This document shows positions 1-62,141 of a stretch of 62,141 nucleotides of DNA, piece after piece; positions within the stretch are counted from its first letter, which is position 1; every line of letters starts with the position of its first letter. The DNA lies in NCBI GenBank assembly GCA_022842165.1, contig JALHQC010000021.1:1-62141 (forward strand). The letters are read 5' to 3'. Below the pieces are notes generated by a model. The model did not search any database. It was given only the letters and a program-made list of their open reading frames with translations, and was not told the DNA's origin. Source of the DNA: a bacterium (GTDB taxonomy: Bacteria > Pseudomonadota > Alphaproteobacteria > Rhizobiales > Aestuariivirgaceae). The position numbers were made by a program, and so were the translations under genes.

Positions 1-655
1 CCAGCTTTTCCTCCGCCCGTTTCGACAGCATGACAAGACCGGCCGATGGCGATGCCGACCAGCCTTTCTGCGGCGCGGAGATCAACACGTCGACGCCTGT
101 TGCCTCCATGTCGACCCAGATGGCGCCCGATGCGATGCAGTCCAGCACCATCAGGGCGCCCACTTCATGCGCCGCCTTCGCCATGGCGGAAATGTAGGAG
201 TCCGGCAGGATCAAGCCGGCCGAGGTTTCCACATGCGGCGCGAAGACGGCGTCGGGCTTCACCTCGCGGATTTTCGCAACGACCTCGGCAATGGGCGGCG
301 GTGCATAGGGCGAGCGCGCCGCATTCCCGGTCTGGCGCGCGGAGACAACAGTTGTGGCCGCCGCGAACCCGCCCATGTCGAATATCTGCGTCCAGCGGAA
401 GGAGAACCAGCCATTGCGCACGATCAGCGCAGTCTTGCCGGAGGCGAACTGCCGCGCCACGGCTTCCATCGCATAGGTGCCGCCGCCGGGCACGATCGCC
501 ACCGCGCCTGCATTGTAAACCTCCTTCAGCATCGAGGAGATGTCACGCATCGCGGCCTGGAATTTCTTCGACATGTGGTTGAGCGAACGGTCGGTGAAGA
601 CGACCGAGAATTCCTGCAACCCATCGGGATCGATGTCGGGGCGAAGTCCGGGCAC
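1..655 (-). CDS. class V PLP-dependent aminotransferase (alanine-glyoxylate type), C-terminus beyond window
   Basis: The first 218 residues are visible and the gene runs off the left edge. I place the start at a GTG (655) because AGGAG stands just upstream and the protein then begins MPGLRPDIDPDG. The fold is aspartate aminotransferase type I, class V. VPGGGTYAMEA (about 55-65) matches the cofactor phosphate-binding loop, VLDCIASG contains the aspartate expected to pair with the pyridine nitrogen (D172), and SAPQKGW carries the presumed Schiff-base lysine K197. Relatives include alanine-glyoxylate and serine-glyoxylate or serine-pyruvate transaminases. The exact substrate cannot be told from this half. 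It is divergent from the methionine gamma-lyase-like gene, with 157 bp between their starts. No frameshift is seen in the visible part. Confidence 0.85.
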   Translation of the reverse strand, partial: MPGLRPDIDPDGLQEFSVVFTDRSLNHMSKKFQAAMRDISSMLKEVYNAGAVAIVPGGGTYAMEAVARQFASGKTALIVRNGWFSFRWTQIFDMGGFAAATTVVSARQTGNAARSPYAPPPIAEVVAKIREVKPDAVFAPHVETSAGLILPDSYISAMAKAAHEVGALMVLDCIASGAIWVDMEATGVDVLISAPQKGWSASPSAGLVMLSKRAEEKL

Positions 656-812
656 GGCAGGCTCCTGTCATTCAATGCTCCCGTTCACTATAGCAACGGA
701 GCAGCGCGGATTGCCAGTTGCATCCGGAAGGCTTGGGCAAGCCGCGGGAAAGCTGTATCGAAGGCCACGACACGCGACTCGCGGCAATTGCCAAGGAAGG
801 ACGACCGGCCAG

Positions 813-2012
813 ATGAGCACAGGCAAACGCAATTCGAAGCAGGGGATTTCAACCCGCGCCATTCACCTGGGCTATGATCCGGCAACCGAGCAGGGCGCGC
901 TGACGCCGCCCATCTACCAGACTTCGACCTATGCCTTTGAAACCGTGGAACAGGGTGCTGAATATTTCGCGGGCACCAAGCCCGGCTATGTCTATGGCCG
1001 CACGCGGAACCCGACGCAAGCCCTGCTGGAGCAGCGCGTTGCCGATCTCGAAGGTGCTGAGGCAGGCCTCGCGCTGGCTTCCGGCATGGCGGCGATATCG
1101 GCCACGTTCTGGACGATCCTCAAGGCCGGGGACCGTGTGCTCGTCGACAAGATCGTCTACGGCAACAGCTTCACGTTCTTCTCGAAGGGGCTGACGAGAT
1201 TCGGCGTCGAAACGGAGTTCGTGGACCTGTCCGATCCGGAAGCGCTGGAAAAAGCCGCCGCCCGGCCCTTCAATGCCGTGTTCTTCGAAACGCCGGCCAA
1301 CCCCAACCTCCGGGTCATCGACATCGCGATGGTGAGTGCCATGGCCCGCAAGGCTGGCGCCGTCACGGTCGTCGATAACACCTTTGCAACGCCGGTGCTG
1401 CAGCGCCCACTGGAACATGGCGCTGATCTCGTCATCCACTCCGCCACGAAATATCTGGGCGGGCACGGCGATCTTCTGGCCGGCATCGTCGCGGGGTCGG
1501 AACAGCAGGTCAAGGACATCCGCATGAACGGCCTGCGCTATCTGACGGGCGGCACGCTGTCGCCGCTCACCGCCTTTCTCGTCCTGCGCGGATTGAAGAC
1601 GCTGGAACTCCGCGTCATGCATCACTCGAAATCGGCGGCAGCAATCGTCGATTTCCTGGGCCGGCAAAGTGAGATCTCGAACATTTCCTATCCGGCGCTT
1701 GCGAGCAACCCGGCGCGCGAGATCTATCAGCGGCAGATGACTGCGGGCGGCGGGTTGATCTGTTTCGAGCTCGATGGCGGCATCACGCGCGGCCGGACGT
1801 TCATGAATGCCCTCGATCTGATCACCCGCGCGGTCAGCCTCGGCGATGCCGAAACCCTGATCCAGCATCCCGCCAGCATGACGCATGCCTCGTATGGCGC
1901 GGAGGAACGGGCAAAGCATGGCATATCCGACGGGTTGATCCGCATGTCAGTCGGCCTCGAGAACACCGAGGATCTGCTGGACGATCTCGAGCAGGCATTG
2001 CGCCGGCTATAA
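813..2012 (+). CDS. methionine gamma-lyase-like Cys/Met metabolism PLP enzyme
   Basis: A 399-residue PLP enzyme of the cystathionine gamma-synthase/methionine gamma-lyase family, full length for the family. It likely cleaves or replaces the gamma-substituent of methionine, homocysteine or an O-acylhomoserine in the cytosol. The start at 813 is preceded by AAGGAAGG. VYGRTRNPT (about 60-68) and LASGMAAI (about 88-95) form the cofactor-binding parts, and HSATKYLGGHGD carries the Schiff-base lysine K213. The overall wording, including QHPASMTH and the RMSVGLE region, follows bacterial methionine gamma-lyases closely. However, the cysteine that marks true methionine gamma-lyases (YGCTF, Cys116 in the Pseudomonas enzyme) is asparagine here (YGNSF, N118). 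O-succinylhomoserine sulfhydrylase is the main alternative. Confidence 0.85.
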   Translation: MSTGKRNSKQGISTRAIHLGYDPATEQGALTPPIYQTSTYAFETVEQGAEYFAGTKPGYVYGRTRNPTQALLEQRVADLEGAEAGLALASGMAAISATFWTILKAGDRVLVDKIVYGNSFTFFSKGLTRFGVETEFVDLSDPEALEKAAARPFNAVFFETPANPNLRVIDIAMVSAMARKAGAVTVVDNTFATPVLQRPLEHGADLVIHSATKYLGGHGDLLAGIVAGSEQQVKDIRMNGLRYLTGGTLSPLTAFLVLRGLKTLELRVMHHSKSAAAIVDFLGRQSEISNISYPALASNPAREIYQRQMTAGGGLICFELDGGITRGRTFMNALDLITRAVSLGDAETLIQHPASMTHASYGAEERAKHGISDGLIRMSVGLENTEDLLDDLEQALRRL

Positions 2013-2022
2013 GGCAGGGAAT

Positions 2023-4245
2023 CTATTCGCCGTCCGCATATTCGATGATGCGGTTGGCGACGAAGACCTTTTCCGCCAGCGCCCGGCTGATCAGCCGGTG
2101 CAGCAATATCGCGAGATCGGGTTCGGAATGTTCGAGCTCGCGCAGTTTGGCGACTGCGAGGCTGAGGATGATGGAGGGTTCCTCGGCAATGACGTCGGCG
2201 GTGCGCTTCACACCAAGGCAGAAAGCCATTTCGCCCAGGATCGCGCCCGAACTCATGGTGCGCAGGCGTTTCAGTTCGCCATTGGCCAGCTTGCGGGCAA
2301 TCATCGCGCGGCCTGATTCCAGAAAGTGCAGAACATCCGCATCATCGCCGGCGTGGATGATCGTCTCGCCGGCGGCATAGGCGGTGCGCTCGGCTGCTGC
2401 GAATAGCCTGGCGAGCTTCTCGGCATGCTGGCCGTTCTCGGCGAACCGCTCCGTCAGCGTGACGAGGCTGCTTGCCCCGGCTGCCCGCTGCGCCAGCAGC
2501 ATGTTTTCGGCAAACTCCAGCGCGCGGTCGAGATCCTCGCGAACGCTGACGCCGTCCTCCTCCTTGAAACTCATTCCCGCGCGCATCAGCGTATTGCCCA
2601 TCGCATCGCTCAGCCCACAGAGGATCAGGTGAAAGCCATGGCGCTTGGCAAGTGTCTGCACCCTCTGGAACGCCGATGCGGAACCGGAATCGATATTGGT
2701 GACACGCCTGAAATTGATGATGATCGACTGCAGCCTGGGGCCGGATCGCTGCTCGATCGCCGGGCGGATCTGCGCCAGGACCTGCTCGGTCGTGCCGAAG
2801 AACAGGAAACCTTGCAACTGCAGGATTTTCACGCCGTTGCCGGTGTCTGAGAGATAGGCGGCTTCAGCGCCGGTGCGCTCCGTGCTGCTGGGCAGATCGG
2901 CGAGAAACATGGCGTTGCGCACGACCGGCGTATTGGCATAGCTGTAGGCAAAGAGGATTGTCGCGATCAGAAACCCCGCGACGATGGCGACGAGAAAACC
3001 GTAGCAGGCGACGAAGACCAGGATGAGCACGACCACGCCCCACTCGCGCAGGCTGAAGCGCTTGTAGGTGTCGACGAGCCAGTTCTTCATCAGGTCGATG
3101 CCGAAATAGAGGATGAAGCCGCCGCTGACGAAAACCGGGATGTGGCCGACAATCTCGCCGGTGAAGGCAAATCCCAGGAGCAGCACCGCCGCCATGATGA
3201 AGCCGGCGCCGCGCGTCCTGACGCCGAGCCTGACAGCCAGCGACGAGACTGTGAGATCGGAATAGCCGGGCGCGCCGCCGATCAGGGCCACGCCTGCGTT
3301 GGCGTAGCCCGTGGTCTTCAGTTCCTCGTCCATCCGGGTTTCGTGGCCCGATATCAGTTCGAGCGCGCTGGTATTCATCAGCGTGGCGAACAGCGAGAGT
3401 ATGGCGATGGTCACGATGGCGGGTATGGCGAGCGTCACCACATTCCAGTCGACCAGTTCGGCTTGCGAGGGAAACGGCAGCTGCAACGCCGTCTCGACGT
3501 TGACGGCGGGAAGAAGCCCCGCGGCAGTCGCGCCTTCGATGGTGCCGCCGGTTGCGAACAGCCAGACATAGAACACCGCAATTCCGAAACACAATACGGC
3601 GAGCATGGTGGCCGGATGGCCAAGCCGTGTCATCGCCACATAAAGCACCACGCCGAAAACCAGCGCGGGCAGGAATTTCATCAGCATGTCGAGGTTGCGG
3701 AGTTCGAACCATCCTTCAAGCCCGAGCGTGCCGGACGTCATCGTCGCCATGCTGCCGGTGGCCAACAGCCAGCCGGTGCCGGCCATGAAGCCCGCGAGAA
3801 CCTCGAGAGGAAAATATCTCACAACCCGCCCGGCGCGCAGCCAGCCGGTGACGCAAAGCAGCATCGCGGTTGCCAGCGATGACAGCGCGATGATGGCGAA
3901 TGCCGTCGCAACGCGGTTGTCGGCGCTTGCCTGCATCTGGCCGGCGGTTGTCGCCAGGGTGCCTGTCAGCACGGCAACGCCCATGTCCTGGATCTGCGCG
4001 ACGTTGCCGCGAATGTCGCTACGCCAGGCAACGCTGAGGCAGAGAATGACGGATGACAGGATGCATACACCCGCGGCCATGCCGATGCCGCTCGCCAGGC
4101 TGCCCGCGAAGAACAGCGTGGCAGAGGCGACGGCGAAGCCGATCGCGTCCACTCCGCCGATGACGCCGGAGCCGATCACGGCCGCTATCTGGGTTTTCGA
4201 GCCGGAACGCTTATCTGCTTCCGGCCCGGCCGTACCTGCCGTCAT
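2023..4245 (-). CDS. SulP/SLC26-family anion transporter with STAS and cyclic-nucleotide-binding domains
   Basis: A 740-residue inner-membrane protein, probably a sulfate, bicarbonate or carboxylate transporter. The start at 4245 (MTAGTAG) is chosen because GAAGG lies 8 bases upstream; an in-frame ATG six codons earlier lacks this. About ten to twelve hydrophobic segments fill residues 20-440. A STAS domain follows at about 450-550, and a cNMP-binding domain at about 600-715 includes the phosphate-cassette-like stretch GAILGEMAFCLGVKRTADV. The cNMP module suggests gating by cAMP or cGMP; a CHASE2 adenylate cyclase lies 8.7 kb away, but a link between them is speculation. Substrate is unknown. 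The gene converges with the PLP enzyme (10 bp gap) and is divergent from the HlyD gene. Confidence 0.88.
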   Translation of the reverse strand: MTAGTAGPEADKRSGSKTQIAAVIGSGVIGGVDAIGFAVASATLFFAGSLASGIGMAAGVCILSSVILCLSVAWRSDIRGNVAQIQDMGVAVLTGTLATTAGQMQASADNRVATAFAIIALSSLATAMLLCVTGWLRAGRVVRYFPLEVLAGFMAGTGWLLATGSMATMTSGTLGLEGWFELRNLDMLMKFLPALVFGVVLYVAMTRLGHPATMLAVLCFGIAVFYVWLFATGGTIEGATAAGLLPAVNVETALQLPFPSQAELVDWNVVTLAIPAIVTIAILSLFATLMNTSALELISGHETRMDEELKTTGYANAGVALIGGAPGYSDLTVSSLAVRLGVRTRGAGFIMAAVLLLGFAFTGEIVGHIPVFVSGGFILYFGIDLMKNWLVDTYKRFSLREWGVVVLILVFVACYGFLVAIVAGFLIATILFAYSYANTPVVRNAMFLADLPSSTERTGAEAAYLSDTGNGVKILQLQGFLFFGTTEQVLAQIRPAIEQRSGPRLQSIIINFRRVTNIDSGSASAFQRVQTLAKRHGFHLILCGLSDAMGNTLMRAGMSFKEEDGVSVREDLDRALEFAENMLLAQRAAGASSLVTLTERFAENGQHAEKLARLFAAAERTAYAAGETIIHAGDDADVLHFLESGRAMIARKLANGELKRLRTMSSGAILGEMAFCLGVKRTADVIAEEPSIILSLAVAKLRELEHSEPDLAILLHRLISRALAEKVFVANRIIEYADGE

Positions 4246-4416
4246 CACGCACCTTCTATGCAACGAAAGAGTGTGGACCTTATCGGCGGCGATGGGGCGC
4301 GTCTACAGCCGACAGCCGGGCCCGGCCAATCGAGGGCTTCTGCCAGCCGTCAGAAATACCATGCGCGGCCGCGCGTCATTGGCTATTGTCGCCGCCGGAA
4401 GCTGGCCGGACGGAAC

Positions 4417-5742
4417 ATGTCATCGCGCGATCTGCAGTTTGCCTCGGAATATGACGCCGCTCTTCGCACGGGTGTGCCGCGCATGGCGGCGGCGGCCGTC
4501 ATTCTCTGTCTGGTGTTTTTCGCCAGCATGATCGGCTGGGCGTGGTGGGCGGAACTCGAGGAGGTGACCCGCGGCGAGGGCAGGGTGATCCCGTCCAGCA
4601 AGGTACAGATGGTGCAGAGCCTCGAAGGCGGCCTCATCAAGGAACTGCTGGTCAGGGCCGGCGACAAGGTTTCGAAGGGCGATGTTCTGGCGCGCATCGA
4701 CGATACCGGCTTCTCCTCCAATCTGGGCGAGGTGCGCGCCCGGCAGCTTGGGCTTCAGGCGACGGTCTCGCGGCTCGGCCACGAGGCATCAGGCGATCTC
4801 GACCGCGGTCCGGTGTTTCCGGAAGAGATTTCGAAGCTCGCGCCCGCGCTCGCCGCCAACGAGATCGAACTTTTCGCCACCCGCCGGCGGAGCCTCGAAA
4901 CCATCGAGGGCATGATGCGCGAACGAGTGCTCCAGCGCGAGCGGGAGGCCGGCGAACTCGCGGCCTCTCTTGAGCGGCTGACGGTTGGCCTGCGTCTCGC
5001 CAACGAGGAAATGGCGATGAAGAAGCCATTGGCCGCGAGGGGCATCGTCCCCAAGACCGACATGATCAAGCTCAGGCGCGATATCGCCGATTTCGAGGGC
5101 CAGATCGCGGTTCTCGAGGAAACCAAGCCCAGGATCGAGGCCTCGATCCGCGAAGCCGAAGCCGACGTGATGGTGCAACGCGACAAGTTCCGCCAGGAAG
5201 CCCGCACGCAGCTTTCGCAGGCCGAGGCAGAACTGTCGGTTCTTTCCGAAACGATGCGCGGCGCGACGGACCGCGTGGTGCGGGCCGACATCAGGTCGCC
5301 CGTCGACGGTATCGTCAACAAGATCAACGCCAACACGGTCGGCGGCGTGGTGCAGGCCGGGCAGACCATCATGGAGATTGTTCCCATCGAGGATTCGCTG
5401 CTCGTCGAAGCGAAGGTGCGCCCCGCCGACATTGCCTTCATCCATCCGGGGCAGCCGGCGGTCGTCAAGCTCACGGCCTATGATTTCTCGATCTATGGCG
5501 GGCTTGACGGAACGGTCAACCTGATCTCGGCCGACAGCGTCTACGACGAAGCCGCGCGCGAAAGCTATTACCTGGTGACGGTGAAGACCGACCGCACCGA
5601 GCTTGCGAAGGGGCAGGAGAAGCTTCCCATCATCCCCGGCATGGTGGCGAGCATCGATATCCTCACCGGCAGGAAGACCGTGCTCGACTATCTCATGAAG
5701 CCGATCAACAAGGCGCGGGCCCAGGCGCTCCGCGAGCGGTAG
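4417..5742 (+). CDS. HlyD-family type I secretion periplasmic adaptor
   Basis: A 441-residue membrane fusion protein linking the ABC exporter to an outer-membrane channel. The start at 4417 (MSSRDLQF) puts a short cytoplasmic tail before one membrane segment at about residues 23-45; upstream in-frame sequence has no hydrophobic or family-like content. A lipoyl/barrel-sandwich half (GEGRVIPSSKVQMVQSLEGG) comes next, then a long charged alpha-hairpin coiled coil (about 110-290), the second lipoyl half (RSPVDGIVNKI) and a beta-barrel ending near TGRKTVLDYLMKPI, the usual end of LapC/PrtE-type adaptors. It faces the ABC exporter tail to tail with 3 bp between the stop codons, so the two halves of the exporter are transcribed from opposite strands. 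Confidence 0.92.
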   Translation: MSSRDLQFASEYDAALRTGVPRMAAAAVILCLVFFASMIGWAWWAELEEVTRGEGRVIPSSKVQMVQSLEGGLIKELLVRAGDKVSKGDVLARIDDTGFSSNLGEVRARQLGLQATVSRLGHEASGDLDRGPVFPEEISKLAPALAANEIELFATRRRSLETIEGMMRERVLQREREAGELAASLERLTVGLRLANEEMAMKKPLAARGIVPKTDMIKLRRDIADFEGQIAVLEETKPRIEASIREAEADVMVQRDKFRQEARTQLSQAEAELSVLSETMRGATDRVVRADIRSPVDGIVNKINANTVGGVVQAGQTIMEIVPIEDSLLVEAKVRPADIAFIHPGQPAVVKLTAYDFSIYGGLDGTVNLISADSVYDEAARESYYLVTVKTDRTELAKGQEKLPIIPGMVASIDILTGRKTVLDYLMKPINKARAQALRER

Positions 5743-5745
5743 CGG

Positions 5746-7989
5746 TCAGGGCCTGGCGCCTGCTTGTCTCCGCATTGCCTCCAGCACCTGATCCTTCGGC
5801 CCATCGCCCGCGATCTTGCCGTTCCTGATCACGATCAGCCGGTCGACGAGATCGAGCATCGAATGCCGGTGCGTCGAGACGATGAGAGTGTGGCCAGGGG
5901 TGATCGACCGCGCGAGATGCTCGATCATCACGCGTTCGCTGGCGATGTCCATGGCGCTCGAGGGTTCATCGAGAAAGAAGATGCGCGCTTCGCCGACCAG
6001 CAGCCGGGCCAGGGCAATCGCCTGCCGCTGGCCGCCGGAAAGCGACTGGCCGCGCTCGCTGACGGGCATGTCGAAGCCCGCTGGATCGCGCCTGATAAAG
6101 TCCTCGACGCCGGAGAGGCGCGCGGCGGCAATCACCTGGCCATCGCTGGCGCGCGGGTTCGCCATCAGAATGTTGGACCGCACCGTGCCGTGAAACAGTT
6201 CCGGCTCCTGGCCGAGCAGGCCGATGACGCGGCGCACCTCATGGGGATGATATTGCCGGATATCGACGCCGCCCAGCAGGATGGCGCCGTCCTGCGGTTC
6301 GTAGAGCTTCGCCAGAAGCCTGCCGATCGTGGTCTTGCCCGAACCGATCTTGCCGATGATGCCGACCCGTTCGCCCGGCTTGATTTCCAGCGATACGCCG
6401 TCGATCGCCGCCGTTCCGGCGCCAGGATAGCGGAACGTGACATCGCGGAACTGGATGGTGGTGTCGGCAATGGGCTCGGTGATGAAGGCCTTTCCTTCCG
6501 GCCTCTCGCTCGGCATCTCCATGATGGTGTTGAGCGACTTCAGCGAAGCGAAGGATTGCTGCGAGCGGGCCAGAACCATGGCGAACTGGCCGAGCGGCGA
6601 CACGGCGCGGCCCGCCAGCATGACGCAGGCGACGATGGCGCCGGTGGAGGTGAGGCCGGCATCGAACAGGTGGGCGCCCACGATGATGACGCCGACCGAT
6701 GTCAGTTGCTGGATCAGCCCGGAGAAATTGGCGAGTGAGGCGTTCAGCCGCCGCATGCGCTCCACCGTTCTGGATGTCAGGCCGACGAGGCCCTCCCAGA
6801 TGTTCTGCAGGTGACCCTCGGCGCGGATGGCCTTGACGGTTTCGAGCCCGCCGATGGTTTCGACCAGCAGTGAATGGCGCTGCGCGGATTCCTGCGCGTG
6901 GCGGTTGGCGATCCGCCTCAGGGGAATCTGGTAGATCAGGCCGGCGATGACGAGAATGACGGCCGCAAGCGCCGGCACTGCCGCCATTGCGCCGCCGATC
7001 AGATAGATCACAGTCAGGAATACTCCGAAGAACAGCATGTCCACGAAGGATGCGATCGTGTTCGAGGTGAAGAACTCGCGGACGGATTCGAATTCCTTGA
7101 GGTGGCTCGCGAAAGCTCCAGTGGTGCGCGGCCGCTGCTGCATCTCGATCGCCAGCACATGCGAATAGATGCGGCTGGCGAGGAGCACATCGGCCCGCTT
7201 TCCCGCGGCGTCGATCATGTAGCTTCTGAGGCCCTTGATCAGATAATCGAAAATCAGCGCCAGCCCTATGCCGCTTGCCAGCACCCAGAGCGTCGGCAGC
7301 GCCTTGTTCGGCAGTACGCGGTCATAGACATTCATGACGAAGAGCGGAGAGGCCAGCGCGATCAGATTGATCAGCGCCGCCGCCGCCAGCACCATGATAT
7401 AGGTCGGCCACAGCCTGCGCACCACGGACCAGAACCAGTGGCCCTTCCCGGCGTGCCGCAATTCGGGTGCCGCGGCCGGAACCGGTTCGTTGCGCCGCGC
7501 CAGCAGCAGCGTGCCGGCATAGTCGGCGGCGAGGGCTTCGGCGGTTACCGTCCGGCTTCCTCCGGCAAGGCTGTCGGCAATCTGCCATTTTCCATCATGG
7601 CGCGCTGTCAGGATGCAGGCGTCGCCATCTTTCAGAAACAGGATGACGGGCAGCGAGATCGGCCTGACGCGATCGAGTGCCCGCCTCTCGATACGGGCCG
7701 AATATCCGGCGCGTTCCAGCGCGCGCGCCATCAGGGCAGGCGTCAGGCGGCCGTTTTCGAGCGGCAGCCCGGCCAGCAGGGACGCGATGGAGTGGGGCCG
7801 GAGCGTCAGGCTCACGAACTGGGCGAGACAGTCCGCCAGTGGATCGTCCTGCGGCGTTTCGAACGAATCGGCCGGCGCCGCTTCCCGGTCCTCGGCGGAC
7901 AGGCGGAAATCCCCCGGATTGCCATGTGTCAATGCCACGCCTTCACCACCAAGATTTCCTGCATGATAGCAACAATCGGCGCGCCGCAC
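5746..7989 (-). CDS. type I secretion permease/ATPase, LapB-type
   Basis: An ABC exporter half-transporter of up to 747 residues. The start is uncertain: GTG at 7989 and GTG at 7938 (VALTHGNP) are both possible, and no in-frame ATG precedes the conserved part. Residues about 50-165 resemble the C39-peptidase-like domain of LapB-type exporters but show no convincing catalytic Cys-His pair, fitting a substrate-recognition rather than processing role. Membrane segments occupy about 190-480. The ATPase domain has Walker A (GKIGSGKTT), a Q-loop (LGQEPELF), the signature LSGGQRQAIALARLL, Walker B (IFFLDEPSSAMD) and the H-loop (STHRHS). The large RTX adhesin on the same strand is the obvious substrate. 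No TolC/LapE gene is in the window. Confidence 0.92.
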   Translation of the reverse strand: MRRADCCYHAGNLGGEGVALTHGNPGDFRLSAEDREAAPADSFETPQDDPLADCLAQFVSLTLRPHSIASLLAGLPLENGRLTPALMARALERAGYSARIERRALDRVRPISLPVILFLKDGDACILTARHDGKWQIADSLAGGSRTVTAEALAADYAGTLLLARRNEPVPAAAPELRHAGKGHWFWSVVRRLWPTYIMVLAAAALINLIALASPLFVMNVYDRVLPNKALPTLWVLASGIGLALIFDYLIKGLRSYMIDAAGKRADVLLASRIYSHVLAIEMQQRPRTTGAFASHLKEFESVREFFTSNTIASFVDMLFFGVFLTVIYLIGGAMAAVPALAAVILVIAGLIYQIPLRRIANRHAQESAQRHSLLVETIGGLETVKAIRAEGHLQNIWEGLVGLTSRTVERMRRLNASLANFSGLIQQLTSVGVIIVGAHLFDAGLTSTGAIVACVMLAGRAVSPLGQFAMVLARSQQSFASLKSLNTIMEMPSERPEGKAFITEPIADTTIQFRDVTFRYPGAGTAAIDGVSLEIKPGERVGIIGKIGSGKTTIGRLLAKLYEPQDGAILLGGVDIRQYHPHEVRRVIGLLGQEPELFHGTVRSNILMANPRASDGQVIAAARLSGVEDFIRRDPAGFDMPVSERGQSLSGGQRQAIALARLLVGEARIFFLDEPSSAMDIASERVMIEHLARSITPGHTLIVSTHRHSMLDLVDRLIVIRNGKIAGDGPKDQVLEAMRRQAGARP

Positions 7990-8013
7990 AGCCGCCGCGA
8001 TCGCTGCCCGGTT

Positions 8014-8397
8014 TCAGAACAGTCCCTGGCTATAGGCTACGAAGGCCAGATAGGTCATGTGGTGCACGAACTGGTCGAGCGCGATCATCCACCAGAAATA
8101 CGGTGTCGCCACCGTCCAGCCATTCGACCGGACAATGTTTTCCTTGGTGTAATCGACATGATAGTGGATCGCGAAATCCAGCGCTGCGAAAACCAGTACG
8201 GTGCTCCAGCCATATCCCGTCACCGCGAAAACGGCCAGCGTACCCGCGCCGTGTATGGCCGCGTGCAGCAGCCCAAGCGGCTTTCCGTAATAGCCCTTGT
8301 CGTTCACCATGTCCTTCGTCTGCAGAAGGCCATCGCAAACGAAGTGCTTCAACTGAAGCAGCAACACCAGAAACAGGGCAGTGGCAACCGGGCTCAT
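8014..8397 (-). CDS. DUF3307 membrane protein
   Basis: A 127-residue protein with three or four hydrophobic segments. The start at 8397 (MSPVATALF) is preceded by GGCGG; the open frame extends further upstream without similarity to the family. It shows DUF3307 hallmarks: an N-terminal LQLKHFVCD, then HAAIHGAGT, HYHVDYTKENI and DQFVHHMTYL, giving several histidines and acidic residues at the membrane face. The function of DUF3307 is not established. It sits between the RTX adhesin and its ABC exporter, on their strand, but 120 bp from the adhesin stop, so it may be a bystander rather than a secretion component. Confidence 0.8.
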   Translation of the reverse strand: MSPVATALFLVLLLQLKHFVCDGLLQTKDMVNDKGYYGKPLGLLHAAIHGAGTLAVFAVTGYGWSTVLVFAALDFAIHYHVDYTKENIVRSNGWTVATPYFWWMIALDQFVHHMTYLAFVAYSQGLF

Positions 8398-8517
8398 GGT
8401 TCCGCCAATATGTAATCCGAAGCCGTTAATCAACTGCGAAACCGAAAGCCGCGCGGGAGGGGCCCGCATGCCGGCTGGATGCGGGCGGCCGCGCGGCCAG
8501 GAGTGGCGCCGCGGCGG

Positions 8518-11500
8518 TCAATAGGAAAAGGAATTTTCGGTCACGGTGTCGGCATCGACGCCCTTCAGCGTGATGGCGAGGTCGACGATCGCATCGCCCG
8601 ACACATCCACCGTGACGACGGTATTGGCCCCGTCCTGATACCAGTTGAAGCTGTTGGCGGAAACGACCGTGGTCTGGCCGCCCAGCATCAGATTTCCGCC
8701 GAGCAAAGCGTTGAGGTCGACCAGATCCTCGCCGACGACGAAGTCCTCGATCGTATCGCCCGTGTCGCGGCTGTCGAGATAGATGAAATCGTCCTTGCCG
8801 CTTCCGCCGTAAAGCGTGTCGGCGCCATATCCGCCGATCAGATCGTCATCGCCATCCTGGCCATATAGCGTGTCGGAGCCCGAACCGCCGTAGATCGTAT
8901 CCTGATCCGTTGCGCCCAACGGGCTATGGGGGTTGGTGCCGCCGTACAGCACGTCGTCGCCGGAGCCGCCATAGAGGTGGTCCTTGCCGGCGCCGCCGGT
9001 GATGGTGTCATTGCCATACTGCCCATAGAGTCCGTAGGCGTAGCTATCGAACTCCTCTTCGATATCCGCGTCGTTGCCGCCATTGCCGGCGATCAGGTCT
9101 TCCCCGCCATGGCCGTAAACGGTGTCGCCCGCCGGGCTCGCTGAAATCGTGTCGTTGCCGTCGGTGCCGTTCCAGGTTTCGCCGTTCTCGTAACCGCCTT
9201 CATAGGTGACTTCGGGTTCGTAGAGGGCAACATAGCCAAGATCGTTGAAGTCGTTGGGATCGCCGTCCTCATTGTAGGGCGGCGGCAGGTCCGGCGCCTC
9301 GGACAGGCCGTTGATGATGATCTCGATCACCTGGCTCTTGCTGCCATCGGCCGAGAGCACGGTGAAGCTGTCGTTCAGCGTCTCCCCGTTTTCGAGGGCC
9401 TGTACTTCCGTATCGGTGTTGTCGAGGGCATAGGTCCAGTTGCCGTCGGCATCGACCGTAAAGGTGCCGAAGAGGCTGACGAAGTTCGGCTGCGGCTGGA
9501 ATTGCGACTGGCCGGCATCGGCATCGATAATGCTCAGCTGCCCGTATGAGGTCAGGACGTCATCCTCGCTCACTGTGCCGGAGGTCACGCCGCCGATCAC
9601 CGGCACGTCGTTCGTGCCCTCGATCGTGATGGTCACATCCTGCGAGTCGGTGCCGCCATGACCGTCGGCGACGGTCACGCTGTAGATCTGCGTAAGCGTC
9701 TGGCCTTCCGCGAGGTATTGCAGTTCGGCATTGCTCACGGTGAAAGTCCAGGTCACCTCGCCGCCGGACAGCGTTGCGTCGAAGCTGCCGAAGTAACTGT
9801 CATCGGCAGGCTCGACGGTCACGCTGTGAACGTCCGCGAGGTCGGGATCGTCGAACTCGATGGTGCCTCCGGCGGTGACGGCGCCGTCTTCCTTGATGTC
9901 GCCGCTCTGCGCTTCCGAGGTGATCTCCGGCACATCGTTGGTGCCGGTGATGGTGATGGTCACGTCCTGCGTATCGGTGCCACCGTTGCCGTCGTCGACA
10001 GTGACGGTGTAGGTCTGGGTCAGCACTTCGTATTCGGCGAGGAACTGCAAGGCGGCATTGTCGACATTGAAGGTCCAGTCGACCTGGCCGCCGGAGACGG
10101 CCACGGCGAATGTCCCGAGATAGCCCGTGGCCGCCGGCGAGAATGCCGCGGAATGGGTGTCCGTCAGGTCGATATCGCTGAAACCGATCGACCCCGCGGC
10201 CGCGACGGTGCCATCCTCGGCGACCGCGCCGCTGTCCGCCTCCGTGGTGATGACCGGCGCATCATTGGTGCCGGTGATGGTGATGGTCACATCCTGCGTC
10301 GCTGTTGCGCCCTCGCCATCGCTGATGGCGACGGTATAGGTCTGAGTCAGCACCTCGCCTTGCGCCAGGAATTGCAGCGCCGCATTGTCGACGTCGAAGG
10401 TCCAGTCCACCTGGCTGCCGGAAAGCACGGCCGCGAAGGTGCCGAGATATCCGGTGGTGGCGGGCGTCACGCTTGCCGATGGCGTCCCCTCAACGCTGTC
10501 GTCGCTGAAGGTGATGGTGCCGGCGGCGGAAACGATGCCATCCTCCACGATGCCGCCATTTTGCGCGCCGGAGGTGATCACCGGCGCATCATTCGTGCCG
10601 GTGATGGTGATGGTCACATTCTGGGTCGCCGTGCCGCCGTTGCCGTCGTCGATGGTGACGGTATAGACCTGGGTCAGCACTTCCCCCGCAGCGAGGAACT
10701 GCAGGTCGGCGTTGTCGACGTTGAATTGCCACAGGATCAGGCTGCCGGACACGGTTGCCGTGAAGGTGCCGAGATAGCCCGGCGCGGCGGGCAATGCCGA
10801 AAAGGCGAAGAAGCTGCCAGGCGCGGCGGGCGCGGAGGTGACCGATGGCGAATCGCCGAGATCGGGATCGGTGAAAGCAATGCTGCCGCCGGTGGAAAGG
10901 ATGCCGTCCTCCGTCACCGCGCCGGTCTGCGCCGCCGACGTGATCAGCGGCGCATCGTTGCTGCCGGTGATGGTGATGGTCACGTCCTGTTCGGCGATGC
11001 CGCCGTTGCCGTCGCTGATCGCCACGGTGTAAACCTGAGTGAGCGTATCGCCCGCGGAAAGGAACTGCAGGGCGGCATTGTCGGCAACGAATGTCCAGGC
11101 CACGTTGCTGCCGCTCAGCACCGCCGAGAATGTGCCGAGATAGCCGGAGGCCGCCGGTGCGGACGACACCGTATGGGTGTCCGTCAGGTCGACGTCGCCG
11201 AAGGCGATGGAGCCCCCGGCGGAAACGGTCCCGTCTTCCGCGATCGCGCCGCTCTGCGGGCCCGAGGATATGACCGGCGCGTCATTGGTGCCGGTGATGG
11301 TGATCGTCACGGTTTCGGCAACCGTGCCGCCCTGGCCGTCGTCGATGGTGACGGTGTAAGTCTGCGTGAGCTGCTGGCCTTCTGCGAGAAACTGCAGTTC
11401 CGCATTGCTCACCGCGAAATTCCAGGTCACCACCGTGCCCAAGACCGTCGCGGTGAAAGCGCCGATGTAGCCGGGCTCCGTCGCCGCGGCGAGCACGGTG

Positions 11501-12702
11501 TAGCCGTCGTCATTGTCGTCGGTGAAGGCGATGTTGCCGGTCGCGGTCAGCGTTCCATCCTCGATGGCGGCGCCTTCGGGATCGGCCTCGACGATGACCG
11601 GCGGAGAATTGCCCGCACCTTCCTGTCCGCCGGCCTCCGTCGTATCGGCGGTGATGAAATCGAGTTCGATATCGGCCTGTGCTACCTCGGTTTCCAGCAG
11701 CAGCGGCGAAAGCAGTTCGGAAATCTGCAGCAGGATCGCCTCGCCCTCGATCCAGGCGAAGGTTTCGAAATCGGCAAAATCGGGCGAACCGGTGCCATCG
11801 GCGCGGCGCTGCAGGAAGTCCTGGCGCGCGGCATTGAGCTGGGCGATCAGTTCGGCGATCTCGTCCTCGAAGCCGCTGCCGGCAAGGTCGATGATGGTCG
11901 GCGCGCCGGCAAGGCCATTCGGGAAATAGATGGCGCGGCCCGAATCATCGATGGTCAGAACCTCGCTGCCCGGCAGCTTCGGGATCACCTGGAACGTGCC
12001 CTGGTCCGACAGGATTAGATACCTGCCGCCGCCGGCATCGAAGGCAATCGGAATGGTGCCGCGGATCGCCATCACCGCCACCGGCGTCTCGACCGTCACA
12101 CCACCCGATGGCGCAACCGCGCCGGTGACGAAACTGAGCGAGCCGTTGACCAGTCCGAACACCATCTTGTTCGAGGAACTGTCCGGATTGTAGATCAGCT
12201 CGTTCAGCGTCATGGTGCCGCCGCCGCTGAGCGAGAACACCGACTTGTCGAGGAAGCTCAGGCCAAGCTTGCCATCGAGGCTGACTTTCACCACGTCGCC
12301 CTGGAAGACGGGGTCGCCGTCCTTCAGTTGTGCCTGGCTGCCATCGATATGCTGCACCGTGGCGCTGCCAACCAGCCGCTCGACGATGCCGATCCGCGGC
12401 GCGCCGCCGGGCGCATCGGAAACGCCCGCCTGCGCCACCTGAACGGGGCCGGGCCCAGCGAGCAGCGAGACGGTGGCGCCCGACAGGTAGGCGCCATTTG
12501 CGGCATGCAGGTCGGGCGGGGCAGAAGTGGAAAAATAATCCTTCACGGTCACCCGCTCGCCATCCTCGGTGACGAGGATCAGGTCCGGGCCGGATCTTTC
12601 GTAGCTTGCCGTTTCAAGCAGATCCTGGGTGATGGCGACCGGCGGGAATGCCACCGCGCCCTTAACCGACGTGTCGCCGTCGTCGACAAGATGCAAGGCC
12701 AT
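8518..12702 (-). CDS. large type I-secreted adhesin: FecR-like N-terminus, seven VCBS-type repeats, RTX C-terminus
   Basis: A 1394-residue acidic secreted protein with no Sec signal peptide. The start at 12702 is preceded by GGGGA. Residues 1-100 form a LapA-like N-terminal region. A FecR-like domain follows at about 103-290 (GDVVKVSLDGKLGLSF, TPVAVMAIRGT). About 370-1130 hold seven tandem VCBS/cadherin-like units of roughly 100 residues, each closing with VTITITGTNDAPVI or a variant. A glycine/aspartate-rich RTX calcium-binding section (GGSGDDVLYGG type) lies at about 1165-1315. The C-terminus, FKGVDADTVTENSFSY-like with an actual LKGVDAD, matches the uncleaved type I secretion signal of VCA0849-type proteins. 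A likely role is surface adhesion or biofilm formation. Export probably uses the LapB-like ABC protein and HlyD adaptor nearby. Confidence 0.9.
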   Translation of the reverse strand: MALHLVDDGDTSVKGAVAFPPVAITQDLLETASYERSGPDLILVTEDGERVTVKDYFSTSAPPDLHAANGAYLSGATVSLLAGPGPVQVAQAGVSDAPGGAPRIGIVERLVGSATVQHIDGSQAQLKDGDPVFQGDVVKVSLDGKLGLSFLDKSVFSLSGGGTMTLNELIYNPDSSSNKMVFGLVNGSLSFVTGAVAPSGGVTVETPVAVMAIRGTIPIAFDAGGGRYLILSDQGTFQVIPKLPGSEVLTIDDSGRAIYFPNGLAGAPTIIDLAGSGFEDEIAELIAQLNAARQDFLQRRADGTGSPDFADFETFAWIEGEAILLQISELLSPLLLETEVAQADIELDFITADTTEAGGQEGAGNSPPVIVEADPEGAAIEDGTLTATGNIAFTDDNDDGYTVLAAATEPGYIGAFTATVLGTVVTWNFAVSNAELQFLAEGQQLTQTYTVTIDDGQGGTVAETVTITITGTNDAPVISSGPQSGAIAEDGTVSAGGSIAFGDVDLTDTHTVSSAPAASGYLGTFSAVLSGSNVAWTFVADNAALQFLSAGDTLTQVYTVAISDGNGGIAEQDVTITITGSNDAPLITSAAQTGAVTEDGILSTGGSIAFTDPDLGDSPSVTSAPAAPGSFFAFSALPAAPGYLGTFTATVSGSLILWQFNVDNADLQFLAAGEVLTQVYTVTIDDGNGGTATQNVTITITGTNDAPVITSGAQNGGIVEDGIVSAAGTITFSDDSVEGTPSASVTPATTGYLGTFAAVLSGSQVDWTFDVDNAALQFLAQGEVLTQTYTVAISDGEGATATQDVTITITGTNDAPVITTEADSGAVAEDGTVAAAGSIGFSDIDLTDTHSAAFSPAATGYLGTFAVAVSGGQVDWTFNVDNAALQFLAEYEVLTQTYTVTVDDGNGGTDTQDVTITITGTNDVPEITSEAQSGDIKEDGAVTAGGTIEFDDPDLADVHSVTVEPADDSYFGSFDATLSGGEVTWTFTVSNAELQYLAEGQTLTQIYSVTVADGHGGTDSQDVTITIEGTNDVPVIGGVTSGTVSEDDVLTSYGQLSIIDADAGQSQFQPQPNFVSLFGTFTVDADGNWTYALDNTDTEVQALENGETLNDSFTVLSADGSKSQVIEIIINGLSEAPDLPPPYNEDGDPNDFNDLGYVALYEPEVTYEGGYENGETWNGTDGNDTISASPAGDTVYGHGGEDLIAGNGGNDADIEEEFDSYAYGLYGQYGNDTITGGAGKDHLYGGSGDDVLYGGTNPHSPLGATDQDTIYGGSGSDTLYGQDGDDDLIGGYGADTLYGGSGKDDFIYLDSRDTGDTIEDFVVGEDLVDLNALLGGNLMLGGQTTVVSANSFNWYQDGANTVVTVDVSGDAIVDLAITLKGVDADTVTENSFSY
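9290..11600 (-). repeat. tandem VCBS/cadherin-like repeat array inside the adhesin gene
   Basis: Seven units of about 320-360 bp follow each other in frame. Each contains the same ordered landmarks: GxxxEDGxxxAxGxIxFxD, a GYLGTF/TAT strand, VDNAxLQFLAxGExLTQxYTVxxxDGxGG, and a closing TITGTNDAP. Unit 3 is longer because of an extra alanine/phenylalanine-rich segment (SFFAFSALPAAP) that partly repeats the adjoining APGYLGTF. The last unit is the most divergent and has the classical VCBS strand GTFTVDADGNWTYALDN. The nucleotide-level similarity makes this stretch prone to recombination and to assembly collapse. Confidence 0.9.
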
Positions 12703-12938
12703 TGCTCATATCCCCAGCGTTCCAGTGTTCAATATATGCCCTTTCGCGTGGCTTGCGCAACTTATAGTCGCTGGCGCTCCGGGGCGCCGGGCGCATCGGC
12801 CGGCAGGCTGGCAGGCCCGGTGCAAATGCAGGTTTCGCGGGGATTTGTCTTTGGTCCGGGGGCATGCCAGATTGCCCGCGGCGGACCTCCGCCGGCGCCT
12901 TCGCGCGTGGGCCTTGACTCTGGACGGAGCCATTCTCG

Positions 12939-15161
12939 ATGACAGCGCGCCGGGGCAGTCTTCTGAAGCGCCTCAACATCGGCAAGACCGTGGCGCTCAC
13001 GGTGCTTCTCGCCATCATCGGGCTCCGCGTCGCCGATCCGCCCGCCTTCGAACTGTTCCGCCTCAAGACCTTCGATCTCTACCAGGCCGGCGTGACATCG
13101 AAGGACCAGCCAAGCCAAATCCTCATCGTCGATATCGACGAGTCGAGCCTCGACAGGATCGGCCAGTGGCCATGGCCCAGAACCCGCATCGCCGACCTCA
13201 TCGCCCGGATCACCGCCGATGGCGCGGTAGCGATCGGCATCGACGTGCTGTTTCCGGAATACGACCGCATGTCGCCGGGCGAACTGGCCAAGCTTCTGGA
13301 GACTGACGATCCGGCCGTTGCCGAACGGCTCAAGGCGCTGCCGTCGAACGACCAGAAGCTTGCGGAAGCCTTCGCGGCATCGCGCGTGGTGCTCGGGCAG
13401 TCGGGATTCCACAAGAAGAACCCGCAGTGGCATGCCGCCATCGAGCAGCGCCACGCCTTCGCCGTTTCGGGGCCGGAACCGCAACCCTTCCTCGACGGCT
13501 ATCCCGGCATCATCCGCAATATTCCGGAGCTGGAAAAAGCCGCGGCAGGCCTCGGCATGGTCAGCATCCGGCCGGACATCGACGGCGTCATCCGGCGGCT
13601 TCCCCTCGTGGTGATGGCCGAGGACGGCATCATGCCCAGCCTGTCTCTCGAACTGCTGCGCGCTGCCACCGGGCAGACGACCATCCTGATGCGCACCGGA
13701 AACGCCGGCGTCAATTCCCTGGTGCTTGCCGGTGCTGAATTCCCGACCGACACGGCCGCCAAGGCCTGGCTGCATTTCAGGCCGCACGATCCCGGCATCT
13801 TCATCTCCGCCGCCGATGTGCTCGAGGGAAAGTCCGCCGCCGGCGGCTTTGCCGGAAAGCTTGTGCTCATCGGCTCGTCGGCCACCGGTCTCTTCGACCT
13901 CAAGGCCACGCCCGTCGATCCTTCTATGCCGGGGGTCGAGCTTCATGCGCAGCTGGTCTCGGCGATGCTCGGCAACCAGCTTTTGCAGCGGCCAAGCTGG
14001 GCAGTCGGCGCCGAGGTGCTGCTGACGATCGTGCTGGGCCTCCTGATGATCGCGCTGCTGCCGCGGCTCGGCGCGCGGTGGACGCTGGTCGCGGGCGCCG
14101 CCGCCGCGGCGGGCATCGCAGGCGGGTCGTGGTGGCTGTTCACGAACAGCGGCATCATCCTCGACTTCGCCTTTCCGCTGCTCGGAACGCTCGCCGTCAC
14201 CGCCGCGATGATCGTCGCGGGCTATCTCAATGAAGAAGTGCAGCGCCGCCAGATCAGGGCCGCGTTCGGGCAATATCTCTCGCCCGAGCTCGTCAACCAG
14301 CTTGCCGAAAATCCCGAACGCCTTGTGCTGGGCGGCGAAACCCGCAGCATGTCGATCATGTTTTCGGATGTGCGCGGCTTCACTGCCATTTCGGAGACCT
14401 ACAAGGACAATCCGCAAGGCCTGACGGCACTGATCAACCGCCTGCTCACGCCGTTATCGGCAGCGGTCGTCCAGCAGCGCGGCACGATCGACAAATACAT
14501 GGGCGACAACATCATGGCCTTCTGGAATGCGCCACTGCCCGATGAAGATCACGCTGGCAACGCCTGCCGCGCCGCCTTCGACATGCTGTCCGCCCTCGAC
14601 AAGCTCAATGCCGAGCGCGAGGGCGAAACCGGGCCTGACGGCCTGCCGGTCAAGCCGCTCAAAGTCGGCATCGGCATCAACACCGGGCAATGCGTCGTCG
14701 GCAACATGGGCTCCGACCTGCGCTTCGACTACACCGTGCTGGGCGACTGCGTGAACCTCGCCTCGCGCCTCGAAGGCCAGACCAAGGGCTACGGCGTGAA
14801 GCTCATCGTCGGGGAACACACGGCGGAATTGCTGAAGGGGCGGTTCGCGCTCCTGCCGCTCGACCGCATCCGGGTCATCGGCAAGGCGGAGCCCGAGGAA
14901 ATCTTCACCGTGCTGGGAGATGATAGCGTGCTCGGCTCTCAAACCTTCACAGCCCTCGTCACAGCGCATGACCGGCTGCTCTCCGCCTACCGGTCGATGC
15001 AGTGGAACGAACTCGACCTCGCGATCGGGGAGTGCCTCGAACACGCGCCGGCCTTCCACATCGAAGGCCTCTACGACATGTATGGCAAGCGCGGTGCCGC
15101 GTTCAGGGCAAGCCCGCCGCCGCCAAACTGGGATGGCGTCTTCGATGCCCTGAGCAAATAG
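12939..15161 (+). CDS. CHASE2-domain class III adenylate/guanylate cyclase
   Basis: A 740-residue membrane receptor cyclase. After one N-terminal membrane segment, an extracytoplasmic CHASE2 sensor occupies about 35-340 (LIVDIDESSLDRIGQWPWPR; LVLIGSSATGLFDLKATP). Three hydrophobic helices follow at about 345-430, then a class III cyclase domain at about 455-650. Metal and substrate residues are visible: MFSDVRGFTAIS carries the first metal aspartate, DNIMAFWNAP and GIGINTGQCVVGNMGSD the core, and DYTVLGDCVNLASRLE the end of the active site. It should make cAMP (less probably cGMP) in response to an unknown periplasmic signal. The SulP transporter in this window has a cyclic-nucleotide-binding domain. 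It is divergent from the adhesin, with 236 bp between them. Confidence 0.92.
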   Translation: MTARRGSLLKRLNIGKTVALTVLLAIIGLRVADPPAFELFRLKTFDLYQAGVTSKDQPSQILIVDIDESSLDRIGQWPWPRTRIADLIARITADGAVAIGIDVLFPEYDRMSPGELAKLLETDDPAVAERLKALPSNDQKLAEAFAASRVVLGQSGFHKKNPQWHAAIEQRHAFAVSGPEPQPFLDGYPGIIRNIPELEKAAAGLGMVSIRPDIDGVIRRLPLVVMAEDGIMPSLSLELLRAATGQTTILMRTGNAGVNSLVLAGAEFPTDTAAKAWLHFRPHDPGIFISAADVLEGKSAAGGFAGKLVLIGSSATGLFDLKATPVDPSMPGVELHAQLVSAMLGNQLLQRPSWAVGAEVLLTIVLGLLMIALLPRLGARWTLVAGAAAAAGIAGGSWWLFTNSGIILDFAFPLLGTLAVTAAMIVAGYLNEEVQRRQIRAAFGQYLSPELVNQLAENPERLVLGGETRSMSIMFSDVRGFTAISETYKDNPQGLTALINRLLTPLSAAVVQQRGTIDKYMGDNIMAFWNAPLPDEDHAGNACRAAFDMLSALDKLNAEREGETGPDGLPVKPLKVGIGINTGQCVVGNMGSDLRFDYTVLGDCVNLASRLEGQTKGYGVKLIVGEHTAELLKGRFALLPLDRIRVIGKAEPEEIFTVLGDDSVLGSQTFTALVTAHDRLLSAYRSMQWNELDLAIGECLEHAPAFHIEGLYDMYGKRGAAFRASPPPPNWDGVFDALSK

Positions 15162-15166
15162 TCGCG

Positions 15167-15574
15167 TCAGGCCGCCCGGAAGAACGTGCCGATCCAGACT
15201 GTGACGGCGGAGACCGATGCCGTCAGCAGTGTGCCCCAGGCCATGTCGATCGCCGCGATTTTCGCCGTGAAGCCCTTGGCGACGGCAAGGTTGGTGAGGT
15301 CATAGGTGCCATAGGCCATGAGGCCGAGGACCGCGCCATAGATCAGCGCCTGCGAGACGGATTGTGCCTGGTGCGCCGGCCAGATCACCATGATCATCAG
15401 GCCGGTGACATAGAGGAGATAGAAGGCCCCGGCGGCACCGAAGTTCGGCGTCTCGCGCAGCAGCGTTCCGATCTCGCTGACGTAGAAGCCGCGCCCCAGC
15501 CACAGGAGCCACAGCATGTCGATGGCGAGAAACAGGATTGCCGCCGCAATCCAGAGAATAATCCAGTAGGTCAT
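15167..15574 (-). CDS. DUF2177 family membrane protein
   Basis: A 135-residue integral membrane protein with four hydrophobic segments. The start at 15574 (MTYWIILWIAAAILFLAIDM) follows a GAGGA-like site; an upstream in-frame ATG would add an unrelated 20-residue leader. DUF2177 features are LAIDMLWLLWLGRGFY, FYLLYVTGL, YGAVLGLMAYGTYDLTNLA and IDMAWGTLLTA. The function of the family is unknown. It follows hemA on the same strand with a 70-bp gap and could be cotranscribed; its stop is 5 bp from the end of the cyclase gene, tail to tail. Confidence 0.85.
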   Translation of the reverse strand: MTYWIILWIAAAILFLAIDMLWLLWLGRGFYVSEIGTLLRETPNFGAAGAFYLLYVTGLMIMVIWPAHQAQSVSQALIYGAVLGLMAYGTYDLTNLAVAKGFTAKIAAIDMAWGTLLTASVSAVTVWIGTFFRAA

Positions 15575-15644
15575 CGGGGCCGTCCTCGTTGTGTTGCCAA
15601 TCACTACGGGAACAGCGCCGCCGGGATCAATCAAAAGCCCAAAA

Positions 15645-16859
15645 TCAGGCTACCGCACGGCTCAGCGCACATTGCGACCAGAGTTCGGACAGGGCGGACA
15701 CGAGGCGGTCGATGTCAGCCTCGCTGTGCAGCGGCGTCGGCGTGATGCGCAGCCGCTCGGTGCCGCGCGGCACGGTCGGGTAATTGATGGGCTGGATGTA
15801 GATGCCATAGCTTTCCAGCAGGATATCGCTGATCCACTTGCACTTCCTGGCATCGCCCACCATCACCGGAACGATGTGGCTGTCGTTCTTCACGTAAGGA
15901 ACGCCGGCGGCATCGAGTTTGCGGCGAAGCTTTGCCACGCGGTCCCGGTGGCGCAGGCGTTCGATCTCGCTGGCCTTGAGGTGGCGGATCGAGGCTGCTG
16001 CACCTGCCGCCACGGCGGGGGGAAGTGCTGTCGTGAAGATGAAGCCCGACGCGAAGCTCCGCACGAAATCGCACAGCGCCGCAGAACCCGTGATATAGCC
16101 GCCGACCACGCCGAAGGCCTTGCCCAGCGTGCCCTCGATCACGGTCACGCGGTCCATCAGGCCTTCGCGTTCGGCGATGCCGCCGCCCCTTGGCCCATAC
16201 ATGCCGACGGCATGAACCTCGTCGAGATAGGTCATGGCGCCATACTTGTCGGCCACGTCGCAGATGTCCCTGATGGGGCCGATGTCGCCATCCATCGAAT
16301 AGACCGACTCGAAGGCGATGAGCTTGGGACGAGACGGGTCAGCCGCCTTCAGCAGGCGTTCGAGATCAGCCACGTCATTGTGCTTGAAGATGTGGCGTTC
16401 GGCGCGGGAATGGCGGATGCCTTCGATCATCGAGGCGTGGTTTCCCGCATCCGAGAACACGATGCAGTCCGGAATGCAGCTCGCCAGTGTGCCGAGTGCC
16501 GCCCAGTTCGAGACATAGCCGGAGGTGAAGAGAAGTGCTCCCTCCTTGCCATGGAGATCGGCCAGCTCGCGTTCGAGTTCGACGTGATAGTGGTTGGTGC
16601 CGGAAATATTGCGCGTGCCGCCAGCGCCCGCGCCGCAGCGGTCGAGCGCCTCGTGCATCGCGGCGATCACCTTGGGGTTCTGGCCCATGCCCAGATAGTC
16701 GTTGGAACACCACACGGTGATGTCGCGGCTGCCGCCCTCGGCATGCTGCGTGGCGTGCGGGAAGGCGCCCGCCTTGCGTTCAAGATCGGCAAACACCCGG
16801 TAGCGGCCTTCGTGGCGAAGGACGTCCAGTTCCGACTTGAAGAATGCTTCGTAGTTCAT
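15645..16859 (-). CDS. hemA: 5-aminolevulinate synthase
   Basis: A 404-residue cytosolic PLP enzyme that condenses glycine and succinyl-CoA, the first step of haem synthesis in alphaproteobacteria. The start at 16859 ([20 protein letters not shown]) is the usual family start and has AGAGGA upstream. [11 protein letters not shown] and [16 protein letters not shown] form the substrate and cofactor region, [10 protein letters not shown] and [12 protein letters not shown] hold the PLP-binding aspartate and histidine, and EGTLGKAFG carries the Schiff-base lysine. The length is typical. A FixK/FNR-type box lies about 200 bp upstream, in the region shared with the divergent DUF4202 gene. Haem demand of the cbb3 oxidase, 10 kb away, makes oxygen control plausible. 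Confidence 0.97.
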
Positions 16860-17058
16860 GTGGTCCTCTTGGCGCCGCCGATGCCGCCGGTTCGGCTTCA
16901 AGTTGATGTCGTTGCAGGTATAGTCAAACTTCCCCGGCATCTCATTGCGCGATTTCGCCGCGTCCTTCCATTACGGCATCTCGCGCGGGCCAATGTCCGA
17001 AGGAAGCAGGAAACACCCGGTCGCACAGCCCTTGTGGGGCCGGGGGAGCGCGCAAACA

Positions 17059-17072
17059 TTGATCTGGCGCAA
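17059..17072. promoter_or_regulatory. FixK/FNR-type box between hemA and DUF4202
   Basis: TTGATCTGGCGCAA fits the TTGA-N6-GCAA form used by FixK2/FnrL-type regulators. Its right edge is 62 bp from the DUF4202 start codon, almost the same as the distance from the ccoN box to the ccoN start, which places both at a typical activator distance. It is also upstream of hemA, about 200 bp from that start. One half-site is imperfect compared with the fully symmetric TTGAT-N4-ATCAA. Confidence 0.6.
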
Positions 17073-17134
17073 ATCAGCCGGTGCCAAAAGCGGCGTGGTT
17101 GCGGAGTTCCCCTGCAATCTGGCATCCTCGGGTC

Positions 17135-17689
17135 ATGAGTGACAGGCTGAACAGGGCTTTTGCGCTGATCGACGCGGCCAATGCCGCCGATCCGGCTGGC
17201 CAGGCGGTGACCTATGGCCAGCGAATGAGCGCGGTGCTCGACCGCTTCGCCCCCCAATCGCCCGAACCCCTGAAGATCGCGGCGCGCGCCCAGCATATCG
17301 AGCGCTGGACGATCCCCCGCGCGAGCTATCCTGAAGGCCGCATCCCCTATCTCACATGGCGGAAGGAACTGCAGAAGCTCCATGCCCGCCGGGCCGGCGA
17401 GATCATGGCGCAATGCGGCTATTCCGAAGACGAAATCGGGCGCACCGCATCGCTCCTGAGGAAGGAGCGCCTGAAGCAGGATGCCGATGCGCAGACGCTC
17501 GAAGACGTCATCTGCCTCGTCTTCCTCGAATTCGAGGCGCCACCCTTCATCGCCAAACACGACGATGACAAGGTGAAGAACATCCTCGCCAAGACCGCGA
17601 AGAAAATGTCGGCACGCGGATTGGAAGCCGCGGCACAAGTTCCGATGGTCGAACGCCTGCAGCGCCTGCTGGGCGAGGCTCTCGCTTAA
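17135..17689 (+). CDS. DUF4202 domain-containing protein
   Basis: A 184-residue soluble protein matching DUF4202. The N-terminal FALIDAANAADP and the following AQHIERWTIPRASYPEGR, with a conserved histidine, are the family hallmark; FLEFE and a lysine-rich C-terminal helix follow. The start at 17135 (MSDRLNRAF) is where family similarity begins. The biochemical role of DUF4202 is unknown to me. A FixK/FNR-type box 62 bp upstream suggests induction at low oxygen. Its stop codon overlaps that of the convergent isomerase gene: the sequence CTTAAA serves as stop on both strands. Confidence 0.85.
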   Translation: MSDRLNRAFALIDAANAADPAGQAVTYGQRMSAVLDRFAPQSPEPLKIAARAQHIERWTIPRASYPEGRIPYLTWRKELQKLHARRAGEIMAQCGYSEDEIGRTASLLRKERLKQDADAQTLEDVICLVFLEFEAPPFIAKHDDDKVKNILAKTAKKMSARGLEAAAQVPMVERLQRLLGEALA

Positions 17690-18897
17690 ACCTCGCCGAT
17701 CGCCGTCATCAGGCTCCCCGTCGCCGGGAACAGCGGGATGAGGCAGGCTTGCAGCGCATGATAGATGTCGGGCTTCCCCGTGAAGAACAGGTCGACGGGC
17801 TTCAGGTCCGCGCCAAGTTCAGGGAACCAGCCGCCATTCGCCGGGTCGATGAAGTGGTTGGCCGAGAAGCCCCAGACTTTCCGATACCATTCCTCGTAGA
17901 AGGGATCCGGGTCATGCGCGGCGATGAAGGCGGCGGCACCGATCGCCTCTGTCGCCGGCCACCAGATCTTCTGGGTCAGCGCGGGCTTGTTGTCGAAGTC
18001 CAGCGTGTAGAAGAAGCCGCCCTTGTCCTTGTCCCAGCCGCGCGTCACGGCGCTGCGGAACAGTTTCCTGCCGGCTTGAAGCAACCACGCATGTTGCTTG
18101 CCGCCGAGCACCCAGAGCTGAACAACAAGCCTCGACCATTCGAGCCAATGCCCCGGCGTCGTGCCGGCGGGGCGGAACATGTCGGAGCCCTTGTAGCCCT
18201 TGTCGATATTCCAGGATGAATCGAAATGCTCGGCGACCACATGGTCGAGCGATGCCGCATGCCTCCCGATGATCAGGCTGGCGATCCGCTCCGCCTTGGT
18301 CAGATACATCTTGTCGCCAGTTGCCTCGAAGGCGGCCATCAAGGCTTCGGTCAAATGCATGTTGGAGTTTTGCCCGCGATAGTCGCTGATCTTCGACCAG
18401 TCGCGGGCATATTCCTCCGAAACAGCACCATGCTTTTCTTCCCAGAAGCGCTGCTCCAGCACTTCCGTAATGTCAGCCAGCATCCTGTCGGCCAGCGGGT
18501 GGCCCAGCAGTTTCGCATCCGATGCCGCGAGCAGCACGAAGGCGTGGCCATAGGCTTGCTTTGAATCATCCTTGTAACCATTGTCATCAAGCGACCAGCA
18601 ATAGCCGCCATGCTTCGGGTCGCGGTGGCCGTCCCACAAATATTTCATGCCGTGGTCGACGATCGCGTCCGACCCCGGACGGCCCAGCTTGTGGCCAATG
18701 GCGAAGCAATGCACCATGCGCGCGGTGGCGTGGATCTGGCGGAGATTGCCAGTGGGCTTGCCGCCCGCATCAAGATCGAAGAATCCGCCCTTCGGGTTCA
18801 CGGCGCTGGACTGGTACATGTCGAACAGCGCATCCGCCTTCGCCATCAGCCAGTTGCGGTGATAGGGGCGGGTGGTCCACGGCGTATCGGCGGTCAT
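17686..18897 (-). CDS. AGE-family sugar epimerase/isomerase (YihS/mannose isomerase type)
   Basis: A 403-residue cytosolic (alpha/alpha)6-barrel enzyme of the N-acylglucosamine 2-epimerase superfamily. The start at 18897 (MTADTPWTTRPYHR) has AGGA eight bases upstream. Conserved barrel motifs are GGFFDLD, QIHATARMVHCF, YGHAFVLLA, NSNMHLTEA, TPGHWLEWSRL and DIYHALQ. The histidines in NMH, PGHW and IYHA correspond to the catalytic set in aldose-ketose isomerases such as mannose isomerase and YihS, which fits isomerase better than ManNAc epimerase. The exact sugar is not determined. There is no sugar operon around it. Confidence 0.87.
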   Translation of the reverse strand: MTADTPWTTRPYHRNWLMAKADALFDMYQSSAVNPKGGFFDLDAGGKPTGNLRQIHATARMVHCFAIGHKLGRPGSDAIVDHGMKYLWDGHRDPKHGGYCWSLDDNGYKDDSKQAYGHAFVLLAASDAKLLGHPLADRMLADITEVLEQRFWEEKHGAVSEEYARDWSKISDYRGQNSNMHLTEALMAAFEATGDKMYLTKAERIASLIIGRHAASLDHVVAEHFDSSWNIDKGYKGSDMFRPAGTTPGHWLEWSRLVVQLWVLGGKQHAWLLQAGRKLFRSAVTRGWDKDKGGFFYTLDFDNKPALTQKIWWPATEAIGAAAFIAAHDPDPFYEEWYRKVWGFSANHFIDPANGGWFPELGADLKPVDLFFTGKPDIYHALQACLIPLFPATGSLMTAIGEV

Positions 18898-18967
18898 CAA
18901 AAGTCCTGAAATAAGTGATTGCAAGGCCGCGCAACTATACGCTGCCGCCGGGAACGGTCAAACCCGC

Positions 18968-21046
18968 TCAATCCACGCGGATGCGGGCGGTGGCCGTCTG
19001 GCCTTTCGCATCGATCACCGAAAGCCTCGCGAAGCCCTTGCCGGGTTCTTCCCAGAAGGCGTCGCGGCGAAACTCCTGCGATGTCACCGGAATACCGTCC
19101 ACCAGCCAGGTGAAGGGTGGGGTTCCGCCATAGACCTTGAGGCTCAAGGCGGTCAGCGCGGCATCGCCGCTGAGATCGATCCGCGCGCCATCGGGCGGGA
19201 AGGCAATCGACGGCGGGCCGTCGCCCTTGGTGACGCTCGCGACTTCAGGCAGCGAATCCGGGCGGAAGCGCTGCAGTGCGGCGGGCAGTTCATTCGTCCG
19301 TGCAAGGATGATACCGGCCGGTGCCGGGGCCAGGGGCTTGCGCGACTTGCCCATGCGCTGGAAGGCTTCGAACAGGATCGGCGCCGCTGCCGTGCGGCCG
19401 GTGATGCCCGATACCGCCGCGCCATCGGGCCGCCCCACCCATACGGCAACAGTCGTTGCGCCATCGAAGCCCACGGCCCAGGCATCGCGGTAGCCATATG
19501 ATGTTCCGGTCTTGAAGGCGATCTGGCCGCCCAGCACGTTGTCGGGAACGGGAGCGCCTTTCAGCACATCGCCCACCATCCAGGCGGCATTGGGCTCCAT
19601 CAGCCGGCGCAGCTTCGGCGCGGTCCTGCGGTCCTCCCCGCGCCAGACGAGCGGGATCGAATCGCCGCCGCGCGCCATGGCCACGTAAAGTGTTGCAAGA
19701 TCGGTCAGCCGCACGCCAGCGCCGCCCAGGCCCACGGCGAGGCCGGGGCCTGCGTTCTTCGGCAGCACCAGCCTTACCCCGGCATTGACGATACGAGCCA
19801 TCAACCGGTCCGGACCCACCGCGTTCAGAACCTGCAAGGCCGGCACGTTCAACGATTGCTGCAGGGCGGTCCGCACCGTCACCGTGCCGTGGAAGGTGTC
19901 GTCGAAATTCTCAGGCGCATAGGCACCATAGCGGATAGCGCGGTCGTCGATCAGCGTTTCGGGATGAACGACGCCATCCTCGAAGCCGAGGCCGTAGATC
20001 AGCGGCTTCAATGTCGAACCCGGCGAGCGGAGTGCAGAAGCCAGATCCATCTGGCCCGCGCGGATCGTATCGAAGAAGCCGGTGCCGCCGACATGGGCGC
20101 GCACTTCGCCCGTCTCATTGTCGACGACCAGAATTGCAGCGGCAACGCCGGAACCGATCGACACGGCACGGTCCCGCGCCAGTGTTTCGAGCGACGCCTG
20201 CAGATCGCGCGACACCGAAAGCTTCTCGACCGTGCCATCAGGCGCAGTCTTCGCGAAGCGCTCCGCCACGTGGGCTGCCAGCATGGGGAAGGCGAGGCGG
20301 CCCTTCGGCGCATCCTCGGCAGCGGCTGCTTCCGCCTGGTCGGCATTGATTATGCCGTCCTTCGTCAGCCGTGCGATCACGCGGTTCCGCGCGCGTTCCG
20401 CGGCCTCCGGGCGGCGGTCCGGCCTCCGGGTTTCCGGCGCTTGCGGCAGCGCCACCAGCAATGCGGCCTCCGCTGTCGAAAGCCTGCGCGGCTCCTTGCC
20501 GAAATAGGCAAGCGAGGCGGCGCGCGTGCCCTCGATGTTGCCGCCATAGGGCGCCAGCCTCAGATAGAGATCAAGAATTTGCTGCTTGGTCAGCCGCTGC
20601 TCGATCTGCAGTGCACGGATCATCTCGGCGAGCTTGTCGGCAAGGCGCCGTTCCGGGCGCGGTTCCAGCAGCCGTGCCACCTGCATCGTCAGCGTCGAGC
20701 CGCCGGAGATGACGCGGCCGCTCGTCACCGCCTGCCAGCCGGCGCGGAGCAGGGCCAGCGCATCTACACCGCCATGCTCGAAGAAGCGCTTGTCCTCATA
20801 GGCTATCAGCATACGGATGAAGCGCTGGTCCACGTCATCGGCCGCAACGGGAAGCCGCCAGTAGCCGTCCTTCGTGATGAAGGGCCGCAGCAGCTTGCCG
20901 TCCCTGTCGACGACGAGCGTCGAATAGGTGATCGTCTCGCCCAGCGGCACCGGACCCAGCCGACGGAGCGTTTCGGTTGCGGTGAAGCCGATGGCGTTGA
21001 TGACAAGGATGGCGGCAAGAAGTACGCCATAGAAACGCAAAAGCAT
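18968..21046 (-). CDS. pbpC: penicillin-binding protein 1C
   Basis: A 692-residue bifunctional peptidoglycan synthase anchored by one N-terminal membrane helix. The glycosyltransferase domain (about 50-220) has the catalytic-glutamate motif AYEDKRFFEHGGVD, then GGSTLTMQVARLL and the TKQQILDLYL helix. The transpeptidase domain (about 285-560) has SPGSTLKP with the active-site serine, QSLNVPA as the SxN motif and FKTGTSYGYRDAWAVG as the KTG motif. A C-terminal BiPBP_C domain (about 610-692) ends the protein, which is diagnostic of PBP1C rather than 1A/1B. It lies downstream of the alpha-2-macroglobulin gene on the same strand, the usual pairing, with a palindromic repeat in the 188-bp gap. Confidence 0.96.
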   Translation of the reverse strand: MLLRFYGVLLAAILVINAIGFTATETLRRLGPVPLGETITYSTLVVDRDGKLLRPFITKDGYWRLPVAADDVDQRFIRMLIAYEDKRFFEHGGVDALALLRAGWQAVTSGRVISGGSTLTMQVARLLEPRPERRLADKLAEMIRALQIEQRLTKQQILDLYLRLAPYGGNIEGTRAASLAYFGKEPRRLSTAEAALLVALPQAPETRRPDRRPEAAERARNRVIARLTKDGIINADQAEAAAAEDAPKGRLAFPMLAAHVAERFAKTAPDGTVEKLSVSRDLQASLETLARDRAVSIGSGVAAAILVVDNETGEVRAHVGGTGFFDTIRAGQMDLASALRSPGSTLKPLIYGLGFEDGVVHPETLIDDRAIRYGAYAPENFDDTFHGTVTVRTALQQSLNVPALQVLNAVGPDRLMARIVNAGVRLVLPKNAGPGLAVGLGGAGVRLTDLATLYVAMARGGDSIPLVWRGEDRRTAPKLRRLMEPNAAWMVGDVLKGAPVPDNVLGGQIAFKTGTSYGYRDAWAVGFDGATTVAVWVGRPDGAAVSGITGRTAAAPILFEAFQRMGKSRKPLAPAPAGIILARTNELPAALQRFRPDSLPEVASVTKGDGPPSIAFPPDGARIDLSGDAALTALSLKVYGGTPPFTWLVDGIPVTSQEFRRDAFWEEPGKGFARLSVIDAKGQTATARIRVD

Positions 21047-21083
21047 TCCCTATCTCTCCTCGCGGAGCCTTGACGCAAAATTT

Positions 21084-21208
21084 CCCTCCCCCTTGTGGGG
21101 AGGGGCAGGGGTGGGGGTCGGGTGGTGTGTCAGTGTCCGTTTAGAGAACACAATCGATGGGCTGGAGCGACCCCCACCCCTAGCCCCTCCCCACAAGGGG
21201 GAGGGGGA
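21084..21208. repeat. long inverted repeat, family A copy 1
   Basis: Two arms of about 37-39 bp rich in runs of C and G are inverted around a loop of about 48 bp. The left arm begins CCCTCCCCCTTGTGGGGAGG and ends in GTGGGGGTCG; the right arm is its near-perfect reverse complement. Each arm is also a small hairpin by itself around TTGTG/CACAA. It sits between the alpha-2-macroglobulin gene and pbpC, where it could attenuate transcription. Two more copies occur at 31297 and 42427. Confidence 0.85.
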
Positions 21209-21234
21209 CTCAAATCGATTGGGTTCACTCTTCC

Positions 21235-24200
21235 TCACGGCGCCTCGACGATGACCGAGCCCGTCGCCATCCTTGCATTGATCTCGGGGCGGTACATGTC
21301 CTCGACGAAGGCGCCGGGGTGCGCATAGGTGCCCGGCGCCACGGCGCGGATCATGTAGGCGAGTTTCGCGGTCGAGTTGGTGAAGCTCGCCACGAAACGG
21401 TCGTCGCGGAACTCGGTGTAGCCCGGATAGGTCGTGTCGGTGAGCCACGGGATATTGTTGACGGCACCTGAAGACACCAGCACCGGGTTCTCGATCTCGA
21501 AGCCTGCGGGCAGGGTGTCGACCAGCAGGAACGTGCCGTTCTCGGAACCGCCATCGCCGCGCATCACGTTCAGCACGGCGACAAGCCTGGTGTTCTGCTT
21601 CACCGTGGCGATGTCCACTTCCTCGCCCGCCGGCGTATAGTACTTCCGCTCGACCGTCAGCCCATTGCTGCTGGCGGGTTCGGCCACCAGCGGCGAGCCG
21701 GAGACCGCGACCACCGCCCGCAGCGCCTGGGCGCCCGGGTTGGTGACGCGGAATTCCTTCTCAAGTGCACCGTCGCGGAACACGCGGTTGAGGCTTCCGG
21801 CATGCTCCTCGCCGTTGACGTCGATGCGGATCGCCTTCGCCTGATCATTGATGGCGCGGGCGGCCAGCACCATCCACGACATTTCCTGCGTGGACGTGTA
21901 GCGCGTGCGGGCGCGCTCCACCTCGATGGCGCTCATCGCCGTGCGGATCACTTCCGATTTGGCCTTGGCATCCGTTGCCAGCGCGAGGATTGCGGAGGCA
22001 TCGCGCAGCACGGAGCCATAGTCGGCGCGCCACGAACGGCTGGTGGTCTCGACGTCCTCGACGAGCTTCGCGGTTGCAGCGGCAAAGGCCAGATTGGCGC
22101 GATCGGTATCGCCCAGCATGGCGAGTGCGGCGGCGACCTGGGCGCGCGCCAGGGGCGAGCCGAAGTCGTTCAGCTTCGTGTCGGTGAGATACTTGAGATC
22201 GCCCACCGGGGCACGGCCAGCGCGTGCCAGAACATAGAGCGCATAGGCCATGTCCTGTCCGCCGCCCGCTTCGATGTCGGGGGAATTGCCCACCATGTTG
22301 CGGATATAGTCGATGCCGCTCACCAGCGTGTCTTCCGGCACCTCGAAGCCCTTCTCGCGGGCACGGAGCAGGAAGTCGGTGACGAAGGCCGAGAGCCACA
22401 GGCTCGAGTCATCGCCATAGGACGACCACAACCCGAAGGACCCCGAACCAGATTGACGGTTGACGAGCCGCTCGACTGCCTGCTGCATGCGGGCCTTCAA
22501 CTCGCCATCGATGTCCTTCTCGCTCACACCCAAGTCGCTGAGGTAGAGGAGCGGCAGCGCGCGGCTCACCGTCTGTTCGGAGCAGCCATAGGGATAGCGG
22601 TCGAGATCGCGCACCAGTCCCGCCACATCGAGTTCCGGCAGCGGACTGACCGACAGCGCCACCGATCCGGTGCCCGGCACCATTTCGGCCATCAGGTCCT
22701 TCGTCAGCGTCAACGCCCCGCCCTTGGCAACGAGCGGCATGGTCGTGCGCCTGGTCACCATCGGGTTGCCGGGAAGAACGCCAAGCGCGAATTCCTGGTC
22801 GAGCAGGATATCGCCCGGGCCTTTCAGCGTGGCGATGATGCTGGCGGTGCCAAAGCCCGTCGCCGTTACCGGCACGATGACGGTGGCACGCGAACCGGCA
22901 GAGCCGATCGTCACCTTCTGGATGTGCGTGGCATCGGCAGCATCCACCGGACCGTCGATCGACACGCCCAGCGTATAATCGCCCGCCGGCGCTTCGGCAT
23001 TGACGATGTCGAAGCGCAGCCGCGAAGCATCGCCGACGCTCATGAAGCGCGGCAGCGTGCCGGAGACGACGATCGGGTCGCGCACGATCACATCGCTCGA
23101 GGCGTGGCCCACCTTGTCCTTCGTCCAGGCCACAGCCATCACGCGCACCGTGCCGTTGAAGGCAGGGATCTCGAACTCGACCGTTGCCGTGCCATCCGCC
23201 GCCACCTTCACGATGCCGGAATAATGGCTCAGTGGCTTCTGCGCGGGCGGAGGTGCTGTAAAGGCCGCGCCGCCATCGCCGCCGGAACGGATCTTGCCGC
23301 GCTCGCCCTGCATGCCGTCGATCAGCACGCCATAGATGTCGCGCAGTTCCGCCGTCAGCCGCTTCTGGTCGAAGTAGTGGTTTTCGGGGGCCGGCGGATT
23401 GTAGCGCGTCAGGTTGAGAATGCCGACGTCGACGGCCGCAACCGTCACGAAAGCCTCTTCGCCCGCCGCCACATTGTCGAGCTTCACGGGGATCACCAGC
23501 TTCTGCCGCGGCTTCATCATCTCGGGCGTCGAGAGCCTGACGCTGATGGTGCGCGCCTCGCGGTCGATGCCGAACCACGCCACACCCATGGCGCGCGACG
23601 GCATGCGTTTCGCCACCACATCCATGGGCTTGTAGAGCGTTGCCAGCACATAGGCGCCGGGGCCCCAGTCGGGACCGACCGTGAAGGGCAGGGTGATGCC
23701 GCCTTCCGCCACATCGACCATCTGGGTTGCCAGCACCTTGTCGCCGACGACCTGCACGGTGGCCTTGCCGGCATAGCGCGCCTCGATCTTGACGTTGACC
23801 GTGTCACCCGATTTCACGTCGGTCTTGTCGAGCGCTACCTTCAGCGTGTCGGGTGTGTCGGACTTCGAGGTATCGCCGTAATAATAGCCCGACGAGAAAT
23901 CGATCGAGGCCGGCGTCACGCCCGCCGCGCCGATCTCGAGGCGGTATTCGCCCCACGACAGCGTCTGGGCGAAATCGGTCGGCGCGCCGCCGGCAATGTC
24001 GATGACGCCGTTCGAAATCTTCGACACGCGGGTAACGCCTTCCCAGCGCCAGTAGCCGTCGGTGTTGAACCATTGCCAGTCGCGCGTCAGGCGCTTCAGC
24101 GTCCAGGTGGCGCCTTTCACGGCAACCAGCTTGCCGTCAGGTCCGACCCCGATCAGCTTGAAGCCCGCCGCCTGGCCTTCGGGTGCGGCGCCATTCTCGA

Positions 24201-26487
24201 AATCCGCCTTGATGCCGATCATGGCCTGCGTCGCCTCGATGGGCAGGCTCACGGACTTCTCGACCGCGCGGCCACCGGGCTCACGCATGCGGACAGCGAC
24301 ATCGGCCTTCAGCTGCCTGGTGGTGACGGGCAGGTTCGGAAGGCGCAGCGCCAGTTCGGCGCGGCCGTTGATGTCGGTCTGCGGCAGTTCGGTCAGCGTC
24401 TGCTGCACCACGTCCGGGCGCTCGTCCATCAGGCCGAACTGATAGTCCTTCCACTCCTTGAAGGGCGCGGTGTCGGGCGTGATCGTCAGGTTCGCCTCGA
24501 GGTCGAGGCCCGCTGCCGGGGCGCCGAACAGATAGCGCCCGTCAACCGTCAGGGCGGCACCGTCCCCGGTGCTGATGCTGGCCGTCTTGGAGGTCAGGTC
24601 GAACTCGATGCGGTCGGGGATATAGTCCTCGACGAGGAACGATGTTTCGCCGACCACGTCGCCATTGGGATCGGTCTTGGCCAGGATGCGCCAGGTTCCG
24701 CCCTGCGCCACCGCGTTGATGGGGAAGCTGTGCGAATGGCCGCCCGCGCCCTTGTCGTCCAGCGTCGCCGAGAGATATTCGACGCCATCCGGGCGCTGCA
24801 CCACCAGCGTCACGGGGAGGCCCGCCATCGCCATGGCCTTCTCGTCGCGCAGCAGCACGGTTGCGTGCACGGTTTCGCCACGGCGGTAGACGCCGCGCTC
24901 GGCATAGACGAAGGCATCGACGGCGCCGGACGGCGCCCTGCCATCGACGCCGCGGTCGGTCAGGTCGAAGGCGGGCTGCAGCAGGTCGATGAAGCTGTAG
25001 TCGCTCTCGGCCGATTGCGCCACGACAAGCGCCGGCGCATCGCCGCCTTCGCCCTTCAAGAGGCCCGCCTCGAACGTGGCGCTGCCATCAGCGCCCGAGC
25101 GCGTGGTGGCGAGCACTTCGTTGTTACGCGCCACCAGCCGAACCTCGGCATCGGCAACGGGTGCCGCAGTCGCAATCGAGCGCAGCGAGACGTGCAGCCC
25201 GTCCTTCCCCTTCATGGTGGACAAGCCCAGGTCCGACACCACGAACCATTGCGTGGCAACGGCATTGTAGCTTTCCAGTTCGATCGCGGCGGGCTTCGCC
25301 GTCATCACATAGAGTCCGGGCTCGAGCTTGCCCAGCGCCTCATCCACCGGGAAAGCGGTGGTGATGTCCTCATTGGTGGGCGCGGGGGTTTCGAGCGTTC
25401 CCTGCCACACGAGCTTGCCGCTCTGGTTGGCGATATCGCCTGCCGCGTAGCCCGAAATCTGTGCGCGGAAGTCCGAGCCCATCACGCTGTTGATCAGGTT
25501 GCGGTCGCCGATCCGGTAGAGCGACAGGCTGGCTTCCTTGCTGTTCACCGAGATCAGCGGAATGCCGTTCTGGCCGGTGCGCGGCAGCACGAAGCTTTTG
25601 CCCACGAAGCGCACGGCGGGGTTGCGGTCCTTCACATAGAACTCGAACGAGAAGTCCTTGGCCATCGTATCGTCGACGGCGGCGGGCAGGCCCTTCCTCG
25701 CGGTAATCTTGTAGCGTTCGCCATGCTTCAGGCCCTCGACGCAGAGCCGCATGCTCTCGGCGGTGACGGCGGCAACGGGCCCCGGCTCCTGGGTGAAATA
25801 GGAGGTGAAATCGGTCACCGTGCGCGACACGGGTTCGGTCATCTCGAAGCAGGCGCGGGGTGGCGTCGAATCGACATCCACCTTGTAGTCGGCCACGCGG
25901 AAACCATGGTCGATCCGCATCGTCTCATAGGCGGTGCGGACGTTGGCCACCTCGGCAAGCTTCAGGCTTTCCTTGTAGGCAAGCAGTGCCGGGCGCCAGT
26001 TTTCGCGCCGGGCAAAGCCTTCCGCCACGATGACGAGGGATGCCGCTTCATCCTGCGACGCGGAGGCCAGCGTATAGGCGCGAAGACCCGCGCCAATCAT
26101 CTTGGCGGGCAGCTGATAGCCGTCGGAATCATTGATCGCGGTCGAAACGCGAAGCTGCTGCGCAAGCTTCAGCCACAGGGCAGCATCGGTCGGCCGCCGG
26201 GTCAGCAGCTGTTCGATCGAGGCGGCGGCAAGCCGCGCATTACCCGCCGTTTCCGCCGCCTGGATGTCGGCCAGCAGTTCGGCTTCTGTGCGGGTCACGG
26301 TCTTGGACAGGCGCCCAAGCTCGGCGTCGTAGTCGCTGATGTAGTAGCTGAACTGGTCGACCGGGAAAGTCTTGGCGGCCTCGGCGGCCGAGCCCTGCGC
26401 GAGAAGCGCCAGACCTGCCATGACCAGCCACAGCAACTGGAGAGGAGCCCCCATCCACGCACGAACAGGGTTGCGGTGTGCCGTCAT
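21235..26487 (-). CDS. alpha-2-macroglobulin family protein (large YfhM-like type)
   Basis: A 1750-residue envelope protein believed to trap proteases in the periplasm and to work with PBP1C. The start at 26487 gives an N-terminal signal sequence (LLWLVMAGLALLAQGSAAEA) without a convincing lipobox, unlike E. coli YfhM, so it is probably soluble or otherwise tethered. Repeated macroglobulin beta-sandwich domains fill the first 1100 residues, with a bait-region candidate near QGERGKIRSGGDGG (about 1060). The thioester motif CSEQ in YPYGCSEQTVSRALP lies near residue 1301, followed by an alpha-helical toroid. The intact Cys-x-Glu-Gln means covalent trapping is possible. pbpC follows on the same strand. 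Confidence 0.94.
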   Translation of the reverse strand: MTAHRNPVRAWMGAPLQLLWLVMAGLALLAQGSAAEAAKTFPVDQFSYYISDYDAELGRLSKTVTRTEAELLADIQAAETAGNARLAAASIEQLLTRRPTDAALWLKLAQQLRVSTAINDSDGYQLPAKMIGAGLRAYTLASASQDEAASLVIVAEGFARRENWRPALLAYKESLKLAEVANVRTAYETMRIDHGFRVADYKVDVDSTPPRACFEMTEPVSRTVTDFTSYFTQEPGPVAAVTAESMRLCVEGLKHGERYKITARKGLPAAVDDTMAKDFSFEFYVKDRNPAVRFVGKSFVLPRTGQNGIPLISVNSKEASLSLYRIGDRNLINSVMGSDFRAQISGYAAGDIANQSGKLVWQGTLETPAPTNEDITTAFPVDEALGKLEPGLYVMTAKPAAIELESYNAVATQWFVVSDLGLSTMKGKDGLHVSLRSIATAAPVADAEVRLVARNNEVLATTRSGADGSATFEAGLLKGEGGDAPALVVAQSAESDYSFIDLLQPAFDLTDRGVDGRAPSGAVDAFVYAERGVYRRGETVHATVLLRDEKAMAMAGLPVTLVVQRPDGVEYLSATLDDKGAGGHSHSFPINAVAQGGTWRILAKTDPNGDVVGETSFLVEDYIPDRIEFDLTSKTASISTGDGAALTVDGRYLFGAPAAGLDLEANLTITPDTAPFKEWKDYQFGLMDERPDVVQQTLTELPQTDINGRAELALRLPNLPVTTRQLKADVAVRMREPGGRAVEKSVSLPIEATQAMIGIKADFENGAAPEGQAAGFKLIGVGPDGKLVAVKGATWTLKRLTRDWQWFNTDGYWRWEGVTRVSKISNGVIDIAGGAPTDFAQTLSWGEYRLEIGAAGVTPASIDFSSGYYYGDTSKSDTPDTLKVALDKTDVKSGDTVNVKIEARYAGKATVQVVGDKVLATQMVDVAEGGITLPFTVGPDWGPGAYVLATLYKPMDVVAKRMPSRAMGVAWFGIDREARTISVRLSTPEMMKPRQKLVIPVKLDNVAAGEEAFVTVAAVDVGILNLTRYNPPAPENHYFDQKRLTAELRDIYGVLIDGMQGERGKIRSGGDGGAAFTAPPPAQKPLSHYSGIVKVAADGTATVEFEIPAFNGTVRVMAVAWTKDKVGHASSDVIVRDPIVVSGTLPRFMSVGDASRLRFDIVNAEAPAGDYTLGVSIDGPVDAADATHIQKVTIGSAGSRATVIVPVTATGFGTASIIATLKGPGDILLDQEFALGVLPGNPMVTRRTTMPLVAKGGALTLTKDLMAEMVPGTGSVALSVSPLPELDVAGLVRDLDRYPYGCSEQTVSRALPLLYLSDLGVSEKDIDGELKARMQQAVERLVNRQSGSGSFGLWSSYGDDSSLWLSAFVTDFLLRAREKGFEVPEDTLVSGIDYIRNMVGNSPDIEAGGGQDMAYALYVLARAGRAPVGDLKYLTDTKLNDFGSPLARAQVAAALAMLGDTDRANLAFAAATAKLVEDVETTSRSWRADYGSVLRDASAILALATDAKAKSEVIRTAMSAIEVERARTRYTSTQEMSWMVLAARAINDQAKAIRIDVNGEEHAGSLNRVFRDGALEKEFRVTNPGAQALRAVVAVSGSPLVAEPASSNGLTVERKYYTPAGEEVDIATVKQNTRLVAVLNVMRGDGGSENGTFLLVDTLPAGFEIENPVLVSSGAVNNIPWLTDTTYPGYTEFRDDRFVASFTNSTAKLAYMIRAVAPGTYAHPGAFVEDMYRPEINARMATGSVIVEAP

Positions 26488-26626
26488 GGGGAATCCTCCG
26501 GTGGCATATTGTTATGCGGTGGAGCCGAGCTTCGGTCCGCCGCCGCCCTGTTGTCAACGGGCAGGCCACAAGTGTTCTTCCGCCATTAAGGCAATTTGGT
26601 GAAGGTTCAGGACGTCCAAAAAAGAA

Positions 26627-26779
26627 TCACGGACGCGGTTTGTCGTCGTCCTGAAGGATGCGCCAGGCGGCGCCTTCGAGGTCGTCATACTGCCCGGAAC
26701 GCAGCGACCAGATGAAGCCGACGAGGCCGAGGCCTCCCAGAAACAGCGCGATGGGGATGAGATACAGCAAGACGTTCAT
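26627..26779 (-). CDS. ccoS: cbb3-type oxidase assembly protein CcoS
   Basis: A 50-residue single-pass membrane protein needed for cofactor insertion into CcoN. It begins MNVLLYLIPIALFLGGLGLV and continues GFIWSLRSGQYDDLEGAAWR, which is the classic CcoS pattern: one N-terminal helix, then a W-SLRSGQYDDL-type stretch, and a short charged tail ending DDDKPRP. Its ATG overlaps the ccoI stop in an ATGA, so the two genes are translationally coupled. It is the last gene of the ccoGHIS assembly group and was missed by length-based gene finding. Confidence 0.93.
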   Translation of the reverse strand: MNVLLYLIPIALFLGGLGLVGFIWSLRSGQYDDLEGAAWRILQDDDKPRP

Positions 26780-29067
26780 GCGGCGTTCCTCATGCGATGG
26801 GCCTCGGCCTGCTGCCCGGAGTGCTGGCTGGCGGCAGCGGCGCTTCCAGTCCTGCCCAGCCCGACGCGCAGCGCATTGGCGATGACGATAATCGAGGACG
26901 TTGACATTGCAATGGCCGCAACCAGCGGCGAGACGAGGCCCGCCATGGCGAGCGGCACGGCCAGCACATTATAGCCGACGGCGAGCCCGAAATTCTCCTT
27001 GGCGATCTTCTGGCTGCGGCGGCCGGTGCGGATGGCGGCCACCACGGCATCAGCCGATTCCGTCATGAAGACGGTTTCAGCCGCCGTGCGGCCGATGTCG
27101 GAGGCGGTCGCCGGCGCCATGGAGGTGAAGCCCGCGGCGAGCGCGGCCGCATCGTTGATGCCATCGCCCACCATCAGCACCTTGCGCCCGGTCTTGGTGA
27201 GGGCATCGACATAGGCAAGCTTCGCCTGCGGCGAGGCGCGTGACACGGCGGTATCGATGTCGAGCCGATCGGCCACGCGGTGCACGGCCGCCTCGCGGTC
27301 TCCCGAGAGGAGATGGATATCCATGCCCATGGCCTTGAGATCGCGGATCGTTCCTTCGGCATTGCTCCGCAACGCGTCTTCGAAGTGGAACAGGACTGGC
27401 GGCCGCGTTCCCCGGCGGAAGGCAAATTCCAGCAGCCCCTTGTCTTCGGACGTCTCCTCGACGCCGCACCACGCCCGGCTGCCCAGCCGCAGCTGTTCAC
27501 CGTTGAAGGTGCCGGAAAGGCCAAGGCCCGGCTGCTCGGCGATGTCCGAAACGGTAAAGGGCTTCAGCCCGCGGCGGTTCACCTCGCGCACCAATGCCAC
27601 CGAAAGCGGATGCCTGCTCGATTGCGCAAGCCCCGCCGCCAGCGCCAGCGTATCGGTCGAAACCATCAGCGGAGATACAAGGCTCGGTTCGCCTCTCGTG
27701 AGCGTGCCGGTCTTGTCGAAGATCACGGTATCGACGGCGGAGAGCTTTTCCAGCGCCGCGCCATCCTTGATCATCACGCCGGAACGGAACAGCCGACCGC
27801 TCGCCACCACCTGAACGGCGGGAACGGCAAGCCCCAGCGCGCAGGGGCAGGTGATGATCAGAACGGCAATCGCCGCCATCAGCGAGTCATGCCAGCCATT
27901 GCCCAGCAGAAGCCATCCGGCGAGCGTTCCCGCCGCAAGCGTATGGACGGCGGGCGAATAGAACCGCGCCAGCCGGTCGGCGATACGGATATAGCGCGAC
28001 TGGCCTTGCTCGGCGGTCGACATCAGCCGCACCAGTTCGCTCAGGAACGTGTCGTTGCCGGCAGCCGTCACTTCAATGGTGAGCGGTGCGGTCATGTTCA
28101 GTTCGCCGGCATGCACCTTGTCCCCGCAGCGCACGGTTTCGGGCGCGGTCTCGCCGGTCAGCAGTGAACGATCCATGTCGCTGATGCCCACGGTCACGAT
28201 GCCGTCGGCGGGGAGGCGGTCGCCGGCGGCCACGGCCACGGTCATGCCGGTCTTCAGGTCGCGCGCCGCCACATAGCGGCGGGAACCATCGGCCTCGATG
28301 AGCGTCGCGCCGTCGGACGACAGCGACACGAGCTGCGCAATCGCCGATCGCGCGCGGGCCCGCATCAGGTGATCGAGGTAGCGGCCCGCCAGCAGGAAGA
28401 ACAGCAGCGTGACGGAGGCATCGAAATAGGCGTGCTCGCGGCTGTGAATCGTCTCGAACAGGCTCATGAAGGAGGCGAGCAGCACACCGAGCGAAATCGG
28501 CACGTCCATGTTGACGCGGCCGAGACGCAGGGCGTTCACCGCCGAATAGAAGAAGGGCCGCCCCGCGTAGGCGACGGCAGGCAGCGCAATCATGGCGGAA
28601 AGCCAGTGGAACAGGTCGCGCGTTGCATCTTCGGCGCCCGACCATACCGAGACCGACAGCAGCATCACGTTGCTGGCGGCAAAGCCCGAAACGGCCAGCG
28701 CTTTCAGCAGTCTTGCGCCCTCGCGGTCATCGCGGGTGAGTCCGGTTTCGCGCGGGTCGAAGGGCCGCGCCATGTAGCCCATCTCGCCCAGCCGGTCGAT
28801 CAGCGCCTGCGGCTCGATCCTGCCGGCATCATAGGTCGCCGCCACGCGGCGGCCCGTCAGGTTGACCCGCGCGGACTTGACGCCATCGAGCGCCATGAGC
28901 CCGGTTTCGATCTCCTGCATCACCGCCGGGCGGTTGGCCTGCGGCACCAGAAACTCGATCCGCTTCTGGCCAGCACCCGCGTCCGAGATCCAGCGCTCGG
29001 CATCGGCACCTTCAAGCTTGAAGGGCTGGAAGAATTCACCATCAATGGTGCAGCAGGGCATCGTCAT
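26776..29067 (-). CDS. ccoI: copper-transporting P1B-type ATPase of cbb3 oxidase assembly
   Basis: A 763-residue inner-membrane ATPase (FixI/CcoI) that supplies copper for CcoN. A degenerate HMA domain lies at about 36-100, then eight membrane helices; the ion-binding motif CPCALG is near residue 406 and the phosphorylation motif DKTGTLTRG near 450. GDGINDAAAL marks the hinge region before the last two helices. The HMA domain has no CxxC: the loop after FLVP reads QANRPAV, with Arg46 and Val49 where cysteines are expected, although a CC pair is present at residues 5-6. The gene overlaps ccoS by 4 bp and is separated from ccoH by 207 bp that hold a palindromic repeat. Confidence 0.94.
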   Translation of the reverse strand: MTMPCCTIDGEFFQPFKLEGADAERWISDAGAGQKRIEFLVPQANRPAVMQEIETGLMALDGVKSARVNLTGRRVAATYDAGRIEPQALIDRLGEMGYMARPFDPRETGLTRDDREGARLLKALAVSGFAASNVMLLSVSVWSGAEDATRDLFHWLSAMIALPAVAYAGRPFFYSAVNALRLGRVNMDVPISLGVLLASFMSLFETIHSREHAYFDASVTLLFFLLAGRYLDHLMRARARSAIAQLVSLSSDGATLIEADGSRRYVAARDLKTGMTVAVAAGDRLPADGIVTVGISDMDRSLLTGETAPETVRCGDKVHAGELNMTAPLTIEVTAAGNDTFLSELVRLMSTAEQGQSRYIRIADRLARFYSPAVHTLAAGTLAGWLLLGNGWHDSLMAAIAVLIITCPCALGLAVPAVQVVASGRLFRSGVMIKDGAALEKLSAVDTVIFDKTGTLTRGEPSLVSPLMVSTDTLALAAGLAQSSRHPLSVALVREVNRRGLKPFTVSDIAEQPGLGLSGTFNGEQLRLGSRAWCGVEETSEDKGLLEFAFRRGTRPPVLFHFEDALRSNAEGTIRDLKAMGMDIHLLSGDREAAVHRVADRLDIDTAVSRASPQAKLAYVDALTKTGRKVLMVGDGINDAAALAAGFTSMAPATASDIGRTAAETVFMTESADAVVAAIRTGRRSQKIAKENFGLAVGYNVLAVPLAMAGLVSPLVAAIAMSTSSIIVIANALRVGLGRTGSAAAASQHSGQQAEAHRMRNAA

Positions 29068-29093
29068 GGATAAATTCCTATGCTGCCTTTACG

Positions 29094-29245
29094 TCCTCTC
29101 CCGCAAAGCGGGAGAGGAAGGGGCCCCAACACAGTTGGGGTAGGTGAGGGGAAGTATGAGCGATATCGTACACCGAAGTTCTCTTCCCCTCATCTCCCCG
29201 TTGCCTTGCAACGGGTCCCTTCTTCTCCCGCGCTGCGGGAGAAGA
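29094..29245. repeat. palindromic repeat cluster, family B, between ccoH and ccoI
   Basis: Four hairpins lie in about 150 bp: CTCTCCCGCAAAGCGGGAGAG, a CCCCAAC/GTTGGGG stem, CCCGTTGCCTTGCAACGGG and TCTCCCGCGCTGCGGGAGA. The outer parts are approximate reverse complements of each other, as in families A, C and D. Placed between two genes of one assembly operon it may uncouple ccoI-ccoS expression from ccoGH. Confidence 0.8.
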
Positions 29246-29274
29246 CGATGCTGAGCGGCTGAAGATCACCTGCC

Positions 29275-29757
29275 TCACCCCTGCACCATGAAGCGGAAGA
29301 TCTTGCGGTAGACCAGCGCGTCCTTGCCCCTGGCCTCGATCTCGATTTCCCAGACGCCGGGCGCGAGCTTCACAGGCGCGGAATAGACGCCGGCGCCGAT
29401 GGTGCTGAAGGTCACGGCCTGATCGTCCCTTGCGGTCGCGGGGCGTTCGAGCTGGCCGGTAACCTGCAGGCCCTCGATCTTGTTGGCCGCCTTGTCGGTG
29501 AAGGTGAAGCGCACGCGGTCCGGGGTCTGGCTCATCTCCACCTTCCAGCCCATCGCGTCCTGGGCCTTGGCGCGCGCCAGATCCTTGTCGAAGCTCTGGC
29601 TCGCCACATAGCCGTTCTTGACGATCAACCCCGACCAGGTGGAGTTGGCGAGATAGGCCATCGTGAAGTTGACGGCGATGATGACACCGAAAAATGCGAT
29701 GAGGGACACCAGCACATGCTTGCCAGTAATGGGCTTTGGTGTTTCTGCCATGGACAT
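29275..29757 (-). CDS. ccoH: FixH family protein of cbb3 oxidase assembly
   Basis: A 160-residue inner-membrane protein (FixH/CcoH) required for stable cbb3 oxidase. One N-terminal helix (HVLVSLIAFFGVIIAVNFTM) is followed by FANSTWSGL-like YLANSTWSGLIVKNGYVASQ, the conserved FixH block, and by a periplasmic beta-rich domain. I choose the ATG at 29757 because AGGA lies eight bases before it; an ATG two codons later is a possible alternative. The start is 10 bp from the ccoG stop, so ccoG and ccoH are surely cotranscribed. Confidence 0.92.
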   Translation of the reverse strand: MSMAETPKPITGKHVLVSLIAFFGVIIAVNFTMAYLANSTWSGLIVKNGYVASQSFDKDLARAKAQDAMGWKVEMSQTPDRVRFTFTDKAANKIEGLQVTGQLERPATARDDQAVTFSTIGAGVYSAPVKLAPGVWEIEIEARGKDALVYRKIFRFMVQG

Positions 29758-29767
29758 TGCTATCATC

Positions 29768-31279
29768 CTATTCGCCGGGCGCGTGGAAGACGGTTTGTTC
29801 GACCGCCGTCTCCGCCGCGCCCGAGAGGTTCAGTTCTTCGATCTTGAAGGTGAAGTCGGTCTTGTCTTCCGTGATGACTTTCTGGTCCTGGGTGGCAACA
29901 TAGATCTTCACGGCGCGCAGCTTGTCGGGGTCGACGGCAATCTCGATCGTGCTGCGGGGAGACGATTGCTCGCCGACCATTTCCATCGTGGCGCCGGGCA
30001 GATCCTCGATGCTCAGCCGGAAATTCCGCTGCTCCTGCTTCTTGTTCAGGATCTTCACGGTGTAGCCGTTGCGGATCGAGCCATCCGACAGGGTCACGAA
30101 GATCGGGTTGCGGTCGGGCACGATGTTGACGTCGAGCTGTGAACGGTTGACCAGCGTCACCAGCATGCCGACGCCGACGGCGGCCCACATCACGGAATAG
30201 ATCGCGGTGCGCGGGCGAAGCAGATGCTTCCAGTCCCAATGCTCGTTCTTGCCGGCGACGTTCGCCGCGTAAAGTGTCGAGGTGGTGTAGTTGATGAGGC
30301 CCTTGGGCTTTCCCACCTTCTCCATCACCGCATCGCAGGCGTCAATGCACAGCGCGCAGTTGATGCATTCGAGCTGGTTGCCGTCGCGGATGTCGATCCC
30401 CATCGGGCACACCGCCACACAGGCGTTGCAATCGACGCAGTCGCCGACCTTGAGCCCTTGCGCTTCCGCCTTCTTGCGGCCCGCCATGCGCGGCTCGCCG
30501 CGCCAGGCATTGTAGGTGACGATGAGGGACTCCTCATCCAGCATCGCACCCTGGATGCGCGGCCACGGGCACATGTAGGTGCACACCTGTTCGCGCATGA
30601 AGCCCGCGAAGGTAAACGTCGTGGCGGTGAGGATGGCGATGGTGAAATAAGCGACCGATGCGGCCTCGCCCGTCACCAGTTCCATGAACAGGGTGGGCGC
30701 GTCCGCGAAATAGAACACCCAGAAGCCGCCGGTGGCGATGGCGATCGCCAGCCAGATCGCCATCTTCGTAGCCCGCTTCGTGAACTTCGAGAGGCTCGGC
30801 GGCGACTTGTCGAGCTTGATCCGCGCATTGCGGTCGCCCTCGATCTTGCTTTCGACCCAGATGTAGAGGTCGGTCCATACCGTCTGCGGGCAGGCATAGC
30901 CGCACCAGGCGCGGCCGAAGAGCGAGGTGACCAGGAACAGCCCGACGCCCGCCATGATGAGGAGGCCCGCCACGTAGTAGAATTCCTGCGGCCAGATCTC
31001 GATGAAGAAGAAATAGAAGCGGCGATTGGCGAGATCGATGAGGATCGCCTGGTCGGGTGCCGTACCGGGCCTGTCCCAGCGCAGCCAGGGGGCGATATAG
31101 TAGATGCCGAGCAGCACGAAGACGAGCGCCCACTTCAGCCGGCGGAAGGTGCCCGCCGCCGCCTTGGGATGAATCTTGACGCGCGATGCATAGAGCGAGC
31201 GGTTCTCCGCCTTGTTGACCGCTTCCGCATCGTGCCTGTCGACGCCATTGGCATCGACCGTATTGATAATCTGAACCAT
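29768..31279 (-). CDS. ccoG: cytochrome c oxidase accessory protein CcoG (polyferredoxin)
   Basis: A 503-residue inner-membrane iron-sulfur protein (RdxA/FixG), proposed to reduce copper during cbb3 oxidase assembly. Several membrane helices occupy about 35-110, 160-240 and 345-365. Two 4Fe-4S motifs are plain: CVDCNACVAVCPMGID (about 278-294) and CINCALCIDACD (about 302-313); an earlier CGYACPQTVW and CTYMCPW add membrane-edge cysteines. The C-terminal domain (about 370-503) is the periplasmic Ig-like FixG_C fold. It is separated from ccoP by 120 bp containing a palindromic repeat. Confidence 0.96.
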   Translation of the reverse strand: MVQIINTVDANGVDRHDAEAVNKAENRSLYASRVKIHPKAAAGTFRRLKWALVFVLLGIYYIAPWLRWDRPGTAPDQAILIDLANRRFYFFFIEIWPQEFYYVAGLLIMAGVGLFLVTSLFGRAWCGYACPQTVWTDLYIWVESKIEGDRNARIKLDKSPPSLSKFTKRATKMAIWLAIAIATGGFWVFYFADAPTLFMELVTGEAASVAYFTIAILTATTFTFAGFMREQVCTYMCPWPRIQGAMLDEESLIVTYNAWRGEPRMAGRKKAEAQGLKVGDCVDCNACVAVCPMGIDIRDGNQLECINCALCIDACDAVMEKVGKPKGLINYTTSTLYAANVAGKNEHWDWKHLLRPRTAIYSVMWAAVGVGMLVTLVNRSQLDVNIVPDRNPIFVTLSDGSIRNGYTVKILNKKQEQRNFRLSIEDLPGATMEMVGEQSSPRSTIEIAVDPDKLRAVKIYVATQDQKVITEDKTDFTFKIEELNLSGAAETAVEQTVFHAPGE

Positions 31280-31296
31280 CGTTCCCTGTCTTTTCT

Positions 31297-31393
31297 TCCC
31301 TCCCCCTTGTGGGGAGGGACCGAGGGTGGGGGGCCGCGAGTCGCTGCGCTTCTGTTACCCCCACCCCAACCCCTCCCCACAAGGGGGAGGGGC
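31297..31393. repeat. long inverted repeat, family A copy 2, between ccoP and ccoG
   Basis: The same C/G-rich arms as at 21084, inverted around a loop of about 25 bp that contains CCGCGAGTC. It separates the structural ccoNOQP genes from the assembly genes ccoGHIS. A hairpin here could stabilise the upstream mRNA or partly terminate it, giving more structural than assembly protein. Confidence 0.85.
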
Positions 31394-31399
31394 TTCTTG

Positions 31400-32293
31400 T
31401 CACTGCGTCGCCGGCACTGCCGCCTGTCCGCCGCCCAGCGAGTGGACGTAGACCGCCAGCTGCTTGATCGTCGTATCGTCGAGGCGTGTCGACCAGCCGG
31501 GCATCACGCCATGGCGGGGCTTCGTCACCTGTTGAGCCACCTGCTCGACCGATCCGCCATAAAGCCAGATCTTGTCGGTCAGGTTGGGTGCGCCCATGTC
31601 GGCATTGCCCTTGCCGTCCTCGCCGTGGCAGGCCGCGCAATTGTCGATGAAGGGCTGCTTGCCGGCTTCCGCCTTCGCGGCATCGGCCTGTTCACCTGCC
31701 AGCGTCAGCACGTAATGCGACACGTCTGCGATTTCCTCGGGCTTCAGGATGCCGTCGGCGCCGAAGGCCGGCATCTGCGAATCGCGGGTGTCGGCAGAAA
31801 CCGTGTAGCGGATGCCATGCTGCAGTGTCGTATAGATATGGTCCGCCGTGCCGCCCCACAGCCAGTCGTCGTCGTTGAGATTGGGGTAGCCCGCCGAACC
31901 GGCCGCACCCGCGCCATGGCACTGCACGCAGTTCACCTTGAAGGCTGCCGCGCCACCCGCCCGCGCGAAGGCCAGCATCTCCGGGTCTTTCAGAATGTCC
32001 TCGAGGCTCGCCGCAGAAATCTTCTCGAGCTGCGCCTTCTGGCCTTCCTTGGCCTGGTTCACGCTTTCGGCGAGTTCGCCGCGCGAAGTGTAGCCCAAGA
32101 GGCCCGGCGTCGCGCTGGTGAGCATCGGCCAGGCCGGATAGGCGACCGTATAGGCAAGCCCCCAGATGACCGTGCCGTAGAGCGTATAGAGCCACCACTT
32201 GGGGAGCGGCGTGTTCAGCTCCTTGATGCCGTCCCACTCATGGCCCGTCGTGTCGGTGCCGGTGATTTCGTCCTTTTGAATGTCTTTTGCCAT
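31400..32293 (-). CDS. ccoP: cbb3-type cytochrome c oxidase subunit III (dihaem)
   Basis: A 297-residue membrane-anchored dihaem cytochrome c that passes electrons to CcoO. The start at 32293 (MAKDIQKDEITGTDTTGHEW) is typical, with ELNTPLPKWWLYTLYGTVIW entering the membrane helix. The two haem sites are CVQCHGAGAAG and CAACHGEDGKG, with axial methionines probably in QMPAFG and VMPGWS. Length and domain order match the family. It is four bases downstream of ccoQ. Confidence 0.97.
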   Translation of the reverse strand: MAKDIQKDEITGTDTTGHEWDGIKELNTPLPKWWLYTLYGTVIWGLAYTVAYPAWPMLTSATPGLLGYTSRGELAESVNQAKEGQKAQLEKISAASLEDILKDPEMLAFARAGGAAAFKVNCVQCHGAGAAGSAGYPNLNDDDWLWGGTADHIYTTLQHGIRYTVSADTRDSQMPAFGADGILKPEEIADVSHYVLTLAGEQADAAKAEAGKQPFIDNCAACHGEDGKGNADMGAPNLTDKIWLYGGSVEQVAQQVTKPRHGVMPGWSTRLDDTTIKQLAVYVHSLGGGQAAVPATQ

Positions 32294-32297
32294 CGGA

Positions 32298-32459
32298 TCA
32301 GTCCTCGGAACCGTTCTTGAGGGGAATGCGCGCGGCCTCGTCGTAGTGCCTCTTGGAACCGGGGCGGAAGACGAAGACGGCAGTTGCGACAAAGAAGGCG
32401 AACATGGCGACAAGGCCCCAGCTGTCCGCGAAGTGCCGCATCAGGGTGTAGGTTTCCAT
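32298..32459 (-). CDS. ccoQ: cbb3-type oxidase subunit CcoQ
   Basis: A 53-residue single-pass membrane protein starting METYTLMRHFADSWGLVAMF and carrying the FVFRPGSKRHYDEAARIPL block seen in CcoQ of alphaproteobacteria. It stabilises the oxidase complex. It lies in the 168-bp gap between ccoO and ccoP, two bases after the ccoO stop and four bases before the ccoP start, and is short enough to be skipped by length cut-offs. Confidence 0.94.
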   Translation of the reverse strand: METYTLMRHFADSWGLVAMFAFFVATAVFVFRPGSKRHYDEAARIPLKNGSED

Positions 32460-32461
32460 GA

Positions 32462-33178
32462 TCAGCGCGGCTCCAGTTCGGTCTTGAAGGTCGAGAAGTC
32501 GACCAGCGTGCCCAGCATCTGGAGATAGGCGACCATGGCGTCCATCTCGGTGACGCGCGCCGGATTGCCGTCGAAGTCGCGCGCCTGGGCCTTGGGATAG
32601 CGCTCCATGAACCCATCGGTGTTTTCGCCCGTGGCCTGGGCCTTCATGTCGGCCTCGGCGTTTTCGATCATCTCGTTCGAGTAGGGAACGCCCACCATGG
32701 CATTGACTTTCAGGTGGCGGCCGAAGCCTTCGAGCTTGACGTCGTTGTCATAGAGATAGGCGTAGCCCGGCATCACCGATTCCGGCACCACGTTCCGCGG
32801 ATTGGCCAAGTGCTCGCGGTGCCAGTCGTCGGAATAGCGGTTGCCGACGCGGGCGAGATCAGGCCCCGTGCGCTTCGATCCCCACTGGAAGGGATGATCG
32901 TACTGGCTCTCGGCGGCGAGGCTGTAATGGCCGTAGCGTTCGACCTCGTCGCGGAACGGACGGATCATCTGGCTGTGGCAGGTGTAGCAGCCTTCGCGGA
33001 CGTAGACGTTGCGTCCGGCGAGTTCCAGCGGCGTGTAGGGCCGCATGCCCTCGACCTTCTCGATCGTGTTCTGGAGATAGAACAGCGGAGCGATCTGGAC
33101 GAGGCCGCCGATGGTCACCACGAGGAAGCTGAAGATCAGCAGCAGCGTGGCATTCTTTTCGAGTAATTCGTGCTTCAT
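32462..33178 (-). CDS. ccoO: cbb3-type cytochrome c oxidase subunit II (monohaem)
   Basis: A 238-residue monohaem cytochrome c anchored by one N-terminal helix ([19 protein letters not shown]). The haem-binding site is [20 protein letters not shown], preceded by [30 protein letters not shown] and the methionine in [13 protein letters not shown] are also family-typical. It links CcoP to the CcoN active site. It is placed 19 bp after ccoN. Confidence 0.97.
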
Positions 33179-33197
33179 GGCACCCGTGTCCTTTTAC

Positions 33198-34832
33198 TTA
33201 TGCCGCGGCAGAGATGACGCCGACGTTCTGCGTCACGGGGCTTCTGCCCCACACTGTGCGGTAGAGGTTGTAGACCATGATCAGCGCGCCCACGAGGAAG
33301 AGGGCACCGCCGAAGGCGCGGATGACGTAGTAGGGATGCATCGCCGCCACCGTCTCCGCGAAGGAGTAGACGAGGAAGCCCTGGTCATCGTACTCGCGCC
33401 ACATCAGGCCCTGCATGATGCCCGACACCCACATCGCAGACGCGTAGACCACGATGCCGAGGGTCGAGAGCCAGACATGCCAGCTGACGAGGCGGAGCGA
33501 ATAGACTTCCTTCTGGCCCCACAGGCGCGGGATCAGGTGGTACATGCAGCCCATCGAGATCATGCCGACCCAGCCGAGCGCACCTGAATGCACGTGGCCG
33601 ATGGTCCAGTCGGTATAGTGGGACAGCGAGTTGACGGCCTTGATCGACATCATCGGGCCTTCGAAGGTCGACATGCCGTAGAAGGCGACCGAGATCACCA
33701 TCATGCGCAGCACGGGGTCGGTGCGGAGCTTGTCCCAGGCGCCCGACAGCGTCATCAGGCCGTTGATCATGCCGCCCCATGAGGGCATCCACAGCATGAT
33801 CGAGAACACCATGCCCAGCGTCTGCGCCCAGTCGGGAAGGGCCGTGTAATGGAGGTGATGCGGACCCGCCCAGATATAGAGGAAGATCAGCGACCAGAAG
33901 TGCACGATCGACAGACGGTAGGAATAGACCGGACGGTCGGCGCGCTTTGGAATGAAGTAGTACATCATGCCGAGGAAGCCGGCGGTGAGGAAGAAGCCCA
34001 CCGCGTTATGGCCGTACCACCATTGCGTCAGCGCGTCCTGCACGCCTGAGAACACCGAGTAGCTCTTCGAACCGAAGAACGAGACGGGAATCGACAGGTT
34101 GTTGACGATGTGCAGCATCGCGATCGTCACGATGAAGGACAGGTAGAACCAGTTCGCCACGTAGATGTGGGGTTCCTTCCGCTGCAGCAGCGTGCCGAAG
34201 AACACGAGGAAGTAGGCAACCCACACGACGGTCAGCCAGAGGTCGACGTGCCATTCAGGCTCGGCATATTCGCGTCCCTCGGTCACGCCCATCAGGTAGC
34301 CCGTGGCGGCCAGCACGATGAACAGCTGGTAGCCCCAGAACACGAACCAGGCGAGGTTCCCCAGCGCCAGCCTCGTGCGGTTCGTCCGCTGGACGACGTA
34401 GAACGAGGTGCAGATCAGCGCGTTGCCGCCAAAGGCGAAGACCACGGCCGAGGTGTGCAGCGGGCGCAGCCTGCCGAAGTTCAGCCATTCGATGTTGGTG
34501 AGAAGATCGGGGTAGGCGAGCTGGAGGGCGATCACCAGGCCGACCAGGAAGCCGACGACGCCCCAGAACACCGTGATGATGGCGCCCCAGCGCACCACGC
34601 CGTCGAGATAACCGGTGGTCTCGGCCGCGGGCTTGCCGAAGCTCCGCGCCTTGAAGATCAGGGCGAGGATCGCGGCGCCCGCGAAAATGAACATGTGGAC
34701 GGCGAATGGCGCATCTTCCGCCTTCGCGCCCATCGTGATGGCAATTATTGCAAGCAGGACCCAAAGCCCCATCTGCACGAGCGAGCCGGATCCCATCGGA
34801 GATCCTTTCGCCACATCTACACTAGCCCCCAT
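33198..34832 (-). CDS. ccoN: cbb3-type cytochrome c oxidase subunit I
   Basis: A 544-residue catalytic subunit holding haem b, haem b3 and CuB, which reduces oxygen and pumps protons under microaerobic conditions. The start at 34832 ([16 protein letters not shown]) has AGGGGG upstream. Twelve or more hydrophobic helices are visible. Ligand histidines lie in [46 protein letters not shown] and [13 protein letters not shown]. It heads ccoNOQP and has a good FixK/FNR box 62 bp upstream. Confidence 0.97.
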
Positions 34833-34894
34833 GAGAGACCCCCTTTCAAGATAACGTTCATCGCAACGAATGCGTGGGGGCGGGCCGTCCAGCA

Positions 34895-34908
34895 TTGACA
34901 TGGATCAA
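34895..34908. promoter_or_regulatory. FixK/FNR anaerobox upstream of ccoN
   Basis: TTGACATGGATCAA, a near-perfect TTGAT-N4-ATCAA palindrome, lies 62 bp upstream of the ccoN ATG. That distance suits activation by a Crp/Fnr-family regulator. It also lies 82 bp upstream of the start I prefer for the divergent sensor kinase, so it may act on both. Its 6-base core overlaps an upstream ATG of the kinase frame, which is a reason to reject that ATG as the real start. Confidence 0.82.
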
Positions 34909-34989
34909 TCTCGGGCGGGCCAGCCACCGCTTCTTTGGTGGGGTGGGAAGACCGGAAGCCGCTTGATTCCAGCGGTTTTCGCGCCGATC

Positions 34990-37900
34990 ATGGCGCCTGT
35001 GATCGGGGAATGGACAATACTGGCCGCCGGCCTGCTCTATCTCGGCGCGCTGTTCGCGGTGGCGACCTATGGCGACCATATGGCCAGGCAGTGGAACGTC
35101 CGCTCCGGGCGGCCGGCCATCTATGCGCTGTCGATCGCGGTCTACTGCACGTCCTGGACCTATTTCGGCAGCGTCGGCATCGCGTCCCGCAACGGCCTCG
35201 ACTTCCTGCCGATCTATCTCGGGCCGATTCTCGTCTTCGCGCTGGGCTGGCGGCTGCTGCAATCGATCGCCGACATCACCAAGCGGCACAACATCGCCTC
35301 GATCGCCGATTTCCTCTCCGCGCGCTACGGCAAGAGCGAGGCGCTGGGCGCGCTCGTCGCCGTCATCGCCGTCATCGGGATCGTGCCCTATATCTCGATC
35401 CAGTTGAAAGCGGTTGCAACCTCGCTGCAGGTGCTGATCGCCGAACCCGGCTGGTCGCGCGACATCCTCAGGCCGTCGACCGGGCTCGACGGGCTGTCGA
35501 TCGCCGTCGCCGTCACTATGGGCATCTTCGCCATTCTCTTCGGCACCCGCCACATCGACACGACCGAGCACCAGGACGGCATGATCCTGGCGATCGCCGT
35601 CGAATCGCTCGTCAAGCTGGTGGCCTTCATCGCCGTCGGGGCCTTCGTGGTCTTCGGCATGATGGGCGGCTTCGGCCCCTTCCTCGAGGCGGCCAAGGCG
35701 GCGCCCGGCGTCTCGGAGATGTTCTCGCGCGATCTCGATGGCGGGCAATGGCTGACCATGACGCTGCTAGCAGCCTTCGCCATCGTGCTCCTGCCGCGGC
35801 AATTCCATGTGGCGGCGGTCGAAAATGCCAGCCGCGGCGAAATCCGCCGCGCCGCCTGGATGTTCCCGGCCTATCTCATTGCCATCAACATCTTCGTCAT
35901 CCCGATTGCCATTGCCGGCCTCATCCTGCTGCCGCCCGGCACTGATGGCGACAGCTTCGTGCTGGCGCTCCCCGTCAGTGCCGGAAACCAGGTCTTCGCG
36001 CTGGTCGCTTTCCTCGGCGGACTATCTGCCTCGACGGCGATGGTCATCGTCGAGTGCATCGCGCTGTCGATCATGGTCTGCAACAATCTTGTGGTTCCCG
36101 TTCTCCTCAGGCGCCGGGGCGAGCGTTCGGCCCTCCACAAGGACATGGGCGAAACCCTCATCCTCATCCGGCGCTGGGCCATCGTGCTCGTCCTGGTCAT
36201 GGCCTACGCCTATTACCGGATGATTGGCGCCTCCGCGGCACTGGCGCAGGTGGGGCTCCTGTCGTTCGCGGCCGTCGCGCAGTTCGCGCCCGCTTTTTTC
36301 GGCGGCCTGGTGTGGCGGCGGGCCACGGCGCGCGGCGCCATGTGGGGCATCACCGCGGGCTTCCTCGTCTGGGTCTACACGCTGCTGCTGCCCACCTTCG
36401 CCGATGCCGGGTGGATGAGCCGATCCTTCCTCGAGAACGGGCCCCTCGGCGTCGGCCTGCTGCGGCCGCGCCAGCTCTTCGCCATGGAGTTCAGCCCGCT
36501 CACCCATGGCGTCATCTGGAGCCTGCTTGCCAATGTGACGGCCTATGTCGCGGGCTCGCTCATGCGGGCGCCAACCCCCATCGAGCGGGTGCAGGCCACA
36601 AGCTTCGTCACGCGTGACATCCAGTCCGGCACCGGCACGGGTTTCAAGCTGTGGCGCACGGCCGTCACCGCCGGGCGTCTCGAGGAAACCGTCGCCCGCT
36701 ATATCGGGGAAGAGCGTGCGCGGGCCGCCTTCGAGGGCTTCCGCGCCCAGAGCGGCACCACCGCCACGCGGGGCGCCGAAGCCGATGTGCGGCTCATCCG
36801 TTTTGCCGAGCATCTTTTGGCCAGCGCGGTGGGCGTTGCCTCCGCCCGTCTCGTCATCGCGCTGATGCTGGAGCGGCATTCGACGCATGCGCGCGGCGCC
36901 ATGAAGCTGCTGGACGATGCTTCCGCCGCCATCCAGCACAACCGCGACCTGCTGCAATCGGCCATCGACAACGTCGACCAGGGCCTCGCGGTGTTCGAGC
37001 CGGGAATGACGCTCATTTGCTGGAACAATACGCTCCAGGAGTTCTTCGGCCTCGGCAGCGACCTGAACCGCGTCGGCACGCCGATGACGGAAATCGTCAG
37101 CGCCTTCCTCGCCCGCACCGAAAGCGGCAAGCCGGCCCTCGATGACCGGGTGCAGCGCCTTGCCGTCACGCATGAGGTGTTCCGCGAGAAGCGCATCGAC
37201 ACGGGCCAGGTGTTCGAAATCCGGTCGAGCCCGATGCCCGATGGCGGCGTCGTCATCACCATCATCGACGCCACCGAAAGCGTCCTCGCGGCGGAGGCCC
37301 TGCAGCGCTCGAACGAGTCGCTCGAACGCCGCGTCGTCGAGCGGACGGCGGAACTCACGCGCCTCAACGGGCAGCTCGCCGAAGCCAAGGCCGAAGCCGA
37401 TGCCGCCAACCTGTCGAAGACGCGCTTCATCGCGGCGGCCAGCCACGATATCCTGCAGCCCCTCAACGCGGCGCGGCTGTTCACATCCTCGCTGGTCGAG
37501 CGGATGAAGCGCTCGAAGGATGGCGAGCTTGTCCGCAACGTCGATTCCTCGCTCGAGGCGGTGGAGGAAATCCTCTCCGCCTTGCTCGACATCTCGCGGC
37601 TCGATGCAGGCGCCATGAAGGCGGAAGTGGCGCCCTTCAGGATCGATGACATTCTCCACGCCCTGGCGCTGGAATTTGCCCCCGCCGCGGGAAAGCGCGG
37701 GCTGAAGTTCAAGGTCATGCCCTGCCGGGTCACGCTGCTGTCGGACCGCAAGCTTTTGCGCCGCGTGCTGCAGAACCTCGTTTCCAACGCCATCAAATAC
37801 ACGAAGGAAGGCCGCGTGCTGATGGGCTGCCGGCGGCGCGGCAACATGCTGAGGATCGAGGTGCACGACACCGGCCCCGGCATTCCGGACTCGAAGCTCG

Positions 37901-38514
37901 ATGTGATCTTCCAGGAATTCCAGCGCCTGCAGAGCGACGGCGACGGCACCACGGGCCTGGGCCTCGGCCTGTCGATCGTCGAGCGCATGGCGAAGGTGCT
38001 GGATAGCGCCGTCATCGTCAGGTCGCGGCCGGGCAAGGGCTCGATGTTCGCGATCGACATTCCGATTGCCTCGGTCAAGCAGGCGGCCAGCGTGCCGAAG
38101 CAGCGGAAGATCCAGCCGCCCGCACTCGCCGGCACCTTCAGCGTGCTGGTGATCGACAACGAGAAGACGATCCTCGAGGGCATGGAACTGCTGCTCACCG
38201 GCTGGGGCAACACCGTGCACAAGGCGTCCGGCAAGGCCGAGGCGCTGGCGGCCCTGAAACACACCGACGGCAGGATCGACATGATCCTCGCCGACTATCA
38301 CCTCAACAACGAGGACGGCATCTCGGTCATTCGCGCGCTGCGGACAAGGGCGCGAAGGCCGATCCCTGCCGTCCTCATCACCGCCGACCGCACGCCAGCG
38401 GTTGCCGACATGGCGGTGGCGCATGATGTGCACTTGCTGCGGAAGCCGGTGAAGCCCGCGGCACTCCGGGCGGTGATGTCGCACGTCGCGATCCGGGCGG
38501 AAGCGGCGGAGTAG
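34990..38514 (+). CDS. SSS-type hybrid histidine kinase with PAS and receiver domains
   Basis: A 1174-residue sensor (start at 34990, MAPVIGEWTILAAGLLYLG; several upstream starts are open but precede any membrane segment, and no strong RBS decides it). Residues about 10-560 form thirteen or so helices of a sodium/solute symporter-like module. A PAS-like domain lies at about 650-770 (QGLAVFEPGMTLICWNN), then a coiled coil and HisKA with phospho-acceptor His in ASHDILQPLNAARLF. The ATPase domain has NLVSNAIKYT, DTGPGIP and GLGLGLSIVERM, and a C-terminal receiver has LVIDNEKTILEGM and phospho-acceptor ILADYHLNNEDG. It converges with a LuxR-type response regulator, its likely partner. The input, perhaps a transported solute, is unknown. 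Confidence 0.92.
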   Translation: MAPVIGEWTILAAGLLYLGALFAVATYGDHMARQWNVRSGRPAIYALSIAVYCTSWTYFGSVGIASRNGLDFLPIYLGPILVFALGWRLLQSIADITKRHNIASIADFLSARYGKSEALGALVAVIAVIGIVPYISIQLKAVATSLQVLIAEPGWSRDILRPSTGLDGLSIAVAVTMGIFAILFGTRHIDTTEHQDGMILAIAVESLVKLVAFIAVGAFVVFGMMGGFGPFLEAAKAAPGVSEMFSRDLDGGQWLTMTLLAAFAIVLLPRQFHVAAVENASRGEIRRAAWMFPAYLIAINIFVIPIAIAGLILLPPGTDGDSFVLALPVSAGNQVFALVAFLGGLSASTAMVIVECIALSIMVCNNLVVPVLLRRRGERSALHKDMGETLILIRRWAIVLVLVMAYAYYRMIGASAALAQVGLLSFAAVAQFAPAFFGGLVWRRATARGAMWGITAGFLVWVYTLLLPTFADAGWMSRSFLENGPLGVGLLRPRQLFAMEFSPLTHGVIWSLLANVTAYVAGSLMRAPTPIERVQATSFVTRDIQSGTGTGFKLWRTAVTAGRLEETVARYIGEERARAAFEGFRAQSGTTATRGAEADVRLIRFAEHLLASAVGVASARLVIALMLERHSTHARGAMKLLDDASAAIQHNRDLLQSAIDNVDQGLAVFEPGMTLICWNNTLQEFFGLGSDLNRVGTPMTEIVSAFLARTESGKPALDDRVQRLAVTHEVFREKRIDTGQVFEIRSSPMPDGGVVITIIDATESVLAAEALQRSNESLERRVVERTAELTRLNGQLAEAKAEADAANLSKTRFIAAASHDILQPLNAARLFTSSLVERMKRSKDGELVRNVDSSLEAVEEILSALLDISRLDAGAMKAEVAPFRIDDILHALALEFAPAAGKRGLKFKVMPCRVTLLSDRKLLRRVLQNLVSNAIKYTKEGRVLMGCRRRGNMLRIEVHDTGPGIPDSKLDVIFQEFQRLQSDGDGTTGLGLGLSIVERMAKVLDSAVIVRSRPGKGSMFAIDIPIASVKQAASVPKQRKIQPPALAGTFSVLVIDNEKTILEGMELLLTGWGNTVHKASGKAEALAALKHTDGRIDMILADYHLNNEDGISVIRALRTRARRPIPAVLITADRTPAVADMAVAHDVHLLRKPVKPAALRAVMSHVAIRAEAAE

Positions 38515-38530
38515 GGTTCACCCGCCCGAC

Positions 38531-38626
38531 TGTCATCGCCGGATTTATTCCGGCGACCCATTTTGCAACACAGCTACTATCGAACGTGCGGACAAATGGG
38601 TCCCCGGAATAAATCCGGGGATGACA
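38531..38626. repeat. long inverted repeat, family C, between convergent kinase and regulator
   Basis: Arms of about 33 bp (TGTCATCGCCGGATTTATTC start; AATAAATCCGGGGATGACA end) are inverted around a 29-bp loop. Each arm also folds on itself around GGATTTATTCC. Being between two converging genes, it could work as a bidirectional terminator. Confidence 0.85.
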
Positions 38627-38643
38627 ATAGTTGAAGAGGGTTG

Positions 38644-39294
38644 TTACTCCGCCGTCGCAATCCCGTCGATGCGGCCAGCGGCGATCACTGCCTGCGTGCG
38701 GCTCGAGACGTTGAGCTTCTGCAGGATGGCCGAGACGTGCGCCTTGATCGTTGCCTCGGAGACGTTCAGCTCATAGGCGATCTGCTTGTTGAGCAGGCCT
38801 TCCTTCAGCATCATCAGCACACGGATCTGTTGCGCGGTCAGCGTGGCGATGCGCCTGGCGATGTCGTCCAGTTCCTTGTCGCCCGCCGTCAGCTGGTCAT
38901 AGCCACCCGGCACCCAGATCTCGCCCTTCAGCACGGCGTTCACCGCCTCGACGATCGTCTCGATGCCCGACGTCTTCGGGATGAAGCCCGAGGCATTGAG
39001 GTTCAGCGCCTTCTGGACGAGGCCCTGGTCATCCGCCGCGGTGATGATGACGACGGGAATGTTGGGATACTGCGCGCGCATGTAGATGAGGCCCGAGAGG
39101 CCCTGGACGCCCGGCATGCGCAAGTCGAGCAGCACGAGGTCGTAGTTATCGTCCTTGTCGAGGAGGGCGCGCGCGGCATCGAGGGAACCCGTCTGCGACA
39201 CGGAGGCATTGGGAACCCCGCCGGCAATGGCCTGTTTCAGGGCCTCGCGAAACAGCGGGTGGTCATCGACGATCAGAATACGGGTTGCGCCCAT
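38644..39294 (-). CDS. LuxR/NarL-type response regulator
   Basis: A 216-residue cytosolic DNA-binding regulator. The receiver (about 1-125) has LIVDDHPLFREAL, the phospho-acceptor aspartate in LVLLDLRMPGVQG, a threonine-region VVIITAADD and the lysine in FIPKTSG. The LuxR helix-turn-helix (about 145-210) reads LTAQQIRVLMMLKEGLLNKQ and NVSEATIKAHVSAILQKLNV. It faces the SSS-type hybrid kinase tail to tail with a palindromic repeat between them. Kinases of this architecture are often paired with such a regulator, so I infer a two-component pair. Targets are unknown. Confidence 0.93.
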   Translation of the reverse strand: MGATRILIVDDHPLFREALKQAIAGGVPNASVSQTGSLDAARALLDKDDNYDLVLLDLRMPGVQGLSGLIYMRAQYPNIPVVIITAADDQGLVQKALNLNASGFIPKTSGIETIVEAVNAVLKGEIWVPGGYDQLTAGDKELDDIARRIATLTAQQIRVLMMLKEGLLNKQIAYELNVSEATIKAHVSAILQKLNVSSRTQAVIAAGRIDGIATAE

Positions 39295-39381
39295 TGTTCC
39301 GGCCCTCCCAAGCCCGTTCGCGCCTGATCTTTGCCCATGGGACAGGCGATATCAAGCATTTGCATCGGGTAGCGCCCGGCC

Positions 39382-40020
39382 TCAACCGAGCGTCGCGGTT
39401 TTCTCTTCGGCGATCGACTGCTTGCGGTCCATGAAGGTACGGCGCATCCACGGCACGTCGGGTGCCGACCAGTTGGGCTTCAACCCCACCACCATGTCGA
39501 AGAAGGCGATGGCGTTGGCCGGAACCTCGGCGACGTTTTCGCGGAACGAGTCCCAGAACAGCGGATCGTCCGCAACGCCCGATTCCGCGGGCTCCACGTC
39601 GCCCATCTCGTTCAGAACGGCAGCCGCCACCGACAGGCAGAAACTCGTATAGGCATAGCCTTCCGGCCAGCGCTTCAACCGGTGGTCGAGCGTGTCGGGA
39701 AGGGCGGGAAGGCCCAGGTCGCTCGGCACGATCGCGGTGATCGGCCGCGCGGCGAGCAGTTCCTTCAGCATCATGCCGGCGGCATAGATCACGAAGTCGC
39801 GGCGGTCGATGTCGGCCAGATGCTTGGTCTCGTCGAAGGCCTGCCGCCAGCGCGAGAACGCCTCGGCCAGCGCCGCATGGTCGACTTCGGCGGCCAGCCC
39901 CGTGCCCTTGAACAGCAGCTCGATGTTCTTCTCGAACGACCATAAAATGGTGCGGAAGCGCCTTGCCTCGTGGGCAAGGTCGTCGACCTTCAGAACCTCG
40001 GTTTTCAGCGGCGTGAGCAT
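39382..40020 (-). CDS. uncharacterised 212-residue soluble protein
   Basis: I do not recognise this family. The protein is mainly alpha-helical by composition, has no signal peptide or membrane segment, and contains one cysteine. Notable blocks are VDDLAHEARRFRTILWSFEK, DRRDFVIYAAGMMLKELLAA, PEGYAYTSFCLSVAAAVLNE and the C-terminal WSAPDVPWMRRTFMDRKQSI. Codon use resembles its neighbours, so it is a normal chromosomal gene. It is transcribed in the same direction as the response regulator (88-bp gap after this gene's stop) and divergent from maeB (115 bp). Nothing in the context defines a role. Confidence 0.75.
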   Translation of the reverse strand: MLTPLKTEVLKVDDLAHEARRFRTILWSFEKNIELLFKGTGLAAEVDHAALAEAFSRWRQAFDETKHLADIDRRDFVIYAAGMMLKELLAARPITAIVPSDLGLPALPDTLDHRLKRWPEGYAYTSFCLSVAAAVLNEMGDVEPAESGVADDPLFWDSFRENVAEVPANAIAFFDMVVGLKPNWSAPDVPWMRRTFMDRKQSIAEEKTATLG

Positions 40021-40135
40021 GGCCCGTCCATTCTAACCCCTGTGGCCCGGCAATCAATGCGCAATTGCCAGTGGCATCCAACTGTTGCAAATGGGGGCGA
40101 AACGCGGTCTCACAAAAGACCCGGGAGGAACCAGC

Positions 40136-42421
40136 ATGTCATCGCCCATATCCAGCGACCTGAAGTCCGGCTCGCTCGTCTATCACGCCGAGCCGAAGCC
40201 CGGGAAACTGGAGATTCGCGCCACGAAGCCGCTCGGCAACCAGCGGGACATGGCATTGGCCTATTCGCCGGGCGTTGCCGCCGTGTCGGAAGCGATCCAC
40301 GCCGATCCCTCGCTTGTCTCGAAATACACCAGCCGCGCCAATCTCGTGGGCGTCATCTCGAACGGCACGGCGGTTCTGGGCCTCGGCAACATCGGGCCGC
40401 TGGCGGCCAAGCCCGTCATGGAGGGCAAGGCCGTGCTTTTCAAGAAATTCGCCGATATCGACGTTTTCGATATCGAGGTGGCGCAATATGACGTCGACGG
40501 CTTCGTGCAGACGGTGGCGGCGCTGGAGCCAACCTTCGGTGGCATCAACCTCGAGGACATCAAGGCGCCGGAATGCTTCGAGATCGAGCGCCAGCTTCGC
40601 GAGCGGATGAACATTCCGGTCTTCCATGACGACCAGCACGGCACCGCCGTCATCGTCGGCGCTGCCGTCACCAACGCGCTGATGCTGGCGGGGAAAGACA
40701 TTTCCAAGGTGAAGATCGTGGCGTCTGGTGCCGGTGCCGCCGCACTCGCCTGCCTCAACCAGTTGGTCAGCCTCGGTGCGGATGTGAAGAACATCTGGGT
40801 CAGCGACCTCGAAGGCGTCGTCTACAAGGGCCGGACCAAGCTGATGGACCGCTGGAAAGACATCTTCGCGCAAGAGACCTCCGCGCGGAAGCTGGCTGAC
40901 GTGATCGCCGGGGCCGACATTTTCCTCGGCCTCTCGGCGGGCGGCGTGCTGAAGGCAGACATGGTGAAGCAGATGGCGCCCAGCCCGCTGATCCTGGCGC
41001 TCGCCAATCCGAACCCTGAGATCATGCCGGAAGAGGCCGTCGCCGCCCGCCCGGATGCGATGATCTGCACCGGCCGGTCGGACTATCCGAACCAGGTCAA
41101 CAACGTCTTGTGCTTTCCCTATATCTTCCGTGGCGCGCTGGACGTTGGCGCCTCCACCATCAACGAGGCGATGAAGCAGGCGGCGGTGAACGCGATCGCT
41201 GGCCTCGCCCGCGAAACGCCGTCCGACGTGGTGGCGCGCGCCTATGGCGGAGAGACGCGCCTCTTCGGCAAGGAGTCGCTCATTCCGGCGCCCTTCGATC
41301 CGCGCCTCATCCTGCGGGTTGCCCCCGCCGTCGCCAGGGCGGCGATGGAGAGCGGTGTCGCCACCCGCCCCATCGAGGACCTCGAAGCCTATGCCGAGAA
41401 GCTGCAGCGCTTCGTGTTCCGCTCGGGCTTCGTCATGCGCCAGATCTTCGCCGCCGCGAAGAAATCGCCGAAGCGCGTCATCTACGCCGATGGCGAGGAC
41501 GAGCGCGTGCTGCGCGCCGCCGAAGTGGTGATCGAGGAGGGGATCGCCAAGCCCATCCTGATCGGCCGCCCCGCCGTCATCGAAACGCGGCTGCAGCGCT
41601 ATGGCCTCACCGTCCGGCCGGGCAGGGATTTCGACATCGTCAACCCCGAGGACGATCCGCGCTACCGCGACTATGTCTCGACCTATGTCGATGTCGCGGG
41701 CCGCCGCGGCATCACGCCCGATGCGGCGCGCACGCTGGTGCGCACGTCCACCACCGTCATCGCGGCGATCGCCATGCGGCGGGGCGAGGCGGACGCGATG
41801 ATCTGCGGCCTCGAAGGGCGCTACCGCGCCAAGCTCCGCCATATCCGCGACATCATCGGCCTGGCGGAAGGCGTGCGCGAACTCGCCGCCATGAGCCTGA
41901 TGATCACCACGCGCGGCGTCGTCTTCCTGTCGGACACGCATGTCCAGGCCGATCCCACCGCCGAGGCGATCGCCGATACGGTCTGCATGTGCGCCAGGCA
42001 TGTGTCGCGCTTCGGCATCACGCCCAAGGTGGCGCTCGTCGCGCATTCCGATTTCGGCGATTTCGATACGCCATCCTCGACCAAGATGCGCAAGGCGCTG
42101 GCCCTCATCCACGAGCGCGCGCCGGAGCTTGAGATCGACGGCGAAATGCAGGCCGACACCGCGCTGATCGAGGCGGTGCGCAACCGCAAGCTTCCAACCT
42201 CGACACTGAAGGGCGAGGCGAATGTACTGGTGATGCCGGATCTCTCGTCCTCCAACATCGCCTACCAGATCCTGAAGGTGTTCGGCGAGGCGCTCCCCGT
42301 CGGCCCCATCCTGCTCGGCGCCGCGATGCCCGCCCACATCCTCACGGGCTCCGTCACCTCGCGCGGTGTCGTCAACATGACGGCAATTGCCGTTGCCGAA
42401 GCAGCGACATCTCAAATCTAG
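40136..42421 (+). CDS. maeB: NADP-dependent malic enzyme fused to phosphotransacetylase-like domain
   Basis: A 761-residue cytosolic enzyme that oxidatively decarboxylates malate to pyruvate, making NADPH. The start at 40136 follows GGGAGGA. The malic domain (about 15-430) has [12 protein letters not shown], the tyrosine/lysine region around [20 protein letters not shown], metal-binding [17 protein letters not shown] and [12 protein letters not shown], and a Rossmann motif [11 protein letters not shown]. The C-terminal part (about 430-761) is a phosphate acetyltransferase-like domain ([32 protein letters not shown]), usually inactive as a transacetylase and thought to bind acetyl-CoA for regulation. 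Length and fusion are normal for the group. Confidence 0.96.
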
Positions 42422-42426
42422 GCCTT

Positions 42427-42522
42427 CCCTCCCCCTTGTGGGGAGGGGAAGGGGTGGGGGTTCCGCGAGTCCGACTGCCAGCCACCCCCCACCCCTACCC
42501 CTCCCCACGAGTGGGAGGGGGA
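42427..42522. repeat. long inverted repeat, family A copy 3, between maeB and the hydantoinase-like gene
   Basis: The same arms as at 21084 and 31297, inverted around a loop of about 24 bp with CCGCGAGTC, the loop motif shared with copy 2. The right arm has one departure (CACGAGTGGG in place of CACAAGGGGG). It begins six bases after the maeB stop and may act as its terminator. Confidence 0.85.
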
Positions 42523-42554
42523 TCAAGCAAAGTCATGCCAATCGAGATAAGCTT

Positions 42555-44549
42555 ATGACCACCTCCACCTACCTGATCGGCGTCGACACCGGCGGCACCT
42601 ATACTGACGCGGCGGTGATCGAGGCCAATGGCCACAAGGTCGTTGCCTCGGCGAAGTCGATCACCACGAAGGGCGATCTGGCGATCGGCGTGACCGGCGC
42701 CATCACGGCGGCCATCGCGCGGCTGCCTGCGGGCCTTCGCCCTGAGAACATCTCGCTCGTCTCTGTCTCGACCACGCTCGCCACCAACGCCGTCGTCGAG
42801 GGCCATGGCAGTGCCGTTGGCGTCATCCTCATCGGCTTCGACCAGGCGATGGCGGACCGCACCGGTATCGCCAAGGCCTTTCCCGGCATGCCCATCGCCA
42901 TCATCGCGGGCGGTCACGATCACAATGGCGACGAGGCGAAACCGCTCGATCAGGCGGCACTCGAGGTTGCCATCGGCAACATGCCGGTCGATGCCTTTGC
43001 CATCGCATCGGCCTTCGCGGTGCGGAACGCCGCGCATGAAACAAGGGCGCGCGACATCATCGCCAGGCTCACCTCAAAGCCCGCGACGCTGTCGACCGAA
43101 CTCACCTCGGCACTCGATGCGCCGCGCCGGGCGCTCACCGCCGTTCTGAACGCGCGCCTCATCAGCCGTGTCTCCAATCTCATCTCCGCCGTGCGCCGCT
43201 CGATGGCGGAGCTTCGCATCGATTGCCCGCTGATGATCGTGAAGGGCGACGGCACGCTGGCGCTGGCCGAGCGCGTGGCGCTACGGCCCATCGAAACCGT
43301 GCTGTCGGGCCCCGCCGCCAGTCTCGTCGGCGCGTCGTGGCTCTGCGGCCTCAGGGACTTCATCATGTCCGACATGGGCGGCACCACCACCGACCTCGGC
43401 ATTCTGTCGAATGGCCGCCCGATGGTAGCCGAGCAGGGGGCCGAAGTCGGCGGCTGGCGCACCATGGTGAAGGCGATCGACGTCAAGACCATCGGGCTTG
43501 GCGGCGACAGCGAGATCACCATCGGCCTCAATGGCCGGCTCGACGTCGGCCCGCAGCGCGTGGCCCCCGTCGCGCTGCTCGCCTCGCGCTATCCCGAAGT
43601 CATCGCCATGCTCGAAGCCGATCTCGCCGATACCGAGGGCGGCTCGATGCACGGCAAGTTCGTGCTCAAACCCTTTGGCGCCACCGCTGCCACGCAATCA
43701 GCCGAAGTGAACCGGCACGAGGCCGAAATCCTGGCGATGGTCGATGAGCGGCCGCGGCCCATCCGCAAGATCGCAGTGTCATCCGCGGCGCAGCGCGCGC
43801 TCGCCTCGCTCAAACGCAAGGGCCTCGTCCAGACCGGCGGCTTCACGCCGTCGGACGCCGCCCATGTGCTGGGCCTGCAGGCCAATTGGCCGGGGCCTGC
43901 CGCCGAACTCGCAGCCAAGCTCATGGTGCGGTTCCGCGACATGAAGCTGGGCGACCAGCCCCGGGTCGAGGGTTTCTGCCGCTATGTCTGGTCGGAAACC
44001 GTGCGGCGCACGGCGAAAGTCATTCTCGACACGGCCTTCGGCAAAAGCTTCGGCGAACATGAACTCGTCGATGCGGCCTGTTCGGGCCGCGGCCAGCTGG
44101 GGCTGGCGCGCGTCAGGCTTTCGCCCACGGTGCCGGTCGTCGCGGTCGGCGGCCCGGTCCGGGTCTATTATGAGGAAGTGGCCAAACGGCTCGAATGCGA
44201 GATGGTGTTTCCGCCGTTCTTCGACGTCGCGAATGCGGTTGGTGCCGCCACCGGCGTCGTCGCGCAGGCCGTCACGGTCACGGTCGAGGGCGATGGCAGC
44301 GGGTTGTTCCGCGTCCACGGGCTGGCAGGTGCTGCAAGCTTCACGTCTCCCGCGGCGGCACTGGCCGCGGCCGAGCAGATGGCGCGGGATGCAGCGCTGC
44401 TCGCGATCACTCAACTTGGAGCGAGTTCTTTTTCGGCGACGGTGCAGGTGAGCGTCTCGAAAAGCCATCTTCCCGATGCGGTCGATGACAACGGCCTGCT
44501 GCAGGCGGTGATCCGCGCCGAGGCCATCGGCCGTCCGGAAACCGCCTGA
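42555..44549 (+). CDS. hydantoinase/oxoprolinase family protein, HyuA-like, without HyuB partner
   Basis: A 664-residue protein of the ATP-dependent hydantoinase/5-oxoprolinase/acetone carboxylase beta superfamily. The start at 42555 gives MTTSTYLIGVDTGGTYTDAAVIE, the ASKHA phosphate-1 loop; MSDMGGTTTDLGIL (about 270-285) is the second phosphate loop, and IKTIGLGGDSEI-like IDVKTIGLGGDSE follows. A SVSTTLATNAVVEG block is also standard. These enzymes hydrolyse ATP to open cyclic amides and generally work with a HyuB subunit. No hyuB is next to it, so the partner is elsewhere or the protein acts alone. The substrate is not determined. Confidence 0.88.
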   Translation: MTTSTYLIGVDTGGTYTDAAVIEANGHKVVASAKSITTKGDLAIGVTGAITAAIARLPAGLRPENISLVSVSTTLATNAVVEGHGSAVGVILIGFDQAMADRTGIAKAFPGMPIAIIAGGHDHNGDEAKPLDQAALEVAIGNMPVDAFAIASAFAVRNAAHETRARDIIARLTSKPATLSTELTSALDAPRRALTAVLNARLISRVSNLISAVRRSMAELRIDCPLMIVKGDGTLALAERVALRPIETVLSGPAASLVGASWLCGLRDFIMSDMGGTTTDLGILSNGRPMVAEQGAEVGGWRTMVKAIDVKTIGLGGDSEITIGLNGRLDVGPQRVAPVALLASRYPEVIAMLEADLADTEGGSMHGKFVLKPFGATAATQSAEVNRHEAEILAMVDERPRPIRKIAVSSAAQRALASLKRKGLVQTGGFTPSDAAHVLGLQANWPGPAAELAAKLMVRFRDMKLGDQPRVEGFCRYVWSETVRRTAKVILDTAFGKSFGEHELVDAACSGRGQLGLARVRLSPTVPVVAVGGPVRVYYEEVAKRLECEMVFPPFFDVANAVGAATGVVAQAVTVTVEGDGSGLFRVHGLAGAASFTSPAAALAAAEQMARDAALLAITQLGASSFSATVQVSVSKSHLPDAVDDNGLLQAVIRAEAIGRPETA

Positions 44550-44689
44550 CGGCGTTAACGCCCCATTAGCCATAGCTTCATTCCTCACAATACGTGAGCA
44601 GAGAACGTCCAAGTTTCAAGGCATGGGCAATGGTCCATTAACCGCGGGCGACCTAATCATGATGGTAAGCAAAGTCCGAAGGTGCCGCC

Positions 44690-46783
44690 ATGAATCCGCC
44701 CGTCAACGCCACCAGTCTCAATCAGCCCTTCACCGGCTGGGATGAACTCCGGTCGGGCTCCGGCGCGCCGGCCTGGAAGATCGAAAAGCCGCAGCCCGTG
44801 TCCCGTCACGACAGCGGCTTCGTGCCCTTCTTTCCGGACCAGAACGGCAAGGTCTATGAGGTGTTGCTGTCCAATCTCCCGGTCATGCTGCATTGCATGG
44901 ACGGGCAGGGCCGCATTTCATCGGTGAACCGGCACTGGGCCGCCTCCATGGGCTACACCCAGGACGAGGTGATCGGACGTTCCTTCAACGAGTTCCTGAC
45001 GCCGGAATCGCGCGCGCGGCTCGTCCAGGACATCTATCCCGCCTTTTTCCAGTCCGGCTCGTGCCGGGCCGAACTCGTCACCGTCATCCGCCGCGACGGC
45101 ACGCAGGGCCAGGTGCTGCTGTCGATGAATGCCTACCGGGGCGATAAGGGCCGCATCGAACGCTCGGTCTGCCTCATCGACCAGCCGGTTTCGGTCAATG
45201 TCGAAACCCCTGTCACCGTGGTTGACGACCAGCGCTTCCGCGGCGCATTCGATTGCGCGGTTCATGGCATCGCGCTGGCAGCACCCACCGGTGAAATCAG
45301 CCTCGGCAACAGCGCCTTCTGGTCGCTGCTCGAGAGAGAGCCCGGCAGTGCCGCGCTCGACACGCTGATCATCGCGGAGGACCGCAACGGCTTCCTGATG
45401 CTGATGAGCGACCTCCTGCAAACCGCGAAGGACACCGCACGCCTCGAACTGCGCTTTGCCAGGCCCGGCGGCCGCACCATCCAGTGCGACACCAACATCA
45501 CCATCGTGCGCAGCGGCTCGGGTGCGATCGAGCAATTGATCGTCCAGATCACCGATGCCAGCGAAAAGAAGAAGGCCGCCTCGTCGCTCCAGCGCGCCCA
45601 GAAGATGGAAGCGATCGGCCAGCTCACTGGCGGCCTCGCGCATGATTTCAACAATCTCCTCACCGTCATCATCGGCAATCTCGAATTGCTCGAAGGCAAG
45701 CTTCAGGACGAGCGTTCGACGAAGCGCCTGAACGAGGCGATCGATGCCGCCCGCAAGGGCGCGGGCCTGACGCGCCAGATGCTGGCTTTTGCAAGGAAGC
45801 AGGAGCTTGAGCCGCGCGAGGTGCGCATCAACGAACTCGTCTCCGGCATCGAACCCCTGATCTCGCGCACCATCGGCGAGCAGGTCGAACTGAAAGCCGA
45901 CCTGATGGCCGGCGAGCCGCTGGCTGTCATCGATCCCTCGCAGCTCGAATCCGCCATTCTCAATCTCTCCATCAACGCCCGCGATGCGATGCCGCGCGGC
46001 GGCCGCCTGACGATCGAGACGCAGCCCGTGTTCCTCGACCAGGCCTATGCCGAGAAGCATCAGGAAGTGAACCCCGGCCATTATGTGATGGTGGCGGTGT
46101 CGGATACCGGCAGCGGCATGCCGCCCGAACTTCTCGAGAAAGTCTTCCAGCCCTTCTTCACCACGAAGGAGCAGGGCAAGGGTTCGGGCCTCGGCCTGTC
46201 GATGGTCTACGGCTTCATCAAGCAGTCGGGCGGGCATATCAACGTCTACAGCGAAATGGGCCACGGCACGGCGGTGAAAATGTATCTGCCGCGCAAGTTC
46301 GCAGTGGGCGAGATCATTCCGGAAGTCTTGGGCGTCGCGCCGCAGATGGTGGCGGAGGCCGAACCTGAAACCGCAGCCGAGCCGGAGATCGAGATCGCCG
46401 CTCCGCGCCTGCCGCGCATCCTCGTGGTCGAGGATCAGGAAGCCGTGCGCGCGGTTGCCTGCGGGTTCCTGCAGGACTTCGGCTACGACGTGGTCGAGGC
46501 CGAAGACGGGCTTCAGGCGCTCGCCAGGCTCCAGGAAAATCCCGACATCGACCTGATGTTCTCGGACGTCGTCATGCCGGGCGGCCTCAACGGCTTCGAT
46601 CTCGCGCAGGCGGCGCGCGGCATCCGGCCCGATCTCAAAGTGGTCCACACGTCGGGCTACCCGAAGGGCGCCATGGTGCACCAGGAAGAGCCGCGCTTCC
46701 GCGAAGGCTTCATCATCATGAAGCCCTATCGCCGCGAGGACCTGCAGAAAATCATCCGCGACGCGCTCGAAATCCAGCACTAG
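44690..46783 (+). CDS. PAS-domain hybrid histidine kinase with C-terminal receiver
   Basis: A 697-residue soluble sensor kinase with no membrane segment. PAS domains lie at about 55-165 ([20 protein letters not shown]) and 180-295. HisKA carries the phospho-acceptor His in [20 protein letters not shown]. The ATPase domain shows [18 protein letters not shown] and [18 protein letters not shown]. The receiver at about 580-697 has [20 protein letters not shown] and phospho-acceptor [14 protein letters not shown]. This arrangement is common in Hyphomicrobiales; the signal and output are unknown. It is followed by another kinase on the same strand, with a perfect 8-bp hairpin between them. Confidence 0.9.
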
Positions 46784-46793
46784 CCGCGATACC

Positions 46794-46812
46794 CAACGCT
46801 GGTTCAGCGTTG
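46794..46812. terminator. short perfect hairpin between two sensor-kinase genes
   Basis: CAACGCTG-GTT-CAGCGTTG, an 8-bp perfect stem with a 3-base loop, lies 11 bases after the stop of the PAS hybrid kinase. There is no following U-run, so it could be a weak terminator or an operator palindrome for the next gene. Confidence 0.4.
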
Positions 46813-46826
46813 ACTTTGCGTGACCC

Positions 46827-49343
46827 GTGACTAGACTCCGGGGCATTGCAGGAACGAGAGCGTTGCCTGATTCAGTCTTGTCTGACCAGACTCTGCCGGA
46901 CACCGATAATGGCGGGCCTGCCGGAAAGCCGGTGAGCCGGACAGACTCCCCGTTGTCCACGATCGCCGCCGGGCGCCCCCGGCTCTGGGTTCTGCTGGTG
47001 TTTTACGCCGCCTATATCGTGGCGGCCAGGCTGGGGCAGGGCTTTGCCATCGTTCCCGGCGTTTCGGTCACGTTCTGGCCGCCGTCGGGCGTTTTCGTCG
47101 CGGCGCTGCTGCTCACCCGGCGCGGAAGCTGGCCGTGGTGGGTCGTCACGGCCTGCCTTGCTGAGTTGACCTGCAACTGGCTGTGGTTTCACAGCCCGGT
47201 GCCGATTGCGCTGGTCTATTTCGGCGGCAATGCGCTGGAGGCGCTGGCCGCCGCCTGGCTGATCGGGCGCGCCGCCACCTCGCCCTTCCGCCTCGACACG
47301 CCGGACCAGGTGGTGCGGCTCATCGTGTTCGGCGCCATCGTCGCGCCGGTGATCGGGGCGACCGTCATCGCGCTGACCGATCATGTCCTCGGCAAGCATC
47401 ACTTCCTCACGGCCTGGCCGCTCGTCTGGCTGGGCGACGGCACGGGCCTGCTGGTATCGACCCCGCTGACGCTGGTCGCGGTGCAGATCTGGCAGGCGCG
47501 CTCCCGGCTGATGACGTCACGCACCGCCGAGGCGGTGATGCTCGCCATCGTGCTCTGCGGTCTCGCGGCGCTGTGCTTCCAGCGTATCCTGCCGACGATC
47601 TATCTCACCATGCTGCCGCTCCTGTGGATCGCGGTGCGCTTCCAGCTGCGCGGTGCTGCCGTGGCGCTGGGCGTTCTGGTGCTGATGACCGCCTGGTTCG
47701 CGGGCGGCGAGGCGGCGGCCCTTGCCAGCCGTCCGCAACTGATGCAGCAGAAGATCGAGCTTCAGGCCTTCATCGGCATCTCGGCGCTTTCGGCCCTGTT
47801 CGTCGCGGCGCTGGCGCAGCAGAACCAGCAATCCCTCAAGAGCCTGCAACTCGCCAATGCGCAGCTCGAGGAGCGCGTCGCCGCGCGCACCGCCGAACTG
47901 AGCGAGCGCGAGCAGCAGTTCCGCCGCGCCCTCGATGCCGGCGGCGCGCTGGTCTACACCGTGGGTCTCGAGCCCGGCAGCGTCGCCCGCGTTCATGGCC
48001 TCGAACGGGTCACCGGCTACGATCCCGCCAAGGTTCCGCTCACCAACGACTGGTTCTGGAGCCTCATTCACCCGGATGATTTCGAGGCCTACCAGCATTA
48101 TTCCGAGGGCTTCATCGCATCGGGCGGCGGCCGCCGTTTCGCCTACCGCATCCGCCATGCCGGCGGCTCGTGGCTCCACATCGAGCAGACGGCCGAGTTG
48201 GTCCGGGACGGCGACGGCAAGCCCGTCTACATCGTCGGGGCCATCGTCGACATCTCCGAAAGAAAAGAATACGAACTGGCGCTGATCGAGGCCCAGCGGT
48301 TCTCCCAGGGCCTCATCGATGCCGCGCCCAACGTGCTCTACATTCACGACTTTGCGGAGCACCGGAATGTTTTCGTGACGCCCCAGGTCGAGGCCATCCT
48401 CGGCTACACCGTCGCGGAATTCCAGGGCGCCAGATCGAGCGTTCTCGACGACTACCTCCACCCCGAGGATCGGCCGCGCCTCGCGGCCTTCATCGATACG
48501 CTCGTCGCTACGCAAGACTCCGCGCCGCATCGCCTCGAATACCGCATGCGCCACAAGAACGGCCGCTGGATCTGGCTGGCGGACTACATGACCGTCTACC
48601 GGCGCGACGCGCAGGGCCGCCCCACGCAGCTTCTCGGCGCGGTCTACGACATCATGGAGCTGAAGCATCAGGAGCAGCTCCGGCAGCTTCTCATGCGCGA
48701 GGTGGCGCACCGGTCGAAGAATATTCTCAGCCTGGTTCAGGCCATCGCGCGGCAAACCGCCCGTCACGATCCGGAAAACTTCCTCGACAATTTCTACGAC
48801 CGGCTGTCCTCGTTGGCCGCCGCGCACGACCTTCTCGTCAACAGCAGCTGGAAAGGCGTGGTGCTGCAGGATCTGGTTGTCTCGCAGCTTGGCCATTTCA
48901 AGGATATGCTGGGCAAGCGCATCACGATCGCCGGTCCGGCGCTCGCCGTCAATTCCGCCGCCGCGCAATCGCTGGCGATGGTGCTGCACGAACTTGCGAC
49001 CAATGCCGGAAAATACGGAGCCCTGTCCAACGCCAACGGAACGATCCGCATCGACTGGAGCCTCACCCCCGCCGCGACCGGAGAAACGCAATTCGACATC
49101 GCGTGGATCGAGCGCGGCGGCCCGAAGGTCAAGGCCAGCGGGCATCGCGGATTCGGTTCGACCGTCATCGAGCGCATGAGCAAGGCGGCCTTGAGCGCCG
49201 ATGTCAGCTATGAGCTCTCGCCGCCGGGCGTCACCTGGCGGCTGTCGTGCAATGCAAGCCAGGTCCTCGAGCCGCCCTTGCCGCAACAGGGATCGGGCGG
49301 CAACGGCGGCCAGGAAGCGGGCCCCCGGCCTTCGCCGGGGTGA
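46827..49343 (+). CDS. MASE1-PAS-PAS sensor kinase of the HWE family
   Basis: A membrane sensor kinase of up to 838 residues. The start is ambiguous: GTG at 46827, or TTG at 46863 which has AGGAA at good spacing. An integral MASE1 sensor fills about 45-340 (ARLGQGFAIVPGVSVTFWPP). Two PAS domains follow (about 365-480 and 490-610). The kinase core has the HWE hallmark EVAHRSKNILSLVQAIARQT, and its ATPase domain has VLHELATNAGKYGAL, IAWIERGGP and GFGSTVIERM. No receiver is fused; HWE kinases often feed the general stress response or motility. The last residues, GPRPSPG, and the stop codon come from a palindromic repeat arm. Confidence 0.9.
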   Translation: MTRLRGIAGTRALPDSVLSDQTLPDTDNGGPAGKPVSRTDSPLSTIAAGRPRLWVLLVFYAAYIVAARLGQGFAIVPGVSVTFWPPSGVFVAALLLTRRGSWPWWVVTACLAELTCNWLWFHSPVPIALVYFGGNALEALAAAWLIGRAATSPFRLDTPDQVVRLIVFGAIVAPVIGATVIALTDHVLGKHHFLTAWPLVWLGDGTGLLVSTPLTLVAVQIWQARSRLMTSRTAEAVMLAIVLCGLAALCFQRILPTIYLTMLPLLWIAVRFQLRGAAVALGVLVLMTAWFAGGEAAALASRPQLMQQKIELQAFIGISALSALFVAALAQQNQQSLKSLQLANAQLEERVAARTAELSEREQQFRRALDAGGALVYTVGLEPGSVARVHGLERVTGYDPAKVPLTNDWFWSLIHPDDFEAYQHYSEGFIASGGGRRFAYRIRHAGGSWLHIEQTAELVRDGDGKPVYIVGAIVDISERKEYELALIEAQRFSQGLIDAAPNVLYIHDFAEHRNVFVTPQVEAILGYTVAEFQGARSSVLDDYLHPEDRPRLAAFIDTLVATQDSAPHRLEYRMRHKNGRWIWLADYMTVYRRDAQGRPTQLLGAVYDIMELKHQEQLRQLLMREVAHRSKNILSLVQAIARQTARHDPENFLDNFYDRLSSLAAAHDLLVNSSWKGVVLQDLVVSQLGHFKDMLGKRITIAGPALAVNSAAAQSLAMVLHELATNAGKYGALSNANGTIRIDWSLTPAATGETQFDIAWIERGGPKVKASGHRGFGSTVIERMSKAALSADVSYELSPPGVTWRLSCNASQVLEPPLPQQGSGGNGGQEAGPRPSPG

Positions 49344-49436
49344 CGGGAAGTGGGGAGAGTTCATTCCGCCAGCTCCGAAGTGATCGCAGCAACAACCACA
49401 ACCTTCCGTCACCCCGGCGCAGGCCGGGGCCCCGCT
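49317..49436. repeat. long inverted repeat, family D, overlapping the end of the MASE1 kinase gene
   Basis: Arms of about 33 bp, CCCGGCCTTCGCCGGGGTGA in the left arm and its reverse complement in the right arm, are inverted around about 53 bp. The left arm overlaps the last codons and stop of the kinase gene; the right arm ends 14 bases before the Lgt-like gene start. A single half-copy is present at 57937. Confidence 0.85.
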
Positions 49437-49450
49437 TTCCTTGACCCGCC

Positions 49451-50140
49451 ATGCTGATCCACACACTCTTCGACCTTCTCGCCGCCGCGTCGGCCCTCAC
49501 CATGACCTTCCTCGTCTACCGCTGGCGGCTGGCCGATGCCGGGCAGAAGATCGAGCATGCCGGGGCGGGCTATGCCTTTGCACTCGTCATCGGCGCTGCC
49601 ATCGGCGGCTTCGGGGCGGGCACGCTGAACCTCTGGCTGTCGGGCAATCCGGCGATCGGGCGCAGCATCGTCGGCGCGCTGGCCGGCGCCATCGCGGCAA
49701 TCGAAATCTTCAAGCAGGTGCGTGGCATCCGCGGCTCCACCGGGCTGATCTTCGTTCCGGCCTTCGCCACCAGCGTGATTGTCGGGCGCTGGGGCTGTTT
49801 CCTGTCCGGCCTCGAAGATGAGACCCATGGCACGCCCACGACGCTCCCCTGGGGCCATGACTTCGGCGACGGAATTTCACGCCATCCGGTGCAGCTCTAC
49901 GAATCCTTCACCATGGCGGCGTTCCTCGCTGCCGCATTGATCCTCATTGCCCGCCGCAACCCGTTTTTCATGCGCCACGGCTTCTATCTGCTGGTGCTCA
50001 CCTATGCCACGCAGCGCTTCGCCTGGGAGTTCCTGAAGCCCTATGGCGCGGTCATCGGGCCCTTCAACCTGTTCCATTTCATTTGCGCCGGACTCGTGAT
50101 TTACTCCGCCTTCATGATCGGCAGGACGAGGACGGCATGA
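49451..50140 (+). CDS. prolipoprotein diacylglyceryl transferase-like membrane protein
   Basis: A 229-residue polytopic membrane protein of the Lgt family, shorter than housekeeping Lgt (about 270-290). Six to seven hydrophobic segments are visible. The Lgt signature region is recognisable: GRWGCFLSGLEDETHGTPTT (about 117-136), in the place of the GRxGNFxNG motif, and RHPVQLYES (about 147-155), matching the HPxQLYE motif. Lgt moves diacylglyceryl from phosphatidylglycerol to the cysteine of a lipobox. It heads a compact operon; its stop overlaps the next start in ATGA. Because it is short, divergent and linked to a radical SAM enzyme, I infer a specialised lipid-transfer role rather than the general Lgt. 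Confidence 0.85.
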   Translation: MLIHTLFDLLAAASALTMTFLVYRWRLADAGQKIEHAGAGYAFALVIGAAIGGFGAGTLNLWLSGNPAIGRSIVGALAGAIAAIEIFKQVRGIRGSTGLIFVPAFATSVIVGRWGCFLSGLEDETHGTPTTLPWGHDFGDGISRHPVQLYESFTMAAFLAAALILIARRNPFFMRHGFYLLVLTYATQRFAWEFLKPYGAVIGPFNLFHFICAGLVIYSAFMIGRTRTA

Positions 50141-50577
50141 CCCGCGCAGATTTCTGGTGCCGCGTACTGGGCTGGCTGCAGATCATTGGCGCCGCCATCT
50201 GCGGTGCTGCCATCTGGTGGCTCTGGGAAGTGATCCTTGGCTGGATCGAAATCGACTCGGGCGGCTTCTTCACGCTTCTCAAATGGCTCATCATCCTGTT
50301 CTTCACCGGCCCGCCGTTTTTCTCGGGGCTGCTCACTGTCGTCTTCGCCAACAAGGTTGAACAGGCGCGGCAAGGGTTCCGCGAAAATCCGCATTGGGCG
50401 CTCCGCGTTGCCACCGCGCTGGCAGGCCTGTGGTCGGCGGGCGTCATCGGCTTTGCAGGCGTCAGCGTTCCGGCGCTTGGCGTCTTCGCGGTCCTGGGCC
50501 TCATCAGCGCCGTCATCGCCATCATGGGGGCGGACTGGACTGCCGATCTCCTGAAACCCAACGAGGCCCAATCGTGA
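50137..50577 (+). CDS. uncharacterised four-helix membrane protein in the Lgt-like/radical SAM operon
   Basis: A 146-residue protein with four hydrophobic segments at about 8-30, 46-68, 86-106 and 108-130. I do not recognise a family. It starts with MTRADFWCRVLGWLQIIGAA at the ATGA overlap with the Lgt-like gene and ends in a GTGA overlap with the radical SAM gene, so all three are translationally coupled. Aromatic residues cluster at membrane edges (WWLWEVILGWIE). Two cysteines are near the N-terminus (C8 and C20). A helper or substrate-channel role for its neighbours is only inferred from the coupling. Confidence 0.82.
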   Translation: MTRADFWCRVLGWLQIIGAAICGAAIWWLWEVILGWIEIDSGGFFTLLKWLIILFFTGPPFFSGLLTVVFANKVEQARQGFRENPHWALRVATALAGLWSAGVIGFAGVSVPALGVFAVLGLISAVIAIMGADWTADLLKPNEAQS

Positions 50578-51986
50578 ACGCGCCCATCCGCAAGATCGCG
50601 CCCTATATCTTCTACGGCCAGACCACCTCGATGTGCGGCACCTGCATGGCGCTGGTGCCCGCCAAGATCATCATCGAGGATACACACGTCTATTACCTCA
50701 AGCGCTGCAGGACGCATGGCGTCGAGAAGACGCTCGTCTCGACCGATGCCGCCTATTACAAGCTCTGCCATGATTACCTGAAGCCGGGAGACAGGCCGCT
50801 GTCGCCCCAGACCCGCACCGAACTTGGCTGCCCCTATGACTGCGGGCTATGCCCCGATCACGAGCAGCATTCCTGCCTGGCGCTCATCGACGTGAACGAG
50901 GCCTGCAATCTCACATGCCCCGTGTGCTTTGCCGATTCCTCGACGCAGAAGACCGCGCACCGGCCATTGGCCGAGATCGAGCGGATGATGGATGCGCTGG
51001 TGGCAAGCGAGGGCGAACCCGACCTTCTGCAGATTTCCGGGGGCGAGCCGACGATCCACCCGCAGATACTCGACATCATCGCGGCGGCGAAGCGGCGGCC
51101 CATCCGCCACATCATGCTCAACACCAACGGCATCCGCATCGCGCAGGAGCCTGAATTCGTGAGTCAATTGAAGAGCTTCAAGCCGGGCTTTGAAGTCTAT
51201 CTGCAATTCGACTCGCTAAGGGCTTCCGTTCACAGGAACCTGCGCGGGGCGGACCTCACCCGGATCAGGAGGCAAGCGCTCGAAGCCCTTGAACGAGAAT
51301 CGATTTCGACAACGCTGGTCGTCGTCGTCAAGCAGGGCCAGAACGATGACGAGCTTGGCGAGATCATCAACTTCGCGCTGCAATGGAAATGCGTGCGCGG
51401 CATCACCTTCCAGCCCATTCAGGATGCCGGCCGCAACGAAGGCTTCAATCCGGCGACGGACCGTTTCGTGCTCTCTGACATCCGCCGCAAAATCATCGAG
51501 GCCGGAACGCCCTTCGGTGCCAGCGACATCATCCCGCTGCCATGCAATCCGGAATCGATCGCCATCGGCTACGCGCTCCGCAGCGGCAACAAGATCGCGC
51601 CGATCACATCGTTCTTCCCGAAAGACATGCTGGTCGAGGCGCTGCCCAATGCCATCACCTTCGAGAAATACCCCGACCTTCACCGCCAAATCCTGAACTT
51701 CTTCTCGCTGTCGACGGCGGAATGCAACAACCCCGAAAAGCTCGATGCGCTCCTATGCTGCCTGCCGCAGATCCCGGTGCCCGAAGGCATGGGCTACGAG
51801 AACATCTTCCGCATCGCGATTGTGGAATTCATGGACCAGCACAATTTTTGCATCGGCCGCGTGAAGCGGAGTTGCATCCATTTCGTGACGCCCAACGGCC
51901 AGATCATCCCCTTCGAAACCTACAACATGTTCTACCGCGATGCGGCAGCGAGAAAGCGGATGGCGGTGAGCAGGGGCATGGCATGA
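50574..51986 (+). CDS. radical SAM enzyme of the MJ0619/tetraether synthase (Tes)-like group
   Basis: A 470-residue enzyme; the GTG start at 50574 overlaps the previous stop. The radical SAM cluster motif is CNLTCPVC (C111, C115, C118), with the SAM-binding GGEP-like ISGGEPTIHP after it. Additional cysteines stand before it in the order CGTC (C21, C24), C45 and CPYDCGLCPDHEQHSC (C86, C90, C93, C101), the pattern seen in MJ0619 and archaeal Tes, which hold extra clusters. Tes joins lipid alkyl chains by carbon-carbon bonds; MJ0619-like enzymes have been linked to pterin methylation. The chemistry here is not known. Its setting next to an Lgt-like enzyme favours a lipid substrate. The stop overlaps an ATG that begins a tandem repeat. 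Confidence 0.87.
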   Translation: MNAPIRKIAPYIFYGQTTSMCGTCMALVPAKIIIEDTHVYYLKRCRTHGVEKTLVSTDAAYYKLCHDYLKPGDRPLSPQTRTELGCPYDCGLCPDHEQHSCLALIDVNEACNLTCPVCFADSSTQKTAHRPLAEIERMMDALVASEGEPDLLQISGGEPTIHPQILDIIAAAKRRPIRHIMLNTNGIRIAQEPEFVSQLKSFKPGFEVYLQFDSLRASVHRNLRGADLTRIRRQALEALERESISTTLVVVVKQGQNDDELGEIINFALQWKCVRGITFQPIQDAGRNEGFNPATDRFVLSDIRRKIIEAGTPFGASDIIPLPCNPESIAIGYALRSGNKIAPITSFFPKDMLVEALPNAITFEKYPDLHRQILNFFSLSTAECNNPEKLDALLCCLPQIPVPEGMGYENIFRIAIVEFMDQHNFCIGRVKRSCIHFVTPNGQIIPFETYNMFYRDAAARKRMAVSRGMA

Positions 51987-52370
51987 AGGTGTTCCGCGCA
52001 CCCTTATCCCTTCTCGCGCAGCGGGGAGGGTGTCCGCGCAGCGGACGGGTGGGGTTCGTGCCGCACCGGGATTGTCAGACCTTCACCCGCGGCCGCGACC
52101 CCCATCCGTCACGCGCTGCCGCGCGCGCCACCTTGCCCCCGCGCTGCAGGCGCGGTGGAAGGAGAGGGTCGCGCACATGAAAATCATCTTTGCCCCTTTA
52201 TCCCTCCTCGCGCAGCGGGGAGGGTGTCCGCGCAGCGGACGGGTGGGGTCCGTGCCGCACCAGGATTGTCAGAGCTTCGCCCGCGGCCATCACCCCCATC
52301 CGTCACGCGCTGCCGCGCGCGCCACCTTGCCCCCGCGCTGCGGGCGCGGTGGAAGGAGAAAGCCACGCAC
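51983..52370 (+). repeat. two 194-bp direct tandem repeats at a coupled stop-start junction
   Basis: Unit 1 is 51983-52176 and unit 2 is 52177-52370, with high identity. Each begins with ATGAA and ends with a GGAAGGAGA-like ribosome-binding site and CGCAC just before the next ATG. Inside each is a hairpin-forming core (GCGCAGCGGGGAGGGTGTCC; GCGGACGGGTGGGG; CCCCATCCGTCACGCGCTG). The first unit starts in the radical SAM stop codon and the second ends at the start of the next gene. This is the only stretch of over 300 bp without a credible gene; each unit holds a 65-codon open frame, which I regard as a by-product of the repeat. Confidence 0.88.
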
Positions 52371-52733
52371 ATGAAAATCATTCTCGGCATTTTCTGCGTC
52401 CTCATGGCACTGTTCGCAGGCGGCTGCGCGCTGATCCTGTTCTCCGGCAGCGGTTATAATGGCATGTTCCAGTCGCTCCCCATGGCAACCATTCCGGGCG
52501 GCATCGCGGCGCTCAATGTGCTGGTGCTGGTGGCGCTGTTCGGGCGCGCCAAGCCGCAGGCCTGGGCTTTCCATGCCCTGGTGGTGATCGATGTCGCCGC
52601 CATCGCCATCCTGGCGCTTGTGTGGGCCAGCCTTGGTTTCCAGGATTCCGGAGTGAATGTCTTCGGCGCCGTATTGATCGGCCTCATCGGCATCAAGGCC
52701 GTTCTGACCTACCTCGCAGCCAAGAAGCTCTGA
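52371..52733 (+). CDS. small membrane protein with lipobox-like GGC motif (first of three)
   Basis: A 120-residue protein with four hydrophobic segments. The first (about 4-25) contains LFAGGCALILF with cysteine at residue 19, a lipobox-like position. The other helices are near 36-56, 62-84 and 94-114. Its ribosome-binding site (GGAAGGAGA) and upstream sequence are supplied by the second unit of the 194-bp repeat. I do not recognise a family. The same motif recurs in the next two genes, suggesting a related trio that could be substrates of the Lgt-like enzyme; the strongly hydrophobic residues after the cysteine argue against an ordinary exported lipoprotein. Confidence 0.75.
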   Translation: MKIILGIFCVLMALFAGGCALILFSGSGYNGMFQSLPMATIPGGIAALNVLVLVALFGRAKPQAWAFHALVVIDVAAIAILALVWASLGFQDSGVNVFGAVLIGLIGIKAVLTYLAAKKL

Positions 52734-52743
52734 TGATCGTCCC

Positions 52744-53004
52744 ATGCATATCCTGCTGATCGTCGCCGGCCTCTTGCTCCTCGTCTTCGGCGGCGGCTGC
52801 ACGCTGATCATGGGCGGTTTCGCCATCATGGACTGGCGGTCGACGCTGAACGATTTCGCCAGCGTCGCCAGCCTCCTCGGCGGGCTCGGGCTCCTGCCGC
52901 TTGCCGCAGGCTGGTTCCTGTTCCGCCACGGCGTGCGGATCGACCGCGAGAAGCGGAAAGCGGCGGCGGAGCGGTTCCGCCACAGCGAGAAAGGACAAAA
53001 CTGA
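52744..53004 (+). CDS. small membrane protein with lipobox-like GGC motif (second of three)
   Basis: An 86-residue protein with two hydrophobic segments (about 3-27 and 41-62) and a basic, charged C-terminal tail (IDREKRKAAAERFRHSEKGQ). LLLVFGGGCTLIMGG places a cysteine at residue 19, exactly the position in the preceding protein. It starts ten bases after the previous stop, and its own stop shares a base with the next start (TGATG), so the three small genes are cotranscribed. No family recognised. Confidence 0.72.
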   Translation: MHILLIVAGLLLLVFGGGCTLIMGGFAIMDWRSTLNDFASVASLLGGLGLLPLAAGWFLFRHGVRIDREKRKAAAERFRHSEKGQN

Positions 53005-53324
53005 TGTTCGGCTTCGCCATCGTCGGCCTTCTGGGCCTCGCCACCGTGCTGTGGTTCCTGCTGGAACGGCACGAGAACCGCCGGGCGCTGGCCGGAAAGC
53101 CGCGCCATTCCAGCCTCCGCCTCGTCATTGCCGCGGTGGCGCTGCTGCTGCTGCTGTTCGCGGGCGGCTGCTCGCTGCTCTTCATTTCCGACATGTCGCG
53201 CCCCGGTCCCACCTACGTCACCTGGGAGGCGGTCGCCATCATCGGCGGCATCCCCTTCGCGCTGGGGCTTTTCATCTTCTGGCTGGCCATGCGGCGGACG
53301 ACATCCGCGCCTCCGCCAGCTTGA
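53004..53324 (+). CDS. small membrane protein with lipobox-like GGC motif (third of three)
   Basis: A 106-residue protein with three hydrophobic segments (about 2-20, 39-62 and 74-97). The second carries LLLLFAGGCSLLFIS with cysteine at residue 56, so the motif is shared with its two neighbours but lies in an internal helix. A basic loop (ERHENRRALAGKPRHSS) separates helices one and two. It overlaps the previous stop by one base and is the last gene of the operon; TerC follows after 129 bp. No family recognised. Confidence 0.72.
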   Translation: MFGFAIVGLLGLATVLWFLLERHENRRALAGKPRHSSLRLVIAAVALLLLLFAGGCSLLFISDMSRPGPTYVTWEAVAIIGGIPFALGLFIFWLAMRRTTSAPPPA

Positions 53325-53453
53325 GAGCCTGCGGAACCAGAACGTCGGGAGGCGATTGTGAAGCGTGCTTCGGATCGCCAAGATCGGTATTGAAGCAGGC
53401 TATCCGCTACGGCATACGGAACGCCCGCCGCGGCCATTCCACAAGGACCTGAT

Positions 53454-54218
53454 ATGGATTTCTGGCAGACCTACTTCTCCTTCGTCCAGTCACCCGAGGG
53501 CTGGATCGCCCTTGCCACGCTGGTGGCGATGGAAGTCGTGCTCGGTATCGACAACCTGATCTTCATCTCGATCCTGTCCAACAAGCTGCCGGAGGCCGAC
53601 CGCGCGCGCGCCCGGCGCCTCGGCATCGGCGCGGCCCTCATAATGCGGCTTGTTCTGCTGGCGACGATCTCGTGGATCGTGCAGCTCACCGCGCCGCTGT
53701 TCACCCTGTTCGGCCACGGTTATTCCTGGCGCGACATCATCCTCATTGCCGGCGGCCTGTTCCTGGTGTGGAAGGCGACCAAGGAAATCCATCACTCGGT
53801 CGATCCGGACGATCACAAGGAAGACATGCTGGGCAAGACCGCGACCCTCACGGTCGGCGGCGCCATTGTCCAGATCCTGCTGCTCGACCTCGTGTTCTCG
53901 GTCGATTCGATCATCACCGCGGTCGGCATGACGGATCATATCGCCATCATGTATATTGCCGTCATCGTGGCGGTCACCGTGATGCTGGTCGCCGCCGATC
54001 CGCTGGCGAAATTCATCCAGGCCAACCCCACCATCGTCATGCTGGCGCTGGGCTTCCTCCTGATGATCGGCATGACGCTGATCGCCGACGGCATGGGCTT
54101 CCATGTGCCCAAGGGCTACATCTACGCCGCCATGGGCTTCTCGGCGCTGGTCGAGGCGCTGAACATGTTCGCCAGGCGGGCGCGGGGGAGAACCAAGAAA
54201 ACTCCCGCCGCGCATTGA
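53454..54218 (+). CDS. TerC family integral membrane protein
   Basis: A 254-residue membrane protein with seven or more helices. TerC hallmarks are [20 protein letters not shown] and [20 protein letters not shown], two inverted repeats each with an essential aspartate, as found in metal-ion exporters of the TerC/Alx group. Manganese export is the best-supported role for relatives; tellurite resistance is the historical name. AAGGAC precedes the ATG. I looked for a yybP-ykoY manganese riboswitch in the 129 bp upstream and did not find one. Confidence 0.93.
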
Positions 54219-54251
54219 AGGTGAAGAACGGCCGCCTGTGGCCTCAGGCGG

Positions 54252-54770
54252 TCAGTTGCAGCCCGGATACATGTAGCGTTCGGCTTCCGAGATGTCGGAC
54301 GGGCAATAACCCTCGTGGTCCATCTCGTAGTGCGCGCCCTGCGGGTCGCTGGCGTTGACGCGCTTCAGGTGGCCGCTCGAACTGAAGATGCAGGCAAAGT
54401 CCGACTTGCCGCCGTCATCGAGAACCGCGCGGCCATAAAGCGTCCAGCCCTGTGGATTGTGTTCGGTCGTTTCCACCTTCACCGCCCGGGTGTGCGGAAA
54501 GAAGCGGCCGACCAGCGAGGCCCGGCAGGCGATCTTCATCATGTTTTTGTCGGCCTTGTCCTGCATCTTGTGGCCTTCGGTCTTGCCGGATTCCTCGGCC
54601 GCCCGGCAGCCGCGCTTGTAGGAGGCGCCGTGCTGGTTCTGGTCATAGTCGCCGCGGATGCAATCATTGTAGCCGCGCTTGTATTCGCGCTCCGAGACGG
54701 AGGATGCCTCGGCGCCGCTCAGCGTCACTGCCGCCGCTGCCGCAGCCAATAGGAAAAGCCTGATATTCAT
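54252..54770 (-). CDS. secreted protein of unknown function, cysteine-containing
   Basis: A 172-residue protein. The start at 54770 has GGGAG upstream and gives a Sec signal peptide (MNIRLFLLAAAAAAVTLSGA) cut near AEASS. The mature protein opens with a short motif that is imperfectly repeated, KRGYNDCIRGDY and YKRGCRAAEE, and has six cysteines in all, possibly paired in the periplasm. The C-terminal part (CIFSSSGHLKRVNA and EGYCPSDISEAERYMYPGCN) looks like a small beta-rich domain. I do not recognise a family. It converges with terC and stands alone. Confidence 0.75.
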   Translation of the reverse strand: MNIRLFLLAAAAAAVTLSGAEASSVSEREYKRGYNDCIRGDYDQNQHGASYKRGCRAAEESGKTEGHKMQDKADKNMMKIACRASLVGRFFPHTRAVKVETTEHNPQGWTLYGRAVLDDGGKSDFACIFSSSGHLKRVNASDPQGAHYEMDHEGYCPSDISEAERYMYPGCN

Positions 54771-54965
54771 GTTGGTGTGCTCCCGGTCCATGTTAACGCT
54801 ACGATAATCCCACATCCCAGCGTTGGTGCAACCGGATTGTGTTTCACGATTGCGTGCGGCCGGTTGTAGGGGCCTGGAATCGCTTTCACGGCCCCGGGGT
54901 TTACAGAAGTCTGCCCGCCCTCTAAACCCCGCGCCATATCAGCAAAATACTGGGATTCAACTCGC

Positions 54966-56621
<1,656 letters not shown>

Positions 56622-56626
56622 AACAG

Positions 56627-57889
56627 ATGTCTGTCGGGATATCGCTGATTGCCAAGAAACCTAGACCAGGATTTTTCGGCAGGTTTTCGCGAGAAGCCGA
56701 TTGGCACGCTGTCATCAAGACCGCAGTCCTGCAGATTGCCAAAACGCTTGACACAGAGTTTCTTGTCGTCCCGACGGGCGATCCAAAGTCGATCATGCCG
56801 CACTATTGTGAAGAATGGTTGGATATCGAGATCAGCAAGGATTCGATCATTCTCTCATCGAAGACCTCAAGCTGTGGGCCGGGATATCACGCATTCATCG
56901 TTGACGTCATCGACAGTCTGGAGTCAAACGGCCTGAGGTTTGAGGAAGATGGCGAGAACGTTGATGAGACGGGCTATTTCGCCTCACGAGATTTTGGGGA
57001 GCTACAGCGGCAGCACGCCAGTTATCTGAAAGCGCTGGCAGCATGGGTTCAAGACAACAGAGACAAAAGCGAAACAGGCCTGCGGATGTCGCTTCCTGTC
57101 GACGCGATCCTGCCGGCGCCGTTAGCGTTTCACGCGCAAACGCCCAGCGGGTTCATGCCATACCAGAGTTTTATTGACATCTCCGAGGCCGAGGGCTCCA
57201 AGCTCACTGAGCTGGCTTCGGACTGGTTTGCGTGGTGGGATCGCAAGCATTCAGCACAAGATTGGCTTCGTATCGGCAAGCAATTGATGTGGTACCAGGT
57301 TCCCTGGCATGTTCCGGCGGATGGCTACGAGCGGCATGTCATGGAAGCGGCGCTCGAGTGCTGCAGGAGAGCCCGGGTTATGGATTACTCTATTGAATTG
57401 CCACAAACTGAAATTCAGGAACTGGAAAAGTTCCTTTCGCCGGAAACCCCTGACACGACAGCTCCTGTACCGGGCGGGATCGGTTATCGGCGGAGGTTAT
57501 GCTCGCGCTGGATTGGCAGCGGCTGGACCTGTGAAATCCCCGGGTACTGGTATGACTATTCCAATGATAAAAATTGGGGATTTTGCTTTGGTGATGTTTA
57601 CCTGAGCGTATCTACCTACAAGGCAACCGCCGATGCGAATGCGGACGCGATAGAGCTTACGGACCTCAGCGATGATATTGCCACGATCATTGAAGAGTCA
57701 GGCGCGGGCTTCAAGATGAGACTTACGAGACAAAAACTTCCGTCCGACGCTGTTGGCTATCTTTACGCGTTGCAGGCCGCAAGTCTAAACAGACTTCTCT
57801 TGATTGTTATTGAAGGCAATGATGACGAGTTTGAGAAAACTATTCCTGCAATCGCGCGTAGCTTGAAAGCCACCAAACCCGGGCAGTGA
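56627..57889 (+). CDS. uncharacterised AT-richer 420-residue protein, likely acquired
   Basis: I do not recognise this protein. It starts five bases after the ettA stop (ATG at 56627, AGA upstream only) and has no signal peptide or membrane helix. Tryptophans and aromatics are frequent (SDWFAWWDRKHS, LMWYQVPWHVPADGYERH, SRWIGSGWTCEIPGYWYDY). The middle is rich in acidic residues. The base composition is visibly less GC-rich than either neighbour (for example around 57541-57600) and codon use differs, a sign of transfer. It could be a defence, immunity or phage-related gene by this criterion alone, but no motif supports a specific call. Confidence 0.72.
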   Translation: MSVGISLIAKKPRPGFFGRFSREADWHAVIKTAVLQIAKTLDTEFLVVPTGDPKSIMPHYCEEWLDIEISKDSIILSSKTSSCGPGYHAFIVDVIDSLESNGLRFEEDGENVDETGYFASRDFGELQRQHASYLKALAAWVQDNRDKSETGLRMSLPVDAILPAPLAFHAQTPSGFMPYQSFIDISEAEGSKLTELASDWFAWWDRKHSAQDWLRIGKQLMWYQVPWHVPADGYERHVMEAALECCRRARVMDYSIELPQTEIQELEKFLSPETPDTTAPVPGGIGYRRRLCSRWIGSGWTCEIPGYWYDYSNDKNWGFCFGDVYLSVSTYKATADANADAIELTDLSDDIATIIEESGAGFKMRLTRQKLPSDAVGYLYALQAASLNRLLLIVIEGNDDEFEKTIPAIARSLKATKPGQ

Positions 57890-57936
57890 CGCCGATTGAC
57901 ATAAAGAACAAGCAGTTCACGCCGCAGCGACTCGCA

Positions 57937-57969
57937 CCCTCACCCCGGCGAAGGCCGGGGCCCCGCTTC
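57937..57969. repeat. single half-copy of family D repeat
   Basis: A sequence nearly identical to one arm of the inverted repeat at 49317-49436 (core CCCCGGCGAAGGCCGGGGCC) lies in the 225-bp gap between the AT-richer gene and the L,D-transpeptidases. Without a second arm it can only form its own small hairpin. Confidence 0.75.
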
Positions 57970-58114
57970 AAGTCGTTGCAATACTGAAGCTGCGCTCGAT
58001 CGCCTGACCGCCACGCTTACCAAGCTTTAACCTCCGTACACCCTCTTGCCGCTTGGCGGATCCCCCCATTTTCTGTTATGGGCGTTTTCACATACCGTCA
58101 GAGGGTGAGGAAAC

Positions 58115-58705
58115 ATGCAGATAACACGCCGTCATTTTCTTGGATCGGCACTGGCGATGGGTTGCCTCGCGCCGCAGGCCGCCAGTGCAGCCGAACTCGT
58201 CCCCATCTTCGCCTCCGAAGCTCAAGAGGTCCCCTACAAGTTCCGGCGGCAGGCGGTCACCTACAAGACAAGCGAGCCCCCGGGCACCATCGTCGTCGAT
58301 CCGAAAAAGCGCTGGCTCTACCATGTGCATGGTGAGGGCCGGGCCACGCGCTATGGCGTCGGCGTCGGCGCGGATGGCAAGAACTGGGCCGGCGAGGCGA
58401 TCATCAAGCGCAAGGTCGAATGGCCGAAGTGGAAGCCGACGAAAGAGCATCTGGCCGCCTATCCCTCGCTCGCCAAATACAGAGACGAGGCGATGCCCGG
58501 CGGCAAGGGCAATCCGCTGGGTGCCCGCGCGCTCTATCTCTTCCAGGGTGACGTTGACACGCTCTACCGCATCCACGGCACCACGAAGCCCAAGGGCATC
58601 GGCCGCGAGGTCACGTCGGGCTGCATCCGCATGCTGAATGTCGATGTGGTCCATCTCTATAACCTCGTGGAGATCGGCACCCGCGTCGTCGTGCTGCCGA
58701 GCTGA
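58115..58705 (+). CDS. Tat-exported L,D-transpeptidase (first paralogue)
   Basis: A 196-residue periplasmic enzyme of the YkuD family that makes meso-diaminopimelate cross-links or attaches proteins to peptidoglycan. The N-terminus MQITRRHFLGSALAMGCLAP is a twin-arginine signal. The active-site motif runs YRIHGTTKP then TSGCIRML with the catalytic cysteine C170 and the conserved arginine two residues later. KYRRRxVxY-like KFRRQAVTYK and PPGTIVVDPKKRWLYHV form the start of the fold. Size is typical of alphaproteobacterial paralogues. A paralogue follows 79 bp downstream on the same strand. Confidence 0.93.
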   Translation: MQITRRHFLGSALAMGCLAPQAASAAELVPIFASEAQEVPYKFRRQAVTYKTSEPPGTIVVDPKKRWLYHVHGEGRATRYGVGVGADGKNWAGEAIIKRKVEWPKWKPTKEHLAAYPSLAKYRDEAMPGGKGNPLGARALYLFQGDVDTLYRIHGTTKPKGIGREVTSGCIRMLNVDVVHLYNLVEIGTRVVVLPS

Positions 58706-58784
58706 ACACGGCGCGGCCTGCAGGTGGCTGACGAATGCTGCGCCTGATGCTATAGGAGCCGGTGCCAACAGCATGCGAAGTCAC

Positions 58785-59375
58785 ATGACACTCAGCCGCC
58801 GCCATTTCCTCACCGCTCTTGCAACGCCCTTCATACTTACGCCCCGCGCACTTGCCGAGGCCGAGCCGTTCCCGGTGCGCGAGAACGATGCGAAGGACAT
58901 CCCTTACAAATACCGCCGCCGCGACGTCGACTACGACACGGCGGAAGCTCCCGGCACCATCATCGTCGATCCGAAGCAGCGTTTCCTGTTTCATGTGCTG
59001 GGCGGCGGCAAGGCCACGCGCTATGGCGCGGCGGTGGGGAAGGCCGGGCGCACATGGTCTGGCGACTCCACCATCGGCAAGATGGCCAAGTGGCCGACCT
59101 GGACGCCTACCCCTGAGCACGTGGCCGAGTATCCGAAGCTCGCCAAGTGGCTGCCCGATGGCATGCCCGGCGGGCCGGACAATCCGATGGGGGCCCGCGC
59201 GCTCTATCTCTATCAGGGCGACGTCGACACCATCTACCGCATCCACGGCACGCATGATCCGAAGCTCGTCGGGCAAAAGAAAACCGCCGGCTGCTTCGGG
59301 CTTCTGAATGCCGACATCATCCACCTCTACGACCGCGTCGAACTCGGCGCGCGGGTGGTGGTGCTGGCCTATTGA
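58785..59375 (+). CDS. Tat-exported L,D-transpeptidase-like protein, altered active-site motif (second paralogue)
   Basis: Also 196 residues, and plainly a duplicate of the preceding gene ([40 protein letters not shown]). I start it at 58785, giving [18 protein letters not shown] with a twin-arginine motif; an ATG four codons earlier (58773) is possible. The catalytic segment differs: HGTHDP is kept, and cysteine C170 is kept, but the motif SGCIRM has become AGCFGL, losing the serine and the conserved arginine. Activity may be weakened or altered. Its stop overlaps the methyltransferase start in TGATG. Confidence 0.9.
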
Positions 59376-60145
59376 TGGCCGACTGGTCGCCCGCGCAATA
59401 TCTGAAATTCGCGGACGAGCGGACAAGGCCGGCGCGCGATCTTCTGGCGCAGGTGCCGCTGTCCTCGCCCGCCGTCGTTTACGATCTGGGCTGCGGGCCG
59501 GGGAATTCGACCGCCCTGCTGGTCGAACGGTTTCCACAAGCCCGCGTCACCGGCATCGACAATTCGCCGGCCATGCTCGAGCAGGCGCGGAAAGCCTGTC
59601 CCGGAGCCTCCTTCGCGCTTGCCGATCTGGCGCGGTGGCAGCCGGACGATGCGCCCGATCTCCTGTTCTCCAACGCGACGTTCCAGTGGGTGCCGCATCA
59701 TCTCGAGGTGGTGGCGCGGCTCGCGGCAGAGCTGAAGCCCGGTGGTGCGATGGCCATCCAGATGCCGGACAATCTCGCCGAGCCGAGCCACCGCCTGATG
59801 GCCGAAGCGGCGGAGGAGGGGCCATGGCGGCTGAAACTCTCCCAAGCTTCCGCCGCGCGCGAACCGCTGCCCGCAGCCTCCGCCTATTACGCGCGGCTGA
59901 AGCCGCTCTTCGCGCGGCTCGACATCTGGCACACGATCTACAATCACCCGCTCAACGGCACGCGTGGCATTGTCGAATGGGTGAAGTCGACGGGCCTCAG
60001 GCCCTATCTCGATCCGCTGGCGCCGGAAGAGGACCAGGCCTTCCTCGCGGATTATGAACGCCGCCTGGGCGGAGCCTATCCCGCCGATGCCGATGGCACC
60101 GTGTTGCTGCGCTTTCCGCGGCTGTTCATCGTGGGGCTGCGCTGA
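59375..60145 (+). CDS. tam: trans-aconitate 2-methyltransferase-like SAM enzyme
   Basis: A 256-residue class I methyltransferase that matches Tam: the opening [20 protein letters not shown] is typical, motif I is [15 protein letters not shown], then [15 protein letters not shown] and [14 protein letters not shown]. The expected reaction is methylation of trans-aconitate, relieving its inhibition of aconitase. The ATG at 59375 overlaps the L,D-transpeptidase stop, so they are coupled, though no functional tie is obvious. A TTG three bases upstream is not needed. Confidence 0.9.
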
Positions 60146-60221
60146 GGCCATCTGACGCCGGTCGGGAGGCCGCACGCCCGGCCAGTTCCGCAATTTGGTT
60201 TCGCTTCCCGAGATTTACCGG

Positions 60222-60247
60222 GGAACCCTTCCGTCCGCGATTGTGTT
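60222..60247 (+). promoter_or_regulatory. possible EcfG-type stress promoter
   Basis: GGAAC, a 17-base spacer and TGTT resemble the GGAAC-N16/17-CGTT promoter of the alphaproteobacterial general stress sigma factor EcfG, with one mismatch in the -10 element. It lies about 90 bp before the HdeA-like gene on the same strand. Confidence 0.3.
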
Positions 60248-60337
60248 CAACGGGTATGCCGTGATGCAGGTGTCAATCGCCATGCGGCAAAGCGGGCGGC
60301 ACATCAACCCCAAGTCAGACTCACATGAAAGGACTAC

Positions 60338-61045
60338 ATGATGAAAAAGAATCTGTTCCTTGCCTCAGCTGCAGCTCTCGCCATTTCGACCGCCATGCCG
60401 GCCGCCGCTCAGGATTCCACGCAGAGCACGGCGGCCAGCGGCCAGACCTCCACCAGCGGCCAGATGGGCGGCGCCGACATCACCTGCCGCGAGATCGCCA
60501 TGATGGATACGGCGACGGTGCAGGGCGTTCTCTACTTCATCAGCGGCTATGATGCCGCCCGCCAGGAAGGCATGTCCGGCGGAACGGCGATGAACCAGTC
60601 GGGCACCACGGGCGGAACGGCAACCGGCCAGTCCGGCACCTCGTCGGACAGCATGGCAAGCTCCGGCACCTCGTCCGATACCATGGCCAGCTCCGGCACC
60701 TCGTCGCAGTCGGGCACGGCAGCCCAGTCGGGCACCACAGCCCAGCCGGACACGATGGCCTCGGGATCGGCTGGAACCGATTCGACAGCCGACACCACCG
60801 CATCGACCACCATGCCGGACTCGTCCGCCAGCGGCAGCGCTGCGGGCAGCTCGGGCACCAGCGCTACTGGCGACACCACCGCCTCGACCTCGTCCACCTC
60901 GGCCAGTCCGCAGGTCGGCATGATCAGGGGCTATTTCAACATCCCGGTCGAGCGGGTGATGGTGGCCTGCCGCAATGCGCCTGAATCGCGCGCCTCGGAC
61001 GTGCTCAAGCAGGAAATGGGCTCGGGCGGCGCGTCGTCCAACTAA
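60338..61045 (+). CDS. secreted HdeA/HdeB-like protein split by a Ser/Thr/Gly-rich low-complexity insert
   Basis: A 235-residue exported protein (ATG at 60338 or the next codon; AAAGGA upstream). The signal peptide ends near AMPAAAQ. Residues about 46-76 (ITCREIAMMDTATVQGVLYF, ISGYDAARQ) and 193-225 (GMIRGYFNIPVERVMVACRN, DVLKQEM) resemble the two halves of the HdeA acid-chaperone fold, with a cysteine in each (C50, C211) for the family's disulfide. Between them lie about 115 residues of repetitive SGTSSDSMASSGTSSD-type sequence. The HdeA likeness is my reading of spacing and motifs, not a search. A strong hairpin follows the gene. Confidence 0.75.
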   Translation: MMKKNLFLASAAALAISTAMPAAAQDSTQSTAASGQTSTSGQMGGADITCREIAMMDTATVQGVLYFISGYDAARQEGMSGGTAMNQSGTTGGTATGQSGTSSDSMASSGTSSDTMASSGTSSQSGTAAQSGTTAQPDTMASGSAGTDSTADTTASTTMPDSSASGSAAGSSGTSATGDTTASTSSTSASPQVGMIRGYFNIPVERVMVACRNAPESRASDVLKQEMGSGGASSN

Positions 61046-61066
61046 GCCTGCTCGTGCAATCCTGAA

Positions 61067-61101
61067 ACCGGGCCCGTCAGATCCATGCTGACGGGCCCGG
61101 T
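61067..61101 (+). terminator. rho-independent-like hairpin after the HdeA-like gene
   Basis: ACCGGGCCCGTCAG and its perfect reverse complement CTGACGGGCCCGGT form a 14-bp stem around the loop ATCCATG, 22 bases after the stop. Only a short T-rich stretch (TCCGTTTG) follows, as is usual in GC-rich genomes. Confidence 0.75.
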
Positions 61102-61223
61102 CCGTTTGAGGACCATGAGCGCTTCAGCGCTAGAGCGTGATGAGGTTTGTCTGAATCGTTTGGGGATTCCCAAATCAGTTTCGATGTGATTCAAACTGGC
61201 TACTGGATTGGAGGCCAGCATGA

Positions 61224-61646
61224 ATGACCAAGCCTTATCCCATGGAGATGCGCGAGCGCGCTGTCAGGTTCGTTGAAGCCGGCGAAAGCCGCCATGAGGT
61301 GGCGGCACGCTTCGGGATCGCGGCCTCGACGGTGATCAAATGGCTGGCGCGGCATGCCAGGACGGGAAGCGCTGCTCCCGCCCAGATGGGCGGCTACCGG
61401 CCGAAGAAGATCATCGGGCAATACCGCGATTGGCTTCTCGATCGCATGGCGGCGGGTGACTATACCTTGCAGGGCCTGGCTGATGAACTGGAGGCCCACG
61501 GCCTGAAAGTCGACTACAAGACCATCTGGACCTTCGTGCATGACGAAGGCCAGAGCTTCAAAAAAAACCCTGCGCGCCGCCGAGCAGCAGCGGCCCGACG
61601 TGGCAAGGCGGCGCGCCGCCTGGTTCCGGGTGCAGCCGCGCATTGA
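61224..61646 (+). CDS. IS630 transposase, N-terminal helix-turn-helix part
   Basis: A 140-codon frame that holds the DNA-binding half: MRERAVRFVEAGESRHEVAA and FGIAASTVIKWLARH form the helix-turn-helix, and IIGQYRDWLLDRMAAGDYTL leads to the KTIWTFVHDEGQSF region, where the reading frame leaves the family. From residue 113 (61560) a run of eight A residues shifts the frame, and the remaining residues in this frame are not transposase-like. In family members the next residues are KKTLRAAEQQ, which are present here in the +1 frame. Confidence 0.85.
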   Translation: MTKPYPMEMRERAVRFVEAGESRHEVAARFGIAASTVIKWLARHARTGSAAPAQMGGYRPKKIIGQYRDWLLDRMAAGDYTLQGLADELEAHGLKVDYKTIWTFVHDEGQSFKKNPARRRAAAARRGKAARRLVPGAAAH

Positions 61647-62141
61647 CGTCTCGGGCTTCGTTTGCGTCGATGAGACATGGACCAAGACCAACATGGCCCC
61701 GCTTTACGGCTGGAGCCCGGTGGGTGAGAGGTGCATCTCCTGTGTCCCGCACGGCCATTGGCTGACCCAGACCTTCATCGCCGGGCTGACCCCTTCCGGC
61801 ATTATCGCGCCCTCTGTCTTCGATGGCCCGATCAATGGCGAGAGCTTCCTTGCCTATGTCGAGCAGATGCTCGTGCCGGAGTTGTCGGGCCGCAACACGG
61901 TCATTCTCGACAATCTCGGCAGCCACAAAAGCGAGGCCGTCCGCCAGGCGATCCGCGCAACCGGCGCCAGGCTCTTCTATCTGCCGCCCTACAGTCCCGA
62001 TCTCAATCCGATCGAACAAGCCTTCGCCAAGATCAAACACCTGCTGCGCAAGGCCAAGCAGCGCACCATCACAACCGTCTGGCAAACCATCGGCCAGCTC
62101 CTCAGCGCATTCTCACCAGAGGAATGCCAAAACTACTTCAT
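61561..62141 (+). CDS. IS630 transposase, catalytic DDE part in +1 frame, C-terminus beyond window
   Basis: Reading from the A-run gives KKTLRAAEQQRPDVARRR and then the DDE nuclease: first aspartate in FVCVDETWTKTN, second in VILDNLGSHKSEAVRQ, glutamate in PYSPDLNPIEQAFAKIKHLL. It ends at CQNYF, a few codons short of the usual stop, where the window closes. It has no start of its own, so it must be made by frameshifting at the A-run, or the gene is inactivated by one extra A. Confidence 0.85.

What the first reader, a model, noticed from the sequence alone, without database searches (positions are those of the whole stretch)
49451..53324. Operon joining an Lgt-like enzyme, a Tes/MJ0619-like radical SAM enzyme and three GGC-motif membrane proteins
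Six genes lie on one strand, with ATGA, GTGA and TGATG overlaps at three junctions. The first has Lgt signatures (GRWGCFLSG, HPVQLYE). The third has CNLTCPVC plus seven upstream cysteines in the order known from archaeal Tes and MJ0619. The last three are small membrane proteins, each with F-[AG]-G-G-C. Lgt moves diacylglyceryl to cysteine and Tes couples lipid alkyl chains, so the combination suggests a membrane lipid or lipoprotein modification pathway in an alphaproteobacterium. I know of no described system with this content. The function is inference.
Basis: partly seen in the sequence, partly recalled or inferred. Interest (0 to 1): 0.88.

Follow-up and report, generated by a model that had tools for sequence, protein, structure and literature searches.

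The report
Lgt-like, Tes-like, cysteine-protein gene cassette
A small set of neighbouring genes, found in very different bacteria, pairs two relatives of lipid-handling enzymes with tiny membrane proteins that mostly carry a cysteine near the outer face of the membrane, which suggests an undescribed way of attaching or reshaping lipids on membrane proteins.

Summary
In detail: six genes at 49451-53324, + strand, with the overlaps described. The radical SAM and Lgt-like genes form a widespread pair: of 154 distinct radical SAM homologues scoring 600 bits or more, 146 have an Lgt-like gene just upstream on the same strand; none of 21 lower-scoring homologues has one in its short flanks. A third part recurs: small membrane proteins with a cysteine near the outer end of a helix, in 124 of 152 testable loci against 56 of 373 control windows, though also in 9 of 22 lower-scoring loci. 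Distant cassettes (about 30% identity) repeat the three parts. The radical SAM protein has the Tes fold and metal ligands but forms its own clade and passes neither the Tes nor the TrsS cut-off. The Lgt-like protein keeps the catalytic arginines but lacks His103. Best explanation, inferred: the Lgt-like enzyme puts a lipid on the outer cysteine and the Tes-like enzyme alters lipid chains. No chemistry is shown. Ten literature searches listed no description of the cassette that I recognised.

The parts
49451..50140 (+). Lgt-like integral membrane enzyme, 229 aa; keeps the equivalents of Arg143, Tyr235 and Arg239 of E. coli Lgt, lacks His103, has GRxGC in place of GRxGN
50137..50577 (+). membrane protein of 146 aa, seen only in this genus; accessory, not part of the conserved core
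   Evidence: five other loci of the genus matched, Cys22 not kept; no Pfam or NCBIfam hit
50574..51986 (+). Tes-superfamily radical SAM enzyme, 470 aa, GTG start; rubredoxin-type C21-x2-C24-x20-C45-x2-H48, C86-x3-C90-x2-C93, radical SAM C111-x3-C115-x2-C118, and family-invariant C101, C324, C395, C396, C434
51982..52369 (+). two tandem 194-nt repeats (second copy 89% identical) between genes 3 and 4; parts of the unit recur elsewhere in the genome
   Evidence: 43 matches in the own genome including these two
52371..52733 (+). small membrane protein (four helices by a crude hydropathy rule in its relatives) with FAGGC near the outer end of helix 1
52744..53004 (+). small membrane protein, 86 aa, with FGGGC in its first hydrophobic stretch
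53004..53324 (+). small membrane protein, 106 aa, with FAGGC in its second hydrophobic stretch, which follows a loop rich in Arg, Lys and His

Best explanation
A three-part cassette that modifies an integral membrane protein with lipid. (1) The Lgt-like enzyme, whose active site by homology faces the periplasm, transfers a diacylglyceryl or similar group from a phospholipid to the cysteine that the small membrane protein carries near the outer end of an inside-to-outside helix, a stand-in for the lipobox cysteine of an ordinary lipoprotein. (2) The Tes-superfamily radical SAM enzyme makes a radical at an inert carbon of a lipid chain and couples it to another carbon with the help of a further iron-sulfur cluster, as Tes does, either on the donor lipid before transfer or on the lipidated protein after it. 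(3) The small protein, often in tandem copies, is the acceptor. Shown here: the recurrence of the three parts, the folds of the two enzymes, the metal-ligand spacing, and the cysteine position (by a crude topology rule). Inferred: all chemistry, the lipid donor, the order of steps and the product.
Against: His103, which no tested mutant could replace in E. coli Lgt and which is proposed to help bind the peptide (PMC4728403, passages), is absent, and Asn146 is Cys in 34 of 34; Glu151 is not kept in the rows shown. This could mean a non-peptide acceptor. 28 of 152 testable loci show no outer-cysteine protein by my rule, 11 of them from the Paenibacillus-order sample, and at least one of the 124 positives (L137) looks spurious. 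9 of 22 lower-scoring loci also pass the rule, two of them L042 and L043, and the 124 include 10 found only between the genes, a window not given to the controls. Nonomuraea L242 has both enzymes but I saw no outer-cysteine protein; the first small protein of L043 has no cysteine. The topology rule is crude. Tyr459 of Tes, reported as completely conserved in archaeal Tes, is Ile or Phe in 38 of 38, and Met439 is kept in 18 of 38, so the radical chemistry may differ.
Confidence: 0.45

Rival explanations
1. A lipid-only pathway: the Tes-like enzyme couples fatty-acyl chains of phospholipids into bacterial membrane-spanning lipids, the Lgt-like enzyme exchanges or removes head groups, and the small proteins are scaffolds or subunits.
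For: Bacterial Tes homologues were proposed to make membrane-spanning lipids (PMC8941075, passages). The Lgt-like enzyme lacks His103, thought to help bind the peptide. The Tes fold and ligand pattern are kept.
Against: It does not explain why sequence-unrelated small proteins keep a cysteine near the outer face. PMC11868695 (passages) states that the role of bacterial Tes homologues is not experimentally confirmed. The carriers listed include Bradyrhizobium, Paenibacillus and Mucilaginibacter, in which I recall no report of such lipids (recalled, not searched).
Confidence: 0.25
2. The radical SAM enzyme modifies something other than lipid chains (the small protein itself, or a small molecule, for example by methylation), and the Lgt-like enzyme anchors the product or acts separately.
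For: The N-terminal domain is filed in Pfam as Zn_ribbon_HMPTM, named for a pterin methyltransferase (the meaning of HMPTM is recalled). The TrsS profile covers the protein end to end, and relatives in haloarchaea and Mycolicibacterium stand beside methyltransferase genes, not Lgt. Several other radical SAM folds in the list are peptide maturases.
Against: The fold match to the lipid enzyme 7tol is far better than to any maturase (TM-score 0.80 versus at most 0.38 for the query among the maturases listed). The cysteine lies towards the outside, away from a cytosolic radical SAM enzyme.
Confidence: 0.18
3. The small proteins are redox or electron partners of the radical SAM enzyme and their cysteine works in thiol chemistry; the Lgt-like protein is a degenerate anchor or scaffold.
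For: A single conserved cysteine; radical SAM enzymes need electrons. CcdA and a disulfide oxidoreductase stand near a related enzyme in L239.
Against: One cysteine cannot hold a cluster or form an internal disulfide, and it lies towards the outer side. L239 belongs to the methyltransferase type, not to this cassette. The Lgt-like pocket residues are invariant, which does not fit a degenerate scaffold.
Confidence: 0.06

Closest known systems
Archaeal tetraether synthase Tes / GDGT-MAS (MJ0619, PDB 7tol, NCBIfam NF045702)
   Same: Overall fold (TM-score 0.80); ligand spacing of the rubredoxin-type iron, the N-terminal cluster and the radical SAM cluster
   Different: 279.8 bits against a cut-off of 450; separate clade; Tyr459 replaced in 38 of 38, Met439 kept in 18 of 38; own invariant cysteines 324, 395, 396; paired with an Lgt-like gene and small membrane proteins
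TrsS, radical SAM (seleno)protein (NCBIfam NF045646)
   Same: Profile aligns end to end, 303.7 bits
   Different: Below the cut-off of 490 for all ten homologues scanned, L042 and L043 included. Related plasmid-borne proteins sit beside a methyltransferase, this one beside an Lgt-like gene
Prolipoprotein diacylglyceryl transferase Lgt (PF01790, PDB 5azb)
   Different: No His103; Asn146 is Cys; Glu151 not kept in the rows shown; NCBIfam equivalog cut-offs not reached; a second, canonical copy exists in the own genome
Mss, bacterial membrane-spanning lipid synthase
   Same: Described as a synthase that couples alkyl chains, with catalytic architecture like Tes (PMC13274423, passages)
   Different: No Mss sequence was at hand, so kinship was not tested; the passages I saw mention no Lgt-like partner

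Membership tests
Tes (NF045702) | score over the curated NCBIfam cut-off of 450 bits | tested here: not met
   279.8 bits for the window protein; 172-300 bits for ten homologues
Tes (NF045702) | fold of 7tol | tested here: met
   AlphaFold model, TM-score 0.80 / 0.76, E 1.6e-37; residues 360-401 of the model are of low confidence
Tes (NF045702) | C-x2-C-x20-C-x2-H, C-x3-C-x2-C with His, and CX3CX2C ligand sets | tested here: met
   C21, C24, C45, H48, C86, C90, C93, H96, C111, C115, C118 in 38 of 38; Tes ligands from PMC9433317 passages
Tes (NF045702) | Tyr459, reported as completely conserved in archaeal Tes | tested here: not met
   position 437: Ile 22, Phe 16 of 38; correspondence taken from the alignment with a numbering offset of 20 that I deduced
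Tes (NF045702) | labile Met439 ligand | tested here: inconclusive
   position 417: Met in 18 of 38, Val in the window protein
Tes (NF045702) | falls in the Tes clade | tested here: not met
   56 members form one side of a branch, SH-aLRT 99, apart from M. jannaschii Tes; quick tree without bootstrap, long-branch warnings
Tes (NF045702) | couples lipid alkyl chains | not testable with these tools
   needs an enzyme assay
TrsS (NF045646) | score over the curated cut-off of 490 bits | tested here: not met
   303.7 bits; 243-335 bits for ten homologues
Lgt | Pfam LGT gathering score | tested here: met
   64.3 bits, cut-off 24.9, profile positions 82-238 of 240
Lgt | NCBIfam lgt equivalog cut-offs | tested here: not met
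   33.7 of 428, 32.8 of 334, 27.1 of 118.9 bits
Lgt | Arg143 and Arg239 of the catalytic pocket | tested here: met
   R113 and R189 in 34 of 34
Lgt | His103 of the HGGL motif | tested here: not met
   equivalent position 74: Val, Leu, Ala, Met or Ile in 33 of 34, Glu in L087
Lgt | fold of E. coli Lgt | tested here: met
Bacterial lipoprotein (genes 4-6) | lipobox [LVI][ASTVI][GAS]C (consensus recalled) | tested here: not met
   AGGC, GGGC, AGGC: no Leu, Val or Ile at -3, and hydrophobic residues continue after the Cys
Mss | sequence kinship to a characterised Mss | not tested
   no Mss sequence at hand

The most novel reading that the evidence does not exclude
An old, dedicated system, seen in named contigs of seven bacterial phyla (some of them metagenome bins) and in more distant form on an actinobacterial plasmid, builds a protein-lipid hybrid: an Lgt paralogue hangs a lipid on the outer-face cysteine of an uncleaved membrane protein, and a Tes relative welds lipid chains through a carbon-carbon bond, possibly across the two leaflets, so that the protein is stapled into or across the bilayer. 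If so, many bacterial Tes homologues taken as candidates for membrane-spanning lipid synthesis serve protein lipidation instead.
Probability: 0.25. Interest if true: 0.92.

Novelty: new variant of a known kind. Interest (0 to 1): 0.8.

Why it matters
What bacterial Tes homologues do is left open in the papers I saw (PMC8941075, PMC9433317, PMC11868695; passages). The cassette gives a concrete, testable answer: a partner enzyme (Lgt-like), a candidate acceptor (the small membrane protein) and a candidate residue (its outer cysteine), in genera with cultivated strains such as Bradyrhizobium, Paenibacillus, Mucilaginibacter and Sphingomonas. It also warns against reading any Tes homologue in a bacterial genome as a sign of tetraether lipids. 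If the lipidated product exists it would be a new protein modification and a new use of radical coupling of inert carbons.

Tried and rejected
Foldseek with the Lgt-like model gave no PDB match at E 0.001 or better, and 5azb is not among the 50 rows shown of 101; the VIA re-ranking put 5azb first, so that miss says nothing against an Lgt fold. phmmer of the Lgt-like protein against PDB sequences found nothing at E<=1. No Pfam or NCBIfam family passed its cut-off for the small proteins scanned: genes 2 and 4-6, eight relatives (Pfam) and six relatives (NCBIfam). A clustering of neighbours in 98 loci showed the Lgt-like cluster in 88 and the radical SAM cluster in 97; the next cluster was in 27 loci, and from the examples printed the rest looked like genus-level synteny in Bradyrhizobium and like groups; I did not identify an lspA-like or further lipid gene among the 45 clusters printed, which were not scanned against any library. 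Gene 2 as a core part was dropped. L239-L241 were considered as cassette members and set aside, because they carry a methyltransferase and no annotated Lgt in the stretch. L042 and L043 were first treated as outgroup and then found to hold all three parts in another order. An earlier wording of mine called all 21 low-scoring outgroup proteins Tes-like; in the tree only 15 of them sit beside M. jannaschii Tes, the other six being on long branches, so I now call them lower-scoring homologues.

Literature: ten searches. In one search none of the 12 papers listed held both 'tetraether synthase' and 'prolipoprotein diacylglyceryl transferase'; one search found no paper; one search found six papers with 'diacylglyceryl' and 'tetraether', whose titles and abstract starts concern lipidomics and archaeal envelopes and which I did not open. 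Only six papers were opened, as passages: PMC8941075, PMC9433317, PMC4728403, PMC13188914, PMC13274423, PMC11868695. The library holds openly licensed papers only; the original Mss paper was not seen.

Rows dropped and limits: L059 and L064; L007, L155, L021, L064 and L075 (the last three have a broken radical SAM frame); near-identical radical SAM sequences counted once (177 kept: 154 high, 23 low). The 154 are uneven, with many Bradyrhizobium and Paenibacillales. Loci from the genome search have flanks of about 1.5 kb or less. The window itself counts as negative because of its repeat insert.
Full report
What is there. The six genes are present as described: an Lgt-like gene (49451-50140), a membrane protein (50137-50577), a radical SAM gene (50574-51986, GTG start) and three small membrane proteins (52371-52733, 52744-53004, 53004-53324), with ATGA, GTGA and TGATG junctions. 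Two tandem 194-nt repeats (51982-52369) separate the radical SAM gene from gene 4; a 180-base query from the first copy has 43 matches in this genome, most of them to a core of about 50 bases. In several relatives of the genus the small gene starts 4 nt before the radical SAM stop. The own genome has a canonical, better-scoring LGT match elsewhere, and 15 of 15 other genomes checked have two or more LGT matches.

The radical SAM protein. Its best solved relative by sequence is the archaeal tetraether synthase (7tol; phmmer E 2.5e-61; profile E 4.4e-86). The AlphaFold model (mean pLDDT 83) matches 7tol with TM-score 0.80. The ligands of the rubredoxin-type iron, the N-terminal cluster and the radical SAM cluster have the spacing reported for Tes (PMC9433317, passages) and are invariant in 38 of 38 aligned members. 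But NCBIfam scores lie below the cut-offs for Tes and TrsS; Tyr459 of Tes is Ile or Phe in 38 of 38, and Met439 is kept in 18 of 38. In a tree of 80 rows the 56 members form one side of a branch with SH-aLRT 99; 15 lower-scoring proteins of the Acidobacteriota sample sit beside M. jannaschii Tes, and eight further lower-scoring ones, L042 and L043 among them, lie between on long branches (quick method, with long-branch warnings). So it belongs to the Tes superfamily but is not Tes.

Distribution. Within the genus 12 of 24 other genomes have a long match, one of them in a broken frame; 0 of 16 other genomes of the order in that sample have one. In even samples: class 6 of 385, including the own genome and two distant ones; phylum 12 of 398, including the own genome; order of a Paenibacillus 33 of 198; class of a Mucilaginibacter 12 of 247; phylum of a Granulicella 38 of 149 at E<=1e-60, of which 10 genomes at E<=1e-140; phylum of a Phormidium 8 of 146, one of them distant. 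The last four include the centre genome. Named loci (best 80 of 576) come from Pseudomonadota, Bacillota, Bacteroidota, Acidobacteriota, Cyanobacteriota with Melainabacteria, Planctomycetota and Verrucomicrobiota; many are metagenome bins, where wrong binning is possible. The pattern is patchy.

The pairing. Of 154 distinct radical SAM homologues scoring at least 600 bits with the family profile, 146 have an Lgt-like frame ending within 1.5 kb upstream on the same strand. Of the eight others, L112 and L148 lie at contig ends, L124 has one 3.2 kb upstream, L136 one downstream, and L126, L130, L200 and L234 show none. None of 21 lower-scoring loci (L210-L229, L237) has one, but their flanks are about 1.5 kb or less; the two remaining lower-scoring loci, L042 and L043, have one downstream. 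The loci were gathered by the radical SAM protein alone, so the pairing was not selected for; the Lgt-like profile was built from members of the first loci. Distances of the two proteins over 34 loci correlate (Spearman 0.86), which common descent would also give.

The third part. A hydrophobic ORF of 40-230 aa starts between -60 and +120 nt of the radical SAM stop in 116 of 153 loci, against 51 of 375 other conserved genes and 4 of 22 lower-scoring loci; 63 of the 116 start exactly at -4. 101 of 116 have a cysteine in the outer half of an inside-to-outside helix, against 8 of 51 control ORFs. Contexts differ by group: FAGGC, LPGLC and CSGLC in Alphaproteobacteria, LNAACFG in Bacillota, GFGTC and LGICG in Bacteroidota. 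BLAST clustering gives 16 clusters, 12 with the cysteine in the majority. Where nothing follows, such a protein often lies between the two enzyme genes: three in L143, and others in L146, L152, L199, L206 and L209; in Collimonas (L118, L119, with L072) and a Rhodocyclales bin (L123) it is a longer protein whose first helix ends in GTGC or GMAC before a soluble part that looks like Sel1 repeats to me (recalled, not scanned). Counting both places, 124 of 152 testable loci have one (114 downstream, 10 only between), against 56 of 373 downstream control windows and 9 of 22 lower-scoring loci, of which two are L042 and L043. The rule is therefore not specific by itself, and at least one positive (L137) looks spurious. 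28 testable loci have none by this rule, 11 of them from the Paenibacillus-order sample.

Replication at a distance. Two small alphaproteobacterial genomes with a radical SAM protein 30-31% identical (L042, L043; 243-244 bits for TrsS) encode, right after it, small membrane proteins, then an Lgt-like protein with GKIGC; both small proteins of L042 and the second of L043 have GTC after a helix, the first of L043 has no cysteine. A Mycobacterium avium plasmid (L243), 29% identical, has an annotated 'prolipoprotein diacylglyceryl transferase family protein' with GRIGC, two small hypothetical proteins whose last helices end in TAGIC and SAGYC, and the radical SAM gene, in this order. Nonomuraea (L242) has the two enzymes side by side but I saw no outer-cysteine protein. 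Relatives in two haloarchaea and Mycolicibacterium stand beside a methyltransferase gene instead.

How it probably works. The active site of Lgt is presumed to face the periplasm (PMC4728403, passages), and the small protein presents a cysteine there, at the end of a helix, like a lipobox cysteine but within a membrane protein that need not be cleaved. The simplest reading is lipid transfer to this cysteine, with the Tes-like enzyme acting on lipid chains before or after. All of this is inference from fold, residues and neighbourhood. The main counter-argument is the loss of His103: it could mean a different peptide acceptor or no peptide acceptor, as in the lipid-only rival.

Known or new. 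Bacterial Tes homologues have been counted and proposed to make membrane-spanning lipids (PMC8941075, passages), without experimental confirmation according to PMC11868695 (passages); PMC13274423 (passages) deals with Mss in Bacillota. None of the passages I saw mentions an Lgt-like partner or a cysteine protein, and my ten searches listed no paper that I recognised as describing the cassette. I call it a new variant of a known kind: known superfamilies in a combination that I could not find described, with unproven chemistry.

Noticed in passing
window 51982-52369: Two tandem 194-nt repeats sit between the radical SAM gene and gene 4; a core of about 50 bases recurs at dozens of places in the genome. 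The second copy ends next to the start codon of gene 4.
   Followed up: partly
L243:2111-5431 (Mycobacterium avium plasmid pS2b): A distant form of the cassette on a plasmid: Lgt-family gene, two small cysteine-bearing membrane proteins, radical SAM gene. Described only.
   Followed up: partly
L239, L240, L241: Relatives of the radical SAM gene (28-40% identical) in Mycolicibacterium and haloarchaea stand directly before a methyltransferase gene, near redox proteins: another cassette type.
   Followed up: no
L118 and L123, between the Lgt-like and radical SAM genes: In betaproteobacteria the cysteine protein is a longer protein with an N-terminal helix ending GTGC or GMAC and a soluble part that resembles Sel1 repeats (recalled).
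   Followed up: no
L214, L216-L229 (Acidobacteriota sample): Radical SAM proteins that group with M. jannaschii Tes in the tree, with no Lgt-like gene in their short flanks: candidates for true bacterial Tes.
   Followed up: no
L021, L064, L075 (one genome of the genus): The radical SAM gene has several stops in frame in this relative, a sign that the cassette can be lost. Left as it is.
   Followed up: no
window 44690-49343 and 53454-56621: Flanking genes look like two sensor kinases upstream, and a TerC-like membrane protein and an ABC-F ATPase downstream (names recalled from the translations, not searched).
   Followed up: no
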